The notes beneath the pieces are model-generated. The model was not told where the DNA came from. It saw nothing but the letters and a program-made list of their open reading frames with translations, and searched no databases. The translations under genes were made by a program, and so were the position numbers. From contig NZ_CP150300.1 in NCBI RefSeq assembly GCF_037991315.1, forward strand, positions 1,550,001 through 1,614,000: a DNA stretch of 64,000 nt, read 5' to 3'. This document shows, one piece after another, positions 1-64,000 of this stretch; the stretch's first letter is position 1; the number at the start of each line of letters is the position of its first letter. The DNA comes from Paenibacillus sp. FSL H8-0079. Lineage in GTDB: Bacteria; Bacillota; Bacilli; Paenibacillales; Paenibacillaceae.

Positions 1-1
1 C

Positions 2-289
2 TTCGTCAAATATAGCAGCGGACATCAAACGAAAAGTGGAGATGGACGAACCAAGGTATCCATTGAAGCTGAATCAGAGGATAACTGGGGTACGATTAGT
101 TATGTGGATGAAAAGGGAACATCACAAACAGAGAAAGTTCCTTCGGAAGCAACGGACTATGGCATTTTATATGATCGCCTGCTTCATGCCATTCAACATA
201 ACGGTGATAAACCGGTCAAGGATAAAGAGGTTTTATATGTATTGGATATTTTACATGACGGAATCGAAGCGGCGAAGAAAGCCAACTGA
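2..289 (+). CDS. Gfo/Idh/MocA-family oxidoreductase, C-terminal part (5' truncated by window)
   Basis: An open frame runs from the first bases of the window to a TGA at 287-289, giving the last 95 or so residues of a protein. The end of the protein, with a stretch of alternating strands (KVSIEAE, WGTISYV) followed by a helix ending IEAAKKAN, resembles the C-terminal lobe of Gfo/Idh/MocA NAD(P)-dependent oxidoreductases, where a closing helix follows a 'PV..kEvl.vLdil' segment. It is followed 26 bases later by a complete member of that family on the same strand, so the two probably form an operon acting on a sugar or inositol derivative. The N-terminal NAD domain is outside the window, so the family call is by resemblance only. 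Confidence 0.6.
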   Translation, partial: FVKYSSGHQTKSGDGRTKVSIEAESEDNWGTISYVDEKGTSQTEKVPSEATDYGILYDRLLHAIQHNGDKPVKDKEVLYVLDILHDGIEAAKKAN

Positions 290-315
290 CAAATCAACGA
301 CAGGAGCGAAACAAT

Positions 316-1305
316 ATGATGAATATAGCAACGATTGGTACAGGGTCCATTGTGGATGCCATTTTGTCGGCGATAAATGAACTGGAAGATGTCACTTGTA
401 CAGCGATGTACTCCCGGAAGAGAGAAACAGCACAGGAGCTTGCGGGTAAATATGGGGTAAGTACGATCTATACGGATCTGGAATCCCTATTTTCAGATGC
501 GAATGTAGATCTCATATATATTGCTTCACCAAACAGCATGCACTACGAACAGGCCTATCAGGCACTTCAACATGGCAAGCATGTCGTCTGTGAAAAACCG
601 TTCACGTCCACGCTTCAGGAAGCAGAGACGCTGATTGCACTTGCGAAAGAAAAGAATCTGTTGCTGTTTGAAGCCATCTCCAACATTCATCTGCCCAATA
701 TTAAAGTCATACAGGAGCAACTACCGAAGCTTGGTCCGATCAAACTCATCCAGTGTAACTACAGTCAATACTCGCGCAAATACAATGATCTGCTTGCAGG
801 GCAAACACCCAATGTATTTAATCCACAATTCTCTGGTGGGGCGCTGATGGATATCAATATTTATAATCTTCATTTGGTTATGAATCTGTTCGGTAGCCCG
901 AATGCCGTATCCTATACTGCTAACCAGCATGCAAACGGTATTGATACATCAGGAGTTGTGGTTCTCAAGTATCCGGAATTTATTGCGGAATGTGTAGGTG
1001 CCAAAGACACGAGCAGCATGAACTTTGTGCTCATTCAGGGAGAGAAAGGTTATCTTCAGGTTGTGGGAGGAGCTAACGGTTGCCGGGAGATCAAGCTTCA
1101 GATCGGGAATGAGCCTGCTGAGGAATATAATGCGCAGACCAAATCCAATTGGCTGTACTATGAGTGGGAAGCGTTTAGGGACATCCATGCAAGTGGTGAC
1201 CACAAGCGGTGTTACGAACTACTCGAACACAGCCAGTCTGTGATGAGTGTACTCATGAGTGCGCGTAAGGATGCTGGGATTGTATTTGCAGCGGACCAGC
1301 GTTAA
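316..1305 (+). CDS. Gfo/Idh/MocA-family NAD(P)-dependent oxidoreductase
   Basis: 329 residues, the normal length of the family. The N-terminus carries the Rossmann dinucleotide motif GTGSIV (residues 8-13) and the family's signature EKPF follows at about residue 93, containing the conserved Lys that touches substrate and cofactor. The remainder is the alpha/beta C-terminal substrate domain. Two ATGs are adjacent (316 and 319); an AGGAGCG ribosome site precedes them and either could be used. It follows another family member by 26 bases and converges on an RpiR-type sugar-phosphate regulator, only 3 bases separating the stop codons. The substrate cannot be told from sequence; a sugar or cyclitol dehydrogenase role is likely. 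Confidence 0.88.
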   Translation: MMNIATIGTGSIVDAILSAINELEDVTCTAMYSRKRETAQELAGKYGVSTIYTDLESLFSDANVDLIYIASPNSMHYEQAYQALQHGKHVVCEKPFTSTLQEAETLIALAKEKNLLLFEAISNIHLPNIKVIQEQLPKLGPIKLIQCNYSQYSRKYNDLLAGQTPNVFNPQFSGGALMDINIYNLHLVMNLFGSPNAVSYTANQHANGIDTSGVVVLKYPEFIAECVGAKDTSSMNFVLIQGEKGYLQVVGGANGCREIKLQIGNEPAEEYNAQTKSNWLYYEWEAFRDIHASGDHKRCYELLEHSQSVMSVLMSARKDAGIVFAADQR

Positions 1306-1308
1306 TTG

Positions 1309-2103
1309 TTAATACGCATCGCTAATGCTCCCCATGTACAACATGTCGAAAATATAAAGTACCGAGACCATTGAAGACATTTTGGACAGTCGTAATTGTT
1401 CGTTGTATCCATAAGCCAGTAGCGTTTCATCGCAATGTCTGGACAGGGTTGAATGGTTGTTGCCCGTAACCGCAATGACTTTCATTTGTTTGTTGCTGAG
1501 CACTTTGGCAGCTTCAATCATGGATTGATTCTCACCTGTGTGCGAGATAACAAAAGACAGCGTCAGGCTGTTGGGATTCATCGTGTTCAAGTAATGCATG
1601 TTGGGACTATTGTGAGCAATCGCAGATATGCCGAGTTCATTCCACTTGGCACAAGCCTGTTGAGCCAGATAATAATTCATATCACTGCCATAGATATCGA
1701 TACGTCCGGATTCTTTGACCCAGTTAGCGATTCGTAGCAAAACAGGAGCATTTAACATCCGGCGCGTATCATCCAGCGCCTGCTGATACAGGTAAGGAAC
1801 CGAGTCGATGGCAGCCAGCACGTTGCCTTGTTCTGCAATAGCATGATCCTGCGTCTGCAACGCGGAAGGTATCTGTTGGTATTCAAGAGCAAGCTTGAGC
1901 TGAAAGTCTGGGTACCCCTTGGTACCCAGCTTTTTGCATAGGCGAACAATGGTAGATGAGCTTGTATAGGTCTGCTGCGCCAGTTCATGGGCTGTAGAAT
2001 CAAATACAACTTCGGGGTTGTTCAGGATATAGTTCACAATATGCTTCTCCTGTGCCGTTAATTGGGAAGCATATTTTAATTTTTGAAGTAGTTTGGATTC
2101 CAT
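1309..2103 (-). CDS. MurR/RpiR-family transcriptional regulator
   Basis: From the ATG at 2101-2103 (GGA 8 bases upstream) the protein has 264 residues; an upstream in-frame ATG at 2181 would add 26 residues that do not look like the family. The first ~75 residues form the RpiR helix-turn-helix (LTAQEKHIVNYIL ... TSSSTIVRLCKKLGTKGYPDFQLKL). The C-terminal half is a SIS sugar-phosphate isomerase fold (RIDIYGSDMNYYLAQQ, SHTGENQSMIEAAK). Such proteins repress or activate sugar-phosphate or amino-sugar catabolism genes in response to a phosphosugar. It lies tail-to-tail with the oxidoreductase pair, its probable but unproven target. The final residues (LYMGSISDAY) run almost to the neighbouring stop codon. 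Confidence 0.88.
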   Translation of the reverse strand: MESKLLQKLKYASQLTAQEKHIVNYILNNPEVVFDSTAHELAQQTYTSSSTIVRLCKKLGTKGYPDFQLKLALEYQQIPSALQTQDHAIAEQGNVLAAIDSVPYLYQQALDDTRRMLNAPVLLRIANWVKESGRIDIYGSDMNYYLAQQACAKWNELGISAIAHNSPNMHYLNTMNPNSLTLSFVISHTGENQSMIEAAKVLSNKQMKVIAVTGNNHSTLSRHCDETLLAYGYNEQLRLSKMSSMVSVLYIFDMLYMGSISDAY

Positions 2104-2648
2104 GCGGTTGTTCCATTCCTCTCTATAATTATCCCAGTATACATGTCTCCACATCATAACCTGCGTTTGTTTATTTCTCAATCTGCATCACTCAGATCTG
2201 ACTTCCGCCAGTTGTTGACGACTATTCCATAGCGTGACGAGACGAAGCAGAAGCAAACTTCAAATGCATGACGAAAAAAGATGGATCTCTCCGTCAATAG
2301 TCCCGGATGAAGGGTGCGCACTTCCCCTCAATTCCACTTCAAATCGGGTCTAAGGTTTGTTTTCACTATGGCCTGTACCATGTATCCTTATTTTAAGGGT
2401 AGAACATCCGTTTCATTGCTCTTTATAACGTGGTAATGAAAGTTAAGGCCTTACGTCTCATGAATGTCTGAAATATTCATCTAACGCCGGTCTTGGTTAT
2501 CCAGGGCCGGCTTGACGTGATGTTTTGGCGTGCCTGTCACGGGAACGTCGGTTTTTAACGATTACATAATGAATTCGTCTAACACATCCATATGAATACA
2601 TCGTATGGGTACATATTGTGTTTGGACGTAGAGGAAGGTGAGTGAGTC
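2104..2648. other. intergenic region between RpiR and HSP90-like genes
   Basis: About 545 bases with no credible gene on either strand. It must hold the promoters of the divergent RpiR and HSP90-like genes. A GC-rich inverted repeat (GCCGG at 2484-2488 with CCGGC at 2507-2511) is visible, but there is no T-tract behind it and no riboswitch class could be recognised. Confidence 0.5.
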
Positions 2649-4484
2649 ATGACAGCATCCAATGAGTATCGTTTTCAAGTGAACCTGAGTGGTATGATCC
2701 AGATTTTATCCAACCATCTATATAGTAGTCCGAAAGTGTTCTTGCGCGAGCTGATGCAGAATGCGACTGATGCGATTACCGCAAGAACGGAGGCGGAGCC
2801 AGGATATCAGGGTGAAGTTCGTGTTGAACTGACAGGAACAGGGGAGCAACTGACCATGATGGTGGAGGACAACGGCATCGGCTTGACTGAAGCTGACATC
2901 CATGAATTTTTGGCCATGATTGGACAATCCTCGAAGCGGGGGCAGCAAGCGCTACTGGATGGAGAGACTTCGTTTATCGGACGTTTCGGAATCGGGTTGT
3001 TATCTTGTTTCATGGTAAGTCACGAAATTGTCATGCTGACGCAATCCGCGAAGGGTGGCCCTTCGATGGAGTGGCGTGGCAAGCCGGATGGCACCTATAC
3101 GATTCGGCAGTTGGACACACAGTTGTCCCCGGGCACCAAAGTATATTTGCGCTGCACACCAGACGCGGCTCACTACTTTGAAGCGGATTATGTGAAAGAG
3201 GCCTTGTTCTATTACGGAGCGTTATTGCCGTATCCGGTCACGCTGCATCATGACGGTGTGCAACATGTGGTGAATAACGAGACGCCGATCTGGCTGATGG
3301 ACCCTGCACTCGCACGTTCACGCAGAGCAGAGGTCTTAGCTTTTGGTGAACGTCTGCTTGGCGAGAAGTTCCAGGACTTCATTCCGTTGACGACGGCTTC
3401 AGGCCGTACGGGAGGTATTGCTTTTGTACTGCCACACGCGGTTAATCTGAATGCGAAGCGTTCCCATCGGGTGTACCTGAAGCGAATGCTGATTTCGGAG
3501 AAAGCAGAGAACATTTTGCCAGAGTGGGCTTTCTTCGTGAAATGTCTGATCTGGACAGATGAGCTTCAACCGACGGCATCACGGGAACATTTTTATGAAA
3601 ATGAAAAGCTGGAGGAAGTTCGCTCCGAACTCGGAGACGCACTTCGCAAGGGACTGGCTAACATGGCCGAGAGTCAGACGGAACGGCTACAGAAGCTGAT
3701 TCGCCTGCATGCCTTGTCCATGAAGGCACTGGCTGTGCAGGATCAAGCATTCTACGCAATGATTCACCGCTGGTTGCCATTTGAGAGCACGAGAGGCCAC
3801 CGGGAGCTGGGTGAGCTGATCGATGAAGGAGAGACATTGTATTTCACGTCCTCTGTCGATGAGTACCGTCAGATTCATCATGTGGCATCGGCACAATCGA
3901 TGCTGGTGATTAACGGCGGCTACATCTATGACAGCGAGTTGATGATGACACTGCCGATGACCGTGCACAACCTACACACGGAACGGCTAGAGCCGGATCA
4001 GGTCTCGATGAGCTTCACGGATGTGCCACCGGCTGAACGTAATCAGTATTATGATGCGTTGCGACTTGCCGATTCCGCTCTGCAGCGCTTCCGCTGTCGA
4101 GCTGAGGTGAAAGGTTTCAAGCCATCGGATCTGCCGGTATTGTTCACTCTTTCACAGGAATCCTCAACACTCCGTGCGCTGGAAAAAGCAAGCGAAGAGA
4201 GCACGGAATTGTTCTCTTCCCTCCTGGGCTCCTTATCCTCCGGGATCAGTTCGGCGGGATATTCAACCTTGTACCTGAATGTGAACAACCCGATTATTCA
4301 GCGTGTGCTAACGTCACCGGATGACCAAATGACGCCGATTGCCATTGAGATGTTGTACGTCAATGCACTGATGATGGGGCATTATGCGATGAACCGGCAG
4401 GAACTGGAAGTGCTGAATCAGGGCATTGTTCGTTTTATTGATTGGGGTTTGCGTGGGAATACAGATCGTAAGGGGGATGCCTGA
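2649..4484 (+). CDS. HSP90-family (HtpG-like) GHKL ATPase chaperone
   Basis: 611 residues. The N-terminal GHKL ATPase fold is clear: the ATP-lid motif LRELMQNATDAI (residues 30-41, with the catalytic Glu and Mg-binding Asn), EDNGIGLTE (about 73-81) and GRFGIGLLS (about 112-120). A middle domain with the conserved TSREHFYENEKL follows, as in HtpG. The C-terminal dimerisation part is shorter and more divergent than in HtpG (~625 residues), matching the separate 'HSP90 family protein' group seen in some Gram-positives. GTAGAGGAAGGTGAGTG precedes the ATG. The stop codon overlaps the start of the next gene (TGATG), so the two are translationally coupled. Clients are unknown. Confidence 0.88.
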   Translation: MTASNEYRFQVNLSGMIQILSNHLYSSPKVFLRELMQNATDAITARTEAEPGYQGEVRVELTGTGEQLTMMVEDNGIGLTEADIHEFLAMIGQSSKRGQQALLDGETSFIGRFGIGLLSCFMVSHEIVMLTQSAKGGPSMEWRGKPDGTYTIRQLDTQLSPGTKVYLRCTPDAAHYFEADYVKEALFYYGALLPYPVTLHHDGVQHVVNNETPIWLMDPALARSRRAEVLAFGERLLGEKFQDFIPLTTASGRTGGIAFVLPHAVNLNAKRSHRVYLKRMLISEKAENILPEWAFFVKCLIWTDELQPTASREHFYENEKLEEVRSELGDALRKGLANMAESQTERLQKLIRLHALSMKALAVQDQAFYAMIHRWLPFESTRGHRELGELIDEGETLYFTSSVDEYRQIHHVASAQSMLVINGGYIYDSELMMTLPMTVHNLHTERLEPDQVSMSFTDVPPAERNQYYDALRLADSALQRFRCRAEVKGFKPSDLPVLFTLSQESSTLRALEKASEESTELFSSLLGSLSSGISSAGYSTLYLNVNNPIIQRVLTSPDDQMTPIAIEMLYVNALMMGHYAMNRQELEVLNQGIVRFIDWGLRGNTDRKGDA

Positions 4485-5533
4485 TGAAGACAGAGATGGA
4501 TTTTGAGGAATTGATGGACGAGGCCTACGGCTTGCCTAATGGTCCGGCGAAGCTGGGTATGCTAGAGGAAGCGGCAAGAGTCGCCGATGTGAATGGCATG
4601 GAAGAAGAGGCATACGAAGCAAGATCAGAGATTGTGGAGACAGCGACATTCTGCGGTTATCCGATGAAAGCACTGATTGCTTTTTCCTGGCAGCTGGGCA
4701 AGTTCGATCAACAGCCGGAAGAATATGATGAAGAAACGTTAATGTGGTCGTATAAATGGATTTTAGGCAAACTATCCAGTTTCCCGGAAGTATCACGCGA
4801 TAAAATGATGGAGCTGCTTGAGGACTTCGGACAGCGATTCAAGTCATTTGGCTACAGCGAACGTTCGTATTGGTATTATCGATTCCGCATCTCCATGGAT
4901 CTTGGGGAGCTGGAGGAGGCAGGAAGCAGTTATGCCAAGTTCAGAACGATGGATCGAGACTTTATGAGTGACTGTGAAGCCTGTGAACAGGACGAGATGA
5001 TGCGTTATTTTATCCTTACTGGTGACGACGAGAAGGTGCTTGAAATGGCAAAACCGATCCTGAAAGGCCGAATGAGCTGTGCGGAGATTCCGCATCTTAC
5101 CTTGTCGGAGATCTTGATGCCACTCTACCGATTGGGTCGGACTGCGGAAGCAGACAAGCATCAACAAAAGGGCTACCGGTTGATCAAGGGACAAAATGAT
5201 TTTGTGAGAAGCTTTGCCGAGCAGATGGATTATCTTGCACGTACCAATCCGGCGAAGGGGATTGATGTGCTGGAAGAAAGTCTGGTGTTCGCGATGGATA
5301 ATGAAGATCCATTTGCCAAAATGTTGTTCTACGGCAGAACGGCACCATTGTTACGCCGCTGGGCGGACGAATCCCCGGAATACCGATTACGTCTTCCTGC
5401 GTCCTTCCCATATGAAGGAGATCCAGGAGATTTGCGTAAACTGGCGGATTATTTTGCGGAATATGCCCGAGCAGCGGCAGACAAGTACGACCAGCGTAAT
5501 GGCAATCGTCATGTCTCTTCGTTGCTCGGATAG
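4484..5533 (+). CDS. helical-repeat (TPR-like) protein coupled to HSP90-like gene
   Basis: 349 residues, starting inside the stop codon of the HSP90-like gene. It is rich in Glu, Leu and Ala and is organised as a series of paired amphipathic helices (for example KLGMLEEAARVADVNGMEEEAYEARSEIVE spread over several turns, then EVLEMAKP, GRTAEADKHQQKGYRLIKG, NPAKGIDVLEESLVFAMDN), in the manner of degenerate tetratricopeptide repeats. There is no signal peptide or membrane segment, so it is cytosolic. The coupling suggests a co-chaperone or adaptor for the HSP90-like ATPase, by analogy with eukaryotic TPR co-chaperones; that is inference. A strong terminator follows at 5582. Confidence 0.75.
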   Translation: MKTEMDFEELMDEAYGLPNGPAKLGMLEEAARVADVNGMEEEAYEARSEIVETATFCGYPMKALIAFSWQLGKFDQQPEEYDEETLMWSYKWILGKLSSFPEVSRDKMMELLEDFGQRFKSFGYSERSYWYYRFRISMDLGELEEAGSSYAKFRTMDRDFMSDCEACEQDEMMRYFILTGDDEKVLEMAKPILKGRMSCAEIPHLTLSEILMPLYRLGRTAEADKHQQKGYRLIKGQNDFVRSFAEQMDYLARTNPAKGIDVLEESLVFAMDNEDPFAKMLFYGRTAPLLRRWADESPEYRLRLPASFPYEGDPGDLRKLADYFAEYARAAADKYDQRNGNRHVSSLLG

Positions 5534-5581
5534 AAACGGATATAACCCCGTAACAGATAGATTTATAAGTTGTGAAAAGTA

Positions 5582-5636
5582 AAAAAACAGGCTTGTTCGA
5601 GAAGGTTTTTACCCTTCCGAACAAGCCTGTTTTTTC
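5582..5636. terminator. bidirectional Rho-independent terminator
   Basis: A near-perfect inverted repeat: AAAACAGGCTTGTTCG-GAAGG pairs with CCTTC-CGAACAAGCCTGTTTT around a short TTTTTAC loop, with A-tract before and T-tract after. It serves both the HSP90/TPR pair on the plus strand and the serine hydrolase on the minus strand. Confidence 0.9.
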
Positions 5637-5684
5637 TTGCATCATAAGCATGATAATTCTAATCGATATGAAGATGTTTTATTT

Positions 5685-7892
5685 TTATTGTGCTGAAGTC
5701 GCAGAAGGGACCGGCGCTGGTACAGGAACCGGCGCAGTTTCAGATGTCTCATCTGCAGGCTCAGCGCCTTCGGCAGGTTCTGCTTGTGGTTGTTGAGCTG
5801 CCATCAGTTCAGCGACGATTCGATCTGTTGGTTGTGTAAGCAGCGCATACATAATCGCAGCCTCTTCCTGACGAATCAGAGGTTTGCGGGAAAGGAAATC
5901 AACAGAACCGTCCTCCAGTACCTTTACCTCAGGTCCGTGGATACCGAGCGTATACATCATCTGAATGGCTGGTACAGCCCATGCATCTGTGTGCCCCGCA
6001 AGTTTCACATCATTGAACAGTTCGCTAGGATATTGCAGTTGCATAATTCTCCACATCATGACCATTGCTTCCTGTCGGATAATCACTTGATCCGGTTTAA
6101 ACTGCTGTTCGTCCGTGCCAGTAATCATACCCAATTCATATCCGAGTTGAATATATCCGGCTGCTGCATGATCTGCCCAGTCGGTTCCAGCAGGAGGCGT
6201 TGTTTTGCTGGGCTTCAATCCACTCAGTTTAAGAATGTTCTCAATAAATTCAGCTCGTGTCACAGCCGTTTTCGGTTGGAAAGACTTGTTAGCACCATTT
6301 TCATAATATCCAAGAGATTGTATTGCATAGATTGCTTCAGCATAAGGACTGTTCTCACGAACATCCCGGAAGCCTTGAGGGATCTGTCCTTTTTTCTCAT
6401 AACCGATTGGGTTGAGATAAGGTTCTTTCATATAGATGGTTCCATCAGCATTTTTCTTGAATGCCGTGAATTGACCGGTCAATTCATCTTTGAAGAGATT
6501 ATCTTCCACTTGAATCAGGTTGCGTTGACCTAGGAACGCATCCGAAATACTTAATTGTCCAGGCTCTGTGCCGCTATTTTTCAGGGAACTAACGATCGTG
6601 CTAATTCGCAGATCCGCGTACAATCCGGTGAGGCGTTGTAACTCTTCGGTGGATTGTGGCGTGTATTCTTTGAATTGGATCGGCTCTGCATATTGCGGGA
6701 AGAAGTTCTGGATAAAGGCCGGATAGAACAGATTACGAAGTGCTCCATTCTGATTATAGGTAAGGAAGACGCCTGTATTTTGCTCGGGAATAAGGAAGAG
6801 ATAAGAGCTGAATCCAGTCAGGTCGCCTCCTTTTGTAATAATTTTTGGACTACTTCCTGCTCCGGGAAGCTGAAATGCAGCTTCAAATCCATACGTGGTG
6901 TTTGGTAACAGTGGATGAATGGAGGAACGGTATTGTTCCATACTTTTCACTGTGGATTCTTTGAAAATCCGCTTGTTGTCCTTCACGCCATCATTCAGGA
7001 ACGCAATCATGAATTTCCCGATGTCCTCAGCGGTAGACAACATACCACCTTGAGGCATTGGTGTTGGAGAGATGGTATACAGATCAAGCGGATTGTGTGC
7101 CGCATCATAGCCTGTAGCTAGCTGCTTTTGGAACTTGTCGTTCAGCATGAAGCTGCTGTTATCCATGCCTAGCGGTTTGAAGATATGTTGTTGCATATAA
7201 GATTCAAAGGGCTCGCCACTCACATTCTCGACAATCATGCCGAGTAGCAAAAACGAGAAGTTATCGTACATGTAGGCGCTACCAGGCTCTCGAACGACAG
7301 GAGGCATGTGTTGCTGGGCGTAATCCTCCATCGCTATGTACTTGTCAAAATCAGTATGGATGTCTTCCTGCTGTGGATCACGGATCTCAAATCCGGTCGT
7401 GTGTGTGAGCAGGTTCTCTACAGTTACAGGTTTGTCAAAAGGATTATCAAATTCGAGCCCTTTCACATAGGTCTGAAAGTCAGCTTGCAGATCAACCTTG
7501 CCTTGCTCCACCAGCTGCATTACAGCTGCTGACGTGAACGTTTTGGAGACAGAGGCTACACGGAAGGCCGTATTTTTCGGATCGATAGCTGTTTTACTCT
7601 CCACATCGGAGAAGCCATATCCTTTTTCCGCCAGAACTTTGCCATCTTTCACAACAACAACGGAGGCTCCAACATAATGGGCTTTTGCCTCAGGTGAATC
7701 GAAGAATGAATCCAGAAATGCTGTAGCCGATTCAGTTGTCAGCGCTTTCGTCTTTCCTTGTTCAGAAGCGACTGGAGTCGCGGTCTCCGCCTGAACTGCG
7801 GGTACCCACAGACTGAGAGACAGAACCACAGCCATAAAAGCTCCTGTTAGGGAGGTGAACCTGAAACGGGTCTTTCGTTTGGATAAATGCAT
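5685..7892 (-). CDS. S-layer-anchored serine hydrolase (beta-lactamase/PBP4-like) with C-terminal SLH domains
   Basis: 735 residues. A Sec signal peptide (basic SKRKTRFR, hydrophobic AFMAVVLSLSLWV, AQA-type cleavage at about residue 36) exports it. The class C beta-lactamase/penicillin-binding fold follows, with the nucleophile motif SVSK (S114-K117) and YDN (Y209-N211); an HxG-like third motif is replaced by TKGGD. After a linker domain (about 400-510) come three S-layer homology repeats (about 515-700), beginning FRDVRENSPYAEAIYAI, with TRAEF/IRQEA signatures, which bind pyruvylated wall polymer. The protein ends in a Pro/Ala/Glu-rich tail. It is probably a peptidase or esterase held at the cell surface. 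RBS is GGAGTG before the ATG. Confidence 0.88.
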   Translation of the reverse strand: MHLSKRKTRFRFTSLTGAFMAVVLSLSLWVPAVQAETATPVASEQGKTKALTTESATAFLDSFFDSPEAKAHYVGASVVVVKDGKVLAEKGYGFSDVESKTAIDPKNTAFRVASVSKTFTSAAVMQLVEQGKVDLQADFQTYVKGLEFDNPFDKPVTVENLLTHTTGFEIRDPQQEDIHTDFDKYIAMEDYAQQHMPPVVREPGSAYMYDNFSFLLLGMIVENVSGEPFESYMQQHIFKPLGMDNSSFMLNDKFQKQLATGYDAAHNPLDLYTISPTPMPQGGMLSTAEDIGKFMIAFLNDGVKDNKRIFKESTVKSMEQYRSSIHPLLPNTTYGFEAAFQLPGAGSSPKIITKGGDLTGFSSYLFLIPEQNTGVFLTYNQNGALRNLFYPAFIQNFFPQYAEPIQFKEYTPQSTEELQRLTGLYADLRISTIVSSLKNSGTEPGQLSISDAFLGQRNLIQVEDNLFKDELTGQFTAFKKNADGTIYMKEPYLNPIGYEKKGQIPQGFRDVRENSPYAEAIYAIQSLGYYENGANKSFQPKTAVTRAEFIENILKLSGLKPSKTTPPAGTDWADHAAAGYIQLGYELGMITGTDEQQFKPDQVIIRQEAMVMMWRIMQLQYPSELFNDVKLAGHTDAWAVPAIQMMYTLGIHGPEVKVLEDGSVDFLSRKPLIRQEEAAIMYALLTQPTDRIVAELMAAQQPQAEPAEGAEPADETSETAPVPVPAPVPSATSAQ

Positions 7893-7934
7893 GCAAACAC
7901 TCCTTTATGAAAATATTTACAAAAAAAGTTACTC

Positions 7935-8053
7935 GAATCAATTTCATAACTCACTAAAAATGGAATTGTGTAACTAAATATAGACAAATCAAACCGTTTT
8001 TGATCTATATCTAGCCTTCATTGAAGCAGCTAAAGGTATTATGAAATTGATTC
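7935..8053. repeat. MITE-like element, family C (15-bp terminal inverted repeats), long copy
   Basis: GAATCAATTTCATAA at 7935 is repeated as its exact reverse complement at 8039-8053. The same two arms, only 43 bp end to end, recur at 56152-56194, including the shared inner sequence AGGTATTATG beside the right arm. The element lies between two minus-strand genes and contains no gene. Confidence 0.7.
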
Positions 8054-8066
8054 ACTTACCCATGTA

Positions 8067-8849
8067 TTACTGATTACTCGCACGATAGGTTTCACGATAA
8101 TAGATTCCGATGTTGGCAATCCAGATAATAGAGAGCATTACAATTGGGAATGGAGCAAAGGTAAAGAGCATCGAATATAGAACCATAGAGACCATTCCGA
8201 CACCAAGAAGTACATTCATCATCTGAAAAGAACGATAGGCTGCGCGATACACAAGCCATTTCTCGCCTTCATCCAGCTTCTCAAAATGATCCTTCTTCAT
8301 ATTGCGCGAGTTCAGATCCAGAGTACGTTCAGGATAATAACGGTTGTATCGCTTCACAGTCAGAGTTTGCACTACCACGACGATGATAATAGAGATACAC
8401 GAAGCAACGAGATTCACGAGGTTAAACAGTTCTGGATAATTCGGCATGTTTCTGTTGGATGCGTACAAGGACAAGGCCAGTGCTGCCCAGGTAAACGCAA
8501 CAATAACACTGAATCCGCTGAGAATCATCGCTTTTCCGAGGGAGCGCTCTGCGGGAGAGATGAGTGAATCAGACTCTCCATAAGTTTCTTCTTCCATCGG
8601 AGGAACAGATGGCGTGCGGGAGAGACTGAATATGTTCCACAACATCATAACTACCACAAGAGCCGCAAGGATTGCGAATAAAAGATCATAGTCATAGTAC
8701 ACGGATAGAGTCCAGTTCAGATCAGAAGGGACTTTGCGGACCCCGTTAGCTCCGATAAAACCAACTACAGCGCCACCTGCTGCATACAAGGGAAGACGCA
8801 ACCGCTTTTTAATGGATGAGGATGATGAATTTTTCAATCTAATCTCCAC
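8067..8849 (-). CDS. DUF3169-like membrane protein
   Basis: 260 residues with about six hydrophobic segments: LYAAGGAVVGFIGA, LLFAILAALVVVMMLW, MILSGFSVIVAFTWAALAL, LVASCISIIIVVVVQTL, and two near the C-terminus (MMNVLLGVGMVSMVLYS, FPIVMLSIIWIANIGIYY). The family resemblance is to DUF3169 proteins, which are found next to small XRE regulators in Firmicutes, as here: its start overlaps the 3' end of the XRE gene by 11 bases. The function of the family is not established. The pair is probably an autoregulated two-gene operon. Confidence 0.75.
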   Translation of the reverse strand: MEIRLKNSSSSSIKKRLRLPLYAAGGAVVGFIGANGVRKVPSDLNWTLSVYYDYDLLFAILAALVVVMMLWNIFSLSRTPSVPPMEEETYGESDSLISPAERSLGKAMILSGFSVIVAFTWAALALSLYASNRNMPNYPELFNLVNLVASCISIIIVVVVQTLTVKRYNRYYPERTLDLNSRNMKKDHFEKLDEGEKWLVYRAAYRSFQMMNVLLGVGMVSMVLYSMLFTFAPFPIVMLSIIWIANIGIYYRETYRASNQ

Positions 8850-9048
8850 CTTTCAACTCAAAGATTTTTTCGACTGGTTCACGAAAGACGTGGGCTATTT
8901 TTAATGCCAGAACAACCGACGGAGAATAGTCTCCGCGTTCAATCAGGGCAATGGTTTGACGGGATGCGCCAATGAGCTTGGCTAGTTCCGCTTGGGACAG
9001 CCGGTCTCTGGCTCGTAACTCCCGAACGTGATTGTGTAATTCTTCCAC
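8839..9048 (-). CDS. small XRE-family HTH regulator
   Basis: 69 residues starting with GTG (9046-9048) behind a GGAGGTGAG ribosome site. Almost the whole protein is a Cro/C1 helix-turn-helix: LSQAELAKLIGASRQTIALIERGDYSPSVVLALKIAHVF, with the typical tail PVEKIFEL. It resembles the YozG-type solitary HTH proteins that precede DUF3169 membrane proteins, and overlaps that gene here. It probably controls its own operon from the AT-rich region 9049-9150, where GTACATGATATTTAAC and related AT-rich steps lie, although no operator is certain. Confidence 0.88.
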   Translation of the reverse strand: MEELHNHVRELRARDRLSQAELAKLIGASRQTIALIERGDYSPSVVLALKIAHVFREPVEKIFELKGGD

Positions 9049-9151
9049 TTACTCACCTCCATGAACCTAATGTACATGATATTTAACTAAATGTAAACTA
9101 TAATATACAAAATGTTTATGATAATTTACTTTAAAGTAATGATAATGGGCA

Positions 9152-9180
9152 TAAAAAAGAGAGCCTGCTGGGCTCCCTTG
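9152..9180 (-). terminator. Rho-independent terminator of the MFS pseudogene
   Basis: Read on the minus strand: GGGAGCCC-AGCA-GGCTCTC followed by TTTTTTAT, a compact stem-loop with a T-tract just after the MFS remnant. Confidence 0.85.
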
Positions 9181-9210
9181 CATGATTATTTTGTTGCCGG
9201 AGAAGTGAAA

Positions 9211-10340
9211 TCAAGATGCATCTGCACATGGCAGATGTTCATTCTGTTCCTCTGTCTTGCGAAGTAACATTCGGAAAAAGACGAGCGCTCCAAGCCCCAT
9301 GAGTACATACAGACCAGCCATCGCATATGAAGGCAGAAAGGCACCAATGGTTAACCCGAGACTTCCGAGGAGGGCAGCTGCGTTATAGCTCAACCCGTCA
9401 GCAGTCATGTAGGCAGCACGGTCCGAATCGGGAATCATACCCGCGAGCATGACTAGACGAACAGGAGCGTACATCAATTCTCCAATGGTCAGCAGTATAG
9501 CGGATGAGATAAATGCAGACCTGAAATATCTGAGCCGAACAGTTGGGCGGTGAATTCACTTTTTAAACGAACAGCGATGTATTTATCCAACTGGAATTCC
9601 AGGGAGACAGAAAGTACTGTAGCCATGAAAAATACCATAAAACGTTTGTCTTGAAAGACCGCCCAGTATGTGTTCAGTATGTTCTTCTGGATTGGAGCAT
9701 CTGCCTCCATTAGTCTGGTGGATGGACCGGAACCCTTGGAATGCTTTGTACTACTAATTGCACGTTTATCCATTGTTTCACGAACCATAAAGACCAAAAT
9801 AAAAAGAGAAACCATACTTTCTAGGCATACCAGACTGAACAATAGAAAACGAAATGATTCGAAAAATAGTCCGCCCATCAGTGCGCCAAAGGTTACAGCA
9901 ACGTTTGTTGTCCAATATTGCAATCCGTATACATAATGGCGTTCATGTTCACTGCTTACATCGACAATCATGGCATTAGCAATGGGGACGGTGATCCCTG
10001 AACTGAGACTGCTGAGCAGAAACATGACACAAGTGACGATGATCGAATCCATCCACGGCGAGTTGGCGCTGGCCAAGCATAGTAGAGCCACGACCTGCAG
10101 ACTTTGTGCGATCACCATTAATTTCTTTCGTCCAATTCGGTCAGACCAATATCCTGCCCACAACCCCACAATCATGGAAACCACAATATTGACCATCAGC
10201 AATAACCCCGCCAAGCCTGCGCCAATCTGAACACTCAGATAGATCGCCATGAATGGAATGATGGACTTCTGGGTTAGATCGGTGAAAAAATCAGTAATGA
10301 TGCGTATCCTGATGTTCAGGTGCAAATCGGCGTATTTCAT
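9211..10340 (-). pseudogene. MFS transporter, disrupted by deletion and frameshift
   Basis: Two frames together encode one major-facilitator protein. The first (start 10338-10340, AAGGAAG ribosome site) gives TM1 onward with the family motif between TM2 and TM3 (GYWSDRIGRKK) and stops at 9489 after QLFGSDISG. The second frame resumes directly with the TM10-11 region (SSAILLTIGELMYAPVR ... ) and runs to 9211. The combined length is about 375 residues against the usual 410-420, so roughly TM8-TM9 appear deleted and the frame shifted at the junction near 9515-9530. It is divergent from an SgrR-like regulator, with which MFS exporters are often paired. A sequencing error could explain a frameshift but not the missing segment. 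Confidence 0.75.
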
Positions 10341-10505
10341 AAGTCGTTCTTCTTCCTTCCCGCTGGTCATGTTGATGTTACTGAGTATAATGGAGAAAAA
10401 CCTGAAGAAAAACTGTAGAAGCAACCGAATGGATTTCGTATTTTAGTAGATGGAGCAAAGTACTTAAAAGATAGAAGTTAGAACATAGAAGAAGGGAGGA
10501 CATAT

Positions 10506-12395
10506 ATGGACGTATCAGAACATTACATTCAATTGCGATTGAACTTTCTGCATGTGCATGAGAAACAAGAAGTACATACAACGGTAGGTGAACTCGCCGA
10601 TCATTTATGTTGTACCATGCGTAACATGAACCTCATTATGAACAAATTCAAGGAGAACGGATGGGTCATGTGGAACCCGCAGCGCGGCAGAGGCAAAAAA
10701 TCGATACTTGTCTTTTGCGTACCGCTGCTTGAAGTGGCTCGTGAACGATTTGACCATCTCCTGAATGGGAACAGGATCGAGGACGCCTATGAACTGGCCT
10801 CCACCTTACCAATTACGATGCGAGAACATCTGATGCAGCAAATGCAGCATCAATTCGGTCTGCATTCGAACGAGGGAGCCAGAGGGCGAATGGATACATT
10901 ACGGATTCCGCAGAATACACCGTTTAAGACACTGGACCCAACGCAGACGGCGATGTGGGGAGAAGTTTTCATCATTGCAGAGGTGTTCGATCGTTTGGTT
11001 CGCTATAATGCTGAACGCCAAGTCTGCGAGCCGAGTCTGGCTATGGCATGGGAGAGTCATGCGGATGGAAGGGAATGGACCTTTTATCTGCACAAAGGCA
11101 TACCTTTTCATCATGGAAGGATTCTCGATGCAGAGGACGTCAAGTTTACCTTTGATCGTATTATCTCTGACAGGAGTAATCCTTCCAGGCCGCTGTTTGG
11201 TTCGATTGAGAGCATAGAGGCGTATGACCAGTTGACTGTACGTTTTGTGTTGAATAAGCCAAACTTCATGTTCCCGGATCTGATGAGCAGTATGTGTGCA
11301 TCTATCCTGCCTAGAGATGTGGAGATGAACCCGCTTCATCCGATTGGAACAGGACCTTATCGATTGACTCGTCATAATTCGAAACTGCTTGTGCTTGAGG
11401 TGTTCCTTGCCTATTTCAGAGGACGGGCTTATGTGGATCGTGTTGAAGTGTGGCAGCTCCCTCACTCAGCAAAGGCGGAGTCCATCATCAAGCATGATTT
11501 ATTTCCGGATACACAACCTCGTGCCGTACAGCATGAGATGCAGGGCGGTGTGTATATGACGTTTAATATGCAAAAGAAAGGGCCACAGCATGATGTGAAT
11601 TTTCGCCTGGCTGTCCAACTGCTATTGAATGCACATGAGTTGTCGGAAGCGCTTGGGAGCACAAACACGCAGGCTGCCTATAGTCTGATTCGAGAACGAG
11701 TTCAGAACCAGCATCTAACGGAGAGCCCGGATCAAGGGGAGCCGTGGAAACAGCAATCGGAAAGATTGGATCAACCAGAAGGTTCCCCAAAATCAGCAAC
11801 TTTAATAGAGTCTTCACTGGCGCAGGCCTCAGCATTATTACGTCGTAGCTCTTACCAGGGGCAGATATTAGATCTGTGGGTGGAAGAAGGAGAGAAGATG
11901 GAGGCAGACATGATCTGGTTTGCAGAGAGATGTGAACAGATTGGCTTACATATATGCATTATTCCGGGAGACCCGGTCCATGCAGTCTATCAAGATGGAT
12001 TCAGGGATTGTGATCTGATCTATACAGGAGAAGTGTTCGATGATCATGTCGTGCTGAGTCTGGTGACGATGTATACATTCCAGAACACGTTATTCCTGAT
12101 TGCGATGAATGATTACTGGAGACATGAACTGGAACAGGAATGCGGACGAGTGGTCATGATCCAGGAACCAGCGGAGCGGTTGAATAGATTGATTCAGCTG
12201 GAAGATCGACTTATTCAGGAGGCGTTGCTTCTGCCTACGTACAGCTTCAAGGAAGAACATGCGCATCATTCTTCTCTGCGTGGTTATCACGTTGCGGGGC
12301 ATGGTCTGCCTGATCTGCGCCGATTGTGGGTGAAGAGAAGACCTGGTACCGCTGAAGAGGATACGAGTTATCCGGTGTATATTCCGTTGTGGTAG
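10506..12395 (+). CDS. SgrR-family regulator (winged HTH fused to ABC solute-binding domain)
   Basis: 629 residues. Residues 1-110 form the SgrR_N winged helix (TTVGELADHLCCTMRNMNLIMNKFKENGWVMWNPQRGRGKKS). From about 125 the protein matches extracellular family 5 solute-binding proteins (MDTLRIPQNTPFKTLDPTQTA, AEVFDRLVRYNA, LAMAWESHADGREWTFYLHKGIPFHHG, DAEDVKFTFDRI) but it has no signal peptide, so the binding domain acts as a cytosolic sensor. E. coli SgrR responds to glucose-phosphate stress; here the ligand is unknown. It starts behind AGAAGGGAGGA and is divergent from the broken MFS transporter gene, probably its former target. Confidence 0.85.
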   Translation: MDVSEHYIQLRLNFLHVHEKQEVHTTVGELADHLCCTMRNMNLIMNKFKENGWVMWNPQRGRGKKSILVFCVPLLEVARERFDHLLNGNRIEDAYELASTLPITMREHLMQQMQHQFGLHSNEGARGRMDTLRIPQNTPFKTLDPTQTAMWGEVFIIAEVFDRLVRYNAERQVCEPSLAMAWESHADGREWTFYLHKGIPFHHGRILDAEDVKFTFDRIISDRSNPSRPLFGSIESIEAYDQLTVRFVLNKPNFMFPDLMSSMCASILPRDVEMNPLHPIGTGPYRLTRHNSKLLVLEVFLAYFRGRAYVDRVEVWQLPHSAKAESIIKHDLFPDTQPRAVQHEMQGGVYMTFNMQKKGPQHDVNFRLAVQLLLNAHELSEALGSTNTQAAYSLIRERVQNQHLTESPDQGEPWKQQSERLDQPEGSPKSATLIESSLAQASALLRRSSYQGQILDLWVEEGEKMEADMIWFAERCEQIGLHICIIPGDPVHAVYQDGFRDCDLIYTGEVFDDHVVLSLVTMYTFQNTLFLIAMNDYWRHELEQECGRVVMIQEPAERLNRLIQLEDRLIQEALLLPTYSFKEEHAHHSSLRGYHVAGHGLPDLRRLWVKRRPGTAEEDTSYPVYIPLW

Positions 12396-12431
12396 GAACG
12401 AGTACCACAACGGAAATACACCAGGAATTGT

Positions 12432-12625
12432 CTATATAAATTGAACTAAACATTTATACAAAACGGAGAGGGCAGAAATAACTTGAGGAAGCAGAGCGTT
12501 CGCATTTATCCCCGGATTTCCCCTTTATGAAAAGGAATCAAAAAAATCTGGGGATAACAGCGATCAGAAGGTTGTTCTGTCATCGGAGTGACCCGTGTAA
12601 ATATTCATTAGTTCAATTTATATAG
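12432..12625. repeat. intergenic palindromic element, family A, copy 1 (~194 bp)
   Basis: Bounded by a perfect 18-bp terminal inverted repeat, CTATATAAATTGAACTAA at 12432-12449 and its reverse complement at 12608-12625. Inside lie a second pair (GGAGAGGGCAGAA / TTCTGTCATCGGAG) and a third (TTATCCCCGGATTTCCCC / AATCTGGGGATAA), so the whole element can fold into one long stem. Related copies lie at 20477-20668 (inverted) and 26583-26775. All three are between genes, and none encodes a protein. Confidence 0.85.
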
Positions 12626-12636
12626 GTTCAGATCAT

Positions 12637-14130
12637 TTACGAAACTCTGATGAATTCAATAGGCTTCGTACCCGGCTCAAGCAACAAAGGAATGGAGATG
12701 GATTGAGCAACTTCTGATGATTCATTCAGGTTGAACGTATACGTAATCTTCAGACCGAATAACACAAATTCGACCGAAAACGTATCTTTTCCAGTGTATT
12801 CCATAGGCATTTCGATGGCGTTAAAAGTTGCCTGCAACCCGTTCGTTGTTTCCTGAATGGACATTTCGCCATAACCAGGATGCGTGTAAATACCCGCATA
12901 AGCGGTGAGAGCACGATCGCACGGAGCGACTTGAGGTTCTTCAACGGTTTCCTCAACGTCAGTTTCTGGTTGAATAGATAATTCCGAAGAATTCTCCGGA
13001 TTAGTCTCTGTTTCTGCCGGTTCTTTCCCCATTAATTTGCTCATTCTGGAACTCCAATTGACGGGTTCCAATCCAAGCAGTCGGTCCATGATATGAAAAG
13101 CAACTGTATATGGAATAACACTTCCGTTGGTATTGCTCAGTACTACGATCCCGATCTGCTCCTCTGGCAAAAAGGCAACCTGTGACGTAAAGCCGTCAAT
13201 CCCCCCGCCATGATGAATCATGGCATGTCCACGATACGGCTCGATCATCCAACCCAGACCGTATGTACCCACAGGTAGCTCTTTGCTGTTGAATGCTGAA
13301 TCACAAGCCATCTGAGGACTGTGCATAACCTTCATTTGTTCCTTGGAGATCAATGATTGTCCTTTCCACTGTCCTGAATGCAATTGGAACTGAAGCCATG
13401 CGATCATGTCGACCAGATTACTGTTAATAGAGCCGGCAGGGCCAACAGCGTCAATAGCTCGAAATGGTATTCTTGTATGCTGACCTTCCTGTTCCATATA
13501 AGGACAGGCATAGTCAGTCTGAAGCTGCATCTCATCGACAGAGAACAGGCTTGAGTTCATACCTAGCGGGTCAAATATAGATTTTTGAACAACTTCTTCC
13601 CACGAATTTTCTTTCAATTGTCCAACCAGATAACCTGCCGTCATGTACATCAGATTCTGATACTGCCATTTGTTTCGGAAATCCTGATTCGGCTCCAGGT
13701 ACTGTAATGTACGAACAAGCTCTTCTCTTGTACGTGGGGAGTTGTACCATACCAACTCATGTCTTGGAAGGCCGGAGCGATGACACAACATGTCGCGAAT
13801 GGTGAGACGTTCTGTTGCGACCGGATCGAACATTCGGAAGTCTTTCATATATGTCTTCACAGGTGCATCCCAGTCGAGTATCCCCTGATCCACCAGCATG
13901 GCAGCAGTTGTTGCCGTAAAGGCTTTGGTACATGAACCGATGGCAAACAGTGTATTGGCGGTAACTTCAAGTTTAGACTCCAGATCACGGTACCCGTAGC
14001 CTTTTTGCCAGATGACCTCATCCTTATGTATTACAGCCACTGCAGTGCCGACACCTTTCCATAGTTGAAGTTGCTCGGTGATGAATTCGTCCAGTCCTTC
14101 CAGTGAAGCGCGAAGCTGAGTTATCGTCAT
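12637..14130 (-). CDS. cytoplasmic serine hydrolase, class C beta-lactamase/Pab87-like
   Basis: 497 residues without a signal peptide. The active-site triad motifs are all present: SCTK (S66-K69), YQN (Y157-N159) and HHGGGIDGF near residue 310 (the HxG box). A Thr/Glu/Pro-rich linker (ETNPENSSELSIQPETD) joins this to a C-terminal lipocalin-like domain of the DUF3471 type. This architecture resembles the Pab87 peptidase and related esterases rather than a true beta-lactamase. Start ATG at 14128-14130 has GGAGGGGAAGG close upstream. It is not paralogous to the SLH-anchored hydrolase at 5685 except in the catalytic domain. Substrate unknown. Confidence 0.88.
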   Translation of the reverse strand: MTITQLRASLEGLDEFITEQLQLWKGVGTAVAVIHKDEVIWQKGYGYRDLESKLEVTANTLFAIGSCTKAFTATTAAMLVDQGILDWDAPVKTYMKDFRMFDPVATERLTIRDMLCHRSGLPRHELVWYNSPRTREELVRTLQYLEPNQDFRNKWQYQNLMYMTAGYLVGQLKENSWEEVVQKSIFDPLGMNSSLFSVDEMQLQTDYACPYMEQEGQHTRIPFRAIDAVGPAGSINSNLVDMIAWLQFQLHSGQWKGQSLISKEQMKVMHSPQMACDSAFNSKELPVGTYGLGWMIEPYRGHAMIHHGGGIDGFTSQVAFLPEEQIGIVVLSNTNGSVIPYTVAFHIMDRLLGLEPVNWSSRMSKLMGKEPAETETNPENSSELSIQPETDVEETVEEPQVAPCDRALTAYAGIYTHPGYGEMSIQETTNGLQATFNAIEMPMEYTGKDTFSVEFVLFGLKITYTFNLNESSEVAQSISIPLLLEPGTKPIEFIRVS

Positions 14131-14378
14131 ACCTTCCCCTCCCGATATTCAATGAATTGGATCGTTTCCTACAATCCACTATGCCTTTTCTGGATAAAGT
14201 TAACATCCTCCCCAAGACTGATTTTGCGTAGCAATGCCGTATTAACTGACTTCACTGCATGCTTGTCAAACTAGTCCGCATATATCGAACAAGTCCCTCA
14301 TAACATGTACTAATCAAGTAGGGGTTCTGCTGCAAGCACAATCCTGAAGTGAAAACATGTGCTAAAGGGGATGATGTC

Positions 14379-15578
14379 ATGCGCCGAATATCATGGATGC
14401 TTGCCATGGTATTGGTCTTATCGGTCTTGCTTGCCGCCTGCGGGAAGAAGGATGCGGCAGCTGTGGTCAAAGATCTGAACGAAGTCGTAGGAGAGATGGA
14501 AAGTTACCAGGGGGCAGGCGTGATGACGCTGCATACCGGAGATTCGCCGCAGCAGTACAAGGTCGAGGTATGGCATCAGAAGCCTTCCTATTATCGTATT
14601 GCGTTAACCAATGCCAAAAAGGATGTAACACAGATTGTCTTGCGTAACGATGAGGGTGTGTTTGTTCTGACGCCTAGCCAGAACAAGAGCTTCCGTTTCC
14701 AGAGCGACTGGCCAGATAACCAAGGACAGGTATATCTCTACGAAACATTGATTCGGAGCATTACTGGGGATACGACCCGTCAGTTTGCGGATGAGAAGGA
14801 GAGCTATGTTTTTGATGTAGCTGCCAATTATAATACACATGCACTCGTCAGACAGAAAATCTGGCTGAACAAATCGGATTACGCACCGAAACAGGTGGAG
14901 GTATCCGACTCCAATGCCAATGTGGTCGTGGATGTGAAGTTTGATTCCTTCAAATTCGGTGCTGCATTTGAGAAAGACGCCTTTGACATGCAACGTAACA
15001 TGACAGCCAATACAGAAGAAGGCGGCAAAACAGGAACGGACTCTGGTGTGGCTCCTGCGGAGCAAACAGGTAATGAGGGCGGTAAAGAACCTGCCAATCC
15101 TCAGACTGCGCCAGAAACAGACGGCGCTGTCACTGATGGACAGTCGGGTGTAGGTGTTGACACAGAGCAGCAAGGTACAGAGGGTGCTGCAACAGGTCAG
15201 GAAGGCGAAGAGCCAACACTTGCAGAACCGGAAGGGGCAGACAGCTTCGGGGTGATTCAGCCGACCTATGCGCCGGAAGGCGTGCAGCTCAAGGATGATC
15301 AGATTCTGGAGGAAGCAGGAGACTATTCCGTCATGCTTCGTTATGAAGGAACATACAATTACACGATATTCGAAGCCAGACCGCAGGATCGTGCTGTGTC
15401 GCTTGCCCCATCCCGTGTACTGGATCTAGGATTCACACTAGGGATGGTCAGCGGAGATGCACTGCAGACACTGACATGGACGACAGATGGTATAGAATAT
15501 CGGATCACCAGTGCCGACCTGCCTGATAACGAAATGGTACGTATTGCAACATCGATGCAAGAAGAGTCAGGCAAATGA
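14379..15578 (+). CDS. LolA-like lipoprotein (YdcC/GerS-like), with DUF4367-like C-terminus
   Basis: Starting at the ATG at 14379 (AAAGGGGATG ribosome site), 399 residues. A lipoprotein signal peptide ends in the lipobox LLAAC, so the mature protein is anchored by Cys to the outer face of the membrane. Residues about 25-215 form a LolA/LolB-like beta fold (MESYQGAGVMTLHTG, YKVEVWHQKPSYYRIAL, IWLNKSDYAPKQVEV). A low-complexity Gly/Thr/Glu/Gln linker follows, then a DUF4367-like domain (about 300-395). It sits immediately before alr, as ydcC does in B. subtilis, and the related GerS is needed for spore germination in Clostridioides; a sporulation or germination role is plausible. Confidence 0.8.
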   Translation: MRRISWMLAMVLVLSVLLAACGKKDAAAVVKDLNEVVGEMESYQGAGVMTLHTGDSPQQYKVEVWHQKPSYYRIALTNAKKDVTQIVLRNDEGVFVLTPSQNKSFRFQSDWPDNQGQVYLYETLIRSITGDTTRQFADEKESYVFDVAANYNTHALVRQKIWLNKSDYAPKQVEVSDSNANVVVDVKFDSFKFGAAFEKDAFDMQRNMTANTEEGGKTGTDSGVAPAEQTGNEGGKEPANPQTAPETDGAVTDGQSGVGVDTEQQGTEGAATGQEGEEPTLAEPEGADSFGVIQPTYAPEGVQLKDDQILEEAGDYSVMLRYEGTYNYTIFEARPQDRAVSLAPSRVLDLGFTLGMVSGDALQTLTWTTDGIEYRITSADLPDNEMVRIATSMQEESGK

Positions 15579-15973
15579 TTTTTGAACAAATGAACGAATA
15601 GTAGCATAAACATAAGGAATGCTAAGAAGCATCGGAGACCCGTTCTCCGGTGCTTTGCTTTGATGAGAGACATGTGTACATCTGGAACTGATTTTCTTAC
15701 TCGGAGCACCCAATAATACAAAACGCGCTTCTACGCAGAGGGAACCGGGTAAATAATCGATATAAGCAGATTTTTGTTAGGGTGAAAAGTGAAATTTTGC
15801 CTTGCAAATCTCGTTTATCGATCTTCTTCTGTGTTCGCATTTGTTCCTCAAACGGCGCACCTTGCACCTGTTTTTGAATGCGAAACTTCGGTTCATTTGA
15901 CAGTCACATGCTAGAGCATTACGATGGAGTCTGACGTGAGCCGGATTAAGATGATTAGAGAAGGTGACTTAAC
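15579..15973. other. intergenic region with terminator before alr
   Basis: Contains a terminator at 15627-15661 (AAGCA-TCGGAGA stem, CCCGT loop, TCTCC-GGTGCTTTGCTTT) that ends the lipoprotein transcript. The remaining ~310 bases up to alr hold no gene or structured RNA that I can recognise; presumably the alr promoter lies here. Confidence 0.7.
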
Positions 15974-17161
15974 GTGCAAGGACAATATCGGCCGACCCAA
16001 GCGGAAATCAATTTGGATCATTTGTGTACTAACGTAGAAGCTTTCCGCGAGGCATTGCCTCAGGGCATGAAATTCCTCGCTTGTGTGAAGGCCAATGCCT
16101 ATGGACACGGAGCGGTGGAGACGGCTAGAGAACTGGAACGAGTGGGTGTGGATTACTTAAGTGTTGCTTTTCTTGACGAAGCTCTGGAACTGCGACAATA
16201 TGGGATTACGATTCCAATTCTGGTATTGGGTTATACACCGCCTGAAGGGATCGCTGTTGCTTGGAAACATGATGTGACCATCACGCTGTTTAGCAGGGAA
16301 GTGCTTGATGCCATTCGACATCTGGATGCGAGCACATTCGCTAACCAACTGAAGGTTCATATCAAAATCGACAGCGGCATGGGCCGATTAGGTCTGTTGC
16401 CTGGCGATGAGGCATTGGCTTTCATAGAGGAAGTGGCCTCGCTTGATCAGGTGATGTTGGAAGGCATGTTTACCCATTTTGCCAAAGCGGATGAAGAAGA
16501 CAAAACCTATACACTGGAGCAGTATCGACGGTTCCAAAGCGTGGTTCATGCGCTCAGGGATCAGGGATGTGTCATCCCGATTATACATACGGCGAACAGC
16601 GCCGCTGCCATTGATACACCGGAATTATCCTATGACATGGTACGTGTAGGAATCAGCCTGTACGGATTGTATCCTTCGGCTCAGGTGAATCATCAGGTGG
16701 TGAAGCTGTCCCCGGTATTGACGCTGAAGACGAAGGCGGTTCTGGTCAAAACACTGCCACCCCATTGGGGGATCAGTTACGGAACCCGATATGTTACACA
16801 AGGGCACGAACGAATAGCGACCCTGCCGATCGGCTATGCAGACGGATTCTCAAGAATGCTGACAGGTAAAGCACAAGTGCTTGTGCGCGGTCGCCGCGTT
16901 CCTGTCGTTGGTACGATCTGCATGGATCAGTGTATGGTGTCGTTACAATCTTTCGCGGAAGAAGCGGAAGAAATTCAAGTCGGCGAAGAGGTTGTCCTCA
17001 TCGGTCATCAGTCTGGTGGCGTTATAACCGCAGACGAGGTGGCAATCCAGCTCGGTACGATTGCTTATGAAGTGATCTGCATGATGGCGCACCGCATTCC
17101 ACGGGTCTATACCCGTGACAGCGCAGTAGTCGCCAGAATCAATCCACTTTTGACATCCTGA
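15974..17161 (+). CDS. alr: alanine racemase
   Basis: 395 residues with a GTG start behind AAGGTGACTTAAC. The PLP-binding lysine is K39 in the motif CVKANAYGHG. The TIM-barrel part (IKIDSGMGRLG, HTANSAA, VRVGISLYGLYP) is followed by the C-terminal beta domain with the catalytic tyrosine region (GISYGTRYVT) and LPIGYADGFSR, TICMDQCMV. It converts L- to D-alanine for peptidoglycan in the cytosol and may also influence spore germination. The gene order lipoprotein-alr-ndoAI-ndoA matches B. subtilis. Confidence 0.97.
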   Translation: MQGQYRPTQAEINLDHLCTNVEAFREALPQGMKFLACVKANAYGHGAVETARELERVGVDYLSVAFLDEALELRQYGITIPILVLGYTPPEGIAVAWKHDVTITLFSREVLDAIRHLDASTFANQLKVHIKIDSGMGRLGLLPGDEALAFIEEVASLDQVMLEGMFTHFAKADEEDKTYTLEQYRRFQSVVHALRDQGCVIPIIHTANSAAAIDTPELSYDMVRVGISLYGLYPSAQVNHQVVKLSPVLTLKTKAVLVKTLPPHWGISYGTRYVTQGHERIATLPIGYADGFSRMLTGKAQVLVRGRRVPVVGTICMDQCMVSLQSFAEEAEEIQVGEEVVLIGHQSGGVITADEVAIQLGTIAYEVICMMAHRIPRVYTRDSAVVARINPLLTS

Positions 17162-17419
17162 CAAGTAAACTGGACGTCATTACCAATAAACTTTTTTCAG
17201 AACAGAAGGAAAACTGTCGGAGCATCTCGAATTATGTATGACGATAGGATTTAAATCCTGAAATGAGATGTTTGGTCTGTACGAATATTGTTCCCCGTGT
17301 TTATAATGGAGTACAGCATACTTGATATACTCGGGGCATATATATTCCTTTGTATAAAAGTTCTGGAAAAACGTAATACTGGTTCACAATGGCGAAAGGT
17401 TTGTGGGGGTGGAAGAAAG

Positions 17420-17701
17420 GTGGCCAACTTGCAGAACACCAAGCGGATCATGATCAGTTTACCTGATTATCTTTTGCAGGAAGTGGATGGCATCGTAGCG
17501 CTGGAGAATTCCAACCGCAGCGAATTGATTAGGCAGGCTATGAAGCTGTATTTGACGGAGCGTAAGAAACGTTACATCCGTGAAACGATGCAGCGCGGGT
17601 ACATGGAGATGGCAAAAATTAATCTGACCATGGCATCCGAAGCCTTTCATGCGGAGGAAGATGCGGACAGCACTCTGGACCGCTTAGTTAGCGGGGTGTA
17701 G
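17420..17701 (+). CDS. ndoAI: EndoAI/MazE-type antitoxin (ribbon-helix-helix)
   Basis: With the GTG at 17420 as start the protein has 93 residues, the same length as B. subtilis EndoAI; GGGGGTGGAAGAAA lies just upstream. A longer frame from 17288 would add 44 residues that do not fit the family. The N-terminal ribbon-helix-helix DNA-binding segment is TKRIMISLPDYLLQEVDGIVALENSNRSELIRQAMKLYL split between strand and helices; the C-terminal tail (FHAEEDADSTLDRLVSG) is the acidic toxin-wrapping part. Three bases separate its stop from the toxin start. It neutralises the toxin and probably autoregulates the operon. Confidence 0.93.
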   Translation: MANLQNTKRIMISLPDYLLQEVDGIVALENSNRSELIRQAMKLYLTERKKRYIRETMQRGYMEMAKINLTMASEAFHAEEDADSTLDRLVSGV

Positions 17702-17704
17702 ACA

Positions 17705-18055
17705 TTGATCGTAAAACGTGGTGACGTTTTTTTTGCGGATCTTTCTCCCGTTGTCGGTTCCGAGCAAGGCGGAGTCAGGCCGGTTCTGGTGATCCAGAAT
17801 GATATCGGCAACCGGTTCAGTCCAACTTGTATTGTGGCGGCTATTACCGCCCAGATCCAGAAGGCAAAGCTGCCAACGCATGTGGAAATTGATGCGGCGG
17901 CACACGGCTTTGACCGGGACTCGGTTATTTTGCTCGAACAAATACGGACGATTGATAAGCAAAGGCTGACTGACAAGATTACCCATCTGGACGAGGAGAC
18001 CATGAAATTGGTCAACGAAGCCTTACAGATCAGTCTTGGTTTAATCGATTTTTAA
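17705..18055 (+). CDS. ndoA: EndoA/MazF-type endoribonuclease toxin
   Basis: 116 residues, TTG start three bases after the antitoxin stop, ribosome site (GCGGGGTG) inside the antitoxin's last codons. It is a clear MazF/Pem[34 protein letters not shown] at the start (given in pieces: the Arg and Gln-Gly-Gly-Val-Arg-Pro catalytic loop), and [29 protein letters not shown], with the catalytic Thr/Arg region. The B. subtilis enzyme cuts mRNA at UACAU. In Bacillus the rsb-sigB stress cluster follows; here a terminator and an alpha-galactosidase gene follow instead. Confidence 0.95.
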
Positions 18056-18143
18056 GGCAGCAATCAGCGTCTTGTACGCTGTCCTGCCGTCCGTTGGCAA
18101 TGGATGTTCCTGTAAGGGAACACACTAATTTCAGACTGTAACC

Positions 18144-18185
18144 AAAAGAGCGTATGGCATCCTTCGGGCTGTTGTACGCTCTTTT
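18144..18185 (+). terminator. Rho-independent terminator after ndoA
   Basis: AAAAGAGCGTA pairs with TACGCTCTTTT across an 18-20 base loop, with T-rich continuation. It separates the toxin-antitoxin operon from the galactosidase gene. Confidence 0.75.
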
Positions 18186-18290
18186 GATTAAAGCATGATG
18201 AAAGCGTAGAACATTGGCGATCTTTTCGTTATAATGGAACCTGAGAAACCGTTTACCCGAAAGACCTATATATAGAGGTGGAGGAGACAT

Positions 18291-20480
18291 ATGAGTATTT
18301 ATATCAATCAAGAGAAACTTCAGTTTCATTTACAGACCCGTGAGGCCAGTTACGTATTTCAGGTACTGCCTTCAGGATATTTGGTGCATTTGTATTATGG
18401 CAAAAAATTACGCGACACCGATCTGAGCTGGTTGCATGTACGGACAGAACGAGCATCTTTCAGTCCGAACCCGGTACCAGAGGACCGTACGATTTCATTT
18501 GATACATTGGCAGTGGAACTACCCGTGTATGGCACAAGTGATTTCCGTAATCCGGCTATCCAACTGGAACTTGAGAATGGCTCGACGGTTTCGGAGTTTA
18601 CGTATACAGGCCATCGATTGGTCAAAGGAAAGATAGCGCTTACTGGTTTGCCAGCAACGTATGTTGAATCCGATGAAGAAGCAGAGACGCTGGTTATTGA
18701 GTTGGAAGACCGCGTTGCAGGCATCAAAATCGAGCTTTCCTATACAGCCTTTACGGCATTTAATGCAATTACACGCTCGATGCGTATCGTTAATGAGAGC
18801 GCTACCTCAGTGAATGTGGTGCGTGCGCTCAGTTCTTCTGTCGATTTCCCGCATGCAGATTATGAATTGTTGCAATTGTCAGGAGCTTGGACACGGGAAC
18901 GTGATATCGTTCGCAGACCGCTTGCTTCAGGCTTGCAAGGGATTGAGAGCCGTCGTGGTTCAAGTAGTCACCAGCAGAATCCATTTATTGCGCTGATGAC
19001 ACCAGGCACGGATGAAGATCAGGGCGAAGTCTACGGATTCAGTCTCGTCTATAGCGGTAGCTTCACTGCACAGGCTGAAGTGGACCAGTTCCACACCACA
19101 CGTGTATCGCTCGGGATCAACCCGTTCGAGTTCAGCTGGAAGCTGGAGCCACAAGAAGCGTTCCAGACACCGGAGACGGTTATGGTTTACTCAGGTGCAG
19201 GGCTGGATGGTATGTCTCAGTCCTACCACGAATTGTATCGGGAGCGTCTTGCGCGTGGTAAGTTCCGCAATGCGGAACGTCCGGTTCTGGTCAATAACTG
19301 GGAAGCGACTTATTTTGGATTCAATGCGGACAAGATTGAACAGATCGCTCGCGCCGGACAGAAGCTGGGTATTGAGTTGTTTGTCTTGGATGATGGCTGG
19401 TTTGGACACCGGGACAGCGACAATTCCTCGTTGGGCGACTGGATTGTAGATAAGAACAAACTGCCACAGGGACTGGATGATCTGGCTAACCGGGTAACAG
19501 GTCTGGACATGCAGTTCGGATTGTGGTTTGAGCCTGAGATGATCTCACCAGACAGTGAGCTGTACCGTGCACACCCAGACTGGTGTCTCCATGTGCCTGA
19601 TCGTCGCCGGACAGAAGGACGTCAGCAACTGGTACTCGACTTCTCTCGTCAGGATGTACGTGATGAGATTGTACGCATGTTAACAGACGTACTTGGTTCT
19701 GCACCAATCACTTATGTGAAATGGGACATGAACCGCAATATGACGGAAGTGGGTTCTGCATTGCTTCCGGCAGATAGACAGCGTGAGACCGCGCATCGTT
19801 ACATGCTGGGGTTGTATGACGTTATGGAACGAATCACTTCGGCATTCCCGAACATTCTGTTCGAGAGCTGTTCAGGTGGTGGTGGCCGCTTCGATCCAGG
19901 TATGCTGTATTACATGCCGCAGACATGGACAAGTGATAACACGGATGCGATCTCCCGTTTGCGGATTCAATATGGTACCAGTCTTGTGTATCCGGTGAGT
20001 TCCATGGGATCGCATATCTCAGCGGTACCGAATCATCAGGTCAACCGGATAACTTCACTTGAAATCCGGGGACATGTTGCGATGTCAGGCAACTTCGGGT
20101 ACGAGCTGGACCTGACGAAATTCACGGAGGAAGAGAACGACATCGTGAAAGCGCAGGTTGAACTGTACAAAGAGATCCGTGGAACGGTTCAATATGGAAC
20201 ATTCCGCCGTTTGCTCAGTCCATTTGAAGGCAATGAGACAGCGTGGATGTTTATTGCACCAGACGGAAGCGAAGCCGTTGTATTCTACTTCCGCGTGCTC
20301 TCTGAGCCTAATGCGCCACTTCAGCGCCTGAAGCTGAAAGGATTGGACCCTAATGCGGATTACCGTCTGAAAGGCGGCTCTGAGACCTTTACCGGCGATG
20401 CCTTGATGTATGGTGGTATTTCGGTAGGCAGTGCATCAGGAGACTATCTGAGCGAAATGTTCCGGTTCGAGCGCGTCTAG
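18291..20480 (+). CDS. alpha-galactosidase, glycoside hydrolase family 36
   Basis: 729 residues, typical of cytosolic GH36 enzymes such as AgaB/AgaN. The catalytic nucleophile is D479 in KWDMNR and the acid/base is D549 in WTSDNTDA. Other signatures are LDDGWFG (about 364-370), GLWFEPEMISPDS and SCSGGGGRFD. There is no signal peptide, so it acts on imported raffinose-type sugars. GGTGGAGGAGAC precedes the ATG. No transporter is adjacent. The stop codon lies inside the first bases of a family A repeat element (20477-20668). Confidence 0.95.
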   Translation: MSIYINQEKLQFHLQTREASYVFQVLPSGYLVHLYYGKKLRDTDLSWLHVRTERASFSPNPVPEDRTISFDTLAVELPVYGTSDFRNPAIQLELENGSTVSEFTYTGHRLVKGKIALTGLPATYVESDEEAETLVIELEDRVAGIKIELSYTAFTAFNAITRSMRIVNESATSVNVVRALSSSVDFPHADYELLQLSGAWTRERDIVRRPLASGLQGIESRRGSSSHQQNPFIALMTPGTDEDQGEVYGFSLVYSGSFTAQAEVDQFHTTRVSLGINPFEFSWKLEPQEAFQTPETVMVYSGAGLDGMSQSYHELYRERLARGKFRNAERPVLVNNWEATYFGFNADKIEQIARAGQKLGIELFVLDDGWFGHRDSDNSSLGDWIVDKNKLPQGLDDLANRVTGLDMQFGLWFEPEMISPDSELYRAHPDWCLHVPDRRRTEGRQQLVLDFSRQDVRDEIVRMLTDVLGSAPITYVKWDMNRNMTEVGSALLPADRQRETAHRYMLGLYDVMERITSAFPNILFESCSGGGGRFDPGMLYYMPQTWTSDNTDAISRLRIQYGTSLVYPVSSMGSHISAVPNHQVNRITSLEIRGHVAMSGNFGYELDLTKFTEEENDIVKAQVELYKEIRGTVQYGTFRRLLSPFEGNETAWMFIAPDGSEAVVFYFRVLSEPNAPLQRLKLKGLDPNADYRLKGGSETFTGDALMYGGISVGSASGDYLSEMFRFERV

Positions 20481-20668
20481 ATAAGTGAACTACATTTTAT
20501 TTACACGGATACTACGATGACAGAACAACCTTCCAATCGCTGTTATCCCCAGATTTTTTGATTCCCTTTTCTCAAAGGGGAAATCCGGAGATAAAGGCGA
20601 ACGCTTCGCTTTTTCAGGCTTTTTCTGTCCTCTCCGTCATCGTGTAAATGAGCAGTTTCACTTATTAG
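20477..20668. repeat. intergenic palindromic element, family A, copy 2 (inverted)
   Basis: Starts CTAGATAAGTGAACTA within the stop codon of the galactosidase and ends at CTTATTAG. The interior (GATGACAGAACAACCTTC, GCTGTTATCCCCAGATTTTT, GGGGAAATCCGGAGATAAA) is the reverse complement of the copies at 12432 and 26583. The terminal inverted repeats are more diverged than in copy 1. Confidence 0.85.
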
Positions 20669-20700
20669 ATTGCTATTGTATTTAAAATTTTGAATAAGGA

Positions 20701-20743
20701 AAGACCGAGGAGCGTCGTGTTGACGTTTTTCGGTCTTTTTTTG
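20701..20743 (+). terminator. Rho-independent terminator
   Basis: AAAGACCGA pairs with TCGGTCTTTTTTT, with an inner CGTC/GACG stem. It lies after the galactosidase and repeat element and before tex. Confidence 0.85.
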
Positions 20744-20943
20744 CCGTAATGGGGAAGGCTGGAGGATGACATCATTCTGTCAGAACTTGTATGCTTGCGG
20801 ATTGATGGAAATCTGGACGGGATTTTGTGATAATATAGGGTAGAGTGGATGAAACAAATGGTTTAACTATACTGTAATTACAGCAGCAAAGCTGCCCTGA
20901 AATGATTGTAACGAACGATTCAGGAAGGAAAGAGGGATTTATT

Positions 20944-23163
20944 TTGTCTGAACAGGAAACGGTTCTGGAACCCAATGAAGAAACAATAAAGGCAGAACGC
21001 CATGAACGAATCATCAAACAGGTAGCCAAGGAACTGTCACTGTCCTTGAAGCAGGTCCGCACGACGTCGGAGCTTCTGGACGAAGGCAATACGATTCCAT
21101 TTATCGCCCGCTACCGTAAAGAAATGACTGGAGAGCTGGATGAGAACCAGCTGCGATCGATTGAAGAACGCATTGTCTATCTGCGCAATCTTGAGGATCG
21201 CAAATTGGAAGTCATCCGTATTATAGAGGAACAGGGCAAACTGACCGGAGAACTGAAGAAGTCCATTACTCAGGCTGTGAAGCTACAGGAAGTGGAGGAC
21301 TTGTATCGTCCTTACCGTCAGAAGCGGAAAACGCGTGCCAGTGTGGCCAAGGAAAAAGGTCTTGAACCCCTTGCTGGTTGGATCTGGGGTCAACCGAAAC
21401 AAGGAGATGCACTCCAGGAAGCTGCGCAATATATCAACGCTGAACTGGGTGTAGAAGACGCGGAGTCGGCGCTTCAGGGAGCCAAAGATATCCTCGCGGA
21501 GAACATTGCAGATGATGCTGCCATTCGTGCCTGGATTCGTCGGTACACACTTGATCACGGGATGCTGACTTCGGAAGCGAAGGATGCTCAAGAGGAGTCC
21601 GTGTACGAGAATTATTATGATTACCGAGAATTAGCTAAAAAGATGCCTCCGCACCGTATTCTCGCGATTAATCGCGGTGAACGTGAGAGTATTCTGAAAG
21701 TCGGCCTGGACGTACAGGCAGAACCGGCCCATCGCCATATGGTAGGACAGATCATTCGTGGTGCTTCTGCCGTGCAGGATATTCTGCGTGATGTGATTGA
21801 GGATGCCTACAAGCGGCTTATTGCGCCTTCCATCGAGCGTGAAGTTCGTGGAGAACTCACGGAAAAGGGTGAAAATCAGGCCATATCGGTATTCTCGGCC
21901 AATCTGCGTAACCTGTTGCTTCAACCGCCGATTCATGGCAAACGTGTGCTGGGTGTCGATCCGGCCTATCGTACTGGTTGTAAACTGGCTGTAGTAGATG
22001 ATACGGGCAAGTTGCTGGAAGTGGCTGTGACCTATCCAACGCCACCCCACAACAAGAAACGTGAAGCTGCGGAAGTATTCCACCGCATGATCAAGCAATA
22101 TGATATCGGACTAATTGTTATTGGTAATGGTACCGGATCGCGTGAAACGGAGCAGTTTGTGGCCGAGATCATTCAGGAGAACGGTGATGAAAGTCTCGTA
22201 TATCTGATTGTTAACGAAGCTGGTGCAAGTGTGTATTCTGCATCCAAGCTGGCCCAGGACGAATTCCCGGACCTCGATGTAGCCGAGCGCAGTGCAGCTT
22301 CCATTGCTCGCCGGGTACAAGACCCTTTGGCGGAACTGGTTAAGATTGATCCAAAAGCCATTGGCGTGGGTCAATATCAGCATGACGTTTCCCAGAAGAT
22401 TCTGGAAGAAAGCCTGAAGGCTGTCGTGGAATCCGCAGTTAACCATGTGGGTGTGGATGTTAATACGGCTTCACCTTCGTTGTTGTCCTATGTTGCCGGA
22501 GTTAACGCTACGATTGCCAAAAACATCGTGAAGTACCGCGAAGAGAATGGCCGGTTCACGAACCGTCGTCAGCTTCAGAAGGTACCGCGTCTGGGTGCCA
22601 AAACCTATGAGCAGTGCGTAGGCTTCATGCGTATTGGCGAGGGCGAGAATCCATTGGATCGTACACCGATTCACCCTGAGTCCTACAAGGTAGTGGATCA
22701 GCTGTTCAAGGAGCTTCAGGTTGCACTGGACAAGCTGGGCAGCAAGGAACTGTCGGTGTTGCTGTCGGAGCAACAGCCAGAGCAATTGGCCGTGAAACTG
22801 GACGTAGGTGTGCCTACATTGCGTGATATTTTGGATAGCTTGCAGCGTCCGGGTCGTGACCCGCGTGAAGAGATGCCGTTGCCGATCTTCCGTACGGATG
22901 TATTGAAGATTGAGGATCTGGTGGAAGGCATGGAGCTGCAAGGTACAGTTCGGAACGTAATTGATTTTGGTGCCTTTGTTGATATTGGAATTAAGAGTGA
23001 TGGGCTTGTCCATATCTCACAGCTCAGCAACGGGTATGTTAAACATCCGATGGACGTTGTGTCTGTCGGGGATAATGTAACGGTCTGGGTTATGAGTGTG
23101 GATACCAAAAAAGGCCGTGTCGGCCTGACGATGAAGAAGCCTGCTGCGCAACAGTCTTCTTAA
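20944..23163 (+). CDS. tex: Tex-family RNA-binding transcription accessory protein
   Basis: A TTG at 20944 with AGAGGG seven bases upstream is the likely start (739 residues); an ATG at 20902 would add 14 residues without a ribosome site. The order of domains is that of Tex: N-terminal helical domain (IPFIARYRKEMTGELDENQLR), RNase H/YqgF-like domain (VLGVDPAYRTGCKLAVVDDTG), helix-hairpin-helix pair (SYVAGVNATIAKNIVKYREENG, LQKVPRLGAKTYEQCVGFMRI) and C-terminal S1 RNA-binding domain (GTVRNVIDFGAFVDIGIKSDGLVHIS). It is orthologous to B. subtilis YdcI. A terminator follows at 23180. Confidence 0.96.
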   Translation: MSEQETVLEPNEETIKAERHERIIKQVAKELSLSLKQVRTTSELLDEGNTIPFIARYRKEMTGELDENQLRSIEERIVYLRNLEDRKLEVIRIIEEQGKLTGELKKSITQAVKLQEVEDLYRPYRQKRKTRASVAKEKGLEPLAGWIWGQPKQGDALQEAAQYINAELGVEDAESALQGAKDILAENIADDAAIRAWIRRYTLDHGMLTSEAKDAQEESVYENYYDYRELAKKMPPHRILAINRGERESILKVGLDVQAEPAHRHMVGQIIRGASAVQDILRDVIEDAYKRLIAPSIEREVRGELTEKGENQAISVFSANLRNLLLQPPIHGKRVLGVDPAYRTGCKLAVVDDTGKLLEVAVTYPTPPHNKKREAAEVFHRMIKQYDIGLIVIGNGTGSRETEQFVAEIIQENGDESLVYLIVNEAGASVYSASKLAQDEFPDLDVAERSAASIARRVQDPLAELVKIDPKAIGVGQYQHDVSQKILEESLKAVVESAVNHVGVDVNTASPSLLSYVAGVNATIAKNIVKYREENGRFTNRRQLQKVPRLGAKTYEQCVGFMRIGEGENPLDRTPIHPESYKVVDQLFKELQVALDKLGSKELSVLLSEQQPEQLAVKLDVGVPTLRDILDSLQRPGRDPREEMPLPIFRTDVLKIEDLVEGMELQGTVRNVIDFGAFVDIGIKSDGLVHISQLSNGYVKHPMDVVSVGDNVTVWVMSVDTKKGRVGLTMKKPAAQQSS

Positions 23164-23179
23164 ATAGTAGGATTGGAGA

Positions 23180-23212
23180 ACAGCCTTCCCTAACCAGGAA
23201 GGCTGTTTGTTG
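23180..23212 (+). terminator. Rho-independent terminator after tex
   Basis: ACAGCCTTCC-CTAACCA-GGAAGGCTGT followed by TTGTT. Confidence 0.85.
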
Positions 23213-23292
23213 TGGACAGTAATAGTTCCGTTATCCGTTCTAATTCCTCTAGTAAGTACGGTGGGCAATATGTGCATTTTCTTAAAGTGCGT

Positions 23293-23337
23293 GTTCAAAA
23301 GGCCATCCTTCGTAATCCAAAGCAGACTTTTATGAAC
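23293..23337. repeat. MITE-like element, family B, internally deleted remnant
   Basis: GTTCAAAA ... GCCATCCTTCGTAATC-CAAAGC-GACTTTT-TGAAC matches the two ends of the 166-bp element at 60088-60253 with the middle removed. The flanks TGCG on the left and ACCTCTTA-like on the right are also shared. It ends 7 bases from the cmpA stop codon. Confidence 0.65.
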
Positions 23338-23343
23338 AACCTC

Positions 23344-23487
23344 TTAAAGTTCATTCTCCGCGCTGCGCGGTGTGCCACTTGCTGGTTTGTTACGATAAAA
23401 GAACCAGCATTCGTTCAGCAGCTTGATTTGCCGGCTGTCCTTTTTGTGAAATGCACGCATCAGTTGATTGCAAAGCCATTGAGGCAA
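23344..23487 (-). CDS. cmpA: cortex morphogenetic protein CmpA
   Basis: A 47-residue gene on the minus strand, TTG start at 23485-23487 with a perfect AGAGGAGGAG ribosome site upstream. The translation begins PQWLCNQLMRAFHKKDSRQ and continues IKLLNECWFFYRNKP, which is the CmpA family (37-48 residues), a sporulation protein that in B. subtilis works with the ClpXP protease to control SpoIVA quality and spore envelope assembly. It sits between tex and sprT exactly as in B. subtilis. The stop codon is close to the remnant repeat at 23293-23337. Confidence 0.92.
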   Translation of the reverse strand: MPQWLCNQLMRAFHKKDSRQIKLLNECWFFYRNKPASGTPRSAENEL

Positions 23488-23594
23488 GGGTATCTCCTCC
23501 TCTTGCATAATTCATCTGTACGTTAGCATATGTGGTAATAGCCTGGACTGTGCGGGATAAGTGGCAGACCCCGGCAAATCAATATCTCAATACC

Positions 23595-23632
23595 AAAAAG
23601 CACAAATCCCAATTCAGGGAGATGCGCTTTTC
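23595..23632. terminator. stem-loop terminator, likely for the 23667-24023 gene
   Basis: AAAAGC-ACA-AATCCC pairs with GGGAGAT-GC-GCTTTT around AATTCA, with A and T runs on both sides. Confidence 0.6.
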
Positions 23633-23666
23633 GTTCTCATCATTATAAAATGATAACTGCAGTGAA

Positions 23667-24023
23667 TTAGAGAGCTTCCATCTCTTCTTCATACCATTGT
23701 TCCAATTGGGCCTGAAGCGCCCGGATTTCGGTAAGCAGAGAAATCAAGGGATAATGGTTTTCACGCAGTGCTGCAAAAGACTCTTCAAGTGCATTGATAT
23801 AATCAAGGCCACCGATAATGGTGAGATTTTCGTTCAGGAGATCCAGGTTGTCACATTCGGCAATCGCCCAAGGCAGGACAGGGACATCTGCTGCAGTGAG
23901 TTTATCGATTTCCTTGTGCAGGCGCAGATTGAGCGCACTGAGTTGATAGGCGTAATCCGCCGGCATTTCCACAAACTGCAATTGTTGTTCCTGCTGCAAG
24001 ATGACATAGCGCATTGTAGGCAT
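23667..24023 (-). CDS. conserved hypothetical protein (cytosolic, helical)
   Basis: From the ATG at 24021-24023 (AGGGGAG about 12 bases upstream) it has 118 residues; an ATG at 24050 is also in frame but has no ribosome site. The protein begins MPTMRYVILQQEQQLQFVEMP with a short beta-strand pair, then long amphipathic helices to a Glu-rich end (LEQWYEEEMEAL). I recall similar Paenibacillus proteins carrying the uninformative label 'hydrolase/acyltransferase', but no catalytic motif is visible, so no function is offered. It is divergent from sprT. Confidence 0.7.
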   Translation of the reverse strand: MPTMRYVILQQEQQLQFVEMPADYAYQLSALNLRLHKEIDKLTAADVPVLPWAIAECDNLDLLNENLTIIGGLDYINALEESFAALRENHYPLISLLTEIRALQAQLEQWYEEEMEAL

Positions 24024-24142
24024 AACGAGTAATAATCTCCCCTCATACATTCTACTTGACAGTGTAGCCTACGAAACGGTTAAAATTCAAGTATATTGCC
24101 AGAAAAACCAATACTCCGAGGGGGTGCAAGGAGAGGATACCG

Positions 24143-24604
24143 ATGGAAAATGAGGAGTTGCAACAATGGATCGAACAGATATCACTGGATCATTTCGGAG
24201 TGCCGTTCACCCATGAGGCGTTGTTTAACAGTCGCCTGACCACCACAGGTGGGCGTTATATGCTCAAAAGTCACCGGATTGAGATCAATCCGCATCAGCT
24301 CGAAGCCTACGGGCGAGATGAAGTTGAGAAAATCATCAAGCATGAGCTGTGCCACTATCATCTGCATATTCGTGGGCGTGGTTATCAGCATCGCGACCCG
24401 GAATTCAAAGCTTTATTGCAGAAGGTGGGAGGCTCACGGTTCTGCCAATCCCTGCCTGATGGCAAAGGCAGAAAACCTCTGCCGTATCGTTATAAGCTGG
24501 TGTGCAAGAGCTGTGGCACGGAATATTTGCGCAAGCGGAAAATAGATCCGAAGCGTTACCGCTGTGGTCGTTGTGCGGGAAAACTGGGCCTTCAGAATAT
24601 CTGA
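24143..24604 (+). CDS. SprT-like zinc metalloprotease-fold protein
   Basis: 153 residues. The zinc site is HELCHYHLH (HExxH, about residues 68-76), followed by a C-terminal four-Cys zinc ribbon (CKSCG ... CGRCAG). This is the SprT-like family (B. subtilis YdcK), related to the DNA-protein crosslink protease SPRTN. Position between cmpA and the tRNA cluster is conserved with B. subtilis. The ribosome site is GCAAGGAGAGG. Substrate in Firmicutes is unknown. Confidence 0.92.
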   Translation: MENEELQQWIEQISLDHFGVPFTHEALFNSRLTTTGGRYMLKSHRIEINPHQLEAYGRDEVEKIIKHELCHYHLHIRGRGYQHRDPEFKALLQKVGGSRFCQSLPDGKGRKPLPYRYKLVCKSCGTEYLRKRKIDPKRYRCGRCAGKLGLQNI

Positions 24605-24648
24605 TGTGTGCATCAATCAATGCGCTGAAGAAAGTGATGGAAGGCATG

Positions 24649-24677
24649 TTGACTTGGATTATTAATCATGATAAATT
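24649..24677 (+). promoter_or_regulatory. probable tRNA promoter
   Basis: TTGACT - 17 bases - TAAATT, 21 bases before the tRNA-Asn gene. Confidence 0.5.
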
Positions 24678-24697
24678 AAGTTAATCAAGATTAATTT

Positions 24698-24773
24698 TCC
24701 CTGATAGCTCAGTTGGTAGAGCACTCGACTGTTAATCGAGTTGTCACAGGTTCGAGCCCTGTTCGGGGAGCCA
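24698..24773 (+). tRNA. tRNA-Asn (GTT)
   Basis: 76 bases with encoded CCA. Acceptor TCCCTGA pairs with TCGGGGA; anticodon loop CTGTTAA gives GTT; T-arm GGTTCGAGCC. Confidence 0.97.
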
Positions 24774-24779
24774 TTTCTT

Positions 24780-24868
24780 GGAGAGATACCCAAGTGGCTA
24801 TAAGGGGACCCTCTGCTAAGGGGTTAGACTGCGTAAGCGGTGCGAGGGTTCGAATCCCTCTCTCTCCG
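24780..24868 (+). tRNA. tRNA-Ser (GCT)
   Basis: 89 bases, long variable arm, acceptor GGAGAGA with TCTCTCC, anticodon GCT in CTGCTAA, T-arm GGTTCGAATCC. CCA is not encoded. Six bases after tRNA-Asn. Confidence 0.96.
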
Positions 24869-24995
24869 TTCTGAATTAAACTTCTCTGCAAAGGGATGAG
24901 AACCCTAGAGGTTCGTCGGAGCATAAGCTTCGTTAGCAATACTTCGCAGTCTCGAACGAAGTGAGAGTACCCCTCTCTCTCCGTTCTGATTAAAC
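24869..24995 (+). repeat. duplicated 3' end of tRNA-Ser and its flank
   Basis: CCCTCTCTCTCCGTTCTGA at the tRNA-Ser 3' end and flank recurs about 100 bases downstream (24970-24989), both copies followed by TTAAAC-like sequence. The segment between contains GGTTCGTCGGAGC and TCTCGAACGAAG, no intact tRNA. It looks like a tRNA-end duplication of the kind left by recombination or site-specific integration. Confidence 0.6.
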
Positions 24996-24999
24996 AATA

Positions 25000-25050
25000 A
25001 AATCCTCTTCACATTAGACTGGTTAACGGTCAGTGTGAAGAGGATTTTTT
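25000..25050. terminator. bidirectional terminator after tRNA-Ser
   Basis: AAATCCTCTTCACA pairs with TGTGAAGAGGATTTTTT across a 20-base loop. It can serve the tRNAs on plus and the ArsR gene on minus. Confidence 0.88.
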
Positions 25051-25098
25051 GCGTTTTATTCTTCTTCGTTTATCCCAAGCTGCATCTCCACCTACAGA

Positions 25099-25797
25099 CT
25101 ACAGTGAGATACCCAACACCTCGTATAAACCTTTCTTGCCAGCTTCCTTTACTTCGACAGAGCGACTTCCTGTTTTTTGACGAATCCAGTCCAGTTCCAG
25201 TAATCGATGTCTGAGTTGTTCCCCAAGCATACCTGAGAGATGATGACGGCGTTCGCTCCAATCCAGACATTTACGAGCGATGGCCCGGCGTGACTCCGGC
25301 TTCACTTGAAGTTCAATGCCGAACGTAGTGAACCACTGCTTTCCTTTCTCTGTAACTTGATAATCCTTGCTATGTGCCTCTTTGGGGTCTGAAAGATAAC
25401 CCTTCTGTACTAAGGCCTCACAGAGCGAGATTCCTAATTTCCCGGCCAGATGACCATAACAGGTCCGTGCATAACTCAGTTGTTGAAGCTGATCGGATTG
25501 TTTGAGAGAGCGTATCTGCACAGGCGGGGCAATACTGGCCATGGTTTCAATCAGATTAGCAATTTCTTTGCTTGCCAGACGGTAGTATCGGTGGCGTCCT
25601 TGTTGTTCGACTTCGAGAAATCCTCCCTCTACGAGTTTGGCGAGATGGCTGCTTGCCGTCTGGGGAGTGACGCCTGCCATATGAGCAAGTTCTCCTGCGG
25701 GCAACGCCCGCCCATCCAGCAAAGATGACAGAAAAATAGCGCGGCTTGGATCAGCGATTAACGATGCAATAACGGTAATATTCGGATATACATTCAT
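25099..25797 (-). CDS. ArsR-family winged-helix regulator
   Basis: 232 residues. The first ~90 are an ArsR winged helix: IADPSRAIFLSSLLDGRALPAGELAHMAGVTPQTASSHLAKLVEGGFLEVEQQGRHRYYRL, with the recognition helix TPQTASSHLAKL. The long C-terminal extension (about 95-232) carries two further Cys/His-containing helices of unknown role and is found in a subgroup of Paenibacillus/Bacillus ArsR proteins. No metal-binding CxC motif typical of ArsR/SmtB is present. It is divergent from the flavin reductase gene at 25904, its probable target, sharing a 106-base promoter region. Confidence 0.87.
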   Translation of the reverse strand: MNVYPNITVIASLIADPSRAIFLSSLLDGRALPAGELAHMAGVTPQTASSHLAKLVEGGFLEVEQQGRHRYYRLASKEIANLIETMASIAPPVQIRSLKQSDQLQQLSYARTCYGHLAGKLGISLCEALVQKGYLSDPKEAHSKDYQVTEKGKQWFTTFGIELQVKPESRRAIARKCLDWSERRHHLSGMLGEQLRHRLLELDWIRQKTGSRSVEVKEAGKKGLYEVLGISL

Positions 25798-25903
25798 ACT
25801 TCGATCATATCTGAACTATTACTGTATTACAATTCTGTTGTATCGTCCCATACGGGTCAGATTGAGCTTATAAACCAATGGAATTGGAACAGGAGAGGTA
25901 AGG

Positions 25904-26563
25904 ATGAAAAAGATAACGAAACAGGACTTTGCTATAGAGCAGTTGTCCGAGAGTTCAGAAGTGATACAACATGAAATGCTTAATCCAAGTATTTTATATT
26001 ATGGTACGCCCGTATTGCTGTTAAGCACATTAAACGAGGAGGGGTCAACCAACCTGTCTCCACTGTCTTCATCTTGGGCATTGGGGGATTGTTTGGTTCT
26101 TGGTCTAGGTGTACAGGGCAAAGCCTATGAAAATCTGAGTCGACATCCGGAGTGTGTAATTAATCTGCCGGATGCGACCATGTGGAAACAGGTTGAGGCA
26201 TTGGGTCGTTATACGGGAGTTACCCCTGTTCCTGAGGAGAAAAGGCAGATGGGCTATACGTTTTGCCAGGATAAATTCATTGCGGCTGGACTGACATCTC
26301 AAGCATCGGTTCAGGTGGCTCCAGATAAAATAGCTGAATGTCCGCTCCAGATTGAAGCCGCTGTTCAACACATCCGTATTCCTGAACACACACCGTTCAT
26401 GGCGATTGTAGAAGTGAAAGTGGTGAAGGTGCATGCGCACACAAGACTAATATCTGGACTGAACAAGATCAATCCGGAGGAATGGCATCCGCTGATATAT
26501 AATTTCAGACATTATTACGGATTAGGAGAGAGACAAGGGGAAAATTTCCGGGCAGAGAATTGA
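25904..26563 (+). CDS. flavin reductase-like protein (FMN-binding split barrel)
   Basis: 219 residues resembling the flavin reductase / DIM6-NTAB group: YYGTPVLLLSTLNEEGSTNLSPLSSSWALGD at about 37-66 forms the first strands and FMN-phosphate loop, and the family's AYENLSRHPECVINLP follows. GGAGAGG ribosome site six bases before the ATG. It is divergent from an ArsR gene and is followed by a family A repeat rather than a further gene. An FMN-dependent oxidoreductase of unknown substrate. Confidence 0.85.
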   Translation: MKKITKQDFAIEQLSESSEVIQHEMLNPSILYYGTPVLLLSTLNEEGSTNLSPLSSSWALGDCLVLGLGVQGKAYENLSRHPECVINLPDATMWKQVEALGRYTGVTPVPEEKRQMGYTFCQDKFIAAGLTSQASVQVAPDKIAECPLQIEAAVQHIRIPEHTPFMAIVEVKVVKVHAHTRLISGLNKINPEEWHPLIYNFRHYYGLGERQGENFRAEN

Positions 26564-26582
26564 CCAGAGTAGAGGCTTTTAT

Positions 26583-26775
26583 TGTATAAGATGAATTAAT
26601 CATTTACACGATAACGGAGAGGACAGAAAAAACCTGAAAAAGCAAAGCGATCGCCTTTATCACCGGATTTTCCCTTGAGAAAAGGGAATCGAAAAAATCT
26701 GGGGATAACAGCGATTGGAAGGTTGTTCTGTCATCGTAGTGCCAGTGTAAATAATCTTTAGTTCAACTTATATAG
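26583..26775. repeat. intergenic palindromic element, family A, copy 3
   Basis: Same orientation as copy 1: CATTTACACGATAACGGAG ... GGACAGAA, GCGATCGCCTTTATC, AATCTGGGGATAACAGCGAT, GGAAGGTTGTTCTGTCATC, ending TTAGTTCAACTTATATAG. The left terminal repeat is diverged. Confidence 0.85.
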
Positions 26776-26845
26776 TCAGGGAAAGATTGGGTAATAGTAA
26801 AGATAGACACATGTAAGCATATACATAATGAAAGAGGTGATGTGC

Positions 26846-27517
26846 ATGGAAGTGGAATATTTGATGCGTGTACTCATAGCTGGAATATGTGGTGTGCTAA
26901 TCGGATATGAGCGCAAGAATCGAATGAAAGAGGCGGGAATCCGTACTCATTTTGTGGTCGCCGTTGGCGCTGCCCTGATGATGATTGTGTCCAAGTACGG
27001 ATTCCAGGATCAGGCAGGCTGGGACAATCTGTCCCTTGATCCATCAAGGATCGCTGCACAGGTTGTTAGCGGTGTGGGGTTCATTGGCGCTGGCATGATC
27101 TTCACGCAGCGGCATACGGTCAGAGGATTGACCACAGCGGCAGGCATATGGGCTACGGCAGGCATGGGACTTGCGGTGGGTTCAGGTCTGTATTGGACAG
27201 GTGCAGGCGTGACGCTGCTTATTGTCGTGGCACAGATGCTACTACATAGACCTACGCGCTGGCTGGTTTCGGCACGAACAGAGACGTTAACCATCCATCT
27301 GCAAAAGGAGGGAGAGGCCCTGAAGACTGTTCTGGCACTGCTGGGACAGGAAAAGATCTCGGTCATCGGATTTAAAACAGAACAGCAAAAAAGCACAGAC
27401 TCCGAAGAAGAGACTGTGCTTGAGTTCACATTGCAACTACCGGGTTCATACCGGGGAGAGCAATTGATTATTTTGTTACAGGATGTGCCTCACGTTCGAT
27501 CTGCTGAGTTGAAATGA
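26846..27517 (+). CDS. MgtC/SapB-family membrane protein
   Basis: The ATG at 26846 (GAGGTGATGTGC upstream) fits best, giving 223 residues. Several hydrophobic helices are seen, with the family signature GYERKNRMKEAGIRTHFVVAVGAAL and GVGFIGAGMIF spread over residues ~20-95, then ATAGMGLAVGSG. The C-terminal ~75 residues are a soluble ACT-like domain. MgtC proteins affect magnesium limitation survival and membrane energetics. A hairpin, not a strong terminator, follows. Confidence 0.92.
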   Translation: MEVEYLMRVLIAGICGVLIGYERKNRMKEAGIRTHFVVAVGAALMMIVSKYGFQDQAGWDNLSLDPSRIAAQVVSGVGFIGAGMIFTQRHTVRGLTTAAGIWATAGMGLAVGSGLYWTGAGVTLLIVVAQMLLHRPTRWLVSARTETLTIHLQKEGEALKTVLALLGQEKISVIGFKTEQQKSTDSEEETVLEFTLQLPGSYRGEQLIILLQDVPHVRSAELK

Positions 27518-27519
27518 AG

Positions 27520-27585
27520 CGAACCTGCATGGATCAAAAGACGACCCATCCATCCAGATTCAAATGTTAATTCCGTACAGGTTCG
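27520..27585. terminator. possible shared stem-loop between convergent genes
   Basis: CGAACCTG at 27520-27527 pairs with CAGGTTCG at 27578-27585, with CATGGATC/GATGGATGG-like inner complementarity. No clear T-tract, so its role as terminator is uncertain. Confidence 0.4.
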
Positions 27586-27586
27586 A

Positions 27587-28483
27587 TTACTGACCTTCTC
27601 CAACAATGGTTTCCGGTCGAGACACGGGTTTGCCTTCAAGCAGGCACTCAATGGCATGTGCGACACCGTGCTCCACATTAGTCAGCGTTATGGCTTTGGC
27701 TAATGCCTGGATTTCGGGTTCGCCATTACCCATGGCGATGCCGAGTCCTGCCATTTTTAACATGGAGACATCGTTGAAGTTATCCCCGATCGCTGCTGTA
27801 TCTTCCATGGAGATGTTCAGGTGAGCCGCCAGTTTGGTGAGGGCATTACCTTTGGATACGTCCGGGTGCTGCATTTCGAAGTTGTGCTCAAAGGATACAA
27901 CCATGGCTACATCGGATCGGGAAGCGAAGTGTTCTCGTCCTGTCTTTACTTTGTCCGGATTCATGGAGAAGGCCATAATATTGTAGATGCAGGCTTCTGC
28001 CGGAATTTCGATGTGGTTATTTACGCGGTGGTAGTCTTTTTTGTCATAGTGTTTCTTGATGGCCCGAATCATGCGTGCAATGTCTTCACCAGGGTTCGAA
28101 CCAAGAACGCGTTCCATTTCGGCGAGCAAGGTCTCGTGACTGCTAAGCGGGGCATAGATACCTTGCTGCGTGGAAGCCTCATAATAGAAATCATGATCTT
28201 CCAGCCACTGCATGACGGAAGCTGCTGTGTCACGTTCAAGTGGAAGATGGAATAGACGTTCACCGTCTGCATCATGAATCGTGGCTCCGTTGGAGCCGAT
28301 AATTGGGGTTTTGATTCCGCCTTCGCGGCTGATGGTCACAACATCGGAGTAGACACGTCCTGTAGCGATTGTAACCTTCATACCGGATTGCTGTGCTTTT
28401 TGAATGGCTGCGGCATTCTCCGGGCTAATCTGGCTGTCTCTGTTCAATAAAGTTCCATCTAAATCTGTGGCAAATAATTTCAT
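27587..28483 (-). CDS. Cof-type HAD-IIB phosphatase
   Basis: With the ATG at 28481-28483 the protein has 298 residues and opens with HAD motif I MKLFATDLDGTLL. Motif II is TIATGR, and motif IV is AIGDNFNDVSMLKMAGLGIAMGNG. The C2B cap places it in the Cof/YidA group that dephosphorylates sugar phosphates or similar metabolites. The ribosome site (AAGGAG) lies in the last codons of the DeoR-type regulator gene upstream, with 4 bases between the genes, so they form an operon. Confidence 0.93.
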   Translation of the reverse strand: MKLFATDLDGTLLNRDSQISPENAAAIQKAQQSGMKVTIATGRVYSDVVTISREGGIKTPIIGSNGATIHDADGERLFHLPLERDTAASVMQWLEDHDFYYEASTQQGIYAPLSSHETLLAEMERVLGSNPGEDIARMIRAIKKHYDKKDYHRVNNHIEIPAEACIYNIMAFSMNPDKVKTGREHFASRSDVAMVVSFEHNFEMQHPDVSKGNALTKLAAHLNISMEDTAAIGDNFNDVSMLKMAGLGIAMGNGEPEIQALAKAITLTNVEHGVAHAIECLLEGKPVSRPETIVGEGQ

Positions 28484-28487
28484 ATAT

Positions 28488-29264
28488 TTACAACTCCTTA
28501 TCATTTGTAGGTTCGGGAATGAGAATCTCAACTTGTTGTTCGGCTAGAAAAACAAGCCATTCTTTGGTTGGCCATTGATCCGTAATCAATACATCCACCA
28601 ATGACCAGTCGGCAAAACGATAACCATAACGTCTATCAAACTTGGATTGATCTGCAAGAACAACGACTTTCTTGGCAGCTTTCATCATTTGGTGTTTAAT
28701 TTTCCCTTCCTCTTCGGAAGCACTGAAGCCATCCATGGTGATACCGCCAATTCCGATAAAGGCTTTATCTACATAATAGTGGGAGAGAGTCTCGATAACA
28801 GAGGTACCGTAGACATAACGTTGTTCCTTATCCACTTTGCCGCCGAGTAAACGAATCTGGACAGCTGTGTGATTGGAGAGAAGATCAGCGGAATGAATCG
28901 AATTAGTAATGACGGTACAGGATTTGCCGTTCAAGTTCTCGGCACAGGCCTGCACAGTCGTGGAAGAATCCAGAATAATGATCTCGCCTTGTCTTACAAT
29001 GGCCGCAGCGAGTTTGCCGATGGCTCTTTTTTCCTCAGATACATCGAGTAAACGGTCTTTGTAGGATCTGAATTCTTGCGGAGGAGGGGGAAGAATCGCA
29101 CCGCCACGTGTTCGAATAATGGCATCCTGTTCCTCAAGCTTGATCAGATCCCTGCGTGCAGTATCCCGTGATACATCAAACAAGGTGACAATATCATCGG
29201 CTGAGATGCGATTGTGTTTGCGTAGATGTTCAACAATGAGCTGCATTCGTTCTTCTTGAAACAA
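28488..29264 (-). CDS. DeoR/GlpR-family transcriptional regulator
   Basis: Best start is TTG at 29262-29264, with GGAGGTG about 6 bases upstream, giving MFQEERMQLIVEHLRKH; a GTG at 29273 is also in frame but overlaps the ribosome site. 258 residues. The N-terminal HTH is ISADDIVTLFDVSRDTARRDLIKLEEQ; then the RTRGGAI hinge and the DeoRC sugar-phosphate sensor (ILDSSTTVQACAENL, GIGGITMDGFSASEEEGKIKHQM). It is followed by a Cof-type phosphatase and probably autoregulates the pair. Confidence 0.93.
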   Translation of the reverse strand: MFQEERMQLIVEHLRKHNRISADDIVTLFDVSRDTARRDLIKLEEQDAIIRTRGGAILPPPPQEFRSYKDRLLDVSEEKRAIGKLAAAIVRQGEIIILDSSTTVQACAENLNGKSCTVITNSIHSADLLSNHTAVQIRLLGGKVDKEQRYVYGTSVIETLSHYYVDKAFIGIGGITMDGFSASEEEGKIKHQMMKAAKKVVVLADQSKFDRRYGYRFADWSLVDVLITDQWPTKEWLVFLAEQQVEILIPEPTNDKEL

Positions 29265-29573
29265 ACATGTCACCTCCGGTTGTATGGATGACCGTACTTA
29301 TACTGATACTTTAATTATAAGTATTCTTAATGTGCTTTGCAATATTATAAGTGAACATAAGTTTTTATAAGTGTTTTAATGGATGATTTACATTTTTCCT
29401 GCACAGTGATGACATTGGCATGAATAGGGAAGGTGGTGATTAATGGGTTTCTGAAGAGAAGTATGCAACGGACAAAAAAGGCTTGGGAAATAAATTTTAA
29501 AAAAAGTGTTGCAAGTATAAAATGTCCTGTGGTATACTCATTCTTGTCGCCAAGAAAGACAACTTGTTATTAA
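29265..29573. promoter_or_regulatory. promoter region of the second tRNA group
   Basis: About 309 bases without a gene. TTGCAA at 29509-29514, 18 bases, TATACT at 29533-29538 is a good sigma-A promoter 36 bases before tRNA-Glu. The left part should contain the divergent DeoR promoter, within an AT-rich stretch with repeated TTATAAGT at 29313-29371, a possible operator for the DeoR protein. Confidence 0.6.
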
Positions 29574-29645
29574 GGCCCGTTGGTCAAGGGGTTAAGACAC
29601 CTCCCTTTCACGGAGGTAACAGGGGTTCGAATCCCCTACGGGTCA
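29574..29645 (+). tRNA. tRNA-Glu (TTC)
   Basis: 72 bases, acceptor GGCCCGT with ACGGGTC, anticodon TTC in CTTTCAC, T-arm GGTTCGAATCC. CCA not encoded. Confidence 0.96.
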
Positions 29646-29751
29646 TATCTTCACCACCTCATGAGATTTATATTTTCGATGAGAAATCCTCAAAGTCATT
29701 GCTCTTAGAGACAAGAATGAAGCGTGGCACATCCGGTGAAGTTTACAGCAA

Positions 29752-29827
29752 GAGCCATTAGCTCAGTTGGTAGAGCACCTGACTTTTAATCAGGGTGTCG
29801 AAGGTTCGAGCCCTTCATGGCTCACCA
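29752..29827 (+). tRNA. tRNA-Lys (TTT)
   Basis: 76 bases with encoded CCA. Acceptor GAGCCAT with ATGGCTC, anticodon TTT in CTTTTAA. Confidence 0.97.
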
Positions 29828-29845
29828 TTTTTTACAATTGAATAT

Positions 29846-29928
29846 GCGGTCGTGGTGGAATGGCAGACACGCTATCTTGAGGGGGTAGTGGGTGTATACC
29901 CGTGGAGGTTCGAGTCCTCTCGACCGCA
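29846..29928 (+). tRNA. tRNA-Leu (GAG), copy 1
   Basis: 83 bases, acceptor GCGGTCG with CGACCGC, anticodon GAG in TTGAGGG, class II variable arm. A second copy at 54324 differs only by two compensating bases in the variable arm. Confidence 0.95.
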
Positions 29929-29948
29929 TCACAGCAACAACGTTATAA

Positions 29949-29983
29949 GATAGACTCTCATGATCATTCGTGGGAGTCTATCT
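29949..29983 (+). terminator. terminator of the tRNA group
   Basis: AGATAGACTC-TCA pairs with TGG-GAGTCTATCTT, then TG TG T-rich sequence. Confidence 0.75.
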
Positions 29984-30100
29984 TTGTGTTATATGATATG
30001 CCTCATCATATTCGGGGGATTTAAAGGCTGAGCATTCAGGAATAATGTGGTATAATTTAAGCAGATGAGTTGATTATTACGGTTGGAAGGCGGTTCTTGT

Positions 30101-30538
30101 ATGCAGTCGATCTATGAGCGAATTGAACACCTGATTGCCGAACGAGGAATGACCAAGAAGGCTTTCTGCCAACAGCTGAAGATTAGCACAGGCAATCTGG
30201 GTGATTGGAAACGTGGCAAGTCTATTCCGAGTACGAATAAGTTAATTGAAATTGCTTCGTTTTTTGATGTGAGTCTCGACTGGCTCATGATTGGGCGTCC
30301 ATCGAAGGAAGCGATGGTGCGGGAAAAACGGGAGGATTATTTTTTTGACGTGTTGCGGCAATTGAATTGCCAGGAAAGCGAATTATCGACTGTGGAACAG
30401 TCTTTTATCAGTGAATATATCGAGTTTACCCGTTACCGTAAATCCAAGGAAAGCAAAGATGCAGGAGATTATCGCTATAAGCTGGAGAATAATTCAGGGA
30501 ATAAGATAGAGAATAAGTCTGAGGAAAACGAAGCGTAA
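30101..30538 (+). CDS. XRE-family HTH regulator
   Basis: 145 residues from the ATG at 30101 (AAGGCGG upstream); a TTG at 30083 is unlikely. The first 70 residues are a Cro/C1 HTH (IAERGMTKKAFCQQLKISTGNLGDWKRGKSIPSTNKLIEIASFFDVSLDWLM). The remainder is a charged, low-complexity tail rich in Lys, Glu and Asn. Its natural terminator has been split by the island: only the left half of the hairpin remains at 30570-30584. Target genes unknown. Confidence 0.88.
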   Translation: MQSIYERIEHLIAERGMTKKAFCQQLKISTGNLGDWKRGKSIPSTNKLIEIASFFDVSLDWLMIGRPSKEAMVREKREDYFFDVLRQLNCQESELSTVEQSFISEYIEFTRYRKSKESKDAGDYRYKLENNSGNKIENKSEENEA

Positions 30539-30633
30539 ACGATATGAGCATCCATAGACTGGATGTACAAAAACCTCTGGACTAATCCGAAAAATAAAGT
30601 GTACCCTTTGTAAAGGACATTTTGAAAAAAAAC

Positions 30634-31032
30634 TAGGCAACTTGTTGAAGCTGCTGTCTGTATTTTACAGGCGGCAGCTTTTTCAAATTCTATTGCCCTC
30701 GATAATGATTATAGTACGTCATATAACTCTTAATTTCTCGTTTTACTTCTTCTAATGTTTCGCATTCTTTGATATTCGTTTCATCCTTAAAATGCCCAAA
30801 GAATGATTCTTGGGGAGCGTTATCCCAACAGTTTCCTCGTCGTGACATGGATTGAGTTAACCCCATTTTTTTCACTACGGATTGGAATTGTGGGTTCGTA
30901 TAATGAAAGCCTTGATCGGAATGGATTAAGGCATCTTTTGTTATATGTAATCGCCTGTTAACTGACAGCGATTACATTTGGGTTTCGCTTTAGCTGTTCT
31001 TGTTCTTTCTTAGTCAGTAATCTTTTTGTCAT
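30634..31032 (-). pseudogene. IS3 transposase remnant (start of OrfA fused to end of OrfB)
   Basis: The first 24 residues (ending NVIAVS) of an IS3 OrfA are followed after a deletion by HITKDALIHSDQGFHYTNPQ, containing the second catalytic Asp region of the DDE domain, then SRRGNCWDNAPQESFFGHFK with the final Glu. After YYNHYRGQ the conserved Trp codon is a TAG, and the natural end (NLKKLPPVKYRQQLQQVA, stop at 30634) lies beyond it. So it carries both a deletion and a nonsense mutation and cannot act. Confidence 0.85.
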
Positions 31033-31068
31033 AAGAGTTCCGCTCCAACCTCTTTTTTCATTATAATC

Positions 31069-31123
31069 AAAATCCCCTATAAGATGGACTTTTTTCAAAG
31101 TGTCCATTCTTATAGGGGATTTT
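31069..31123. repeat. palindromic IS end, copy P1
   Basis: ATCCCCTATAAGATGGAC, then TTTTTTCAAAGT, then GTCCATTCTTATAGGGGAT: a long inverted repeat at the left-hand IS terminus. A near-identical palindrome (P2) is at 41973-42028, the right border of the island. Confidence 0.8.
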
Positions 31124-31169
31124 AAACCTTCGCTTATAAAAGCTTTTTTTTCATATCACATAGTTAAAT

Positions 31170-31664
31170 CTAAATGAAGATCTCTAGATTAGCAGAAATT
31201 TTTTTGGATAACGAAATTAAAAGCTCCCGCTCCTGTTCCGAAAGATCTTGAGAAGCGACTTTCTCCATTTCCGTCCAAACAGCAGTAGCCTTATCCACAA
31301 GTTCTCGGCCAACTTCAGTTAGTTTAACAAGCGTGACACGACCATCCTTGGGCGAACGAGAACGAGTGACTAGCCCTGATTCCTCCAATCGCCGAACTGA
31401 TTTGGCAATCGTAGAATGATCAAGTCGCATAGTCCGTCCAAGACTTTGCTGCGATTGCCCATCTTGCTCCCCTAACTGCATCAACATAATTTCTTGACCT
31501 GGAAACAAACCAGCCTGACGCAACAAATGTGCGGCCAAACCACGGTGTGATCTAGCCATAGAGAAAATTGCGAAATTTATGATAAATTGCTGAATGACTT
31601 GCATATCCTTTTCAACTTTAGATGAATTGGAGATATGCTGGTTCTTTTTTTCAAAGTTACTCAT
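31170..31664 (-). CDS. MarR-family transcriptional regulator
   Basis: 164 residues from the ATG at 31664 (AAAGGTGATAAG upstream). Winged HTH in the middle: QSQQSLGRTMRLDHSTIAKSVRRLEESGLVTRSRSPKDGRVTLVKLTEVG, with the DGR wing loop typical of MarR. There is no Cys near the N-terminus of the type used by OhrR. The imperfect palindrome GTAG-N9-CTAC at 31703-31719 just upstream may be its own operator. It is followed on the same strand order by an old-yellow-enzyme gene located upstream, which it probably controls. Confidence 0.88.
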   Translation of the reverse strand: MSNFEKKNQHISNSSKVEKDMQVIQQFIINFAIFSMARSHRGLAAHLLRQAGLFPGQEIMLMQLGEQDGQSQQSLGRTMRLDHSTIAKSVRRLEESGLVTRSRSPKDGRVTLVKLTEVGRELVDKATAVWTEMEKVASQDLSEQERELLISLSKKISANLEIFI

Positions 31665-31746
31665 CTTTCTTATCACCTTTCCGCACTTACTTATTACCAA
31701 GCGTAGTGAATTAATCTACACTTCTAAAGGAGCGGAGTTGTAAATA

Positions 31747-31793
31747 AAAAAATGCGCCCATACTATAGCTTCAAATGCTGTAGTATGGTGCCG
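31747..31793 (-). terminator. terminator of the old-yellow-enzyme gene
   Basis: CCATACTATAGC at 31758 pairs with GCTGTAGTATGG at 31777-31788 around TTCAAAT; read on the minus strand it is followed by GCGCATTTTTTT. Confidence 0.8.
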
Positions 31794-31818
31794 CACAATA
31801 TGAAACTATAGTCACTGT

Positions 31819-32877
31819 TTATTTCATGGTTGGATAATCGGTATAGCCGTGACTGTCACCGCCATAAAAAGTTTTAGGGTCGGCTTCATTTAGGGATGCT
31901 CCTGATTTCAAACGCTCCACTAGATCAGGATTGGCCAGGGCCAAGGTTCCTACCGATACAATATCGGCCAAGTTATCTTTCAAGTCTCTATCCAGTTCTT
32001 CTAAAGGACGTCCCGGTCGATTGACGATAAGTACAGTTGGCCAAGCCAAACGTATATTCTTAAGCGTCTCTTCATCCCCGCCGTGTAGAATATGAAGGTA
32101 GGCTAAGTTAAGTTTCGCCAGCTCGGAAATCAAGTATTCATATACTTTGGGACCGTCTGTGCCTTCGATAAGATCCCCTAGAGGAACCCCAGGTGATAGT
32201 CGGATTGCTGTACGACTGGCTCCAATTTCCTCAGCTACTGCTTTCGCCACTTCGATGGCAAATTTAGCGCGATTTTCAATAGAACCTCCATAAGAATCGG
32301 TGCGTACGTTTGCATTCTCAGAAATAAACTGATGTATAAGATACCCGTTTGCCCCATGAATCTCTACACCATCAGCTCCGGCTTCTATGGCAGCTGCGGC
32401 GGCTTTGCGGAAATCCCCAATGGTTTCTTGAATTTCTTCCAAACCTAACTCACGCGGAACAGGAACATCTTGCATGCCTTTTGCAGTATACATTTGTGTC
32501 TTTGGGGCAATTGCTGAAGGTGCAACTGGCTGACGGTGATGAGGTGTATTTTCTGGATGTGACATGCGGCCTGCATGCATAAGCTGAATGAACAAATGCC
32601 CTCCTGCTTGATGAACACGATCAGTGATTTGTTTCCAGCCTTTAATGTGCTCATCCATATAAATACCTGGTGAAGATAGGTAACCTTGCCCATCCTCTGA
32701 TGGCTGAACTCCTTCACTGATTAAAAGCCCCATTGAAGCACGTTGTTCATAATACTCTGCACTATGTGTTCCAGGAGTGCCATCATAAAGAGCGCGTGAT
32801 CTAGTCATTGGGGCGAGTGCCAAACGATGTTGCAAATTTAAGTTTCCTACTGTAACTGATTTCCAAATTGTATTCAT
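31819..32877 (-). CDS. old yellow enzyme-family NADH:flavin oxidoreductase (alkene reductase)
   Basis: 352 residues from the ATG at 32875-32877, which has GAGGAG eight bases upstream; longer in-frame starts lack a site. The FMN TIM barrel has LALAPMTRSRA at the start, FIQLMHAGRMSHPE, DGVEIHGANGYLIHQFISENANVRTDSYGGSIENR in the middle (substrate His and Asn of HGAN) and LANPDLVERL at the end. Such enzymes (NemA, xenobiotic reductase) reduce activated alkenes, nitro compounds or quinones with NAD(P)H. A strong promoter with an operator lies upstream (32907-32952). Confidence 0.95.
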   Translation of the reverse strand: MNTIWKSVTVGNLNLQHRLALAPMTRSRALYDGTPGTHSAEYYEQRASMGLLISEGVQPSEDGQGYLSSPGIYMDEHIKGWKQITDRVHQAGGHLFIQLMHAGRMSHPENTPHHRQPVAPSAIAPKTQMYTAKGMQDVPVPRELGLEEIQETIGDFRKAAAAAIEAGADGVEIHGANGYLIHQFISENANVRTDSYGGSIENRAKFAIEVAKAVAEEIGASRTAIRLSPGVPLGDLIEGTDGPKVYEYLISELAKLNLAYLHILHGGDEETLKNIRLAWPTVLIVNRPGRPLEELDRDLKDNLADIVSVGTLALANPDLVERLKSGASLNEADPKTFYGGDSHGYTDYPTMK

Positions 32878-32906
32878 ATAAAAACTCCTCATAATTTTCT
32901 GATTAA

Positions 32907-32952
32907 ATGTTTCCGGCAACATAAATTTAACAGACAGTATTTTGATTGTCAA
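32907..32952 (-). promoter_or_regulatory. promoter and operator of the old-yellow-enzyme gene
   Basis: Minus strand: TTGACA (32947-32952), 17 bases, TAAATT (32924-32929), then the 16-bp near-palindrome ATGTTGCCGGAAACAT (32907-32922) overlapping the expected transcription start. The same 14-base core stands directly after another promoter at 33072-33118. Confidence 0.75.
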
Positions 32953-33071
32953 CACATTTACTTTTAACTAACAAGACTTGTTAAAGCAGCAAAAAAACAA
33001 CTGGCTTAGTTTCAAATTTCTCAAAACCAACAATAAATTTTGGCTTAGTAAAAACTCTTTTGAAAAATGCG

Positions 33072-33118
33072 TTGACGAAAGCATATCTCATTAGATATAT
33101 TCATGTTGCCGGAAACGT
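33072..33118 (+). promoter_or_regulatory. divergent promoter with matching operator
   Basis: TTGACG (33072-33077), 18 bases, TATATT (33096-33101), then ATGTTGCCGGAAAC at 33103-33116. The promoter points toward the Rrf2 gene 190 bases away; nothing else coding lies between, so it may originally have served a lost gene. The rest of 32953-33306 holds no gene. Confidence 0.6.
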
Positions 33119-33306
33119 ATTTGTAGTGAAAAGATTCTCTGCATAAAATGGAGATTCTAAAATACTTCAATGACAAGAAGCGCTGGCGACTCGTTATGAT
33201 AAGTTGACGTGTGGGTTCAAGTTGTTTTTTGATACTAGCATCCATTATGCTGACTTGCTAAAGTTTTAATACAAGCCTAAGAAAGGCTTTTGTGAAGGTG
33301 GATACG

Positions 33307-33720
33307 ATGAATAGTGAGTTAAGTGTTGCTTTGTATGTTCTTGTTCTTCTAGGTACAAATAAAGAAAGATTAACAAGTTCTCAAATTTCTGAATGTATTC
33401 AGGTACATCCAGCTAGAATACGTCATATCCTCAGTAAATTTAAGAAAAGTGGATACCTTGAGACAAAAGAAGGTAGCGATGGTGGTTATCTTCTATCACA
33501 AAATCCACAGGAAATTAATCTAAAAGATCTATATACGATGATTTCATCGAAACCACTTCATATTTCGAAGCGATCACTAAATTCTAAGGAAAGTTTTCCT
33601 GCAAAAGTGGACAATCAGTTGGAGTTTATTTTTAAAGCTTGTGAATTAAAGCTTTTACAACAACTTCAGGAGATCACCCTCGCAGATATGATAGATTCAA
33701 TCAACAATGCTTCAGGTTAA
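33307..33720 (+). CDS. Rrf2-family transcriptional regulator
   Basis: 137 residues from the ATG at 33307, preceded by GAAGGTGG. Winged HTH: SVALYVLVLLGTNKERLTSSQISECIQVHPARIRHILSKFKKSGYLETKEGSDGGYLLSQ. The three-Cys Fe-S cluster motif of IscR/NsrR is absent, and only one Cys lies in the C-terminal part, so it belongs to the cluster-free group such as CymR/YwnA/Saro types. It is followed two bases later by a MarR gene, making a two-regulator operon. AT-rich codon use sets it apart from the core genes. Confidence 0.87.
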   Translation: MNSELSVALYVLVLLGTNKERLTSSQISECIQVHPARIRHILSKFKKSGYLETKEGSDGGYLLSQNPQEINLKDLYTMISSKPLHISKRSLNSKESFPAKVDNQLEFIFKACELKLLQQLQEITLADMIDSINNASG

Positions 33721-33722
33721 CA

Positions 33723-34211
33723 ATGAATCCAGAAAGCAATAAATTCAACATTGGTGAGCCCATGGAGAGGAACATAATATTTATGGAGAAAGTCTACACG
33801 CTGTATACTGACGTAATTTATTCTCTGAAAATGGTTAATAATCAACTTAATACTAATCTTGACAAAAAAGGAAAAACCAATTGGACCAGATGTCAAATTT
33901 TAAGATATCTAACGGATATGAGTGAATGTACTCAAACATCGTTACAGAGAGCTATTAATATAGATCATGCAGCAATAACCAGACATCTTCAAATACTCGA
34001 AGTAAACGGGGATATATTTCGAAAACGTAACCCCGATAATCTTCGGGAAAATATAATTCAGATTACTGAGCAGAGTCTTTCAACCTATAACTCTTATTCT
34101 ATTAGTCACATGGATTTGTATGAGGAAATATTCAAGGAACTCGACTCGAAAATGCTTGTGACACTTTTAGATAATCTGAAGAAGTTGGACAATAATTTAG
34201 AATCTATATAA
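33723..34211 (+). CDS. MarR-family transcriptional regulator
   Basis: Up to 162 residues; the ATG at 33723 is two bases after the Rrf2 stop, but ATGs at 33762 (after GGTGAG) and 33783 are also possible. The winged HTH is central (QTSLQRAINIDHAAITRHLQILEVNGDIFRKRNPDNLRENIIQITEQ). AT-rich composition like its neighbour. A terminator at 34237 closes the operon. Likely targets are the adjacent DoxX promoter with its repeated boxes, but that is inference. Confidence 0.85.
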   Translation: MNPESNKFNIGEPMERNIIFMEKVYTLYTDVIYSLKMVNNQLNTNLDKKGKTNWTRCQILRYLTDMSECTQTSLQRAINIDHAAITRHLQILEVNGDIFRKRNPDNLRENIIQITEQSLSTYNSYSISHMDLYEEIFKELDSKMLVTLLDNLKKLDNNLESI

Positions 34212-34236
34212 TTATCTTGTTTACATTAACAATTTT

Positions 34237-34268
34237 AGCCTTAATCCTTACGAGGGTTTAAGGCTTTT
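34237..34268 (+). terminator. terminator of the Rrf2-MarR operon
   Basis: GCCTTAATCC pairs with GGGTTTAAGGC around TTACGA, followed by TTTTC. Confidence 0.75.
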
Positions 34269-34334
34269 CATTTATGTCCCTGTTTAACCCAAAAGAAAAG
34301 ATGACATCGAATCATGTAGTACATATTGTTTTTA

Positions 34335-34398
34335 TTGACACTAATATAGTCTAATGTTAGGATGTTTTTACCCTAATATTAGGATGAATAATGTTAGG
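34335..34398 (+). promoter_or_regulatory. DoxX promoter with three repeated operator boxes
   Basis: TTGACA (34335-34340), 17 bases, TAGGAT (34358-34363). Three related boxes are CTAATGTTAG (34351-34360), the perfect palindrome CCTAATATTAGG (34372-34383) and TAATGTTAGG (34389-34398). They cover the -10 element and start site, as a repressor would. Confidence 0.65.
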
Positions 34399-34414
34399 GT
34401 AAAAGGGGGGAGTA

Positions 34415-34738
34415 ATGAATATTTTATCAATTGTTCTTCAAGTTATATTGGGGTTAGGATTTCTAATGTTTGGATTTATGAAGTTTGGGTCAAAGCAAAT
34501 GGTGGAAGGATTTAAGCATTATATGATCGAAGTCATTTCAGCGGTATTCATTATTGCAGGTATTTGGAGTAAGAGTTTAGCTGCATGGGGAGGTTTACTC
34601 ATCGTAGTGACAATGCTAGGTGCCATAATTACTCATATTAAAATAAAAGATCAAATGAAACAAATGCTAATGCCTATTATTTGATTAATTCTTGGATTAG
34701 CAGTATTACTAATAAATTTCGAATCTTTGTTTGCATGA
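34415..34738 (+). pseudogene. DoxX-family membrane protein, broken
   Basis: The frame begins with the DoxX signature (VLQVILGLGFLMFGFMKFGSKQMVEGFKHY), jumps directly to MIEVISAVFIIAGIWSK so that about 12 residues expected between the first two helices are missing, and meets a TGA at 34682-34684 after LMPII. The same frame continues past the TGA with LILGLAVLLINFESLFA and a proper stop at 34738. So there is a small deletion plus a nonsense codon. DoxX-like proteins are often induced with quinone or thiol stress genes. Confidence 0.8.
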
Positions 34739-34756
34739 ATGCTTAGTTAATCTAAG

Positions 34757-35139
34757 GAGAAATTAAAATAGGAATTCAAATTATTCAAACTGGCTCTGGT
34801 GTGTATCATGCTGAGGCTTTAAAGGAACCAACAGAAGCCTCTCAAATCTGGTTTGAACCACACTTAAGCCAAGCAGTAAAACGTGCACCTATCTATTTAC
34901 AATACGAATCTAATCATTTTTCCTTAATAGATAAAGATGGTGTAACAATTAAAAGACTTTTAGGAAACCATTCACCAATGCAACTCGTGACGGATGCCCA
35001 AATGTGGGATGTAATCATTCCACAGGGAAAAGTATATACCCATAGTCTTTCGTTAAATCGTACATTGGCTGGTTTAGTCATCAGAGGGGATGGAACTCTT
35101 TCATCAGACACGATTGAAGCAAATTTTGTAGTTATCTAG
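34757..35139 (+). pseudogene. pirin-family (bicupin) protein, N-terminal part missing
   Basis: About 125 codons matching the second half of a pirin: IQIIQTGSGVYHAEALKEP and the following cupin strands (SQIWFEPHLSQAVKRAPIYLQY). The normal N-terminal cupin with metal-binding His residues is absent. An AAGGAG lies at 34755, but no ATG; the frame reads from the middle of the fold, and a GTG at 34801 would omit the family's HAE motif neighbours. Best treated as a truncated gene. Confidence 0.7.
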
Positions 35140-35154
35140 CGGGAGATCTGGTGA

Positions 35155-35226
35155 ATGCTTCATGGAGATGAACAAAGTCAGATAGATTTACGGTTATTTC
35201 GTGTGGAGGTGAAGGCAAGTAAATAA
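35155..35226 (+). pseudogene. MarR-family gene remnant, first 23 codons
   Basis: MLHGDEQSQIDLRLFRVEVKASK then stop. It closely matches the opening of the broken MarR gene at 36040 (MFQGDEQSEIDLQLFRVWVKASK), also at DNA level (GGAGATGAACAAAGT). A leftover of a duplicated regulator; what follows to 35340 is not recognisable. Confidence 0.7.
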
Positions 35227-35382
35227 GAAAAGCTTCCCATGAAATTACGTTAGCCGACGTCTATGTTGCTGTCAAAAAGTGAATACACGGAAGTCTATGA
35301 GAATGTCAATTGCATTGAGGCGCAGGTCCGCGCCGCTTAATCATATAAACCGAGAAAATCAAAAAAACAAGGAGTGAGAGCT

Positions 35383-35955
35383 ATGCTACAACCAATGGAG
35401 CAATTTTCGATGTACTCTTATCCGGGAATCGTCGCGTCGATCACTTCCCGTCATGATGGTAAACAAAATTTGATGTCAGCAGGATGGCACACATTAATAT
35501 CGTATCAACCGGCGATATATGGGATTTCAATTCGAAAAGAAACATATTCATACAACTTAATTTTAGAAAGTGGATCTTTCGGAATCAATTTTCTTCCTTC
35601 GAGCCGTTCCAACTGGATTCAAGCCGGAGGTACGTTTTCTGGTAACCAGAAGGATAAACTAAAAGAATTTGATATTTCATATCGTGATGGAAAGAAATTG
35701 GATATCCCTATTCTCACAGATGCGTACGGTGCATACGAATGCAAAATCCTAGATATCCACTCCTATGGCAGCCACGAATTTATTACTGGTGAAATTGTGC
35801 AATCCTATCGCGATGACTCTCTATTCCAAGAGGATGGAATTCCTGATTTGACCAAGCTGCAAATACCACTGTACTTAGGAAGATCAACTTATTTGACGGT
35901 TGACGATACATTAAAATCCACAGATCATCCTTTTTATCTAGAGAAAAATGAATAA
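35383..35955 (+). CDS. flavin reductase-family protein
   Basis: 190 residues from the ATG at 35383 behind AAGGAGTGAGAG. An FMN-binding split barrel of the flavin reductase/DIM6-NTAB type: YPGIVASITSRHDGKQNLMSAGWHTLISYQPAIYGISIRK (N-terminal strands and FMN loop), then SYNLILESGSFGINFLPS and EFITGEIVQSYRD. It is not closely similar to the 25904 protein. Placed between two MarR remnants, it was probably under MarR control. It may supply reduced flavin or reduce an electrophile directly. Confidence 0.87.
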   Translation: MLQPMEQFSMYSYPGIVASITSRHDGKQNLMSAGWHTLISYQPAIYGISIRKETYSYNLILESGSFGINFLPSSRSNWIQAGGTFSGNQKDKLKEFDISYRDGKKLDIPILTDAYGAYECKILDIHSYGSHEFITGEIVQSYRDDSLFQEDGIPDLTKLQIPLYLGRSTYLTVDDTLKSTDHPFYLEKNE

Positions 35956-36039
35956 CGAGTCTTTGAAGTCATTATGAAAAGTTGTAGGGCAAAGCTGGTA
36001 TACTCATCGCTAATGTTGGTCATTTAGGAGGTCCACTGA

Positions 36040-36434
36040 ATGTTTCAAGGAGATGAACAAAGTGAAATTGATTTACAGCTTTTCCGTGTGTGGGTGAAGG
36101 CAAGTAAAAGTGTTTTTGGCCATGTCGTAAAAGATATAGAACGATATGGAATTAGTAATATATAAGTGAGAAATTTTCTATCCCTAGTGGGAGTATCACA
36201 TATGTTGTAGATAAGCTTGAAAAGAAAAAATTAGTGAAAAGGGAGCCAAGTCTAACAGACCGTCGATCTTCAAATGTAGTCCTAACTGACAAGGGCCAAA
36301 ATTTATTTAAAGAAATCTTTCCTCAACACATTGAAGTCATATCTGAAAATTTGTCTTCTATAAGTAATGAGGAAAAAATACAGTTAACGGATCTTCTCAA
36401 AAGACTTGGGCTAGGTGCTAGTAATATTATGTAG
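36040..36434 (+). pseudogene. MarR-family regulator, broken (MhqR-like)
   Basis: The first frame (ATG 36040, AGGAGG upstream) reads MFQGDEQSEIDLQLFRVWVKASK ... DIERYGISNI and stops near 36165. A second frame resumes with FSIPSGSITYVVDKLEKKKLVKR, the recognition helix and wing (SLTDRRSSNVVLTDKG) and ends at 36434. About 25-30 residues of the HTH entry are missing and the frame is shifted. MhqR-type regulators control quinone-responsive genes such as azoR and flavin reductases. Confidence 0.75.
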
Positions 36435-37062
36435 GTATCATTTATTAAAAAACACACCAAAATTTTAAAAATAAGCCGTGGGAATCAGGAAGGATATACT
36501 CCTGGCAGTCCACGGCTGTTTGTGATTTTCTTACAAAAACACACAAAAAATTAGCTGGCGAGTATATGAAGCAGAGGTGGTCAAGATAGTGATCCTTACC
36601 CTAATTATATACAACTTTTCTGTTCCAAATCGGTCAAACAGCTTCCTGCATCCACAATTCAGTGGAACAAAGTGTGGAGTATAGCAAAATTAAATCAGTC
36701 AGCCCTCTTCTTTACCTTTATGTGGATATAGCTGATGCAGCTAGAATTTTCTTGAAGAAATCGGTAGGGATCAAACAGGCAGTACTCAGATATTGGGTTT
36801 GGTAGAGACGGGCTGTTTCAGGGTGGTACCAGACTAGAGGAGCATAGCCAGCATGCACAGGTATTTGCTGTATTGATATAGGTCATGAGTGAAATTCAAG
36901 CACGGAACTTATGGGTGGACTGGTCAAAGTAAATGAAAAAAAAGTTGAGTACAGGGGCATCAATCTCAAGGTAGAGACACCTGGAGGGGGAAATGTTAAT
37001 TAACTTTATTACTGCGGCCGCCTAAATTGAACCTGCAATTAACTTGGTATTGAAAAAGATAC
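36435..37062. other. non-coding or decayed stretch within the island
   Basis: Roughly 630 bases without a believable gene. A stem-loop at 36474-36518 (AGCCGTGG with CCACGGCT, followed by GTTTGTG) may terminate the MarR remnant transcript. A 30-codon frame at 36908-37003 (MGGLVKVNEKKVEYRG...) has no ribosome site and no known match. The rest looks like degraded sequence. Confidence 0.5.
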
Positions 37063-37130
37063 TTGACATAGCAGACTAGTTGTAACTATAATGATTACAA
37101 CATATGAGTTGTAACTTTTTTAGTTACAAT
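37063..37130 (+). promoter_or_regulatory. strong promoter with two 23-bp operators before the FrnE-like gene
   Basis: TTGACA (37063-37068), 18 bases, TATAAT (37087-37092). Operator 1, GTTGTAAC-N7-ATTACAAC, is at 37079-37101 across the -10 element. Operator 2, GTTGTAAC-N7-GTTACAAT, is at 37108-37130. Both have the same 8-7-8 geometry, with centres 29 bp apart. Confidence 0.8.
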
Positions 37131-37157
37131 AAATTTATCTGAAAAGGAGTTACCTAA

Positions 37158-37871
37158 ATGAAAATAGAAGTTTGGTCGGATTTTGCATGTCCCTTTTGTT
37201 TTATCGGGAAACAAAGGTTCGAAAGAGCACTAGAACAATTTGCTAACAAGGAAGACGTCAAAGTTGTTTTCAAAACTTTCGAATTAGATCCCAAAGCTCC
37301 AAAAAGCGTAGATCATGATGTACATGACATGTTGGTCGGCAAATATGGAATGAGCCGTGAGCAAGCCATCACCATGAATAACAATATCGGCAAGGAAGCC
37401 GAAGATGCTGGACTTGCGTTTCATTTTGATTCGATTCAACTGACCAATACGTTTGATGCCCACCGAATAGCGAAATACGCATCAGAGCATGGAAAAGTGA
37501 GAATAATACAAGACTTTTTTAAGGCATACTTTACGGAAGGTCGGCATTTAGGGGATCATGAAACCTTAATTGAATTAGCTGTACAAGCAGGGTTTAACGA
37601 GGACGAGATTCGCCATGTTCTTAACGGAGATGAGTATGCTAAAGAGGTTCGTATGGATGAGGAGGAAGCACAACGACTTGGCGCAACGGGTGTTCCTTTC
37701 TTTGTGATTGATCGGAAGTATGCTTTATCTGGAGCACAATCAAGCGATAAATTCCTGCAAACTCTGACAACAGCTTGGAAGGATTCCCAGCCGTTGCAAT
37801 TGTTAAATGATACCGCTGTGGATTCAGAATCCACAGATACATGCAGTGATGGAGCATGCAGCATCAAGTAA
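37158..37871 (+). CDS. FrnE-like DsbA-family oxidoreductase
   Basis: 237 residues with the active-site CPFC at residues 11-14 (MKIEVWSDFACPFCFIGK). The thioredoxin fold is interrupted by the helical DsbA insertion and closes with the cis-Pro loop GVPFFVID and YALSGAQSSDKF, as in FrnE. No signal peptide, so it works in the cytosol, where FrnE proteins act as thiol isomerases or glutathione-type transferases in oxidative stress. A short Cys-containing tail (DTCSDGACSIK) is added. AAAAGGAGTTACC precedes the ATG. It heads a run of four genes on the plus strand. Confidence 0.92.
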   Translation: MKIEVWSDFACPFCFIGKQRFERALEQFANKEDVKVVFKTFELDPKAPKSVDHDVHDMLVGKYGMSREQAITMNNNIGKEAEDAGLAFHFDSIQLTNTFDAHRIAKYASEHGKVRIIQDFFKAYFTEGRHLGDHETLIELAVQAGFNEDEIRHVLNGDEYAKEVRMDEEEAQRLGATGVPFFVIDRKYALSGAQSSDKFLQTLTTAWKDSQPLQLLNDTAVDSESTDTCSDGACSIK

Positions 37872-37964
37872 TGTAGCGATCAGTTGTGTGTTTGCAGGTC
37901 CAGATCATTTCAATATCGGAACAACATATTATTAAAAAAAACGATTTAAAAGGAGTCAATAATT

Positions 37965-38771
37965 ATGTCTAATTTGTCGATTGAAGTATTTACAGGTTCC
38001 TCCCAAGCTTTTAACGTTAACTCGGCTATCGTATATGGAGAAAAGGATGCGGTTCTAGTCGATGCTCAATTTTTGCTTAGCGATGCGCACCGTCTTACGG
38101 CCAGATTGCTTGAATTAGGAAAAAACTTGACGCACATCTACGTAACCCACTTTCATCCAGATCACTATTTCGGTCTGCAGGTTGTAAAATCGGTGTACCC
38201 TCAAGCTCAGGTACTGGCGTTGGCAGAAACAGTTGAGGACATCAAAAATACATTTGCCAAAAAAATTGCTCAATGGAAGCCTACAGTTGGAAACAACGTT
38301 CCAGACGTACCAGTAATCCCAGATGTTCTGGATCAGGATATCATCGAACTCGAGGGACATGAACTGAAGATCAAGGGTCGCCTGCAAGGGGACACACCAA
38401 ATAACAGTTATGTATGGATTCCTTCGATTAAAGCGCTCATTACCGGAGATATTGTTTATAATGATACCTTTGTATGGACGCTTGAAACCAATACAGAATC
38501 CCGTCAGGCATGGCATCAGACTTTGGATGAATTGCAGTCGCTGAATCCTGAAATCGTGGTCGCAGGCCATCAGGCTTACAATACGGAAAATACCCCTGAA
38601 GCCATCGCACACACTCGTCGCTACCTCGTTGCTTTTGATGAAGTGCTGAGCGAATCACCGACAACAGATCAAATTATTGCTAAAGTGAAATCTCGCTTCC
38701 CAGAGCTGAATACTGTCGAAATTGGCTTAATCCTTGCCGCCAAAGCTTTCGGGGTGAACCATGCCGAGTAA
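37965..38771 (+). CDS. metallo-beta-lactamase-fold hydrolase
   Basis: 268 residues, no signal peptide. The zinc-binding motif is intact: THFHPDH with H62, H64, D66, H67, and further ligands in GDIVY (Asp) and GHQAY (His). It resembles the 'MBL fold metallo-hydrolase' group that includes lactonases and glyoxalase II-like proteins. AAAAGGAGTC precedes the ATG. The stop overlaps the start of the NTF2-like gene by 11 bases, so the two are coupled. A paralogue with a damaged metal site follows at 39251. Confidence 0.9.
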   Translation: MSNLSIEVFTGSSQAFNVNSAIVYGEKDAVLVDAQFLLSDAHRLTARLLELGKNLTHIYVTHFHPDHYFGLQVVKSVYPQAQVLALAETVEDIKNTFAKKIAQWKPTVGNNVPDVPVIPDVLDQDIIELEGHELKIKGRLQGDTPNNSYVWIPSIKALITGDIVYNDTFVWTLETNTESRQAWHQTLDELQSLNPEIVVAGHQAYNTENTPEAIAHTRRYLVAFDEVLSESPTTDQIIAKVKSRFPELNTVEIGLILAAKAFGVNHAE

Positions 38772-39156
38772 TCTGGGAATCATAAGAAGCACGTATGAAG
38801 GAGATTCTAAAGAAAACGGTGTGAAGTACCAGACCTATTTGGCGGAATATGCGGAATGGACAGAAGCTGCAGGTTTTCCTTACGCTGGAACATATATCGG
38901 ATATGATGAAATCTTTAAAAATGTTTTCTCCCGTCTGGGAACGGAATGGGACGGATATAAAGCAGAAGTCAGCGAGTTTTATGAAGATGGAGATACCATT
39001 GTTGCGGTAGGTGTGTATTCAGGAACTTACAAACAGACGGGTAAATACTTCGAAGCAGATTTTGTGCATATATGGAAGCTTGAAGATCAAAAGATTTTGA
39101 AATTTAAGCAATATGTTGATAGTTACCTAGTACAGCGTGCCATGGTGTCTGAATAA
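38761..39156 (+). CDS. NTF2-like (SnoaL-type) protein
   Basis: 131 residues. The pattern IRSTYEGDSKENGVKYQTYLAE ... IGYDEIFKNVFSRLGTEWDGYK ... FYEDGDTIVAVGVYSGTYKQTGKYFEADFVHIWKLEDQKILKFKQYVDS is that of a SnoaL/ketosteroid-isomerase-like single-domain cone fold. It overlaps the MBL gene by 11 bases, so it is probably made in proportion to it. The substrate is unknown; such proteins are isomerases, cyclases or simple ligand binders. Confidence 0.85.
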   Translation: MPSNLGIIRSTYEGDSKENGVKYQTYLAEYAEWTEAAGFPYAGTYIGYDEIFKNVFSRLGTEWDGYKAEVSEFYEDGDTIVAVGVYSGTYKQTGKYFEADFVHIWKLEDQKILKFKQYVDSYLVQRAMVSE

Positions 39157-39250
39157 TTGGTTCATAAATGCAAATAGGCAGAGGATGAATATATCGTTGA
39201 AATCATGGTTGGTTTATTATCGTAATCGAAAAAGAGAGGAAGATTTATAA

Positions 39251-40219
39251 ATGTTAAGCAAAAAATCATCAATTGGAGCTCTTTTGTTATTGTGTTTTAT
39301 GTTAGTACTGAGTGCATGTTCTACAACAGCAAGTGGGACGAATAGTGCCACAGATACTTCGTCGAATACCGATACAACCAGTACGGCAAGTGAAGAAACG
39401 GAAAAGTCGTCAGTCGATCTCAAGATCACAACATTTAACCCAGGAGCAAACAGCGTATTCGCAGTCTCCTCAAGCCTGATTGAAGGACCGAATGAAGTGG
39501 TGCTCGTTGATGCCCAGTTCCAAAAAAATGATGCACAGCAAGTAGTCCAAATGATTCGTGACACCGGAAAGACACTGACTACAGTTTATGTAAGCCACAA
39601 AGACCCGGATTTCTACTTTGGTCTGTCGGAGATCAAAGCAGCATTTCCTGATGTGAAAATAGTCGCTCCCCCGGCCACTGTAGAAGGGATCACAGAAACA
39701 ATTCAGGTAAAGAATGATTATTGGAATCCAATCTTGAAGGAAAATGCACCGACCGCGCAAATCATTCCCGATGTTCTTGATGGCGATAATCTGACAGTTG
39801 ATGGGGAAGCAATACAAGTAATCGGTCTCGATGGTCCAGATCCTTCTCATACTGTCCTTTGGGTTCCGTCGAAAAAGACGATCCTGGGTGGTGTTCCGAT
39901 CTTCGAAAACCAGCATGTGTGGATGGCAGATAACCAGACTCCAGAGAGTCGCGACGAGTGGCGTGAAATTCTGGACCAGATCCTTGCCCTGAATCCAGAG
40001 CGGGTTATACCTGGTCATTACCTCGGTGAGAGCGCTGGAGATACATCCAGCATAACATTCACCAAGGACTACATTGCTAAATTCGAAGCTGAAACAGAGA
40101 AAACCAAGGATTCCAAAGAACTGATTGCGGCGATGCAAGCAGCATATCCAGATTTCAATAATATTAGTGTCCTGGAAACGAGTGCCCAGGTCATTAAAGG
40201 TGAGATTTCCTGGCCATAA
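39251..40219 (+). CDS. MBL-fold lipoprotein with degenerate metal site
   Basis: 322 residues. A lipoprotein signal peptide (LLLLCFMLVLSAC, lipobox Cys at 23) and a Ser/Thr-rich spacer precede an MBL domain that aligns along its length with the protein at 37965. At the metal site the sequence is SHKDPDF (H116-F121) in place of THFHPDH, and the bridging Asp of GDIVY is replaced (GGVPIF), while the last GH motif remains. With three ligands lost it is unlikely to bind two zinc ions. It may be a binding protein or pseudoenzyme at the cell surface. AGAGGAAG lies before the ATG. Confidence 0.85.
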   Translation: MLSKKSSIGALLLLCFMLVLSACSTTASGTNSATDTSSNTDTTSTASEETEKSSVDLKITTFNPGANSVFAVSSSLIEGPNEVVLVDAQFQKNDAQQVVQMIRDTGKTLTTVYVSHKDPDFYFGLSEIKAAFPDVKIVAPPATVEGITETIQVKNDYWNPILKENAPTAQIIPDVLDGDNLTVDGEAIQVIGLDGPDPSHTVLWVPSKKTILGGVPIFENQHVWMADNQTPESRDEWREILDQILALNPERVIPGHYLGESAGDTSSITFTKDYIAKFEAETEKTKDSKELIAAMQAAYPDFNNISVLETSAQVIKGEISWP

Positions 40220-40342
40220 TTTAACGTGAACTCCGAGAATTAGATTTGGAGGTTTACATCATTGGTTACATCATTAAAACGCCCGGGTTAATACCGAAGC
40301 CACTGAAGAACTTTGCTTTTTTCAAGTAGTGGATAACGTTTA

Positions 40343-40398
40343 GCCAAAAAAGAAGACATTTACACCCAAGTATTGGGTGTTATGTCTTCTTTTTTGGC
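40343..40398. terminator. bidirectional terminator after the MBL lipoprotein
   Basis: GCCAAAAAAGAAGACAT pairs with ATGTCTTCTTTTTTGGC around an inner ACACCC/GGGTGT stem. It may derive from the end of the IS1182 element. Confidence 0.85.
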
Positions 40399-40425
40399 AT
40401 TATTTGTTTGTGTTCTCTATTCTCC

Positions 40426-40985
40426 TTACTCTGCTAACTTCAATATTCGTTTTAAGTTCACAGCAAATATGGCCATTGCACCTTGTAATTGCATGCCAAG
40501 TAAACCCGAAGATAGGGCTATATCGTAGCCGTGTCCATGTTTGAGTTCACTGTTTTTTGCTTCAATTTTGTAACGTTCTCTAGATTTCTCTTTGAAATAT
40601 TCCGTTTCTTGAAATGCCATTTGTTTGGCATGTTCTTCAGATTTTATCGAAACGGAATACGTCTTGCTTTTCGCACCTTCTTTGTAGCAACCTTCCTTCA
40701 ATGGACAACGTACACATCGCTTTACATCAAAATAATAAGTATGTGTTTGGTTTTACCAATACTTTTCTTGCCTTGCCGAGCCTTGCGGACGGCCATATGC
40801 CCAGCTGGACACACGTACCGCCCTGCATCCTTGTTAAACAGGAATTCTTCTTCCTTTTTACGGTTGCCTTGCGTAATCAGTGGATTCAATTTCGCTACAA
40901 GTTCAATCTCATTTTTATGGGTGTAAATAATATTATCCCTCTCGGAATAAGCTGCGTCTCCAATGACGGTCTTCACCTGTAAATC
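40426..40985 (-). pseudogene. IS1182-family transposase, C-terminal fragment with frameshift
   Basis: Minus strand. VIGDAAYSERDNIIYTHKNEIELVAKLNP ... RYVCPAGHMAVRKARQGKK, then a frameshift near 40730, then KEGCYKEGAKSKTYSVSIKS ... AKNSELKHGHGYD to the end at 40426. This is the DDE/C-terminal part of an IS1182-type transposase, the N-terminal half being replaced by an IS30 fragment at 40985. Confidence 0.85.
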
Positions 40986-41846
40986 GAGTGAATGAGCGAG
41001 ATCATCATCATACACTCCCGCGAGATCGGTACCTTTAGGGAAAAACTCTCTAAGCAACCCGTTCGCATTCTCGTTGGATCCGCGTTGCCAGGATGAATAC
41101 GGATCAGCAAAATAAACGTGCAGGTTATGGGTGGTTTCTAGATTGGCATAGTGTGCAAACTCCTTGCCTCGGTCAGCCGTGGCTGCTGTGAGAAAGGTTA
41201 CCGTGGGATACTGTGAGATCGCTACACCGAGCGCAATCTCCATCGACAAAGCGGTGCGATCGGGCATGAGAACAGCGGTATATAGACGCGTTTTGCGTTC
41301 AATCAACGTCGCTACGCGGCCTTTACTATTCCCACGACCCGATACAACGGTATCCAGTTCCCAGTGCTCAAACGTTTCACGGGAACGACTTCTTTCGGGT
41401 GATCTGTAATAGTTTTTCCAATGGCGAATTTACCGCGCGTTTCTACGGGTTTCTGACGCTTCCCTTTGTGCCAAAGAACCTGTTATACGCCTCGAACCAG
41501 GCGCCCAGCTTAGATCCAGCAATAAATGGTTTTGAAAGAGACTGTACGCCGCCCTTCGGTGATTTGTTCCGGAGACCACTTTGCCTCCAGTTTTTCCAGT
41601 GAACCAGCCAAGGCGTCTGACCTATTCCCTGGAAAGACCGAAGCCTTACGACACGCTTCTCATAAGCATTCTGATCTTGTTCTGCCTGGTAAGGATGTGA
41701 TGAAGCCACACGATCTAACTCACGACAAATCGTTGATGGATGCCTACCTACCCAGTTCTTTCGCAATCGATCTTGAGCTTTTACCTTTGTCTGTGGAGGA
41801 TCTCTAACTTACTGGTTTCGATTATGCTAAGATGTCTGTAGCTCAT
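40986..41846 (-). pseudogene. IS30-family transposase, truncated and frameshifted
   Basis: Minus strand, ATG at 41844-41846 with GGAG upstream (MSYRHLSIIETSKLEILHRQR). Several frames are needed: GRHPSTICRELDRVASSHPYQAEQ (the HTH), the region near 41400, and IERKTRLYTAVLM ... TADRGKEFAHY ... YFADPYSSWQRGSNENANGLLREFFPKGTD (the DDE domain with the Glu in NEN). It breaks off after DDLAHSL, where the IS1182 fragment begins in the same frame. The last part of the IS30 protein and one IS end are missing. Confidence 0.85.
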
Positions 41847-41972
41847 GGTTGGATTCTCCTTGTGTGAATGGTGTTGTGGTGACTTCATTCTACACGAATC
41901 CGGCCATGGGCCATTTTTTATTTATTTCCAGTAGGTGTCGCACTTCATATTACAATTCGTCTCATTATCAAC

Positions 41973-42028
41973 AAAATACCCTATAAGGTGGACTTTTTTC
42001 AAAGTGTCCATCTTATAGGGTACATTTT
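41973..42028. repeat. palindromic IS end, copy P2 (right border of island)
   Basis: TACCCTATAAGGTGGAC, TTTTTTCAAAGT, GTCCATCTTATAGGGTACA. It matches P1 at 31069 and is all that remains of an IS3-type element here. Confidence 0.75.
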
Positions 42029-42091
42029 ATAATCCGAACACACTCGGAGACAGTTCAGAGGTTTTTTTGTGTTAACTTATGCTCCATATCT

Positions 42092-42940
42092 TTATTTACG
42101 AAAGACGAGGGTTTCTTTGCCTAGCAGATGGGGGCGGAGTGTATTCCAGATCTGAAGACATTGCTCCTGAAGCTCCCAAGCTGCCATGCCAAGGAGTCGA
42201 ACGCCGATGCCGCCGGTTGCCAACAAACTCGCCCCTGCGAGCATTCGTCCATCTGGTGGCAGAGCGGATCTGACCTGTTCCAGCTCCGCAGTGCCCAGTC
42301 CTGGGGCAATCATCCACAATGCAGCCGTGTGAGTATAGTGAAGGAGGGATGCTGAGTGTTTGGGGTCATCGGTTTCCGGTTCGAGTCCGAATCGATCCCA
42401 GACAGCCAGTTTCTCGCCTTGCCATATCTCCGTCAAGCTGCGGTAACGCTCAAATTGGAATGCTTCTCCCCGATGAATCCGTCCGGCAGACCAGATGTCT
42501 GCATAGGCCAGAATCGCCTGGTCTTCCAGCTCAAAGGTTACAGCGAGGGATGATGAACTGCCTTTGAAGGGAATCACACATTCAGGAAAGTATTCCAGTG
42601 TGGCCCCTTTTCCCAACCGAAAGTGATGATTAACGGATGAAGGAATGGAAGGTGTAGGATGAAGTCTGGTAGCAGATGTGCTGCTCAGCATGACATGGGT
42701 GCCTTCCCCTAATTCCCACTGGGAATGATAATGATCCCCGTTAAGGACTCCGGGAGAGACGTCTGACGTGTACACACATAATTCGGTTCCACCTCCGGGA
42801 GGTCGAAAGGATCGGCTAAACCGGAGAGGCGCACTGTAATAACGATCGGTCATGACAGTGCGCTCACCTTGAAAGGCAAAGGTGGCTCGAAGCTCGCTGC
42901 GGCGCGTGACGGGCTCACTTGCACTTTCGTTCCGATTCAT
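42092..42940 (-). CDS. ureD: urease accessory protein UreD (UreH)
   Basis: 282 residues from the ATG at 42938-42940 (GGGAACAG upstream), 28 bases after ureG. An in-frame extension to 43081 overlaps ureG and has no ribosome site, so it is rejected. UreD features: SELRATFAFQGERTVMTDRYYSAPLRFSRSF at the start, SQWELGEGTHVMLSSTSATRLHP, FRLGKGATLEYFPECVIPFKGSS and YADIWSAGRIHRGEAFQFERY. It forms the UreD-UreF-UreG scaffold that delivers nickel to urease. Last gene of the operon; its terminator is the right half of the hairpin at 42052. Confidence 0.92.
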   Translation of the reverse strand: MNRNESASEPVTRRSELRATFAFQGERTVMTDRYYSAPLRFSRSFRPPGGGTELCVYTSDVSPGVLNGDHYHSQWELGEGTHVMLSSTSATRLHPTPSIPSSVNHHFRLGKGATLEYFPECVIPFKGSSSSLAVTFELEDQAILAYADIWSAGRIHRGEAFQFERYRSLTEIWQGEKLAVWDRFGLEPETDDPKHSASLLHYTHTAALWMIAPGLGTAELEQVRSALPPDGRMLAGASLLATGGIGVRLLGMAAWELQEQCLQIWNTLRPHLLGKETLVFRK

Positions 42941-42968
42941 CTCTGTTCCCGTAGGAACGGAAGATGAA

Positions 42969-43688
42969 TTAATGCGAGTGAGTGCCATGCTCATGGCTGT
43001 GTGAATGCAGATGTGCAGCGGAAGCATCGTCATCCATATATTGATGTTCAAGCCAGTGGACAATCTCGGATACACCTTCACCGCTCATTAGATTAGACAT
43101 GACATAAGGACGGCCTTCGCGTACCCGCTCGGTATCATTTTTCATCACTTCCAGGCTTGCTCCAACGTAAGGGGCGAGGTCGGTTTTGTTAATTAACAGC
43201 AGATCTGAACGCGTGATGCCGGGACCGCCTTTGCGAGGAAGTTTCTCTCCTTGGGCAACGTCGATAATGTAGATGAACACATCAGCCAGTTCCGGACTGA
43301 ATGCAGCAGAGAGATTATCGCCGCCGCTCTCGATGAAGATCAGTTGCAGATCCGGGAAGCGTTCAATCAACTCGTCAACTGCTTCAAAATTCATGGAGGC
43401 ATCCTCACGAATAGCCGTGTGCGGGCATCCGCCTGTCTCAACGCCGATAATACGCTCTGGTGCCAATGCATTCTGACGCAGCAAAATCTCGGCATCTTCT
43501 TTGGTGTAAATGTCATTTGTGATGACAGCAAGGCTATAACGTGTACGCAGTGCCTTGGACAGCTTCTCCACAAGGGCTGTTTTACCTGAACCTACCGGTC
43601 CACCAATGCCAATTCGCATCGGACGACTCCGATCAAATTCGTTGCGTTTCCACTCCGGATGATGCGTATGATTAGCTCCTCCACACAT
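42969..43688 (-). CDS. ureG: urease accessory GTPase UreG
   Basis: 239 residues. The P-loop is GPVGSGKT (residues 30-37); SIMIBI-class features are NDIYTKEDA, the nickel-binding CPH in [28 protein letters not shown] and [11 protein letters not shown]. There is a His-containing N-terminal extension ([11 protein letters not shown]) and a His-rich C-terminus ([14 protein letters not shown]), which may store nickel in the absence of ureE. GTP hydrolysis drives nickel insertion into UreC. RBS TAGGAGGAATTG. Confidence 0.97.
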
Positions 43689-43721
43689 AACAATTCCTCC
43701 TAGGTTAGATAAAAGTTGTAG

Positions 43722-44417
43722 TTAAGACATAAACAGCCGCGCGGGTAAAGTCTCGTGTCGCATGGCATAGATTTCCTGGGCGATTCCGAAGCTGTGCATG
43801 TCTTCCGGTTCATTTTCCCGAATGAGAGCCCATTCCGCTTCAATATCATCAAGCAGTTTCTGAATCAACATCTGCGCTTCGGTCTGTCCGATGGGCAGCA
43901 GGCGAAGTGCGCTGTTCACATAAGCGTTCACTGAGGTATACAGATGCCCGGTAACGGCTTCGTCCAATCCAATCTCCAATTGATAGTTGATATAACCATG
44001 AATGGTCGTGATGCCACCATACGCGCCGTATTCCCGTATGGCCTCATCGATCAGGGAAAAGTCCATCCATGGATAGAGTGAACGGGCGAGCTTGAGCAAT
44101 CGCTTGCCCATCTTGTGGCCGCTTTCCCTGAGTTCCCGAGGGGAGCGCTGGGCATGCACGCGTTTGTCGTATAGAGCGAGTAGAGCGGCATCTTGCTGTT
44201 TTATCGCTTGATAGACGCCTTTGATGGCAAGACCATCTAGTCGCACGAGACTGGAATGAAGCTGGCTGCGAATAAACTGTTCAAGCTGTGCGGTATTCCG
44301 CACGGTGCCATCATGCGTGTAAGCTTCCAGACCGAAGGAATGGGAGAAACCACCGATGGGCAGGGCCGAATCCAGCAGCTGAACGTAACGGAGTAACTTC
44401 GTTCCACTGTTCATCAT
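43722..44417 (-). CDS. ureF: urease accessory protein UreF
   Basis: 231 residues, all-helical UreF fold: LLRYVQLLDSALPIGGFSHSFGLEAY, SQLHSSLVRLDGLAIKGVY, RVHAQRSPRELRESGHKMGKRLLKLA. UreF regulates the GTPase of UreG during nickel insertion. 33 bases separate it from ureG. A paralogue (53196-53903) lies 10 kb away. Confidence 0.95.
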   Translation of the reverse strand: MMNSGTKLLRYVQLLDSALPIGGFSHSFGLEAYTHDGTVRNTAQLEQFIRSQLHSSLVRLDGLAIKGVYQAIKQQDAALLALYDKRVHAQRSPRELRESGHKMGKRLLKLARSLYPWMDFSLIDEAIREYGAYGGITTIHGYINYQLEIGLDEAVTGHLYTSVNAYVNSALRLLPIGQTEAQMLIQKLLDDIEAEWALIRENEPEDMHSFGIAQEIYAMRHETLPARLFMS

Positions 44418-44450
44418 GAGTGCCCCCTTATCAGCTAATCCGTATTCCTA

Positions 44451-46169
44451 TCAAAACATAAAGTACCGCTGTGCCATAGGCAACTCGTCTGCGGGTTCGC
44501 ATGTGAGCAGTTCGCCGTCGGCGCGTACCTCATAGGTTTCGGGATCGACTTCAATAACGGGGGTGACATCGTTATGAATCATGTCTTTTTTGCTGACCGA
44601 GCGGCAGCCTTTGACCGGTTCAACCCGTTTCTTCAGGCCCAATGTCTCTTTGATCCCTGCATCTGCCGCGGCTTGGGAGACAAAGGTGATTGATCCGCTG
44701 GCGATGGCGCTACCATAGGCTCCGAACATGGGCCTGCCGAATACGGGCTGAGGTGTCGGGATGGACGCATTGGGATCACCCATCTGGGCGAATGTAATCA
44801 TGCCACCTTTGATGACGATCTCGGGTTTAACACCGAAGTAAGCCGGTTTCCATACCACCAGATCTGCCAGTTTGCCAACTTCCACCGAACCGACGAGATG
44901 ACCGATTCCATGTGCGATAGCTGGATTAATGGTGTATTTGGCTATATATCGCTTGATCCGATCGTTATCGGACGGTGAATCCGGGTTGAGTTCGAGTTTG
45001 CCGCGCTGTTTTTTCATTTTGTCAGCTGTCTGCCAGGTACGGATAATGACTTCACCCACGCGTCCCATGGCCTGTGAATCGGAACTGATGATGCTGAACA
45101 CGCCAAGATCATGCAAAATGTCTTCGGCTGCGATTGTCTCTGGACGAATCCGGGAATCGGCAAAAGCCACATCTTCCGGGATGGAAGGGTCCAGATGGTG
45201 ACAGACCATCAACATATCAAGGTGTTCTTCCACGGTGTTGCGTGTGTACGGTCGTGTTGGATTGGTTGATGAGGGGATGACGTAGGACTCCCCAGCGGCA
45301 CGGATAATATCCGGTGCGTGTCCGCCACCAGCGCCTTCCGTGTGGTACGTGTGGATCGTCCGGCCGTTGATCGCTGCTAGTGTGTTTTCGAGAAATCCGG
45401 TTTCGTTCAGTGTATCGGTATGGATAGCGACTTGAACATCATGTTCCCCGGCGGCAGTCAGGCAGGCGTCGATCGCGCTCGGGGTAGTACCCCAATCTTC
45501 ATGCAACTTCAGGCCGATTACACCCGCTTCAATCTGTTCGATTAAAGGTGCGGTACTGGAACTGTTGCCTTTGCCGAGGTAACCGATGTTCATGGGAAAA
45601 GCCTCTGCCGATTCTAACATCCGGTGGATGTGCCAGGCTCCTGGTGTACAAGTGGTAGCTTTGGTTCCCGTTGCCGGTCCTGTTCCACCGCCGATCATGG
45701 TCGTGACCCCGGAGGATAACGCAGTCTGAATCTGCTGTGGACAGATGAAATGAATATGGGTATCGATGCCTCCAGCAGTTACAATCATGCCTTCACCGGC
45801 GATGATTTCGGTGGAAGCACCGATGACAAGTGCGGGATGCACACCATCCATTGTGTCCGGGTTACCGGATTTGCCAATGGCGCAGATGTGACCATCCCGA
45901 ATGCCGATATCTGCTTTTACAATGCCCCAATGATCGATAATGATGGCGTTGGTGATAACAGTATCAGGGGTACCGTCACTACGGAGGGCAGAGGTAGATT
46001 GGCCCATCCCGTCGCGGATAACCTTACCACCCCCGAATTTGCTCTCGTCTCCGTAGACGGCATAATCATGTTCAATCTCTGCCCATAGTTCGGTATCCGC
46101 AAGTCTGACAGCATCACCGGTTGTGGGTCCGAACATCGATGCGTATTGTTCACGGCTCATTCGTTTCAT
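44451..46169 (-). CDS. ureC: urease subunit alpha (catalytic)
   Basis: 572 residues, full length. The nickel and catalytic residues are all visible: HIHF (two His), the carbamylated Lys in [28 protein letters not shown], the catalytic His in [13 protein letters not shown] of the mobile flap, and the Asp in [12 protein letters not shown]. It hydrolyses urea to ammonia and carbamate in the cytosol. The start codon overlaps the stop of ureB by four bases. RBS GGGGGTGAACC. Confidence 0.98.
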
Positions 46170-46555
46170 GAAGGTTCACCCCCATCTTGTATGGGAGGAG
46201 AGAACGTCTTCAGGAATGTCTCCAGTTTCTGTGGATCAGGAGCTTGATCCGCAGAACCTTCGGTTAATCCGTTGAACCCGTGAATCTGGCGTTTGCCGCC
46301 AAAGGTCGTGAGTTCAACCGGCTTCTCTTCACCGGGTTCGAAGCGGACTGCGGTACCTGCCGGAATGTGCAGGCGATGTCCGAAAGCTGACGTGCGATCA
46401 AAGTCCAGTGCCGCATTAACTTCATAGAAGTGAACGTGAGATCCGACCTGGACGGGGCGGTCGCCGCGGTTAAGGACAATCAGGCGTAGGGTTGAACGAT
46501 CCGGATGACAGATGATGTCGTCATCTGGCTTCAAACGGTATTCACCAGGAATCAT
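46166..46555 (-). CDS. ureB: urease subunit beta
   Basis: 129 residues: [76 protein letters not shown], the typical UreB jelly-roll. A C-terminal extension of about 20 residues is slightly longer than usual. 17 bases after ureA; overlaps ureC. Confidence 0.97.
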
Positions 46556-46572
46556 GGTTTCTCCTGCCTTTC

Positions 46573-46875
46573 TCAGCGTATAGGTTCATGTACGGTAACC
46601 AGTTTCGTACCGTCAGGAAATGTGGCTTCTACCTGTACTTCAGGAATCATATCGGGAACGCCATCCATGCAGTCTTCGCGTGTCAGGATGGTACCTCCGT
46701 ATCTCATTAATTCGGCAACACTCATTCCATCCCGTGCTCGTTCCATCAATTCGGAGGTCAACAAGGCGATGGCTTCGGGAACATTCAACTTAAGTCCGCG
46801 TGCTCTTCGTTCACGGGAGAGGTTAGCGGCCACGGTAATCAGGAGTTTTTCCTTTTCCTGCTCAGTCCAGTGCAA
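46573..46875 (-). CDS. ureA: urease subunit gamma
   Basis: 100 residues, TTG start (46873-46875). It begins [35 protein letters not shown] in the style of UreA and ends [17 protein letters not shown]. First gene of the urease operon ureABCFGD; a GlnR/TnrA-type site lies 54 bases upstream. Confidence 0.97.
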
Positions 46876-46928
46876 GGCAATCCGACCTTTCGCTTAAAAT
46901 GTCTGATATGTTCATGGATCATATTATA

Positions 46929-46945
46929 TGTTAAATATACTCACA
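46929..46945 (-). promoter_or_regulatory. GlnR/TnrA-type operator before ureA
   Basis: TGTTAAATATACTCACA matches TGTNAN7TNACA. On the minus strand it is followed at once by TATAAT, so it lies across or just upstream of the promoter of the urease operon. Confidence 0.72.
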
Positions 46946-47022
46946 CAGGGTGAATCCTTTGTCAATAAGCTTCCGGGCTTATTAGCAGTATGCATGAAAC
47001 GAGTAGGCATGAAATAAAATTA

Positions 47023-47039
47023 TGTAAGCTATATTGACA
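47023..47039 (+). promoter_or_regulatory. GlnR/TnrA-type operator before urtA
   Basis: TGTAAGCTATATTGACA matches TGTNAN7TNACA; its right half (TTGACA, 47034-47039) doubles as a consensus -35 hexamer, with TAATTT 19 bases further. The intergenic region 46876-47136 thus has one site for each divergent operon. Confidence 0.72.
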
Positions 47040-47136
47040 TGAAGAGTGTGACGCTCCATAATTTGGATCAACGAACATTTCGGACATAAATGACCTTAAT
47101 GTTCGTCAATAGACTAAAAAAAGGGAGTGTAGGCTA

Positions 47137-48387
47137 TTGAAGAAGAGGTCGGTCAAGTTATGGAGTATTTTGCTCGGTGCGGTCATTGTGATGACAGGAT
47201 GTGTGGAGGGAGCTGCGCCGCCTGAAGCGTCGGGTTCAGGTGGTACAGGAGAGCCGGCGGCATCCGGTGAACCGATTAAAGTTGGCATCCTACATTCCCT
47301 CAGCGGAACGATGGCGATCAGTGAGGTGTCTGTTAAAGATGCCGAGATGCTTGCCATTGAAGAGATCAACGCCGCGGGCGGAGTTCTGGGTAAACAGATC
47401 GAGCCTGTAGTTGAGGATGGCGCTTCAGATTGGCCTACTTTTGCGGAGAAGGCTGGAAAGCTGCTACAACAAGATAAGGTCGCTGCGGTATTTGGCGGAT
47501 GGACCTCTGCTAGTCGGAAGGCTATGCTCCCAGTGTTTGAACAGAACAAAGGTCTATTGTTTTATCCAGTGCAATATGAAGGATTGGAATCATCGCCAAA
47601 TATTTTTTATACAGGAGCAACAACGAATCAGCAGATCGTTCCATCCGTAACCTGGTTGCTGGAGAACAGGGGTAAGACGTTTTATCTGCTCGGTTCAGAT
47701 TATGTATTCCCGAAAACGGCCAATCAGGTCATTAAGGCGCAACTCGCAGCAGAAGGCGGCGAAGTGGTGGGTGAGGAATATACACCGCTGGGACATACCG
47801 ATTATAGTACCATCATTAGCAAAATCAAGGCTGCAAAGCCGGATATTGTATACAATACGCTGAACGGAGACAGTAATGTAGCTTTCTTCAAACAATTGAA
47901 GGATGCTGGAATCTCCTCGGATCAGATGACAACCTTGTCGGTCAGTGTAGCGGAGGAAGAAATCCGTGGCATTGGTGCAGACGTATTGAAGGGGCATCTG
48001 GCTTCATGGAATTATTATCAGACAACGGATACGCCTGAGAATGCAACATTTGTTGCCAAGTATAAAGAAAAATATGGCGCTGATAGAGTGACAGCAGATC
48101 CAATTGAAGCGGGATATGTAGCAGTTTATCTCTGGAAGGCGGCGGTGGAAAAAGCAGGATCAACCGACGTGGAGAAGGTGAAAGCGGCTGCCAAGGGTCT
48201 GGAGTTTGATGCTCCCGAAGGTAAGGTAACTGTGGATGGAGAGAATCAACATATCTACAAAACGGTGCGGATCGGTGAGGTGCAGGAAGACGGGCAGTTC
48301 AAGGAATTGTGGAATTCTGGTGAACCTGTCAAGCCGGACCCTTATCTGAAAACGTATGAATGGGGAGCTTCCCTCAGCGCTAAATAA
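47137..48387 (+). CDS. urtA: urea ABC transporter, substrate-binding lipoprotein
   Basis: 416 residues, TTG start behind AAGGGAGTG. Signal peptide with a lipobox-like MTGC (Cys 26 or so). The mature protein is the UrtA/amide-binding group of leucine-binding-type proteins: [60 protein letters not shown], then [33 protein letters not shown], diagnostic for urea/short-chain amide binders. It captures urea outside the cell. Confidence 0.95.
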
Positions 48388-48473
48388 CATAGAAACCTCG
48401 GAATAAAACAGGCAACTAGCTTCAAAGCAGCCAATTCATAGACGAGGGTGTGACAACACATCCTCTCACCACA

Positions 48474-48517
48474 TTGCGGTAAAGCGTTACTGTGACGTTT
48501 AATATATTCTGCCGCAA
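48474..48517 (+). other. stem-loop between urtA and urtB
   Basis: TTGCGG at 48474 pairs with CCGCAA at 48512-48517. It lies in the 181-base gap after urtA and may cut transcription down or protect the urtA end, so that more binding protein than permease is made. No T-tract. Confidence 0.35.
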
Positions 48518-48568
48518 ATTGAAGTCATGTGAAATATCGAGAGTCACGGTATGGAGGAGGGGATAGCG

Positions 48569-49474
48569 ATGGATATGTTTATCCTGCAGATGTTCAACGG
48601 TCTGAGTATCAGTTCAATTCTGTTGTTGATTGCATTGGGGCTTGCAGTAACATTTGGGCTGATGAATGTGATCAACATGGCTCACGGTGAACTGATCATG
48701 ATCGGTGCGTATGCAACGTATGTAACACAAAATCTGTTTATGTCCTATGCTCCCGCGGCGTGGTTCGGTGCTTACTTTGTTGTGGCTCTGCCGATTGCGT
48801 TCATTGTAGCTGCTCTGATTGGCTGGTTGCTTGAAGTGGTGTTGATCAGGCATCTGTATGGCAGGCCGTTGGACAGTCTGCTTGCGACGTGGGGTGTAGG
48901 CATGATGCTGCAACAACTGGCCCGTACGATATTCGGAGCGTCGAATGTGGGGGTATCCAGTCCAGCCTGGCTCAATGGTGGATTGGCGATCTCGGGTGGC
49001 ATTGTATTTCCGTATAAACGAATTTTCATTATCGCACTGGTTGCGGTTGTGCTGCTGTGCATGTACCTCTATATCTATCGAACATCTTCCGGAAGACGAA
49101 TGAGGGCTGTAATGCAGAATCGGAGCATGGCGGGCTGTCTGGGCATTTCGACACGACGGGTAGATGGCATGACCTTTGCGATTGGTTCGGGAATCGCTGG
49201 AATCGCTGGTTGTGCGTTAACGCTCATTGGTCCCATTGGTCCTTCGCTTGGTACGTATTATATTGTGGATGCGTTCATGGTGGTTGTCCTGGGTGGTGTG
49301 GGGAAATTGGTCGGAACCGTGTGCGGTGCACTGGGGATCGGTATGTTCAACATGTTGTTCGAAACCTATACCTCGGCTTCCATTGGAAAGGTGCTCGTGT
49401 TCGTATGTATCGTTGCTTTTCTGCAATGGAAACCACGCGGCTTGGTCGCGATACGCACACGGAGTCTCGATTAA
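48569..49474 (+). CDS. urtB: urea ABC transporter permease
   Basis: 301 residues from the ATG at 48569, with GGAGGAGGGG just upstream; the ATG at 48551 is part of that site. LivH-like permease with eight or so hydrophobic segments: [35 protein letters not shown], then the EAA-like loop [17 protein letters not shown]. First of four overlapping or closely spaced transport genes. Confidence 0.94.
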
Positions 49475-49495
49475 CGTGAAGAAGGGGGTTAGTTC

Positions 49496-50587
49496 ATGTC
49501 GGCATTACTCAAGACTGGCAGTCTGAAAATGAGGATTATCTGGGCGGTTGTACTGATCATGATGTGTCTCGCTCCACTGATCTCCACGGAGTTTCGTCTG
49601 AGTCTGTTAGCCAAGTTTTTGGCGCTGGCGATCCTGGCCATTGGTCTCGATCTGATCTGGGGATATGGAGGTGTACTGAGTCTAGGCCATGGTGTGTTCT
49701 TCGGTCTGGGTGGGTACGCGATGGCGATGTATTTGAAACTTCAGGCTAGCGGTGCAACACTTCCGGACTTCATGGGATGGAGTGGTCTCAGCGGCCTGCC
49801 GTGGTTCTGGGAACCGTTTCGCTCTTTCCCGGTGGCGGTGTTATTGGGGATAGCCCTTCCCGCATTGCTCGCCTTTGCTCTGGGCTGGTTTACATTCCGT
49901 AACCGGATTACCGGTGTATATTTTACGATCCTGACGCAAGCCCTGGTTCTCATTACGGTGACATTGTTTGTGGGCAAACAGGAATGGACGGGCGGAACGA
50001 ATGGCATTACCGGGTATAATTCGATCTTTGGATTTACACTTCATTCCGCAGGAACAACGATTGCTCTCTATTATATAACGCTTGCTGTTCTGGTGATTGC
50101 TTATGTGCTGTGTCGTCGAATGGTGAACAGCCGGTTCGGTCAGGTGCTGGAAGCTGCGCGGGATGGAGAGAATCGGGTGCGATTTCTCGGATATGATCCG
50201 GCAGGATATAAAACACTGGCTTTTGCTTTTTCCGGTGCGCTTGCAGGCATCGCGGGCATGTTGTTTGTTCTTCAGGTCGGTATTATCTCGCCATCGATGA
50301 TGGGGATTGTGCCTTCTATTGAGATGGTCCTGTGGGTTGCGCTGGGTGGTCGAGGTACGCTTATTGGAGCGGTCATCGGAGCAGTGGTGCTGAATGCAGC
50401 CAAAACAGGCATAAGCGAGGCTTACCCTGAAGGGTGGCTGTTCGTCATTGGTGGGCTCTTTGTAACGGTAGTCTTGTTCATGCCAAACGGAATTGTAGGT
50501 GTATATCGTCATATCGTTCGTTTGCTGAAGCGGAGAGGAGAGAGTGCACATGTCCAAGTCACGCGGGAAAAACCTGAAGTCTACTGA
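49496..50587 (+). CDS. urtC: urea ABC transporter permease
   Basis: 363 residues, LivM-like: ALAILAIGLDLIWGYGGVLSLGHGVFFGLGGYAMAMYLKL, VYFTILTQALVLITVTLFVGKQEWTGGTNGITGYN (the UrtC GGTNG signature), GRGTLIGAVIGAVVLNA. The 3' end overlaps urtD by 38 bases. Confidence 0.95.
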   Translation: MSALLKTGSLKMRIIWAVVLIMMCLAPLISTEFRLSLLAKFLALAILAIGLDLIWGYGGVLSLGHGVFFGLGGYAMAMYLKLQASGATLPDFMGWSGLSGLPWFWEPFRSFPVAVLLGIALPALLAFALGWFTFRNRITGVYFTILTQALVLITVTLFVGKQEWTGGTNGITGYNSIFGFTLHSAGTTIALYYITLAVLVIAYVLCRRMVNSRFGQVLEAARDGENRVRFLGYDPAGYKTLAFAFSGALAGIAGMLFVLQVGIISPSMMGIVPSIEMVLWVALGGRGTLIGAVIGAVVLNAAKTGISEAYPEGWLFVIGGLFVTVVLFMPNGIVGVYRHIVRLLKRRGESAHVQVTREKPEVY

Positions 50588-51359
50588 GGAGTCAACGGTG
50601 TTGGTAGCGGAGGATATAACGGTAGCCTTTGGTGGGTTCGTTGCTGTCAAAGGCATGAATCTGAAGCTGCATGAGCATGACCTGCATTTTCTGATTGGAC
50701 CGAATGGTGCAGGGAAAACGACGATGCTGGATGTGATATGTGGCAAAACCAAACCCATGTCCGGCTCGGTAAAGATGGCGGATGGTACGGAATTGACCCG
50801 AATAAGGGAGCACCAGATTGTTCGTAAAGGGGTAGGACGCAAATTCCAGGCGCCATCGATCTTTGCGGGTCTGACGGTGCAGGAGAATCTGACATTGGCG
50901 GCGGAGACTCGTCGTTCCCCTTTGCAAGCCATCGGTATTCGACGATATGGGAAGATGAGTGCTGCCATGGAGCATATTAGCCTCCAGATTGGTCTGCAAG
51001 ACCGCATTAACGCCCGTGCAGGAGCATTATCCCACGGGGAGAAGCAGTGGCTGGAGATCGGCATGTTGCTCTTGCAGGAGCCTCGTGTGTTGTTGCTGGA
51101 CGAACCAGCCGCAGGCATGACGGATGAAGAAACACACAAGACGGGGCGACTTCTGCAAGAGATTGCGCGTGAGCGCTCAGTTGTGGTGGTGGAGCATGAT
51201 ATGGAGTTTGTACGAGAGTTCGCAGCCAAGGTGACCGTGATGCATGAAGGTAAACTGTTGAAGGAAGGTACGATGGCGGAAGTACAGGCGGATCCGAAAG
51301 TGGCAGAAGTGTATCTGGGCAAAAGGAGGGATGACCATGCTGTCGCTGCAACGAATTGA
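50550..51359 (+). CDS. urtD: urea ABC transporter ATP-binding protein
   Basis: 269 residues from the ATG at 50550 (GGAGAGGAGAG upstream), overlapping urtC. LivG-like ATPase: Walker A GPNGAGKTT, signature LSHGEKQWLEIG (an SHGEK variant typical of UrtD), Walker B LLLDEPAAGM, H-loop VVEHDMEFV. Overlaps urtE by 23 bases. Confidence 0.95.
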   Translation: MSKSRGKNLKSTEESTVLVAEDITVAFGGFVAVKGMNLKLHEHDLHFLIGPNGAGKTTMLDVICGKTKPMSGSVKMADGTELTRIREHQIVRKGVGRKFQAPSIFAGLTVQENLTLAAETRRSPLQAIGIRRYGKMSAAMEHISLQIGLQDRINARAGALSHGEKQWLEIGMLLLQEPRVLLLDEPAAGMTDEETHKTGRLLQEIARERSVVVVEHDMEFVREFAAKVTVMHEGKLLKEGTMAEVQADPKVAEVYLGKRRDDHAVAATN

Positions 51360-52032
51360 ATCCGGCTATGGGGAAAGTAATGTGCTTCGAGGTGTGAGCC
51401 TGGACGTACAGCCTGGACAGGTGGTGTGTCTGATGGGCCGTAACGGTGTGGGTAAAACAACGTTGATGAAAACATTGATGGGGCTGCTCAAAATACGCAA
51501 GGGCAGTATTCAGTGGCAAAATCAGGAGTTGTCCACGTTGGACACAGCCAAGCGGGCAAGGGCAGGCATCGGTTATGTACCGCAGGGGCGGGAGATTTTC
51601 CCGCAGCTTACGGTGAAAGAAAATTTGTTGCTCGGTCTGGAGACAAGTGCACCGGGAGTAAAAACGTTCCCGGAGGATGTACTGGCGATGTTTCCTGTGC
51701 TTGCTACGATGTATGGACGGCAGGGTGGAGATCTGAGTGGTGGACAGCAGCAGCAGTTGGCATTCGCCCGGGCGCTGGCTTCGCGTCCGGGGTTATTGCT
51801 ACTGGATGAGCCGACAGAAGGCATTCAGCCTTCCATCGTGGAGGACATTCGGCAGGTTATTTTACAGCTCAAGGCAAAAGGGAATCTGTCGGTTCTACTG
51901 GTGGAGCAGAGTATTGATTTTGTGCGCAGTGCCGCAGATTATATCTATATCATGGACAAAGGTGCCATTACCCTGCACGGGACACCGCAAGAACTGGATA
52001 TGTCGCAATTTGAACATCATCTATCCGTGTAG
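51337..52032 (+). CDS. urtE: urea ABC transporter ATP-binding protein
   Basis: 231 residues from the ATG at 51337, AGGAGGG six bases upstream; the ATG at 51331 is too close to it. LivF-like: Walker A GRNGVGKTT, signature LSGGQQQQLAFARAL, Walker B LLLDEPTEGIQPS, VLLVEQSIDFV. Closes the urt operon; no clear terminator between it and the convergent PAS-domain gene. Confidence 0.95.
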   Translation: MLSLQRIESGYGESNVLRGVSLDVQPGQVVCLMGRNGVGKTTLMKTLMGLLKIRKGSIQWQNQELSTLDTAKRARAGIGYVPQGREIFPQLTVKENLLLGLETSAPGVKTFPEDVLAMFPVLATMYGRQGGDLSGGQQQQLAFARALASRPGLLLLDEPTEGIQPSIVEDIRQVILQLKAKGNLSVLLVEQSIDFVRSAADYIYIMDKGAITLHGTPQELDMSQFEHHLSV

Positions 52033-52063
52033 TTGTAGTTAGCGTGTCAAGTGGATTGAGTAT

Positions 52064-52699
52064 TCAGGAGCGCTTGTCCAGGATATTCGAGTATTTCGGA
52101 TATAACCGCCGGATGCATTCCGGGCAGATGTCATGGGTGAATTCGGCGTGGGTATGCTTCTCCAGATAACTTTCCACGGAGTTCCAATGTTCCTCTTCGT
52201 CCTTGATTTGTTTGCAGACAGCGCAAATAGGCAGTAATCCGCGCAAGGTGCGCACGTCAGACAGAGCCTTCTTCAATTGGCGTTCTGTCTTTTTCTGTTC
52301 GGTAATATCCATGTGGGCAATCAAAGCGAGATCGGTATTCAGGTTTGAGTTAGTGTGAGATAGAGGGGTGAGTTCCACACGAAACCACCTCTCTTCGTTG
52401 TATACCGTATACACGCAGATGTCATATGTATGATTTCGACTAAAGGGTGTTCCGCGTTCTTTCAAATTCTGTGCGACAAGTGCCATATTGGCGTTCTTGC
52501 CTTGTAATGCCCAGGCTTCCAACAGATGCAGGTAATGTCTATGAGTACTGTTCGCATCCGGGTTGGGTAATAGTTGACCGAGTTCCTGTTGCCAGGCGCG
52601 GTTACAACTGTGGATAATCCAATCGTGATCAACGATGATGAGCTGGTGAGTTATGGATTGGAACGACAGCCTCTCCAGATCGGATGTAACATGTCTCAT
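52064..52699 (-). CDS. PAS-domain protein with Cys-rich C-terminal domain
   Basis: 211 residues. Residues about 10-130 are a PAS fold (SITHQLIIVDHDWIIHSCNRAWQQELG ... FRVELTPLSHTNSNLNTDLALIAHMDITEQKKTERQLKKAL, the PAC end). The last 70 residues contain LLPICAVCKQIKDEEEHWNSVESYLEKHTHAEFTHDICPECIRRLYP, a Cys-Cys/His/Cys-Cys arrangement that is often appended to PAS and receiver domains and looks able to bind a metal. No kinase or output domain. It follows a small XRE gene by 27 bases on the same strand and converges on the urea transporter operon. Confidence 0.8.
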   Translation of the reverse strand: MRHVTSDLERLSFQSITHQLIIVDHDWIIHSCNRAWQQELGQLLPNPDANSTHRHYLHLLEAWALQGKNANMALVAQNLKERGTPFSRNHTYDICVYTVYNEERWFRVELTPLSHTNSNLNTDLALIAHMDITEQKKTERQLKKALSDVRTLRGLLPICAVCKQIKDEEEHWNSVESYLEKHTHAEFTHDICPECIRRLYPKYSNILDKRS

Positions 52700-52726
52700 G
52701 GATGGGGTCCTCCTTTGGCAAAAATC

Positions 52727-52930
52727 TTATCTCAGTTCATCTGGAATATCCAAAATATCAGCGACCAGGTGTCTGAATCGGGTTGCTTTGCGTGTGCCGT
52801 GAATGAGATTGGATAAACGATAGGGTGGGATGCCGTGCTGTTCACAAAAAGTCTTCTGGTCCACTTGAAGTTCGGTTAGCCGTCGTTTGATGGCCCATCC
52901 GAACGGAGTCACTGGTTTTTTCTTGTTCAA
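52727..52930 (-). CDS. small XRE-type HTH protein
   Basis: 67 residues: PFGWAIKRRLTELQVDQKTFCEQHGIPPYRLSNLIHGTRKATRFRHLVADILDIPDEL, a Cro/C1 helix-turn-helix with little else. AGGGGTGAACCCT overlaps the region before the ATG. Likely operon with the PAS gene. The 265 bases to the next gene upstream contain an AT-rich palindrome (GTATAT-TTTATT-ATATAC, 53003-53020) that may be its operator. Confidence 0.8.
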   Translation of the reverse strand: MNKKKPVTPFGWAIKRRLTELQVDQKTFCEQHGIPPYRLSNLIHGTRKATRFRHLVADILDIPDELR

Positions 52931-53115
52931 AAGGGTTCACCCCTGGTTAGAATGTAGTATTCAGTCGCCCTTTCTTCATGTAGAATATATAGAAATGCGA
53001 GCTGTATATTTTATTATATACGTAAATCCGTCATCTAACAATTAAAAAAGACGGAAAAAAGTGTATTTTGTGATGTAAAATGGCGTAAATACGTTAAAAA
53101 AACCAATAAAATGAC

Positions 53116-53155
53116 AAAAAACACGTCGGCAAGGAGGTTGCCGCGTGTTTTTTTG
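53116..53155. terminator. bidirectional terminator
   Basis: AAAAACACG-T-CGGCAA pairs with TTGCCG-CGTGTTTTTTT around GGAGG. It ends the second ureF transcript (minus strand). Confidence 0.88.
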
Positions 53156-53195
53156 TTTGTCTGAATGAAGGGGAGTAGGTGTAGGTGGACAAGGA

Positions 53196-53903
53196 TTAGG
53201 CCCTGTAGGCATGAAGTCCAGCTCCAAGCATATGGAAACTGGGGAAAAACGATTTCATGGACATCGAGGTTGGCTGTGCCAGTCCATCCGCAGCCGAGGC
53301 GCTGACGGTGTTCCATTCATTCTCCAGATCTGCGGCCAGGCGTACCGTCAGTTCTTTGATTGTATCGGTGTCCAGAGGAATGACTTTGGAGGCTTCGGTT
53401 ATGCAGGCATTCATGGCTGAATGCAGATAACCAAGAACTGCCGCCTCGACAGGGATATCGAGGTGGTGGTTAATCCAGGCGTGAACAGTGGAGAGGCAGC
53501 CAACCGAATCATATTTGGCGAAGATCTGTTCAAGCTGGCTGAAATCAATCCAGGGGTGCAGAGCGCGTGCAAGTCTGATCAATCGTTTACCCATGGTAGC
53601 AGCTTGTTCTCTGAGATCTCCAGGAGTTCGCTGAACATGGACGAGCTTGTCGATCAGGGCTATCCGCCATGTATCCTTGTGATCTGCTGCGGTATAGATG
53701 CCTTTGATAGCCATGCCTTCAAGACGAACGATGCTGGGGTGCAACTGACAACGCATGAATGATTCGAGATCTTCAGCATTACGAATGGTACCCTCCTTGA
53801 TATGGATATCCATGCCGAAGGAATGGGTAAACCCTCCAACCTGAATAGAGGAATCAAGCAGTTTAACATAATCGAGCAGCTTATTCCCACGGTTCACGAT
53901 CAT
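53196..53903 (-). CDS. second UreF-like urease accessory protein
   Basis: 235 residues from the ATG at 53901-53903 (AGGAGGCGA just upstream). It aligns with the operon UreF along the whole length: LLDYVKLLDSSIQVGGFTHSFGMDIH, QLHPSIVRLEGMAIKGIYTA, LVHVQRTPGDLREQAATMGKRLIRLARALHPWIDFS. It is clearly diverged, for example ALPIGGFSHSFGLEAY becomes SIQVGGFTHSFGMDIH, so it is an old duplicate. It stands alone, with GlnR/TnrA-type sites upstream at 53925 and 54072. It could act as an alternative activator or as a regulator of nickel insertion. Confidence 0.9.
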   Translation of the reverse strand: MIVNRGNKLLDYVKLLDSSIQVGGFTHSFGMDIHIKEGTIRNAEDLESFMRCQLHPSIVRLEGMAIKGIYTAADHKDTWRIALIDKLVHVQRTPGDLREQAATMGKRLIRLARALHPWIDFSQLEQIFAKYDSVGCLSTVHAWINHHLDIPVEAAVLGYLHSAMNACITEASKVIPLDTDTIKELTVRLAADLENEWNTVSASAADGLAQPTSMSMKSFFPSFHMLGAGLHAYRA

Positions 53904-53924
53904 TCGCCTCCTGTGTTCGTTAAA

Positions 53925-53941
53925 TGTAACTTTAAGTAACA
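53925..53941 (-). promoter_or_regulatory. GlnR/TnrA-type operator before the second ureF
   Basis: TGTAACTTTAAGTAACA matches TGTNAN7TNACA and is nearly palindromic. It lies 21 bases before the start codon, so it would block rather than activate. Confidence 0.7.
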
Positions 53942-54071
53942 TTTATATTCCTTTTTTTTTGCTTTATGTTTGAAAATCCGAATTATATGATAGTTATCAT
54001 CCCATAAATGTCCGCTTTTTGTCAATAGTGTCATTGAAATTCAGCAAATTAAATCTGTAATTCAATATTTG

Positions 54072-54088
54072 TGTTATTTTATATAACA
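54072..54088. promoter_or_regulatory. second GlnR/TnrA-type operator upstream of the second ureF
   Basis: TGTTATTTTATATAACA fits TGTNAN7TNACA perfectly, 147 bp from the previous site. The rest of 53942-54266 is AT-rich and has no gene. Confidence 0.7.
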
Positions 54089-54266
54089 TTTAAAGTTAAT
54101 TGTTTGCGAAATGTAGGGAGGGCTACGTATAAATGAATCAACAAGATCGGCTCTAACCGGAAAAGAGGGGATCGAATCTAATAATATGCAGTTCATGGGT
54201 AAAGATGACGAGAATATGCGATTTTTGATGAAAATGCCTATCTGAAAAAGAAGTAATAGAAAACAC

Positions 54267-54295
54267 TTTACTTTTAGATCAGAACCCGGTATAAT
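54267..54295 (+). promoter_or_regulatory. promoter of tRNA-Leu copy 2
   Basis: TTTACT, 17 bases, TATAAT; the tRNA begins 28 bases after the -10. Confidence 0.7.
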
Positions 54296-54323
54296 CAATT
54301 CTGTTGCCGATTATTTACGACAT

Positions 54324-54406
54324 GCGGTCGTGGTGGAATGGCAGACACGCTATCTTGAGGGGGTAGTGGGCGTATGCCCGTGGAGGTTCGAGTCCTCTCG
54401 ACCGCA
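54324..54406 (+). tRNA. tRNA-Leu (GAG), copy 2
   Basis: 83 bases, identical to the copy at 29846 except for two bases in the variable arm: GGGTGTATACCC there, GGGCGTATGCCC here, a compensated T-A to C-G change. Stands alone with its own promoter and terminator. Confidence 0.95.
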
Positions 54407-54422
54407 TCATATGAACGATGAA

Positions 54423-54459
54423 GAAGAAGCTTTCCGTTATTGGAAAGCTTCTTTTTTTG
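54423..54459 (+). terminator. terminator of tRNA-Leu copy 2
   Basis: GAAGAAGCTTTCC pairs with GGAAAGCTTCTTT around GTTATT, then TTTTT. Confidence 0.88.
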
Positions 54460-54496
54460 TCTTTTTTCGAACAGTATGACATTTGGGTTGAAAAAA

Positions 54497-54551
54497 AGGC
54501 CATCCATTACCGGGGGCAATGGTGCTCTACCTTCCGGCTACGGGTGGCCTG
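54497..54551 (-). terminator. terminator of the glutathione peroxidase gene
   Basis: AGGCCATCC pairs with GGGTGGCCT; on the minus strand the stem is followed by TTTTTTT. Confidence 0.65.
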
Positions 54552-54555
54552 TGTA

Positions 54556-55035
54556 TTATTTTTGGAGTAAGTTCTTGATATCTTCTTCAATCTTGTCAGG
54601 TGTTGTTTTGGGAGCATAACGTTTCAGTACCTGTCCGTTCTGATCCACAAGGAATTTGGTGAAATTCCATTTGATTGCTTTAGAGCCGAGCAAGCCAGGA
54701 GCTTCTGTGCTAAGGTGTTGGAAAAGTGGGTGAGCGCTTGAGCCGTTCACATCAATTTTCTCAAACATGGGGAAGCTCACGCCATAATTCATCTGACAGA
54801 ACTCGGCAATATCGTCGGAAGAACCTTTTTCCTGTGCAAACTGGTTGCTTGGGAAACCAAGAACTTCAAATGGAGCATCTTGAAACTTGTCTTGCAGTTC
54901 TTGCAGACCTTTGAATTGAGGGGTAAGGCCGCATGAGCTTGCCGTATTCACAATCAGGAGCACTTTGTCACGGTAGTCGGACATTTCAACTTCTTGACCG
55001 CGAAGGGTATTCACTTTGTAATCGTAGACTGTCAT
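54556..55035 (-). CDS. glutathione peroxidase-family thiol peroxidase
   Basis: 159 residues: LLIVNTASSCGLTPQFKGLQELQDKF with the peroxidatic Cys, LGFPSNQFAQEKGSSDDIAEFC with the conserved Gln and second Cys, and KWNFTKFLVDQNG with the conserved Trp and Asn. This is the Cys type, which in Firmicutes (BsaA) uses thioredoxin rather than glutathione. AATGGAGGCGATTTAG precedes the ATG. Single gene. Confidence 0.95.
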   Translation of the reverse strand: MTVYDYKVNTLRGQEVEMSDYRDKVLLIVNTASSCGLTPQFKGLQELQDKFQDAPFEVLGFPSNQFAQEKGSSDDIAEFCQMNYGVSFPMFEKIDVNGSSAHPLFQHLSTEAPGLLGSKAIKWNFTKFLVDQNGQVLKRYAPKTTPDKIEEDIKNLLQK

Positions 55036-55414
55036 CTAAATCGCCTCCATTGATATACTCTTATATCTTCTATTATATTGGTTGCAATTAAATATTGCAA
55101 AACTAATATAGTGTTAAAAGAATCAAAACAGACAAGTTGTGCAGAATACGTGAATGAATTGCGAAGTGATTTTCGTCAGAGTGAGAATTAGATAGCCTTG
55201 AAGAGATGGATAGAGTATAACCTTATTGTAAGCGTTATTATGGATGATTATTGGCAAAAATCTGCCGATTCGGTGATCTCTGCGGACTTTACACCGTCAT
55301 GGCGGGGGTGTATGATTCATAACGTAATTTCAATTTAAACTAAATTGTACTTGAAAAACGAAACAAACGATAATATCGCTCGATCTTACCTTGAGATATA
55401 CGAACGATGTTTTA
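55036..55414. other. intergenic region between the peroxidase gene and the riboswitch
   Basis: About 380 AT-rich bases carrying the divergent promoters. TTGTAC at 55346 with ATAATA 19 bases further is a possible promoter for the riboswitch RNA. Nothing coding. Confidence 0.5.
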
Positions 55415-55590
55415 ATCGCTGAGTTTCCATTCATTGATGAATGGGAAACGGGGGAACCAACGGAATGCGCTGTCCAGGACAGTGGGCATTCATGGGGTGA
55501 ATTTTCCGGTGACAGCCGGAAATAGGGCGACTCTCGCGCCCGAATCCGTCAGCTAACCTCGTAAGCGTTAAAGGGAGAGGCAACAAGCCG
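55415..55590 (+). promoter_or_regulatory. c-di-AMP riboswitch (ydaO/yuaA type)
   Basis: The conserved parts of the class are in order: GGGAAACGGGGGAACCAA (55443-55460), ATGGGGTGAATTTTCC (55493-55508), GGCGACTCTCGCGCCCGAATCC (written here in parts: GGGCGA ... CGCCCGAATCCG) and CAGCTAACCTCGTAAGCGT (55550-55568). The class senses cyclic di-AMP and usually shuts off downstream potassium-uptake or wall genes. A terminator 40 bases later completes the switch. Confidence 0.93.
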
Positions 55591-55626
55591 TACGCTGGTT
55601 CATGGTGTTTTCGCCATGGGTTATTT

Positions 55627-55669
55627 AAGAAGCGTTCGGGAGGCCTTGGTCCCCCACGCTTCTTTTTTG
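55627..55669 (+). terminator. riboswitch attenuator
   Basis: AAGAAGCGT pairs with ACGCTTCTT around a GC-rich loop (CGGGAGGCCTTGGTCCC), followed by TTTTGTTG. Placed between the riboswitch and the start codon at 55698. Confidence 0.88.
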
Positions 55670-55697
55670 TTGTCTTTTCACGCCAAGGGAGGAACGA

Positions 55698-56096
55698 ATG
55701 ATGGATACTGAGATGATCTTAGTGACTGCTCCAAATGAAGCAGGACGCAAATTTATCAAATTGCTGATGTACAAAAAAATGCCGTTTGCCGTTCTAACCA
55801 ACAGTGCAGGAGAAGAGCGGAGACTCCGCAGAATCGGGGTAGAGCATGTTATTCGAATGAATACGGCTGCAGCTCAAAAATGGTTTTTGCCGCAGGGTAG
55901 CGTAGGCAATGTGTTTATTTTCGAGAACAGTCTGAATCTGACCTGTCGTTATTTGCAGATCTGCCGTTCATGGACATCTAAATCCCTGTGTGTCATTACG
56001 GAGCAGAGTAATCCAAAGGGCATCTATCGGGGGATGGGCGCAGACCGGATTGTATATTCGCTCAATGGGGAAGTCGGCTTTCTCCTCAATGGTTGA
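55698..56096 (+). CDS. uncharacterised protein controlled by c-di-AMP riboswitch
   Basis: 132 residues, GGGAGGAACGA before the ATG pair at 55698/55701. Not recognised. It reads like half a Rossmann fold: a beta strand and Ala/Gly turn (MILVTAPNEAGRKFIKLLMYKKMPFAVLTNS), a second strand with basic helix (EERRLRRIGVEHVIRMNT), a strand VGNVFIFEN, and CVITEQSNPKGIYRGMGADRIVYSL near the end. That is the pattern of NAD-binding TrkA/KtrA-like or SDR-like domains without the GxGxxG motif. The riboswitch class regulates potassium transport in other Firmicutes, so a role in K+ homeostasis is possible but unproven. Confidence 0.75.
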   Translation: MMDTEMILVTAPNEAGRKFIKLLMYKKMPFAVLTNSAGEERRLRRIGVEHVIRMNTAAAQKWFLPQGSVGNVFIFENSLNLTCRYLQICRSWTSKSLCVITEQSNPKGIYRGMGADRIVYSLNGEVGFLLNG

Positions 56097-56151
56097 TGCC
56101 ATAGCTTGTGATTGCTCAGGTGTAAGGTGCCTGTTATAATTGAATGTATTA

Positions 56152-56194
56152 GAATCAATTTCAGAATTCACTCAAGGTATTATGAAATTGATTC
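56152..56194. repeat. MITE-like element, family C, short copy
   Basis: GAATCAATTTCAGAA ... TTATGAAATTGATTC with only 13 bases between the arms; shares AGGTATTATG with the 7935-8053 copy. Lies just before the HAD gene. Confidence 0.7.
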
Positions 56195-56270
56195 ATCGAT
56201 AAACGGAAATTTGAGGAGACTCATGCATAATGGTGGGTCTTCTTTTTTATGCTTACAAGGAGGAATTGGC

Positions 56271-56954
56271 GTGCCGGATGTAGGTGGATTAAAGTGGTTG
56301 TTTTTTGATGTTGGAGATACGCTGGTGGATGAATGGGAGCCGGTTGATGATATTATCGGACAATTCGTCCGTGAAGCTTGTGCTTTGGGGTATCCGGTGA
56401 CAATTGAGGCGGTACGCGAACTGTTCGCGAACTGTTACCGGAAATATGAGCAATGGCCCATGAGAGTGGCTATTCGCACATTCATTGAAGACGAGAAGCA
56501 CCAGAAACAGATTCAGGACAAGCTGAAGTTTCAAAAAGATCTTGAACGTCCTTTTCCTTCAGCGGATTCCGTTCTTCAGCAGTTGTCACGGTATTATCGT
56601 ATTGGCATTATTGCCAATCAGAGTCCCGGAACGGAAGAGAGACTGGAGAGTTACGGATTACGGAAGTATGTTGACGTTCTGGCCTGTTCGGCTGAAGAAG
56701 GGGTGTCCAAGCCAGACCCTGAGCTATACGCTGTGGCCTTGAAACAGGCAGGCTGTGAACCGGAGGAGGCTGTCATGGTCGGGGATCGGATTGATAATGA
56801 CATTATTCCTGCCCGGAAGCTGGGCATGCGCACGATTCGAATTATGCAGGGTTATGGGAGATTCCAGCCGGAACGATCGGATGACGAACGTGCGGATTGG
56901 ACCGTTGATTCATTGGATCAGCTCCTGCCTTTACTGATACCAAACCAGGATTAG
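56271..56954 (+). CDS. HAD-superfamily phosphatase
   Basis: 227 residues from GTG at 56271, AAGGAGGAATTGG upstream; a longer frame back to 56112 crosses a repeat and is not credible. HAD motifs: FFDVGDTLVDE (I), GIIANQSP (II), SKPDPELYAVALKQAG (III Lys) and VMVGDRIDNDIIPARKLG (IV). Helical C1 cap at about 20-90. Similar to small-substrate HAD phosphatases (YjjG/Gph type). Substrate unknown. Confidence 0.92.
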   Translation: MPDVGGLKWLFFDVGDTLVDEWEPVDDIIGQFVREACALGYPVTIEAVRELFANCYRKYEQWPMRVAIRTFIEDEKHQKQIQDKLKFQKDLERPFPSADSVLQQLSRYYRIGIIANQSPGTEERLESYGLRKYVDVLACSAEEGVSKPDPELYAVALKQAGCEPEEAVMVGDRIDNDIIPARKLGMRTIRIMQGYGRFQPERSDDERADWTVDSLDQLLPLLIPNQD

Positions 56955-57012
56955 ATGATTGCGTATGAGAGGTTCTACTCTAAATGAAAACACGTTGCTG
57001 TACAGCAACAAT

Positions 57013-57062
57013 AAAAGGCTGATCACTTGGGTATAGCATACCGGAGTCGATCAGCCTTTTAA
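57013..57062. terminator. bidirectional terminator between HAD and mntH genes
   Basis: AAAAGGCTGATC pairs with GATCAGCCTTTT, with an inner GGTAT/ATACC stem. Confidence 0.88.
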
Positions 57063-57085
57063 TTATTTAGTCGATTAGAACCAGA

Positions 57086-58438
57086 TTAGAACAACCGGAT
57101 TGTCTGAATGATCAGATATACATTCAGCACAACGATAACAGCGGCAATGACCCATGAGATGATTTTGAGCCATAACTTGTTGGCGAATGCACCCATGCTT
57201 TTTTTATCACTCGTGAACATCACCAGAGGGATTACAGCAAAAGGTAATTGAAGAGACAGCACAACCTGGCTCAAAATGAGCAATTCTTCTGTGCCATGTT
57301 CGCCTGCAATCGCTGTAACAATTACCGCCGGAATGATGGCAATCAGACGTGTAACCAGTCTGCGCAGCCATGCTGGAATTCGAATGTTCAGAAAACCTTC
57401 CATAACAATCTGCCCAGCGAGTGTACCTGTAAGGGTAGAGTTCTGACCTGATGCTAACAGCGCCACACCGAACAGAATACTTGCAACCGTTGTACCCAAT
57501 AGAGGTGTCAGCAGATGGTAGGCATCAGCGATCTCGGCAACCTGCGTCATACCAGCACTGTGGAATACAGCTGCAGATACAATCAGGATGGCTGCATTAA
57601 TGAATAGGGCCAGTGTCAGTGCGATTGTAGAGTCCATGGTCGAGTACCGAATGGCTTCTTTTTTGCCCTGTGCTGTCTGTTCAATCTGACGGGTCTGCAC
57701 AATGGAAGAATGCAGGTACAGATTATGCGGCATCACGGTTGCTCCAATAATACCAATAGCGATATAGAGCATGGCCGGGTTTTGCAAAATCTCAACATTC
57801 GGTACAAAACCATGGAGCACACCGCCCATATCTGGTTTCGCCAGGAAGAGGTCAATCCCGAAGCAGAGGGCAATGGTTGCCATCAGCACAATGACGAGTG
57901 TTTCCAAAGCGCGGAAGCCTTTGTTTTGCAGTACAAGAATCAGTAGTACATCGACTGCGGTGATGATCACGCCGTATAACATGGGAATGTTAAATAACAG
58001 CTTTAACGCGATGGCAGAACCTATAACCTCAGCCAGATCGGTGGCTGCAATGGCAAGCTCACACAGAATCCATAACATCATGACGACAGGCATGCTAAAA
58101 CGTTCGCGACAGGCTTGAGCCAGATCTCGTCCAGTGACGATGCCGAGCTTGCCAGCCAGCGATTGAAGTACAACGGCCATCAGGTTCGAGAGTAGGATGA
58201 CGGATAACAAGGTATACCCGAACTGCGAGCCGCCTGCGATATCTGTTGCCCAGTTGCCGGGGTCCATGTAGCCTACGGCAACGAGGTATCCAGGGCCTAC
58301 AAAGGCGAGGAATTTCTTCCACCATGCAGCATTCTGTGGAACTTTCATGGAGTTATGCGCTTCTCCGAGTGAAGGCGCCATGCCCGCAGTAGATAATGAT
58401 TCTCTTGAAGGGGCGTTGAACGGATTTTTTTTACTCAT
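57086..58438 (-). CDS. mntH: Nramp-family divalent metal transporter
   Basis: 450 residues, eleven or so membrane helices. The metal-binding motif of TM1 is [12 protein letters not shown] (DPGN), and TM6 has [16 protein letters not shown] (MPHN). The transport-signature loop follows TM8 ([17 protein letters not shown]). Usually proton-coupled manganese uptake; iron is also possible. Cytosolic N-terminal ~35 residues. The ATG has AGGTGATTATC upstream. No MntR box was recognised. Confidence 0.95.
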
Positions 58439-58766
58439 ACGATAATCACCTGACTTTGAAATATTGATGCGGAATGAACCGCTTATGATATATCTAAATT
58501 TTTATGTTTATTGTTACATTGTACCCCTTCAATTATTTTTGTCTAGTGCAACTTTTATGTATCAGCACAAAATTTCTGCTGCAGCTTGAAGATGCCCCTT
58601 CGTATATTACCCAACCTTAGAGAAAATACAGCCATGAAGTTGAAATGCATGAAAATAATAAAGATGTAAAAGCTGATAAAGATCCAAAATGCGTTTCAAA
58701 ATGAGCCAGAAGTTTAAATTGAAAGGAAGGCAGTTAAAAATTATATTGATGAGGGAGAGATTCTTA
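58439..58766. other. divergent intergenic region between mntH and ohr
   Basis: About 328 AT-rich bases containing both promoters. No gene, and no recognisable OhrR, MntR or PerR site. Confidence 0.45.
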
Positions 58767-59186
58767 ATGGAAGCTTTATATACAGCAGTAGCGACAGTTA
58801 AAGGTGGACGTACAGGTTCGGTGACTTCTTCAGATGGCGTGCTCAAGCATGATCTGAAAATGCCCAAAGAGCTTGGTGGTTCCGGTGGTGAAGGTACCAA
58901 CCCTGAGCAACTCTTTGCAGCTGGATATGGCGCCTGTTATGAAAGTGCTCTTGCCAATGTAGCACGCAAAGCGGGCGTGAAATTGGAGAATGTGGTAGTA
59001 ACAAGTAACGTATCCATTGGTAAAGACCCTGCGGATGACGGTTTCCAATTATCTGTTCGTCTGGACGTGAGTATGCCTGGTGTGGATCACAGTCAAGCCG
59101 AAGATCTGGCCCGCAAGGCGCATGATTTCTGTCCGTATTCCAAAGCAACACGCGGCAACATTGATGTTGTATTAAACGTAGTCTGA
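58767..59186 (+). CDS. organic hydroperoxide resistance protein (Ohr/OsmC family)
   Basis: 139 residues from the ATG at 58767 (GAGGGAGAG upstream). Ohr family: MEALYTAVATVKGGRTGSVTSSDG, LGGSGGEGTNPEQLFAAGYGACYESALA with the peroxidatic Cys, and AHDFCPYSKATRGNIDV with the resolving Cys. Reduces organic hydroperoxides with lipoyl-type thiols. No ohrR beside it. Confidence 0.96.
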   Translation: MEALYTAVATVKGGRTGSVTSSDGVLKHDLKMPKELGGSGGEGTNPEQLFAAGYGACYESALANVARKAGVKLENVVVTSNVSIGKDPADDGFQLSVRLDVSMPGVDHSQAEDLARKAHDFCPYSKATRGNIDVVLNVV

Positions 59187-59254
59187 GATTTGACTTCCTG
59201 TAAGTAACGGGGAACATATAGAGCAGGGTATCCTGGATACCTGATGTTCAAGTA

Positions 59255-59285
59255 CAAAGCCCTGCTGGCAATCGGCAGGGTTTTG
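59255..59285 (+). terminator. terminator after ohr
   Basis: AAAGCCCTGC pairs with GGCAGGGTTTT around TGGCAATC. Confidence 0.8.
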
Positions 59286-59395
59286 TGTTGATTAAATATT
59301 GGACATGATGCAGGATATTCCATGCCAGATCGCGTACTATTTTACATAATTGCACTCCCACTTCATGCTACACATTCCATAAAGGGGGAACGAAG

Positions 59396-59641
59396 ATGAG
59401 TATTGAAGAGATGATCGAGCGGCGATTTGTATGTACGAAATGCAGGAGCACAGATTGTAACATTAAGGAAATTTCCATGTCAGGAGCAGGCCTGAGCAAG
59501 GTGTTCGATATTCAGCATAACCACTACCTGTTTGTGGGCTGTGCTTCCTGCGGGTATGTTGAAGTTTTTGATCCAGATGTCTTGAAAGGTAAAAAACAAG
59601 GGCAGGTAGGGACGATTCTGGATATTCTGTTTGGCGGGTAG
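59396..59641 (+). CDS. small zinc-ribbon protein
   Basis: 81 residues with two CxxC pairs: CTKCRSTDC at residues 13-21 and CASCGY at about 49-54, separated by ISMSGAGLSKVFDIQHNHYLFVG. It resembles the 'zinc ribbon nucleic-acid-binding / GTP-binding' small proteins of Bacillus that bind a single zinc. No further domain. AAAGGGGGAACGAAG before the ATG. Confidence 0.8.
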   Translation: MSIEEMIERRFVCTKCRSTDCNIKEISMSGAGLSKVFDIQHNHYLFVGCASCGYVEVFDPDVLKGKKQGQVGTILDILFGG

Positions 59642-59740
59642 ACATGCGCGAGTTGACATTGACCTGAATTTTCTTTAATATAACTTAGTACTGAGTAGTG
59701 TCATTGCATGAACCAAATTTGAATTAAACAGGTGATATCC

Positions 59741-60019
59741 ATGTCTTATAGACCGCGTATTGCAGATTTAGAATTAGCTTATGGTAACAAGGAAGACGGA
59801 TTGTATGAATTCAAAATGAATTTGGTAGACGGTACAAAATGCCGTGTATTCTACTCCCGTTCCCCGGAATGGAAGATGACCAATATCAGCCGTCTGCAGA
59901 AAACCCCTTGTCCAGTATGTCGCAAAGATTTCATTTGCAAATGTATGGACCAGTGGGCAAGTGACCTGCATCAACAGATGATCGACGACCAATGGATGGA
60001 AAAGGCAGTTACGGAGTAA
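59741..60019 (+). CDS. small Cys-containing hypothetical protein
   Basis: 92 residues from the ATG at 59741 (AGGTGATATCC upstream). Opening SYRPRIADLELAYGNKEDGLYEFKMNLVDGTKCRVFYS is beta-rich, then TPCPVCRKDFICKCMDQW carries four Cys that could hold a zinc ion. Not recognised; no function offered. Followed by a family B repeat. Confidence 0.72.
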   Translation: MSYRPRIADLELAYGNKEDGLYEFKMNLVDGTKCRVFYSRSPEWKMTNISRLQKTPCPVCRKDFICKCMDQWASDLHQQMIDDQWMEKAVTE

Positions 60020-60087
60020 TTGTCGGACAGATACGAGCGTGGGCACAATGCCTGCGCTCTTTTTCTTTATATTTTCCATTAATGCGT

Positions 60088-60253
60088 GTTCAAAAAGAGC
60101 GGTTTTCAGTACGAGAAGATGGGATGAAGCTAGAAATGGAGTAGCGGAGCGTAGGGAAAACTACGTGAGCAACGGACATTTCGGCTGAATTCCATATTCG
60201 ATGCTGATGATGCCACCAGGCATCCTTCGTAATCAAAAGCGGACTTTTTGAAC
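60088..60253. repeat. MITE-like element, family B, full copy (166 bp)
   Basis: Ends in GTTCAAAAAG at 60088 and CTTTTTGAAC at 60244-60253. A shortened copy is at 23293-23337. An 87-codon frame through it on the minus strand is an accident of the repeat. Confidence 0.75.
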
Positions 60254-60343
60254 TACCTCTAGAAGAAATAAATTTAGAATTAGTGAACAAGATGGCCCAT
60301 ATTGGGTAAGTTACTCTAACCGCAACAATAGGAGGCAGCCAAT

Positions 60344-60766
60344 ATGACAGCAAACCAAACGGATGTGCATCAGGGACATCCCATCGTACTGGTGGATGGC
60401 GTCTGTCACTTCTGCCAGGGCTTAACCAAGTGGATTATTAAGCGTGACCCGGAAGGGAAATATCATTTTGCTTCGCTCCAATCGGATGTAGCCAAGGAAT
60501 TGCTGGAGAAAGGCAATTTGTCGACAGATAGTATGGACACCTTTGTTCTGATTGAAAATGGAACATACTATACACGTTCAACCGCCGCACTGCGATTGGC
60601 TAAAGGTCTGAAGTTTCCTTATCCATTGTTATATGTGTTTATGATCATACCGAAATTTATTCGTAATGCAGTCTACAACTGGGTTGCACGCAACCGCTAT
60701 CGTTGGTTTGGCAAAGATGAAGCGTGCATGTTGCCTACACCGGAGATCAAAGATCGGTTTTTGTGA
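60344..60766 (+). CDS. DCC-family thiol-disulfide oxidoreductase-like protein
   Basis: 140 residues with the family motif DGVCHFC (DxxCxxC, residues 18-24), then KWIIKRDPEGKYHFASLQSD, STAALRLAKGLKFPYPLLYVFMIIPKFIRNAVYNWVARNRYRWFG, all typical of DUF393/YuxK. The role of these thioredoxin-fold-like proteins is not settled. AATAGGAGGCAGCC before the ATG. Confidence 0.92.
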   Translation: MTANQTDVHQGHPIVLVDGVCHFCQGLTKWIIKRDPEGKYHFASLQSDVAKELLEKGNLSTDSMDTFVLIENGTYYTRSTAALRLAKGLKFPYPLLYVFMIIPKFIRNAVYNWVARNRYRWFGKDEACMLPTPEIKDRFL

Positions 60767-60827
60767 TTAATAACGGGAATTATTGGGTAATCACTACAGA
60801 TCATATCTATTTTGGGAGGACAACAAC

Positions 60828-61691
60828 TTGAAGAAGTGGACTACAATATTTATCGGGGCATTATTAGCAGTGAGCTTGGCAGCATGCAGTAACGACACAG
60901 ATAATACGGCAACGCCGCCAGCGACTAACAACGAAACGTCTAACGAGGGCAATACACCTGCAGAGCAGGAAACAAAGATCCCTACCCTGGACGAGTTGAT
61001 TACCAAAACCAATGCAGCTACGAAAGAAATGAAAAGCTTCACAACTGAAGCCAACATTGATCAGAATCTGAATCTGGATGCTGGTGAACAGTCCCAGGAT
61101 CAACAGGTTAAAACATCGCTCAAGATGGATATTATCAAAGATCCAATGATGATCTATCAAGAGATGAATATGGAAATGTCGGGACAGGAAGCGCAGAACG
61201 TAAAGCAGTATATTACTTCGGATAAAATCTACTCTCAAGTTGGGGAGCAATGGGTTGCGATTCCTGAGGCTCAAACGAGTGAACTGATTGAGCAGATGAA
61301 AGCAAGCATGAATCCCGAAGGTGAATTGGAGCAATTCAAAAAGATCGAAGAAGATACTGAAGTGACCGAAGAAGGCGACAATTATGTGATTAACGCTGAC
61401 GTATCCGGTGATAACGTGAAGGAACTGGCCAAAGCCGTGATGGAGCAAAACGGATCGGATGCCCAGATGCAAGCCATGCTTGATCAGATGAATATCACCA
61501 GCATGAAGATGAAATATATGATCAACAAAGAAACCTACCTGCCTGCAAGTACGGACGTCAACATGGTCATGGAGATGGAACAGAATGGACAGAAAATGAC
61601 GATGGACATGAAGATGACGAGTACATTTTCTAACCACGATCAAGTGGAAGAGATCAAGATTCCACAAGAAGCATTGGATAGTGCAAAATAA
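60828..61691 (+). CDS. DUF6612-like lipoprotein
   Basis: 287 residues from the TTG at 60828, with GGGAGGACAACAAC upstream. Signal peptide LKKWTTIFIGALLAVSLAAC with lipobox LAAC, then a Thr/Asn-rich spacer. The mature domain is LolA-like in secondary structure: MKSFTTEANIDQNLNL, LKMDIIKDPMMIYQEMNMEMSG, YITSDKIYSQVGEQWVAIP, MKYMINKETYLPASTDVNMVMEMEQNGQKM. Such DUF6612 lipoproteins are common in Firmicutes with unknown role. Unusually rich in Met and Gln. Confidence 0.82.
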   Translation: MKKWTTIFIGALLAVSLAACSNDTDNTATPPATNNETSNEGNTPAEQETKIPTLDELITKTNAATKEMKSFTTEANIDQNLNLDAGEQSQDQQVKTSLKMDIIKDPMMIYQEMNMEMSGQEAQNVKQYITSDKIYSQVGEQWVAIPEAQTSELIEQMKASMNPEGELEQFKKIEEDTEVTEEGDNYVINADVSGDNVKELAKAVMEQNGSDAQMQAMLDQMNITSMKMKYMINKETYLPASTDVNMVMEMEQNGQKMTMDMKMTSTFSNHDQVEEIKIPQEALDSAK

Positions 61692-61760
61692 TTTGGTTAT
61701 GCCAAATGTGCTGAAGATGATTTAATGCGGTAAGCGAGCATCAATGTATGCCGTTTGCAG

Positions 61761-61830
61761 GGCACCTCTGAACTAGATCTGTGTGAGCCGTGAGGTTTAC
61801 CGGATTGGGTTCAGGGGTGCTTTTCTTTTT
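61761..61830 (+). terminator. terminator after the lipoprotein gene
   Basis: GCACCTCTGAAC pairs with GTTCAGGGGTGC across a long loop, followed by TTTTCTTTTT. Confidence 0.75.
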
Positions 61831-61901
61831 AATGGAGATTATGGTCAGGGTTCAAGGTGTTATAGTATAGTCATATTTAATTAGAGAGGGGGATATAAAA
61901 G

Positions 61902-62285
61902 ATGATTGAATATGCACACATCCACCATGTTAGTCTGGCTGTTCGTGATCTGGAAATCGCGAAGAAGTTCTACTCGGGGTTACTGGGCATGCAGGAGATT
62001 GAACGCCCAGCCTTCCGCTCCACGGGTACATGGTACGCTATCGGCAGCCAGCAGCTTCATCTGCTTCAGCACCCGGAAGGTCACACGCTACGCGAGGCTG
62101 GTATTGATACAACAGACGGCCACTTTGCGATCTGGGTCACCAGTTATTCAGGGACTATAGCCTGGCTGGAGCAGCAGGGAATTGAGTATGAAGCGAGACC
62201 TGAGAGTGTAGCTGGATTCGCACAGATTTTTGTACTTGATCCTGACCGTAACATTATTGAGTTCGATTCACCCTATCACTCTTAA
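61902..62285 (+). CDS. VOC-family (glyoxalase/bleomycin-resistance fold) protein
   Basis: 127 residues: IHHVSLAVRDLEIAKKFYSGLLGMQEI, HLLQHPEG, GHFAIWVTSYSGTIAWLEQQGIEYEARPE, IFVLDPDRNIIEFDSP. The metal ligands of the fold (first-strand His, HLL, the final Glu) are all in place. AGAGAGGGGG before the ATG. The enzyme activity cannot be told. Confidence 0.92.
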   Translation: MIEYAHIHHVSLAVRDLEIAKKFYSGLLGMQEIERPAFRSTGTWYAIGSQQLHLLQHPEGHTLREAGIDTTDGHFAIWVTSYSGTIAWLEQQGIEYEARPESVAGFAQIFVLDPDRNIIEFDSPYHS

Positions 62286-62364
62286 GGGAAAAATGGTTAG
62301 AATAAATCCCTTGCTCCACCAGAAATTGTATGCTATATTATCCATACATTCATAGCACGTGACG

Positions 62365-62418
62365 GAAGCACCGTCCATATACTGCATGTTCATGCGGTTA
62401 CTGGACGGTGCTTTTTTG
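62365..62418 (+). terminator. terminator after the VOC gene
   Basis: GAAGCACCGTCCA pairs with TGGACGGTGCTTTTTT, with TGCATG inside the loop. Confidence 0.85.
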
Positions 62419-62447
62419 TGCTTTTTTTGCAGGGAGGGAAGGAGAAA

Positions 62448-63668
62448 TTGATTGTACTAAAGGCAGTATTGGTTTCCAAAGACAGAGATTATATCAGTGC
62501 CTGGCTTGATTATGTACAGGGAAGTTCGTCAGGTTTCCAAGTGCGTTTTACGGCCTTCTCCCAATGGGATTCGTTCAGAGATCACATGAACGAGCAGCAG
62601 GAAGGTCGGGAGATGCCGGATCTGGTCGTTGCGGAACCGGAATTCCTGAACAACTGGTTGAGTAACGGCGGAGAAGCATCGGGTGTACCTTGGCTAATGC
62701 TGAGTGAAGGGATGGACGAGGTGGACGAGGCGAAGCGGCTGATGAAATACCAACCCTTGCCTACGTTACTGGAAGCTGTGATGAATGCTTGCCGGCAGCC
62801 GCGCCGCAAGAAGATGCATCGTCCGGGGCAGGAAACCCTCTCTATTGGTGTATTGTCCGCTTCGGGTGGAAGTGGTAAAACGGCAGTGGCCCTGCACATG
62901 GCGAAGCAGTTGGGGCTCGCAGGTTATGCTGTCCTCTATCTGAATCTGGAGACGCTGGATAGCACGCTCCCGTTTCTGGAGAAGGGATTTTCTAGAAGTG
63001 GGCAACGCCACCCGGATGCGGAGACGGGGTTGTCACGCCTGCTTTACGATCTGAAGGTGGGCAGAAAGGAATCGGGCAAGCAGCTACAGGTGCAAGCCAA
63101 GGCTGTGGATGGATATGTGATCCGGCATGAAGCGTTGAAGTCTGATGTATTCTGGCCATTATCGAATCGGAAAGAACTGTTGCAGATGACTCGTGAGGAT
63201 ACGTCGAATCTGCTTCGTTATTTAACGGATTGCGGACAATATGATGTGCTGGTTCTTGATGGCGATTCCGGTTGGGATGGGCGCAGTGAAGGGGTGCTGG
63301 GTGCAGCAGACGCATTTGTCTGGCTGGTTGAGGATGATATATCTGCCATGCATCGATGGGGACAATGGTTACAGCATGCTGAGCGTACGAAGCCGGATCT
63401 GTACGAAAGTGTGCTGAACGGTTCACGCTTTGTGGTTAACAAATATCGGGACAATGTCGTCAATGCACTTCCACGGCCTGATCTGCATCTGGATGCGGTG
63501 TTGCCCTATATTCCTTCATGGAAGCAACTTAGTCAGGAGGAAGTCATGCTTAGTTCTCCGATCTTCCAGCGCGAAGTGAAAAGATTATGTGCCATGCTGG
63601 TACAAGATGGCGAAGAAGAATTGAAGCAGACGGGGCGAATTCAGAAGCAGGATCGGTGGGCGTTATGA
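62448..63668 (+). CDS. TadZ/CpaE-like ATPase (Flp pilus)
   Basis: 406 residues from the TTG at 62448 (GGAAGGAG upstream), although the exact start is uncertain. An N-terminal receiver-like domain (about 1-115) is followed by a ParA/MinD-type ATPase with deviant Walker A SASGGSGKT, LYLNLE, and the Walker B-like VLVLDGDSGWDG. Its 3' end overlaps the next gene (ATGA), a TadA/CpaF ATPase, which supports the TadZ call. Positions the Tad secretion/pilus machine. Confidence 0.85.
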   Translation: MIVLKAVLVSKDRDYISAWLDYVQGSSSGFQVRFTAFSQWDSFRDHMNEQQEGREMPDLVVAEPEFLNNWLSNGGEASGVPWLMLSEGMDEVDEAKRLMKYQPLPTLLEAVMNACRQPRRKKMHRPGQETLSIGVLSASGGSGKTAVALHMAKQLGLAGYAVLYLNLETLDSTLPFLEKGFSRSGQRHPDAETGLSRLLYDLKVGRKESGKQLQVQAKAVDGYVIRHEALKSDVFWPLSNRKELLQMTREDTSNLLRYLTDCGQYDVLVLDGDSGWDGRSEGVLGAADAFVWLVEDDISAMHRWGQWLQHAERTKPDLYESVLNGSRFVVNKYRDNVVNALPRPDLHLDAVLPYIPSWKQLSQEEVMLSSPIFQREVKRLCAMLVQDGEEELKQTGRIQKQDRWAL

Positions 63669-64000
63669 CGGAGTCATCCAATCGAATACTGGATCGTGAA
63701 GAACAGTTTCAGATCATGCGCAGGGAGGTCAGGGCAGGCCTGGATTTAACCTCTTCGGCTGGAGACGATGAACTGTGGCAGGGGATAGAATGTAAAGTTC
63801 TCACTGATCCGAAGCTGGATGATCTGACCTCCGGAGAACGTCATACGCTGGTACAGCGATTGTTTGACTCCTTTCGTGGATTGGATATTCTGCAGCCGCT
63901 CGTGGATCATCCCGATATTACGGAGATTATGATCAATAGTCATAAGGAGATTTTTGTGGAGCAGGAAGGTGAAGTCAGCCAGATCACCCTAGAATTTGAG
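63665..64000 (+). CDS. TadA/CpaF-family secretion ATPase, N-terminal part (cut by window end)
   Basis: 112 codons to the end of the window. The CpaF opening is visible: LVQRLFDSFRGLDILQPLVDHPDITEIMINSHKEIFVEQEGEV. The Walker motifs are beyond the window. Translation is coupled to TadZ. Confidence 0.88.
   Translation, partial: MTESSNRILDREEQFQIMRREVRAGLDLTSSAGDDELWQGIECKVLTDPKLDDLTSGERHTLVQRLFDSFRGLDILQPLVDHPDITEIMINSHKEIFVEQEGEVSQITLEFE

Follow-up and report, generated by a model that had tools for sequence, protein, structure and literature searches.

How did some 11.4 kb of DNA come to lie between the two halves of one transcription terminator? This question is raised by the junction of an XRE-type HTH gene and a UreD gene in the window, that is, the whole stretch of 64,000 nucleotides of Paenibacillus sp. 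FSL H8-0079 that was analysed. An earlier note had described the split hairpin and a flanking AATCCGA, and we located both arms and both copies of the repeat as described, to within one base. The naming of the two convergent genes also holds. The junction contains the following features.

30083-30538, XRE-type HTH gene, convergent with the UreD gene
30570-30590, left half of the split XRE-ureD terminator, with the first AATCCGA at its end (sequence, relatives' empty site, fold)
30583-30591, first copy of the 9-bp repeat TAATCCGAA (sequence)
30592-30594, three unexplained A between the first repeat copy and the IS end (sequence)
42030-42038, second copy of the 9-bp repeat TAATCCGAA (sequence)
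42031-42068, inner hairpin together with the right half of the split terminator, T run included (sequence, relatives' empty site, fold)
42092-43081, UreD gene

The left half-hairpin, AAAAACCTCTGGACTAATCCGA, has its last base at 30590, and position 30591, at which it had been said to stop, is the next A. On the right, the partner arm and its T run extend to 42068. AATCCGA is indeed present on both sides, but the shared word is longer and measures 9 bp. Rejoining the flanks with one copy of this repeat kept gives 134 nt that fold at -44.9 kcal/mol with the whole stem formed. To call this terminator perfect is slightly generous, as one pair of the outer stem is G-T and the outer and inner stems are separated by a small internal loop.

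The ancestral sequence predicted in the earlier note exists in relatives without the island. The rejoined core, GGACTAATCCGAACACACTCGGAGACAGTTCAGAGGTTTTT, is identical to the site in G008, G011 and the same-species genome G052, all of which have an uninterrupted hairpin with a single TAATCCGAA, and the site in G002 differs from it by one loop base. Two more distant relatives (G001 and G003) have an intact hairpin at the same junction. These sites come from a right-flank search of 20 genomes, own genome included, in which seven matched (own and six relatives), and from a left-flank search that added G052; the junction was read in six of the seven relatives, as the flanks of G009 matched only partly. 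The check proposed in the earlier note thus comes out as predicted, and neither of its refuting conditions holds. As a hint for annotation, a terminator found split next to the end of a gene may point to an insertion sequence (IS), with the rejoined flanks giving the ancestral site.

The borders of the island are the ends of an IS3-family element

What had been missed is that the outer bases of the island are the two ends of an IS that habitually enters terminators. Inverted ends lie just inside the repeats, TAAAGTGTACCC at 30595 and TAAAATGTACCC on the other strand at 42029, and these are the right and the left end, respectively, of an IS3-family element. Searching the genome for the end motif yielded 16 matches, eight per strand (one and zero in the control), which form seven pairs and one stray pair. 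Six of the pairs each bound an intact unit of 1,465 bp, and the pair in the window spans 11.4 kb. The intact units (L024-L029) contain two overlapping frames of an IS3-family transposase, and a related copy, L062, has a single open frame, 474 codons long. OrfB of L024 scored 265.8 bits with NF033516 (cut-off 160) and contains an rve domain, which identifies it as an IS3-type transposase. Relatives of the element, often fragments, were found by DNA search in 52 of the 75 genus genomes, own genome included. The termini of the window element read TAAAATG...CACTTTA and those of many relatives TGAACTG...CAGTTCA; the latter end in CA, and the terminal repeats of the IS3 family are described as ending in 5'-CA-3' (PMC6211511).

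Copies of the element and its relatives often lie in terminators

We compared the sites of related copies using a strict test, in which a stem with at least three G-C pairs has to bridge the insertion point, with AAAA or TTTT at its outer end. This test replaced one based on duplex energy, which discriminated poorly (76% of sites versus 57% of random positions at -12 or lower); with an A/T-run condition added, the energy test was passed by 47 of 67 sites versus 136 of 3296 positions. As an automatic inverted-repeat search for IS ends often chose terminator arms instead, ends were set by motif or by aligning copies, with the end base placed by hand for L258-L261, L268 and L269. Ends were set for 72 copies, half of them from a genus panel of 40 loci (36 copies; L077, L086, L087 and L093 had no ends and were left out) and half from a scan of named genomes with 80 loci, mostly Bacillota and including some Paenibacillus (36 copies). 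Both 40-nt flanks were available at 67 sites, the other five (L094, L115, L124, L146 and L152) missing a full flank.

Each of the six intact copies in the own genome interrupts another terminator hairpin and passes the strict test; the duplication is a clean 3 bp in five and 2 bp in one. Across the sample, in which copies in one genome and related elements are not independent of each other, the test was passed at 40 of 67 sites (25/35 in the genus panel and 15/32 in the scan), as against 31 of 2458 random window positions and 24 of 2680 positions in the same loci. When flanks were swapped between sites, 136 of 1325 combinations passed, and the signal therefore stems in part from a composition that the arms share. 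The duplication measures 3 bp at 51 of the 67 sites and 3 or 4 bp at 55; sites with 3-4 bp passed in 38 of 55 cases, those without in 2 of 12. We take a 3-bp duplication to be only suggestive of the IS150 subgroup of IS3. The 27 sites that fail the strict test stay in the count, and by eye many of them resemble weak terminators and a few have no partner arm at all. The orientation of the terminators relative to the IS shows no clear trend, the T run being the longer tract at 22 of the 40 passing sites and the A run at 11, with seven ties.

Pass rates at the scan loci fall with transposase identity, from 5/7 at 60% or more through 5/10 at 55-60% and 3/8 at 50-55% to 2/7 below 50%, so either the pattern is weaker in more distant elements or the test is less able to detect it there. 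Further copies came from an order-wide search of 296 genomes, some of which, or their genera, had been seen before; 40 loci were taken and nine of these were unscored. With ends set by motif, 9 of 17 of these copies passed versus 24 of 1360 background positions, and with ends set by aligning copies 9 of 14 passed, 13 of the 14 having a 3-bp duplication. The habit of entering terminators is common to a wide IS group. In addition, the same terminator can be struck repeatedly, as L075 (G044) and L082 (G062) occupy homologous terminators one base apart, with duplications AGT and GTC.

We consider it likely that the IS3-family element entered the XRE-ureD terminator because its transposase selects terminators. 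It is somewhat unlikely that the IS group targets any palindrome rather than terminators as such. Hairpin geometry is the common feature of the sites, and the A/T tracts may simply tag along, as most intergenic palindromes are terminators; the strict test, which always demanded stem and tract together, provides nothing decisive against this.

The island is an element with a replaced interior

The DNA between the two terminator halves is composed as follows.

30595-30947, minus strand, right part of an IS3-family element, 353 nt, 99.2% identical to six intact copies, right end at 30595 (alignment)
30648-30680, hairpin within the right part with a T run on the inner side, conserved in 45 aligned related elements (sequence, alignment)
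30942-31117, minus strand, diverged left-end relic of a related IS, about 179 nt, 87.7% identical to intact copies, fused to the right part (alignment)
31124-31150, minus strand, possible half-terminator of the marR gene beside the relic, seen by eye, no partner arm found (sequence)
31170-40219, cargo region, all genes (ORF profile scan)
31170-31700, minus strand, MarR
31819-32955, minus strand, old yellow enzyme-like flavin oxidoreductase
33292-33720, plus strand, Rrf2
33723-34211, plus strand, MarR
34415-34684, plus strand, DoxX-like
35374-35955, plus strand, flavin reductase-like
37158-37871, plus strand, DsbA-like
37965-38771, plus strand, MBL-fold
38761-39156, plus strand, SnoaL-like
39251-40219, plus strand, MBL-fold (last)
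40296-40979, minus strand, remnant of the IS1182 family with 90% identity to an element in G011 (alignment)
40984-41961, minus strand, IS30-family remnant, 89% identical to three copies at other places in this genome, with one end abutting the IS3 left end (alignment)
41962-42029, minus strand, left end of an IS3-family element, 68 nt, 94.1% identical to intact copies (alignment)
41977-41998 and 42001-42022, arms of the left-end hairpin (sequence)

As IS ends form both borders and gene modules and other IS remnants lie between them, the island is an IS3-family element whose interior was replaced by other ISs and metabolic genes. One cargo module resembles a cluster elsewhere in the own genome (75-83% in pieces), and another matches part of G070 at 87% identity. 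The left edge of the cargo may be another old terminator insertion, as the relic adjoins the possible half-terminator at 31124-31150.

The terminator of the last MBL-fold gene is complete in G070 and broken in the window at 40270-40300, about where the IS1182-family remnant starts. A second kind of IS may thus also have entered a terminator. Near the edge of the same remnant lies a palindrome (40343-40398) whose outer arms, 17 bp each, match perfectly and enclose an inner hairpin. The cargo also contains an 82-bp direct repeat at 35142-35223 and 36027-36108, the two copies being 82% identical.

The two junctions of the island are not alike. The right junction fits a TAA duplication, whereas TCCGAA plus AAA intervene at the left one. 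AATCCGA had been put forward, explicitly as an inference, as an ordinary target duplication; we reject this reading, as related copies show 3-4 bp, compared with 9 bp plus AAA here. With 9 bp duplicated and three extra A, the two junctions are probably not the products of one clean insertion. The left end differs from the genome's copies at 4 of 68 bases and the right part at 3 of 353 (Fisher p 0.015), and this different divergence of the two ends is a weak hint of two origins. Most likely, the 9-bp repeat reflects two insertions at slightly different points of the XRE-ureD terminator that were joined by recombination within the IS. Such a history is plausible given the repeat strikes on one terminator seen in L075 and L082.

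Alternatively, the island may have arrived as one composite transposon, a unit bounded by two ISs that made an irregular 9-bp duplication. One right and one left end do face outward like those of a single unit, with the relic left end inside. However, the 9-bp repeat plus AAA is not the ordinary duplication of this IS group, which measures 3-4 bp, no second copy of the whole unit was found in the own genome, and the whole cargo appeared in no other genome among the matches listed for the 75 genus genomes minus own (four candidates per genome scored). We therefore regard arrival as one unit as unlikely, and prefer separate insertions into the terminator followed by recombination.

A tendency to insert near the hairpin apex

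The sites all come from living genomes, so selection has acted on them, and broad insertion could in principle leave copies only at harmless spots such as gene ends, where terminators are common. Three observations make survivorship of this sort a very unlikely explanation. First, random intergenic positions in the window pass the strict test in just 84 of 3000 cases. Second, the insertions tend toward the apex of the hairpin, with both arms starting at most 8 nt from the insertion at 29 of the 40 passing sites versus 12 of the 84 passing controls. Third, none of the three IS30-family copies in the same genome lies, by eye, within a hairpin loop, although one lies just after a terminator. It is highly improbable that the island is of a site-specific, integrase-type kind with AATCCGA as its core site, as the 9-bp direct repeat at both flanks might suggest, since at both borders the outermost bases belong to IS ends shared with intact copies, 0 and 3 bp from the repeats, and no integrase or other recombinase was found in the part of the ORFs that was scanned.

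Selection of terminators by the transposase remains our preferred reading, and the closest known systems are IS1397 and ISKpn1, IS1272 of the IS1182 family, and the group IIC introns. IS1397 and ISKpn1 are IS3-family elements that insert in REP sequences, or palindromic units, and their transposases appear to be responsible for this choice (PMC1525189). They share with our element both the family and the palindromic intergenic targets, but their targets belong to one repeat family, whereas here the hairpin arms are mostly unrelated (by eye) and are accompanied by A/T tracts. IS1272 of Staphylococcus also targets inverted repeats without shared sequence; it replaces the stem-loop and makes no duplication (PMC5678879), whereas here both arms are kept at passing sites and a 3-bp duplication prevails. 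Group IIC introns likewise recognise DNA hairpins such as those of terminators (PMC3898094). Unlike our element they are retroelements, another class altogether, and enter after the hairpin instead of near its apex. Finally, the IS1447-like elements are an IS3-family group that is, like ours, widespread in Firmicutes; they are cited here for transcriptional slippage, not for their targets (PMC6211511). In the literature searched, which lacked most subscription papers and any IS database, we found no IS3-family group aimed at terminators, and a prior description is possible; two accounts considered in connection with terminators (PMC12056078 and PMC6382973) have no bearing on the question.

A terminator-seeking IS group is of more interest than the island itself. 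Insertion into hairpins at gene ends would seem to let the element spread while leaving genes unbroken. If confirmed, it would mean that a transposase reads the shape of a functional DNA site, for which cruciform, single-strand and A/T-tract models are testable, and it would provide a natural gene-sparing strategy and predict, by a simple rule, which places in these genomes allow islands to grow. If the copies truly land at the ends of transcription units, recombination between them would shuffle whole transcription units.

Hairpins carried by the element

The element carries hairpins at both of its ends. At the left end, the terminal repeat pairs with its own inverted copy to form a hairpin; single folds of 50 distinct ends gave 10 or more pairs in 47, of which 43 have TTTT at the foot. 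At the right end, about 50-90 bp into the element, 45 aligned elements retain a hairpin of 12 pairs, 6 of which show paired changes; a T run usually lies on the inner side of this hairpin. The end-hairpin alignments omit L152, L156 and L171, and the right-end one omits L145 and L158 as well. RNAalifold recovered only 8 pairs on the left ends, which we think is due to a slipped alignment. The right-end hairpin overlaps the end of the transposase coding region; as this stretch also codes for the transposase tail, its conservation does not in itself establish that it is a terminator. The left-end repeat may equally be a binding site for the transposase. We infer that an inserted element makes up for the terminator it has broken and protects its own gene against transcription coming in from outside.

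A likely course of events at the XRE-ureD junction would then be as follows. An element of about 1,465 bp would have inserted into this terminator, its transposase selecting intrinsic terminators and joining near the hairpin apex, normally with 3 bp duplicated, so that the stem arms came to lie on opposite sides of the element. The left-end hairpin, followed by T, and the right-end hairpin, with its inner T run, would have acted as replacement terminators, such that transcription from either neighbour still stopped and the transposase gene was shielded. Later, the resident element would have been gutted, by IS30 entering a left end and then by the IS1182 remnants and gene modules, leaving the right part fused to the diverged left-end relic.

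On a broader reading, for and against which we see about equal weight, this would be the behaviour of a Bacillota-wide IS3-family lineage. Its transposase would read terminator structure (a hairpin or dyad plus A/T tracts) and not sequence, and would paste the element near the apex. As the element would bring its own terminators at both ends, each jump would turn one terminator into two, and islands would be assembled from terminator to terminator.

Two further observations concern the hairpins of the element. The stray pair of end motifs in the own genome (G000:C1:4718810-4718867; L022, L023 and L030) consists of inward-facing ends 34 bp apart and 58 bp across, with no element attached, and is possibly a solo end hairpin. 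In L272, the sequence to the left of the IS copy is similar to the left-end hairpin of a different IS from this group, which suggests that this element entered a sibling's own hairpin.
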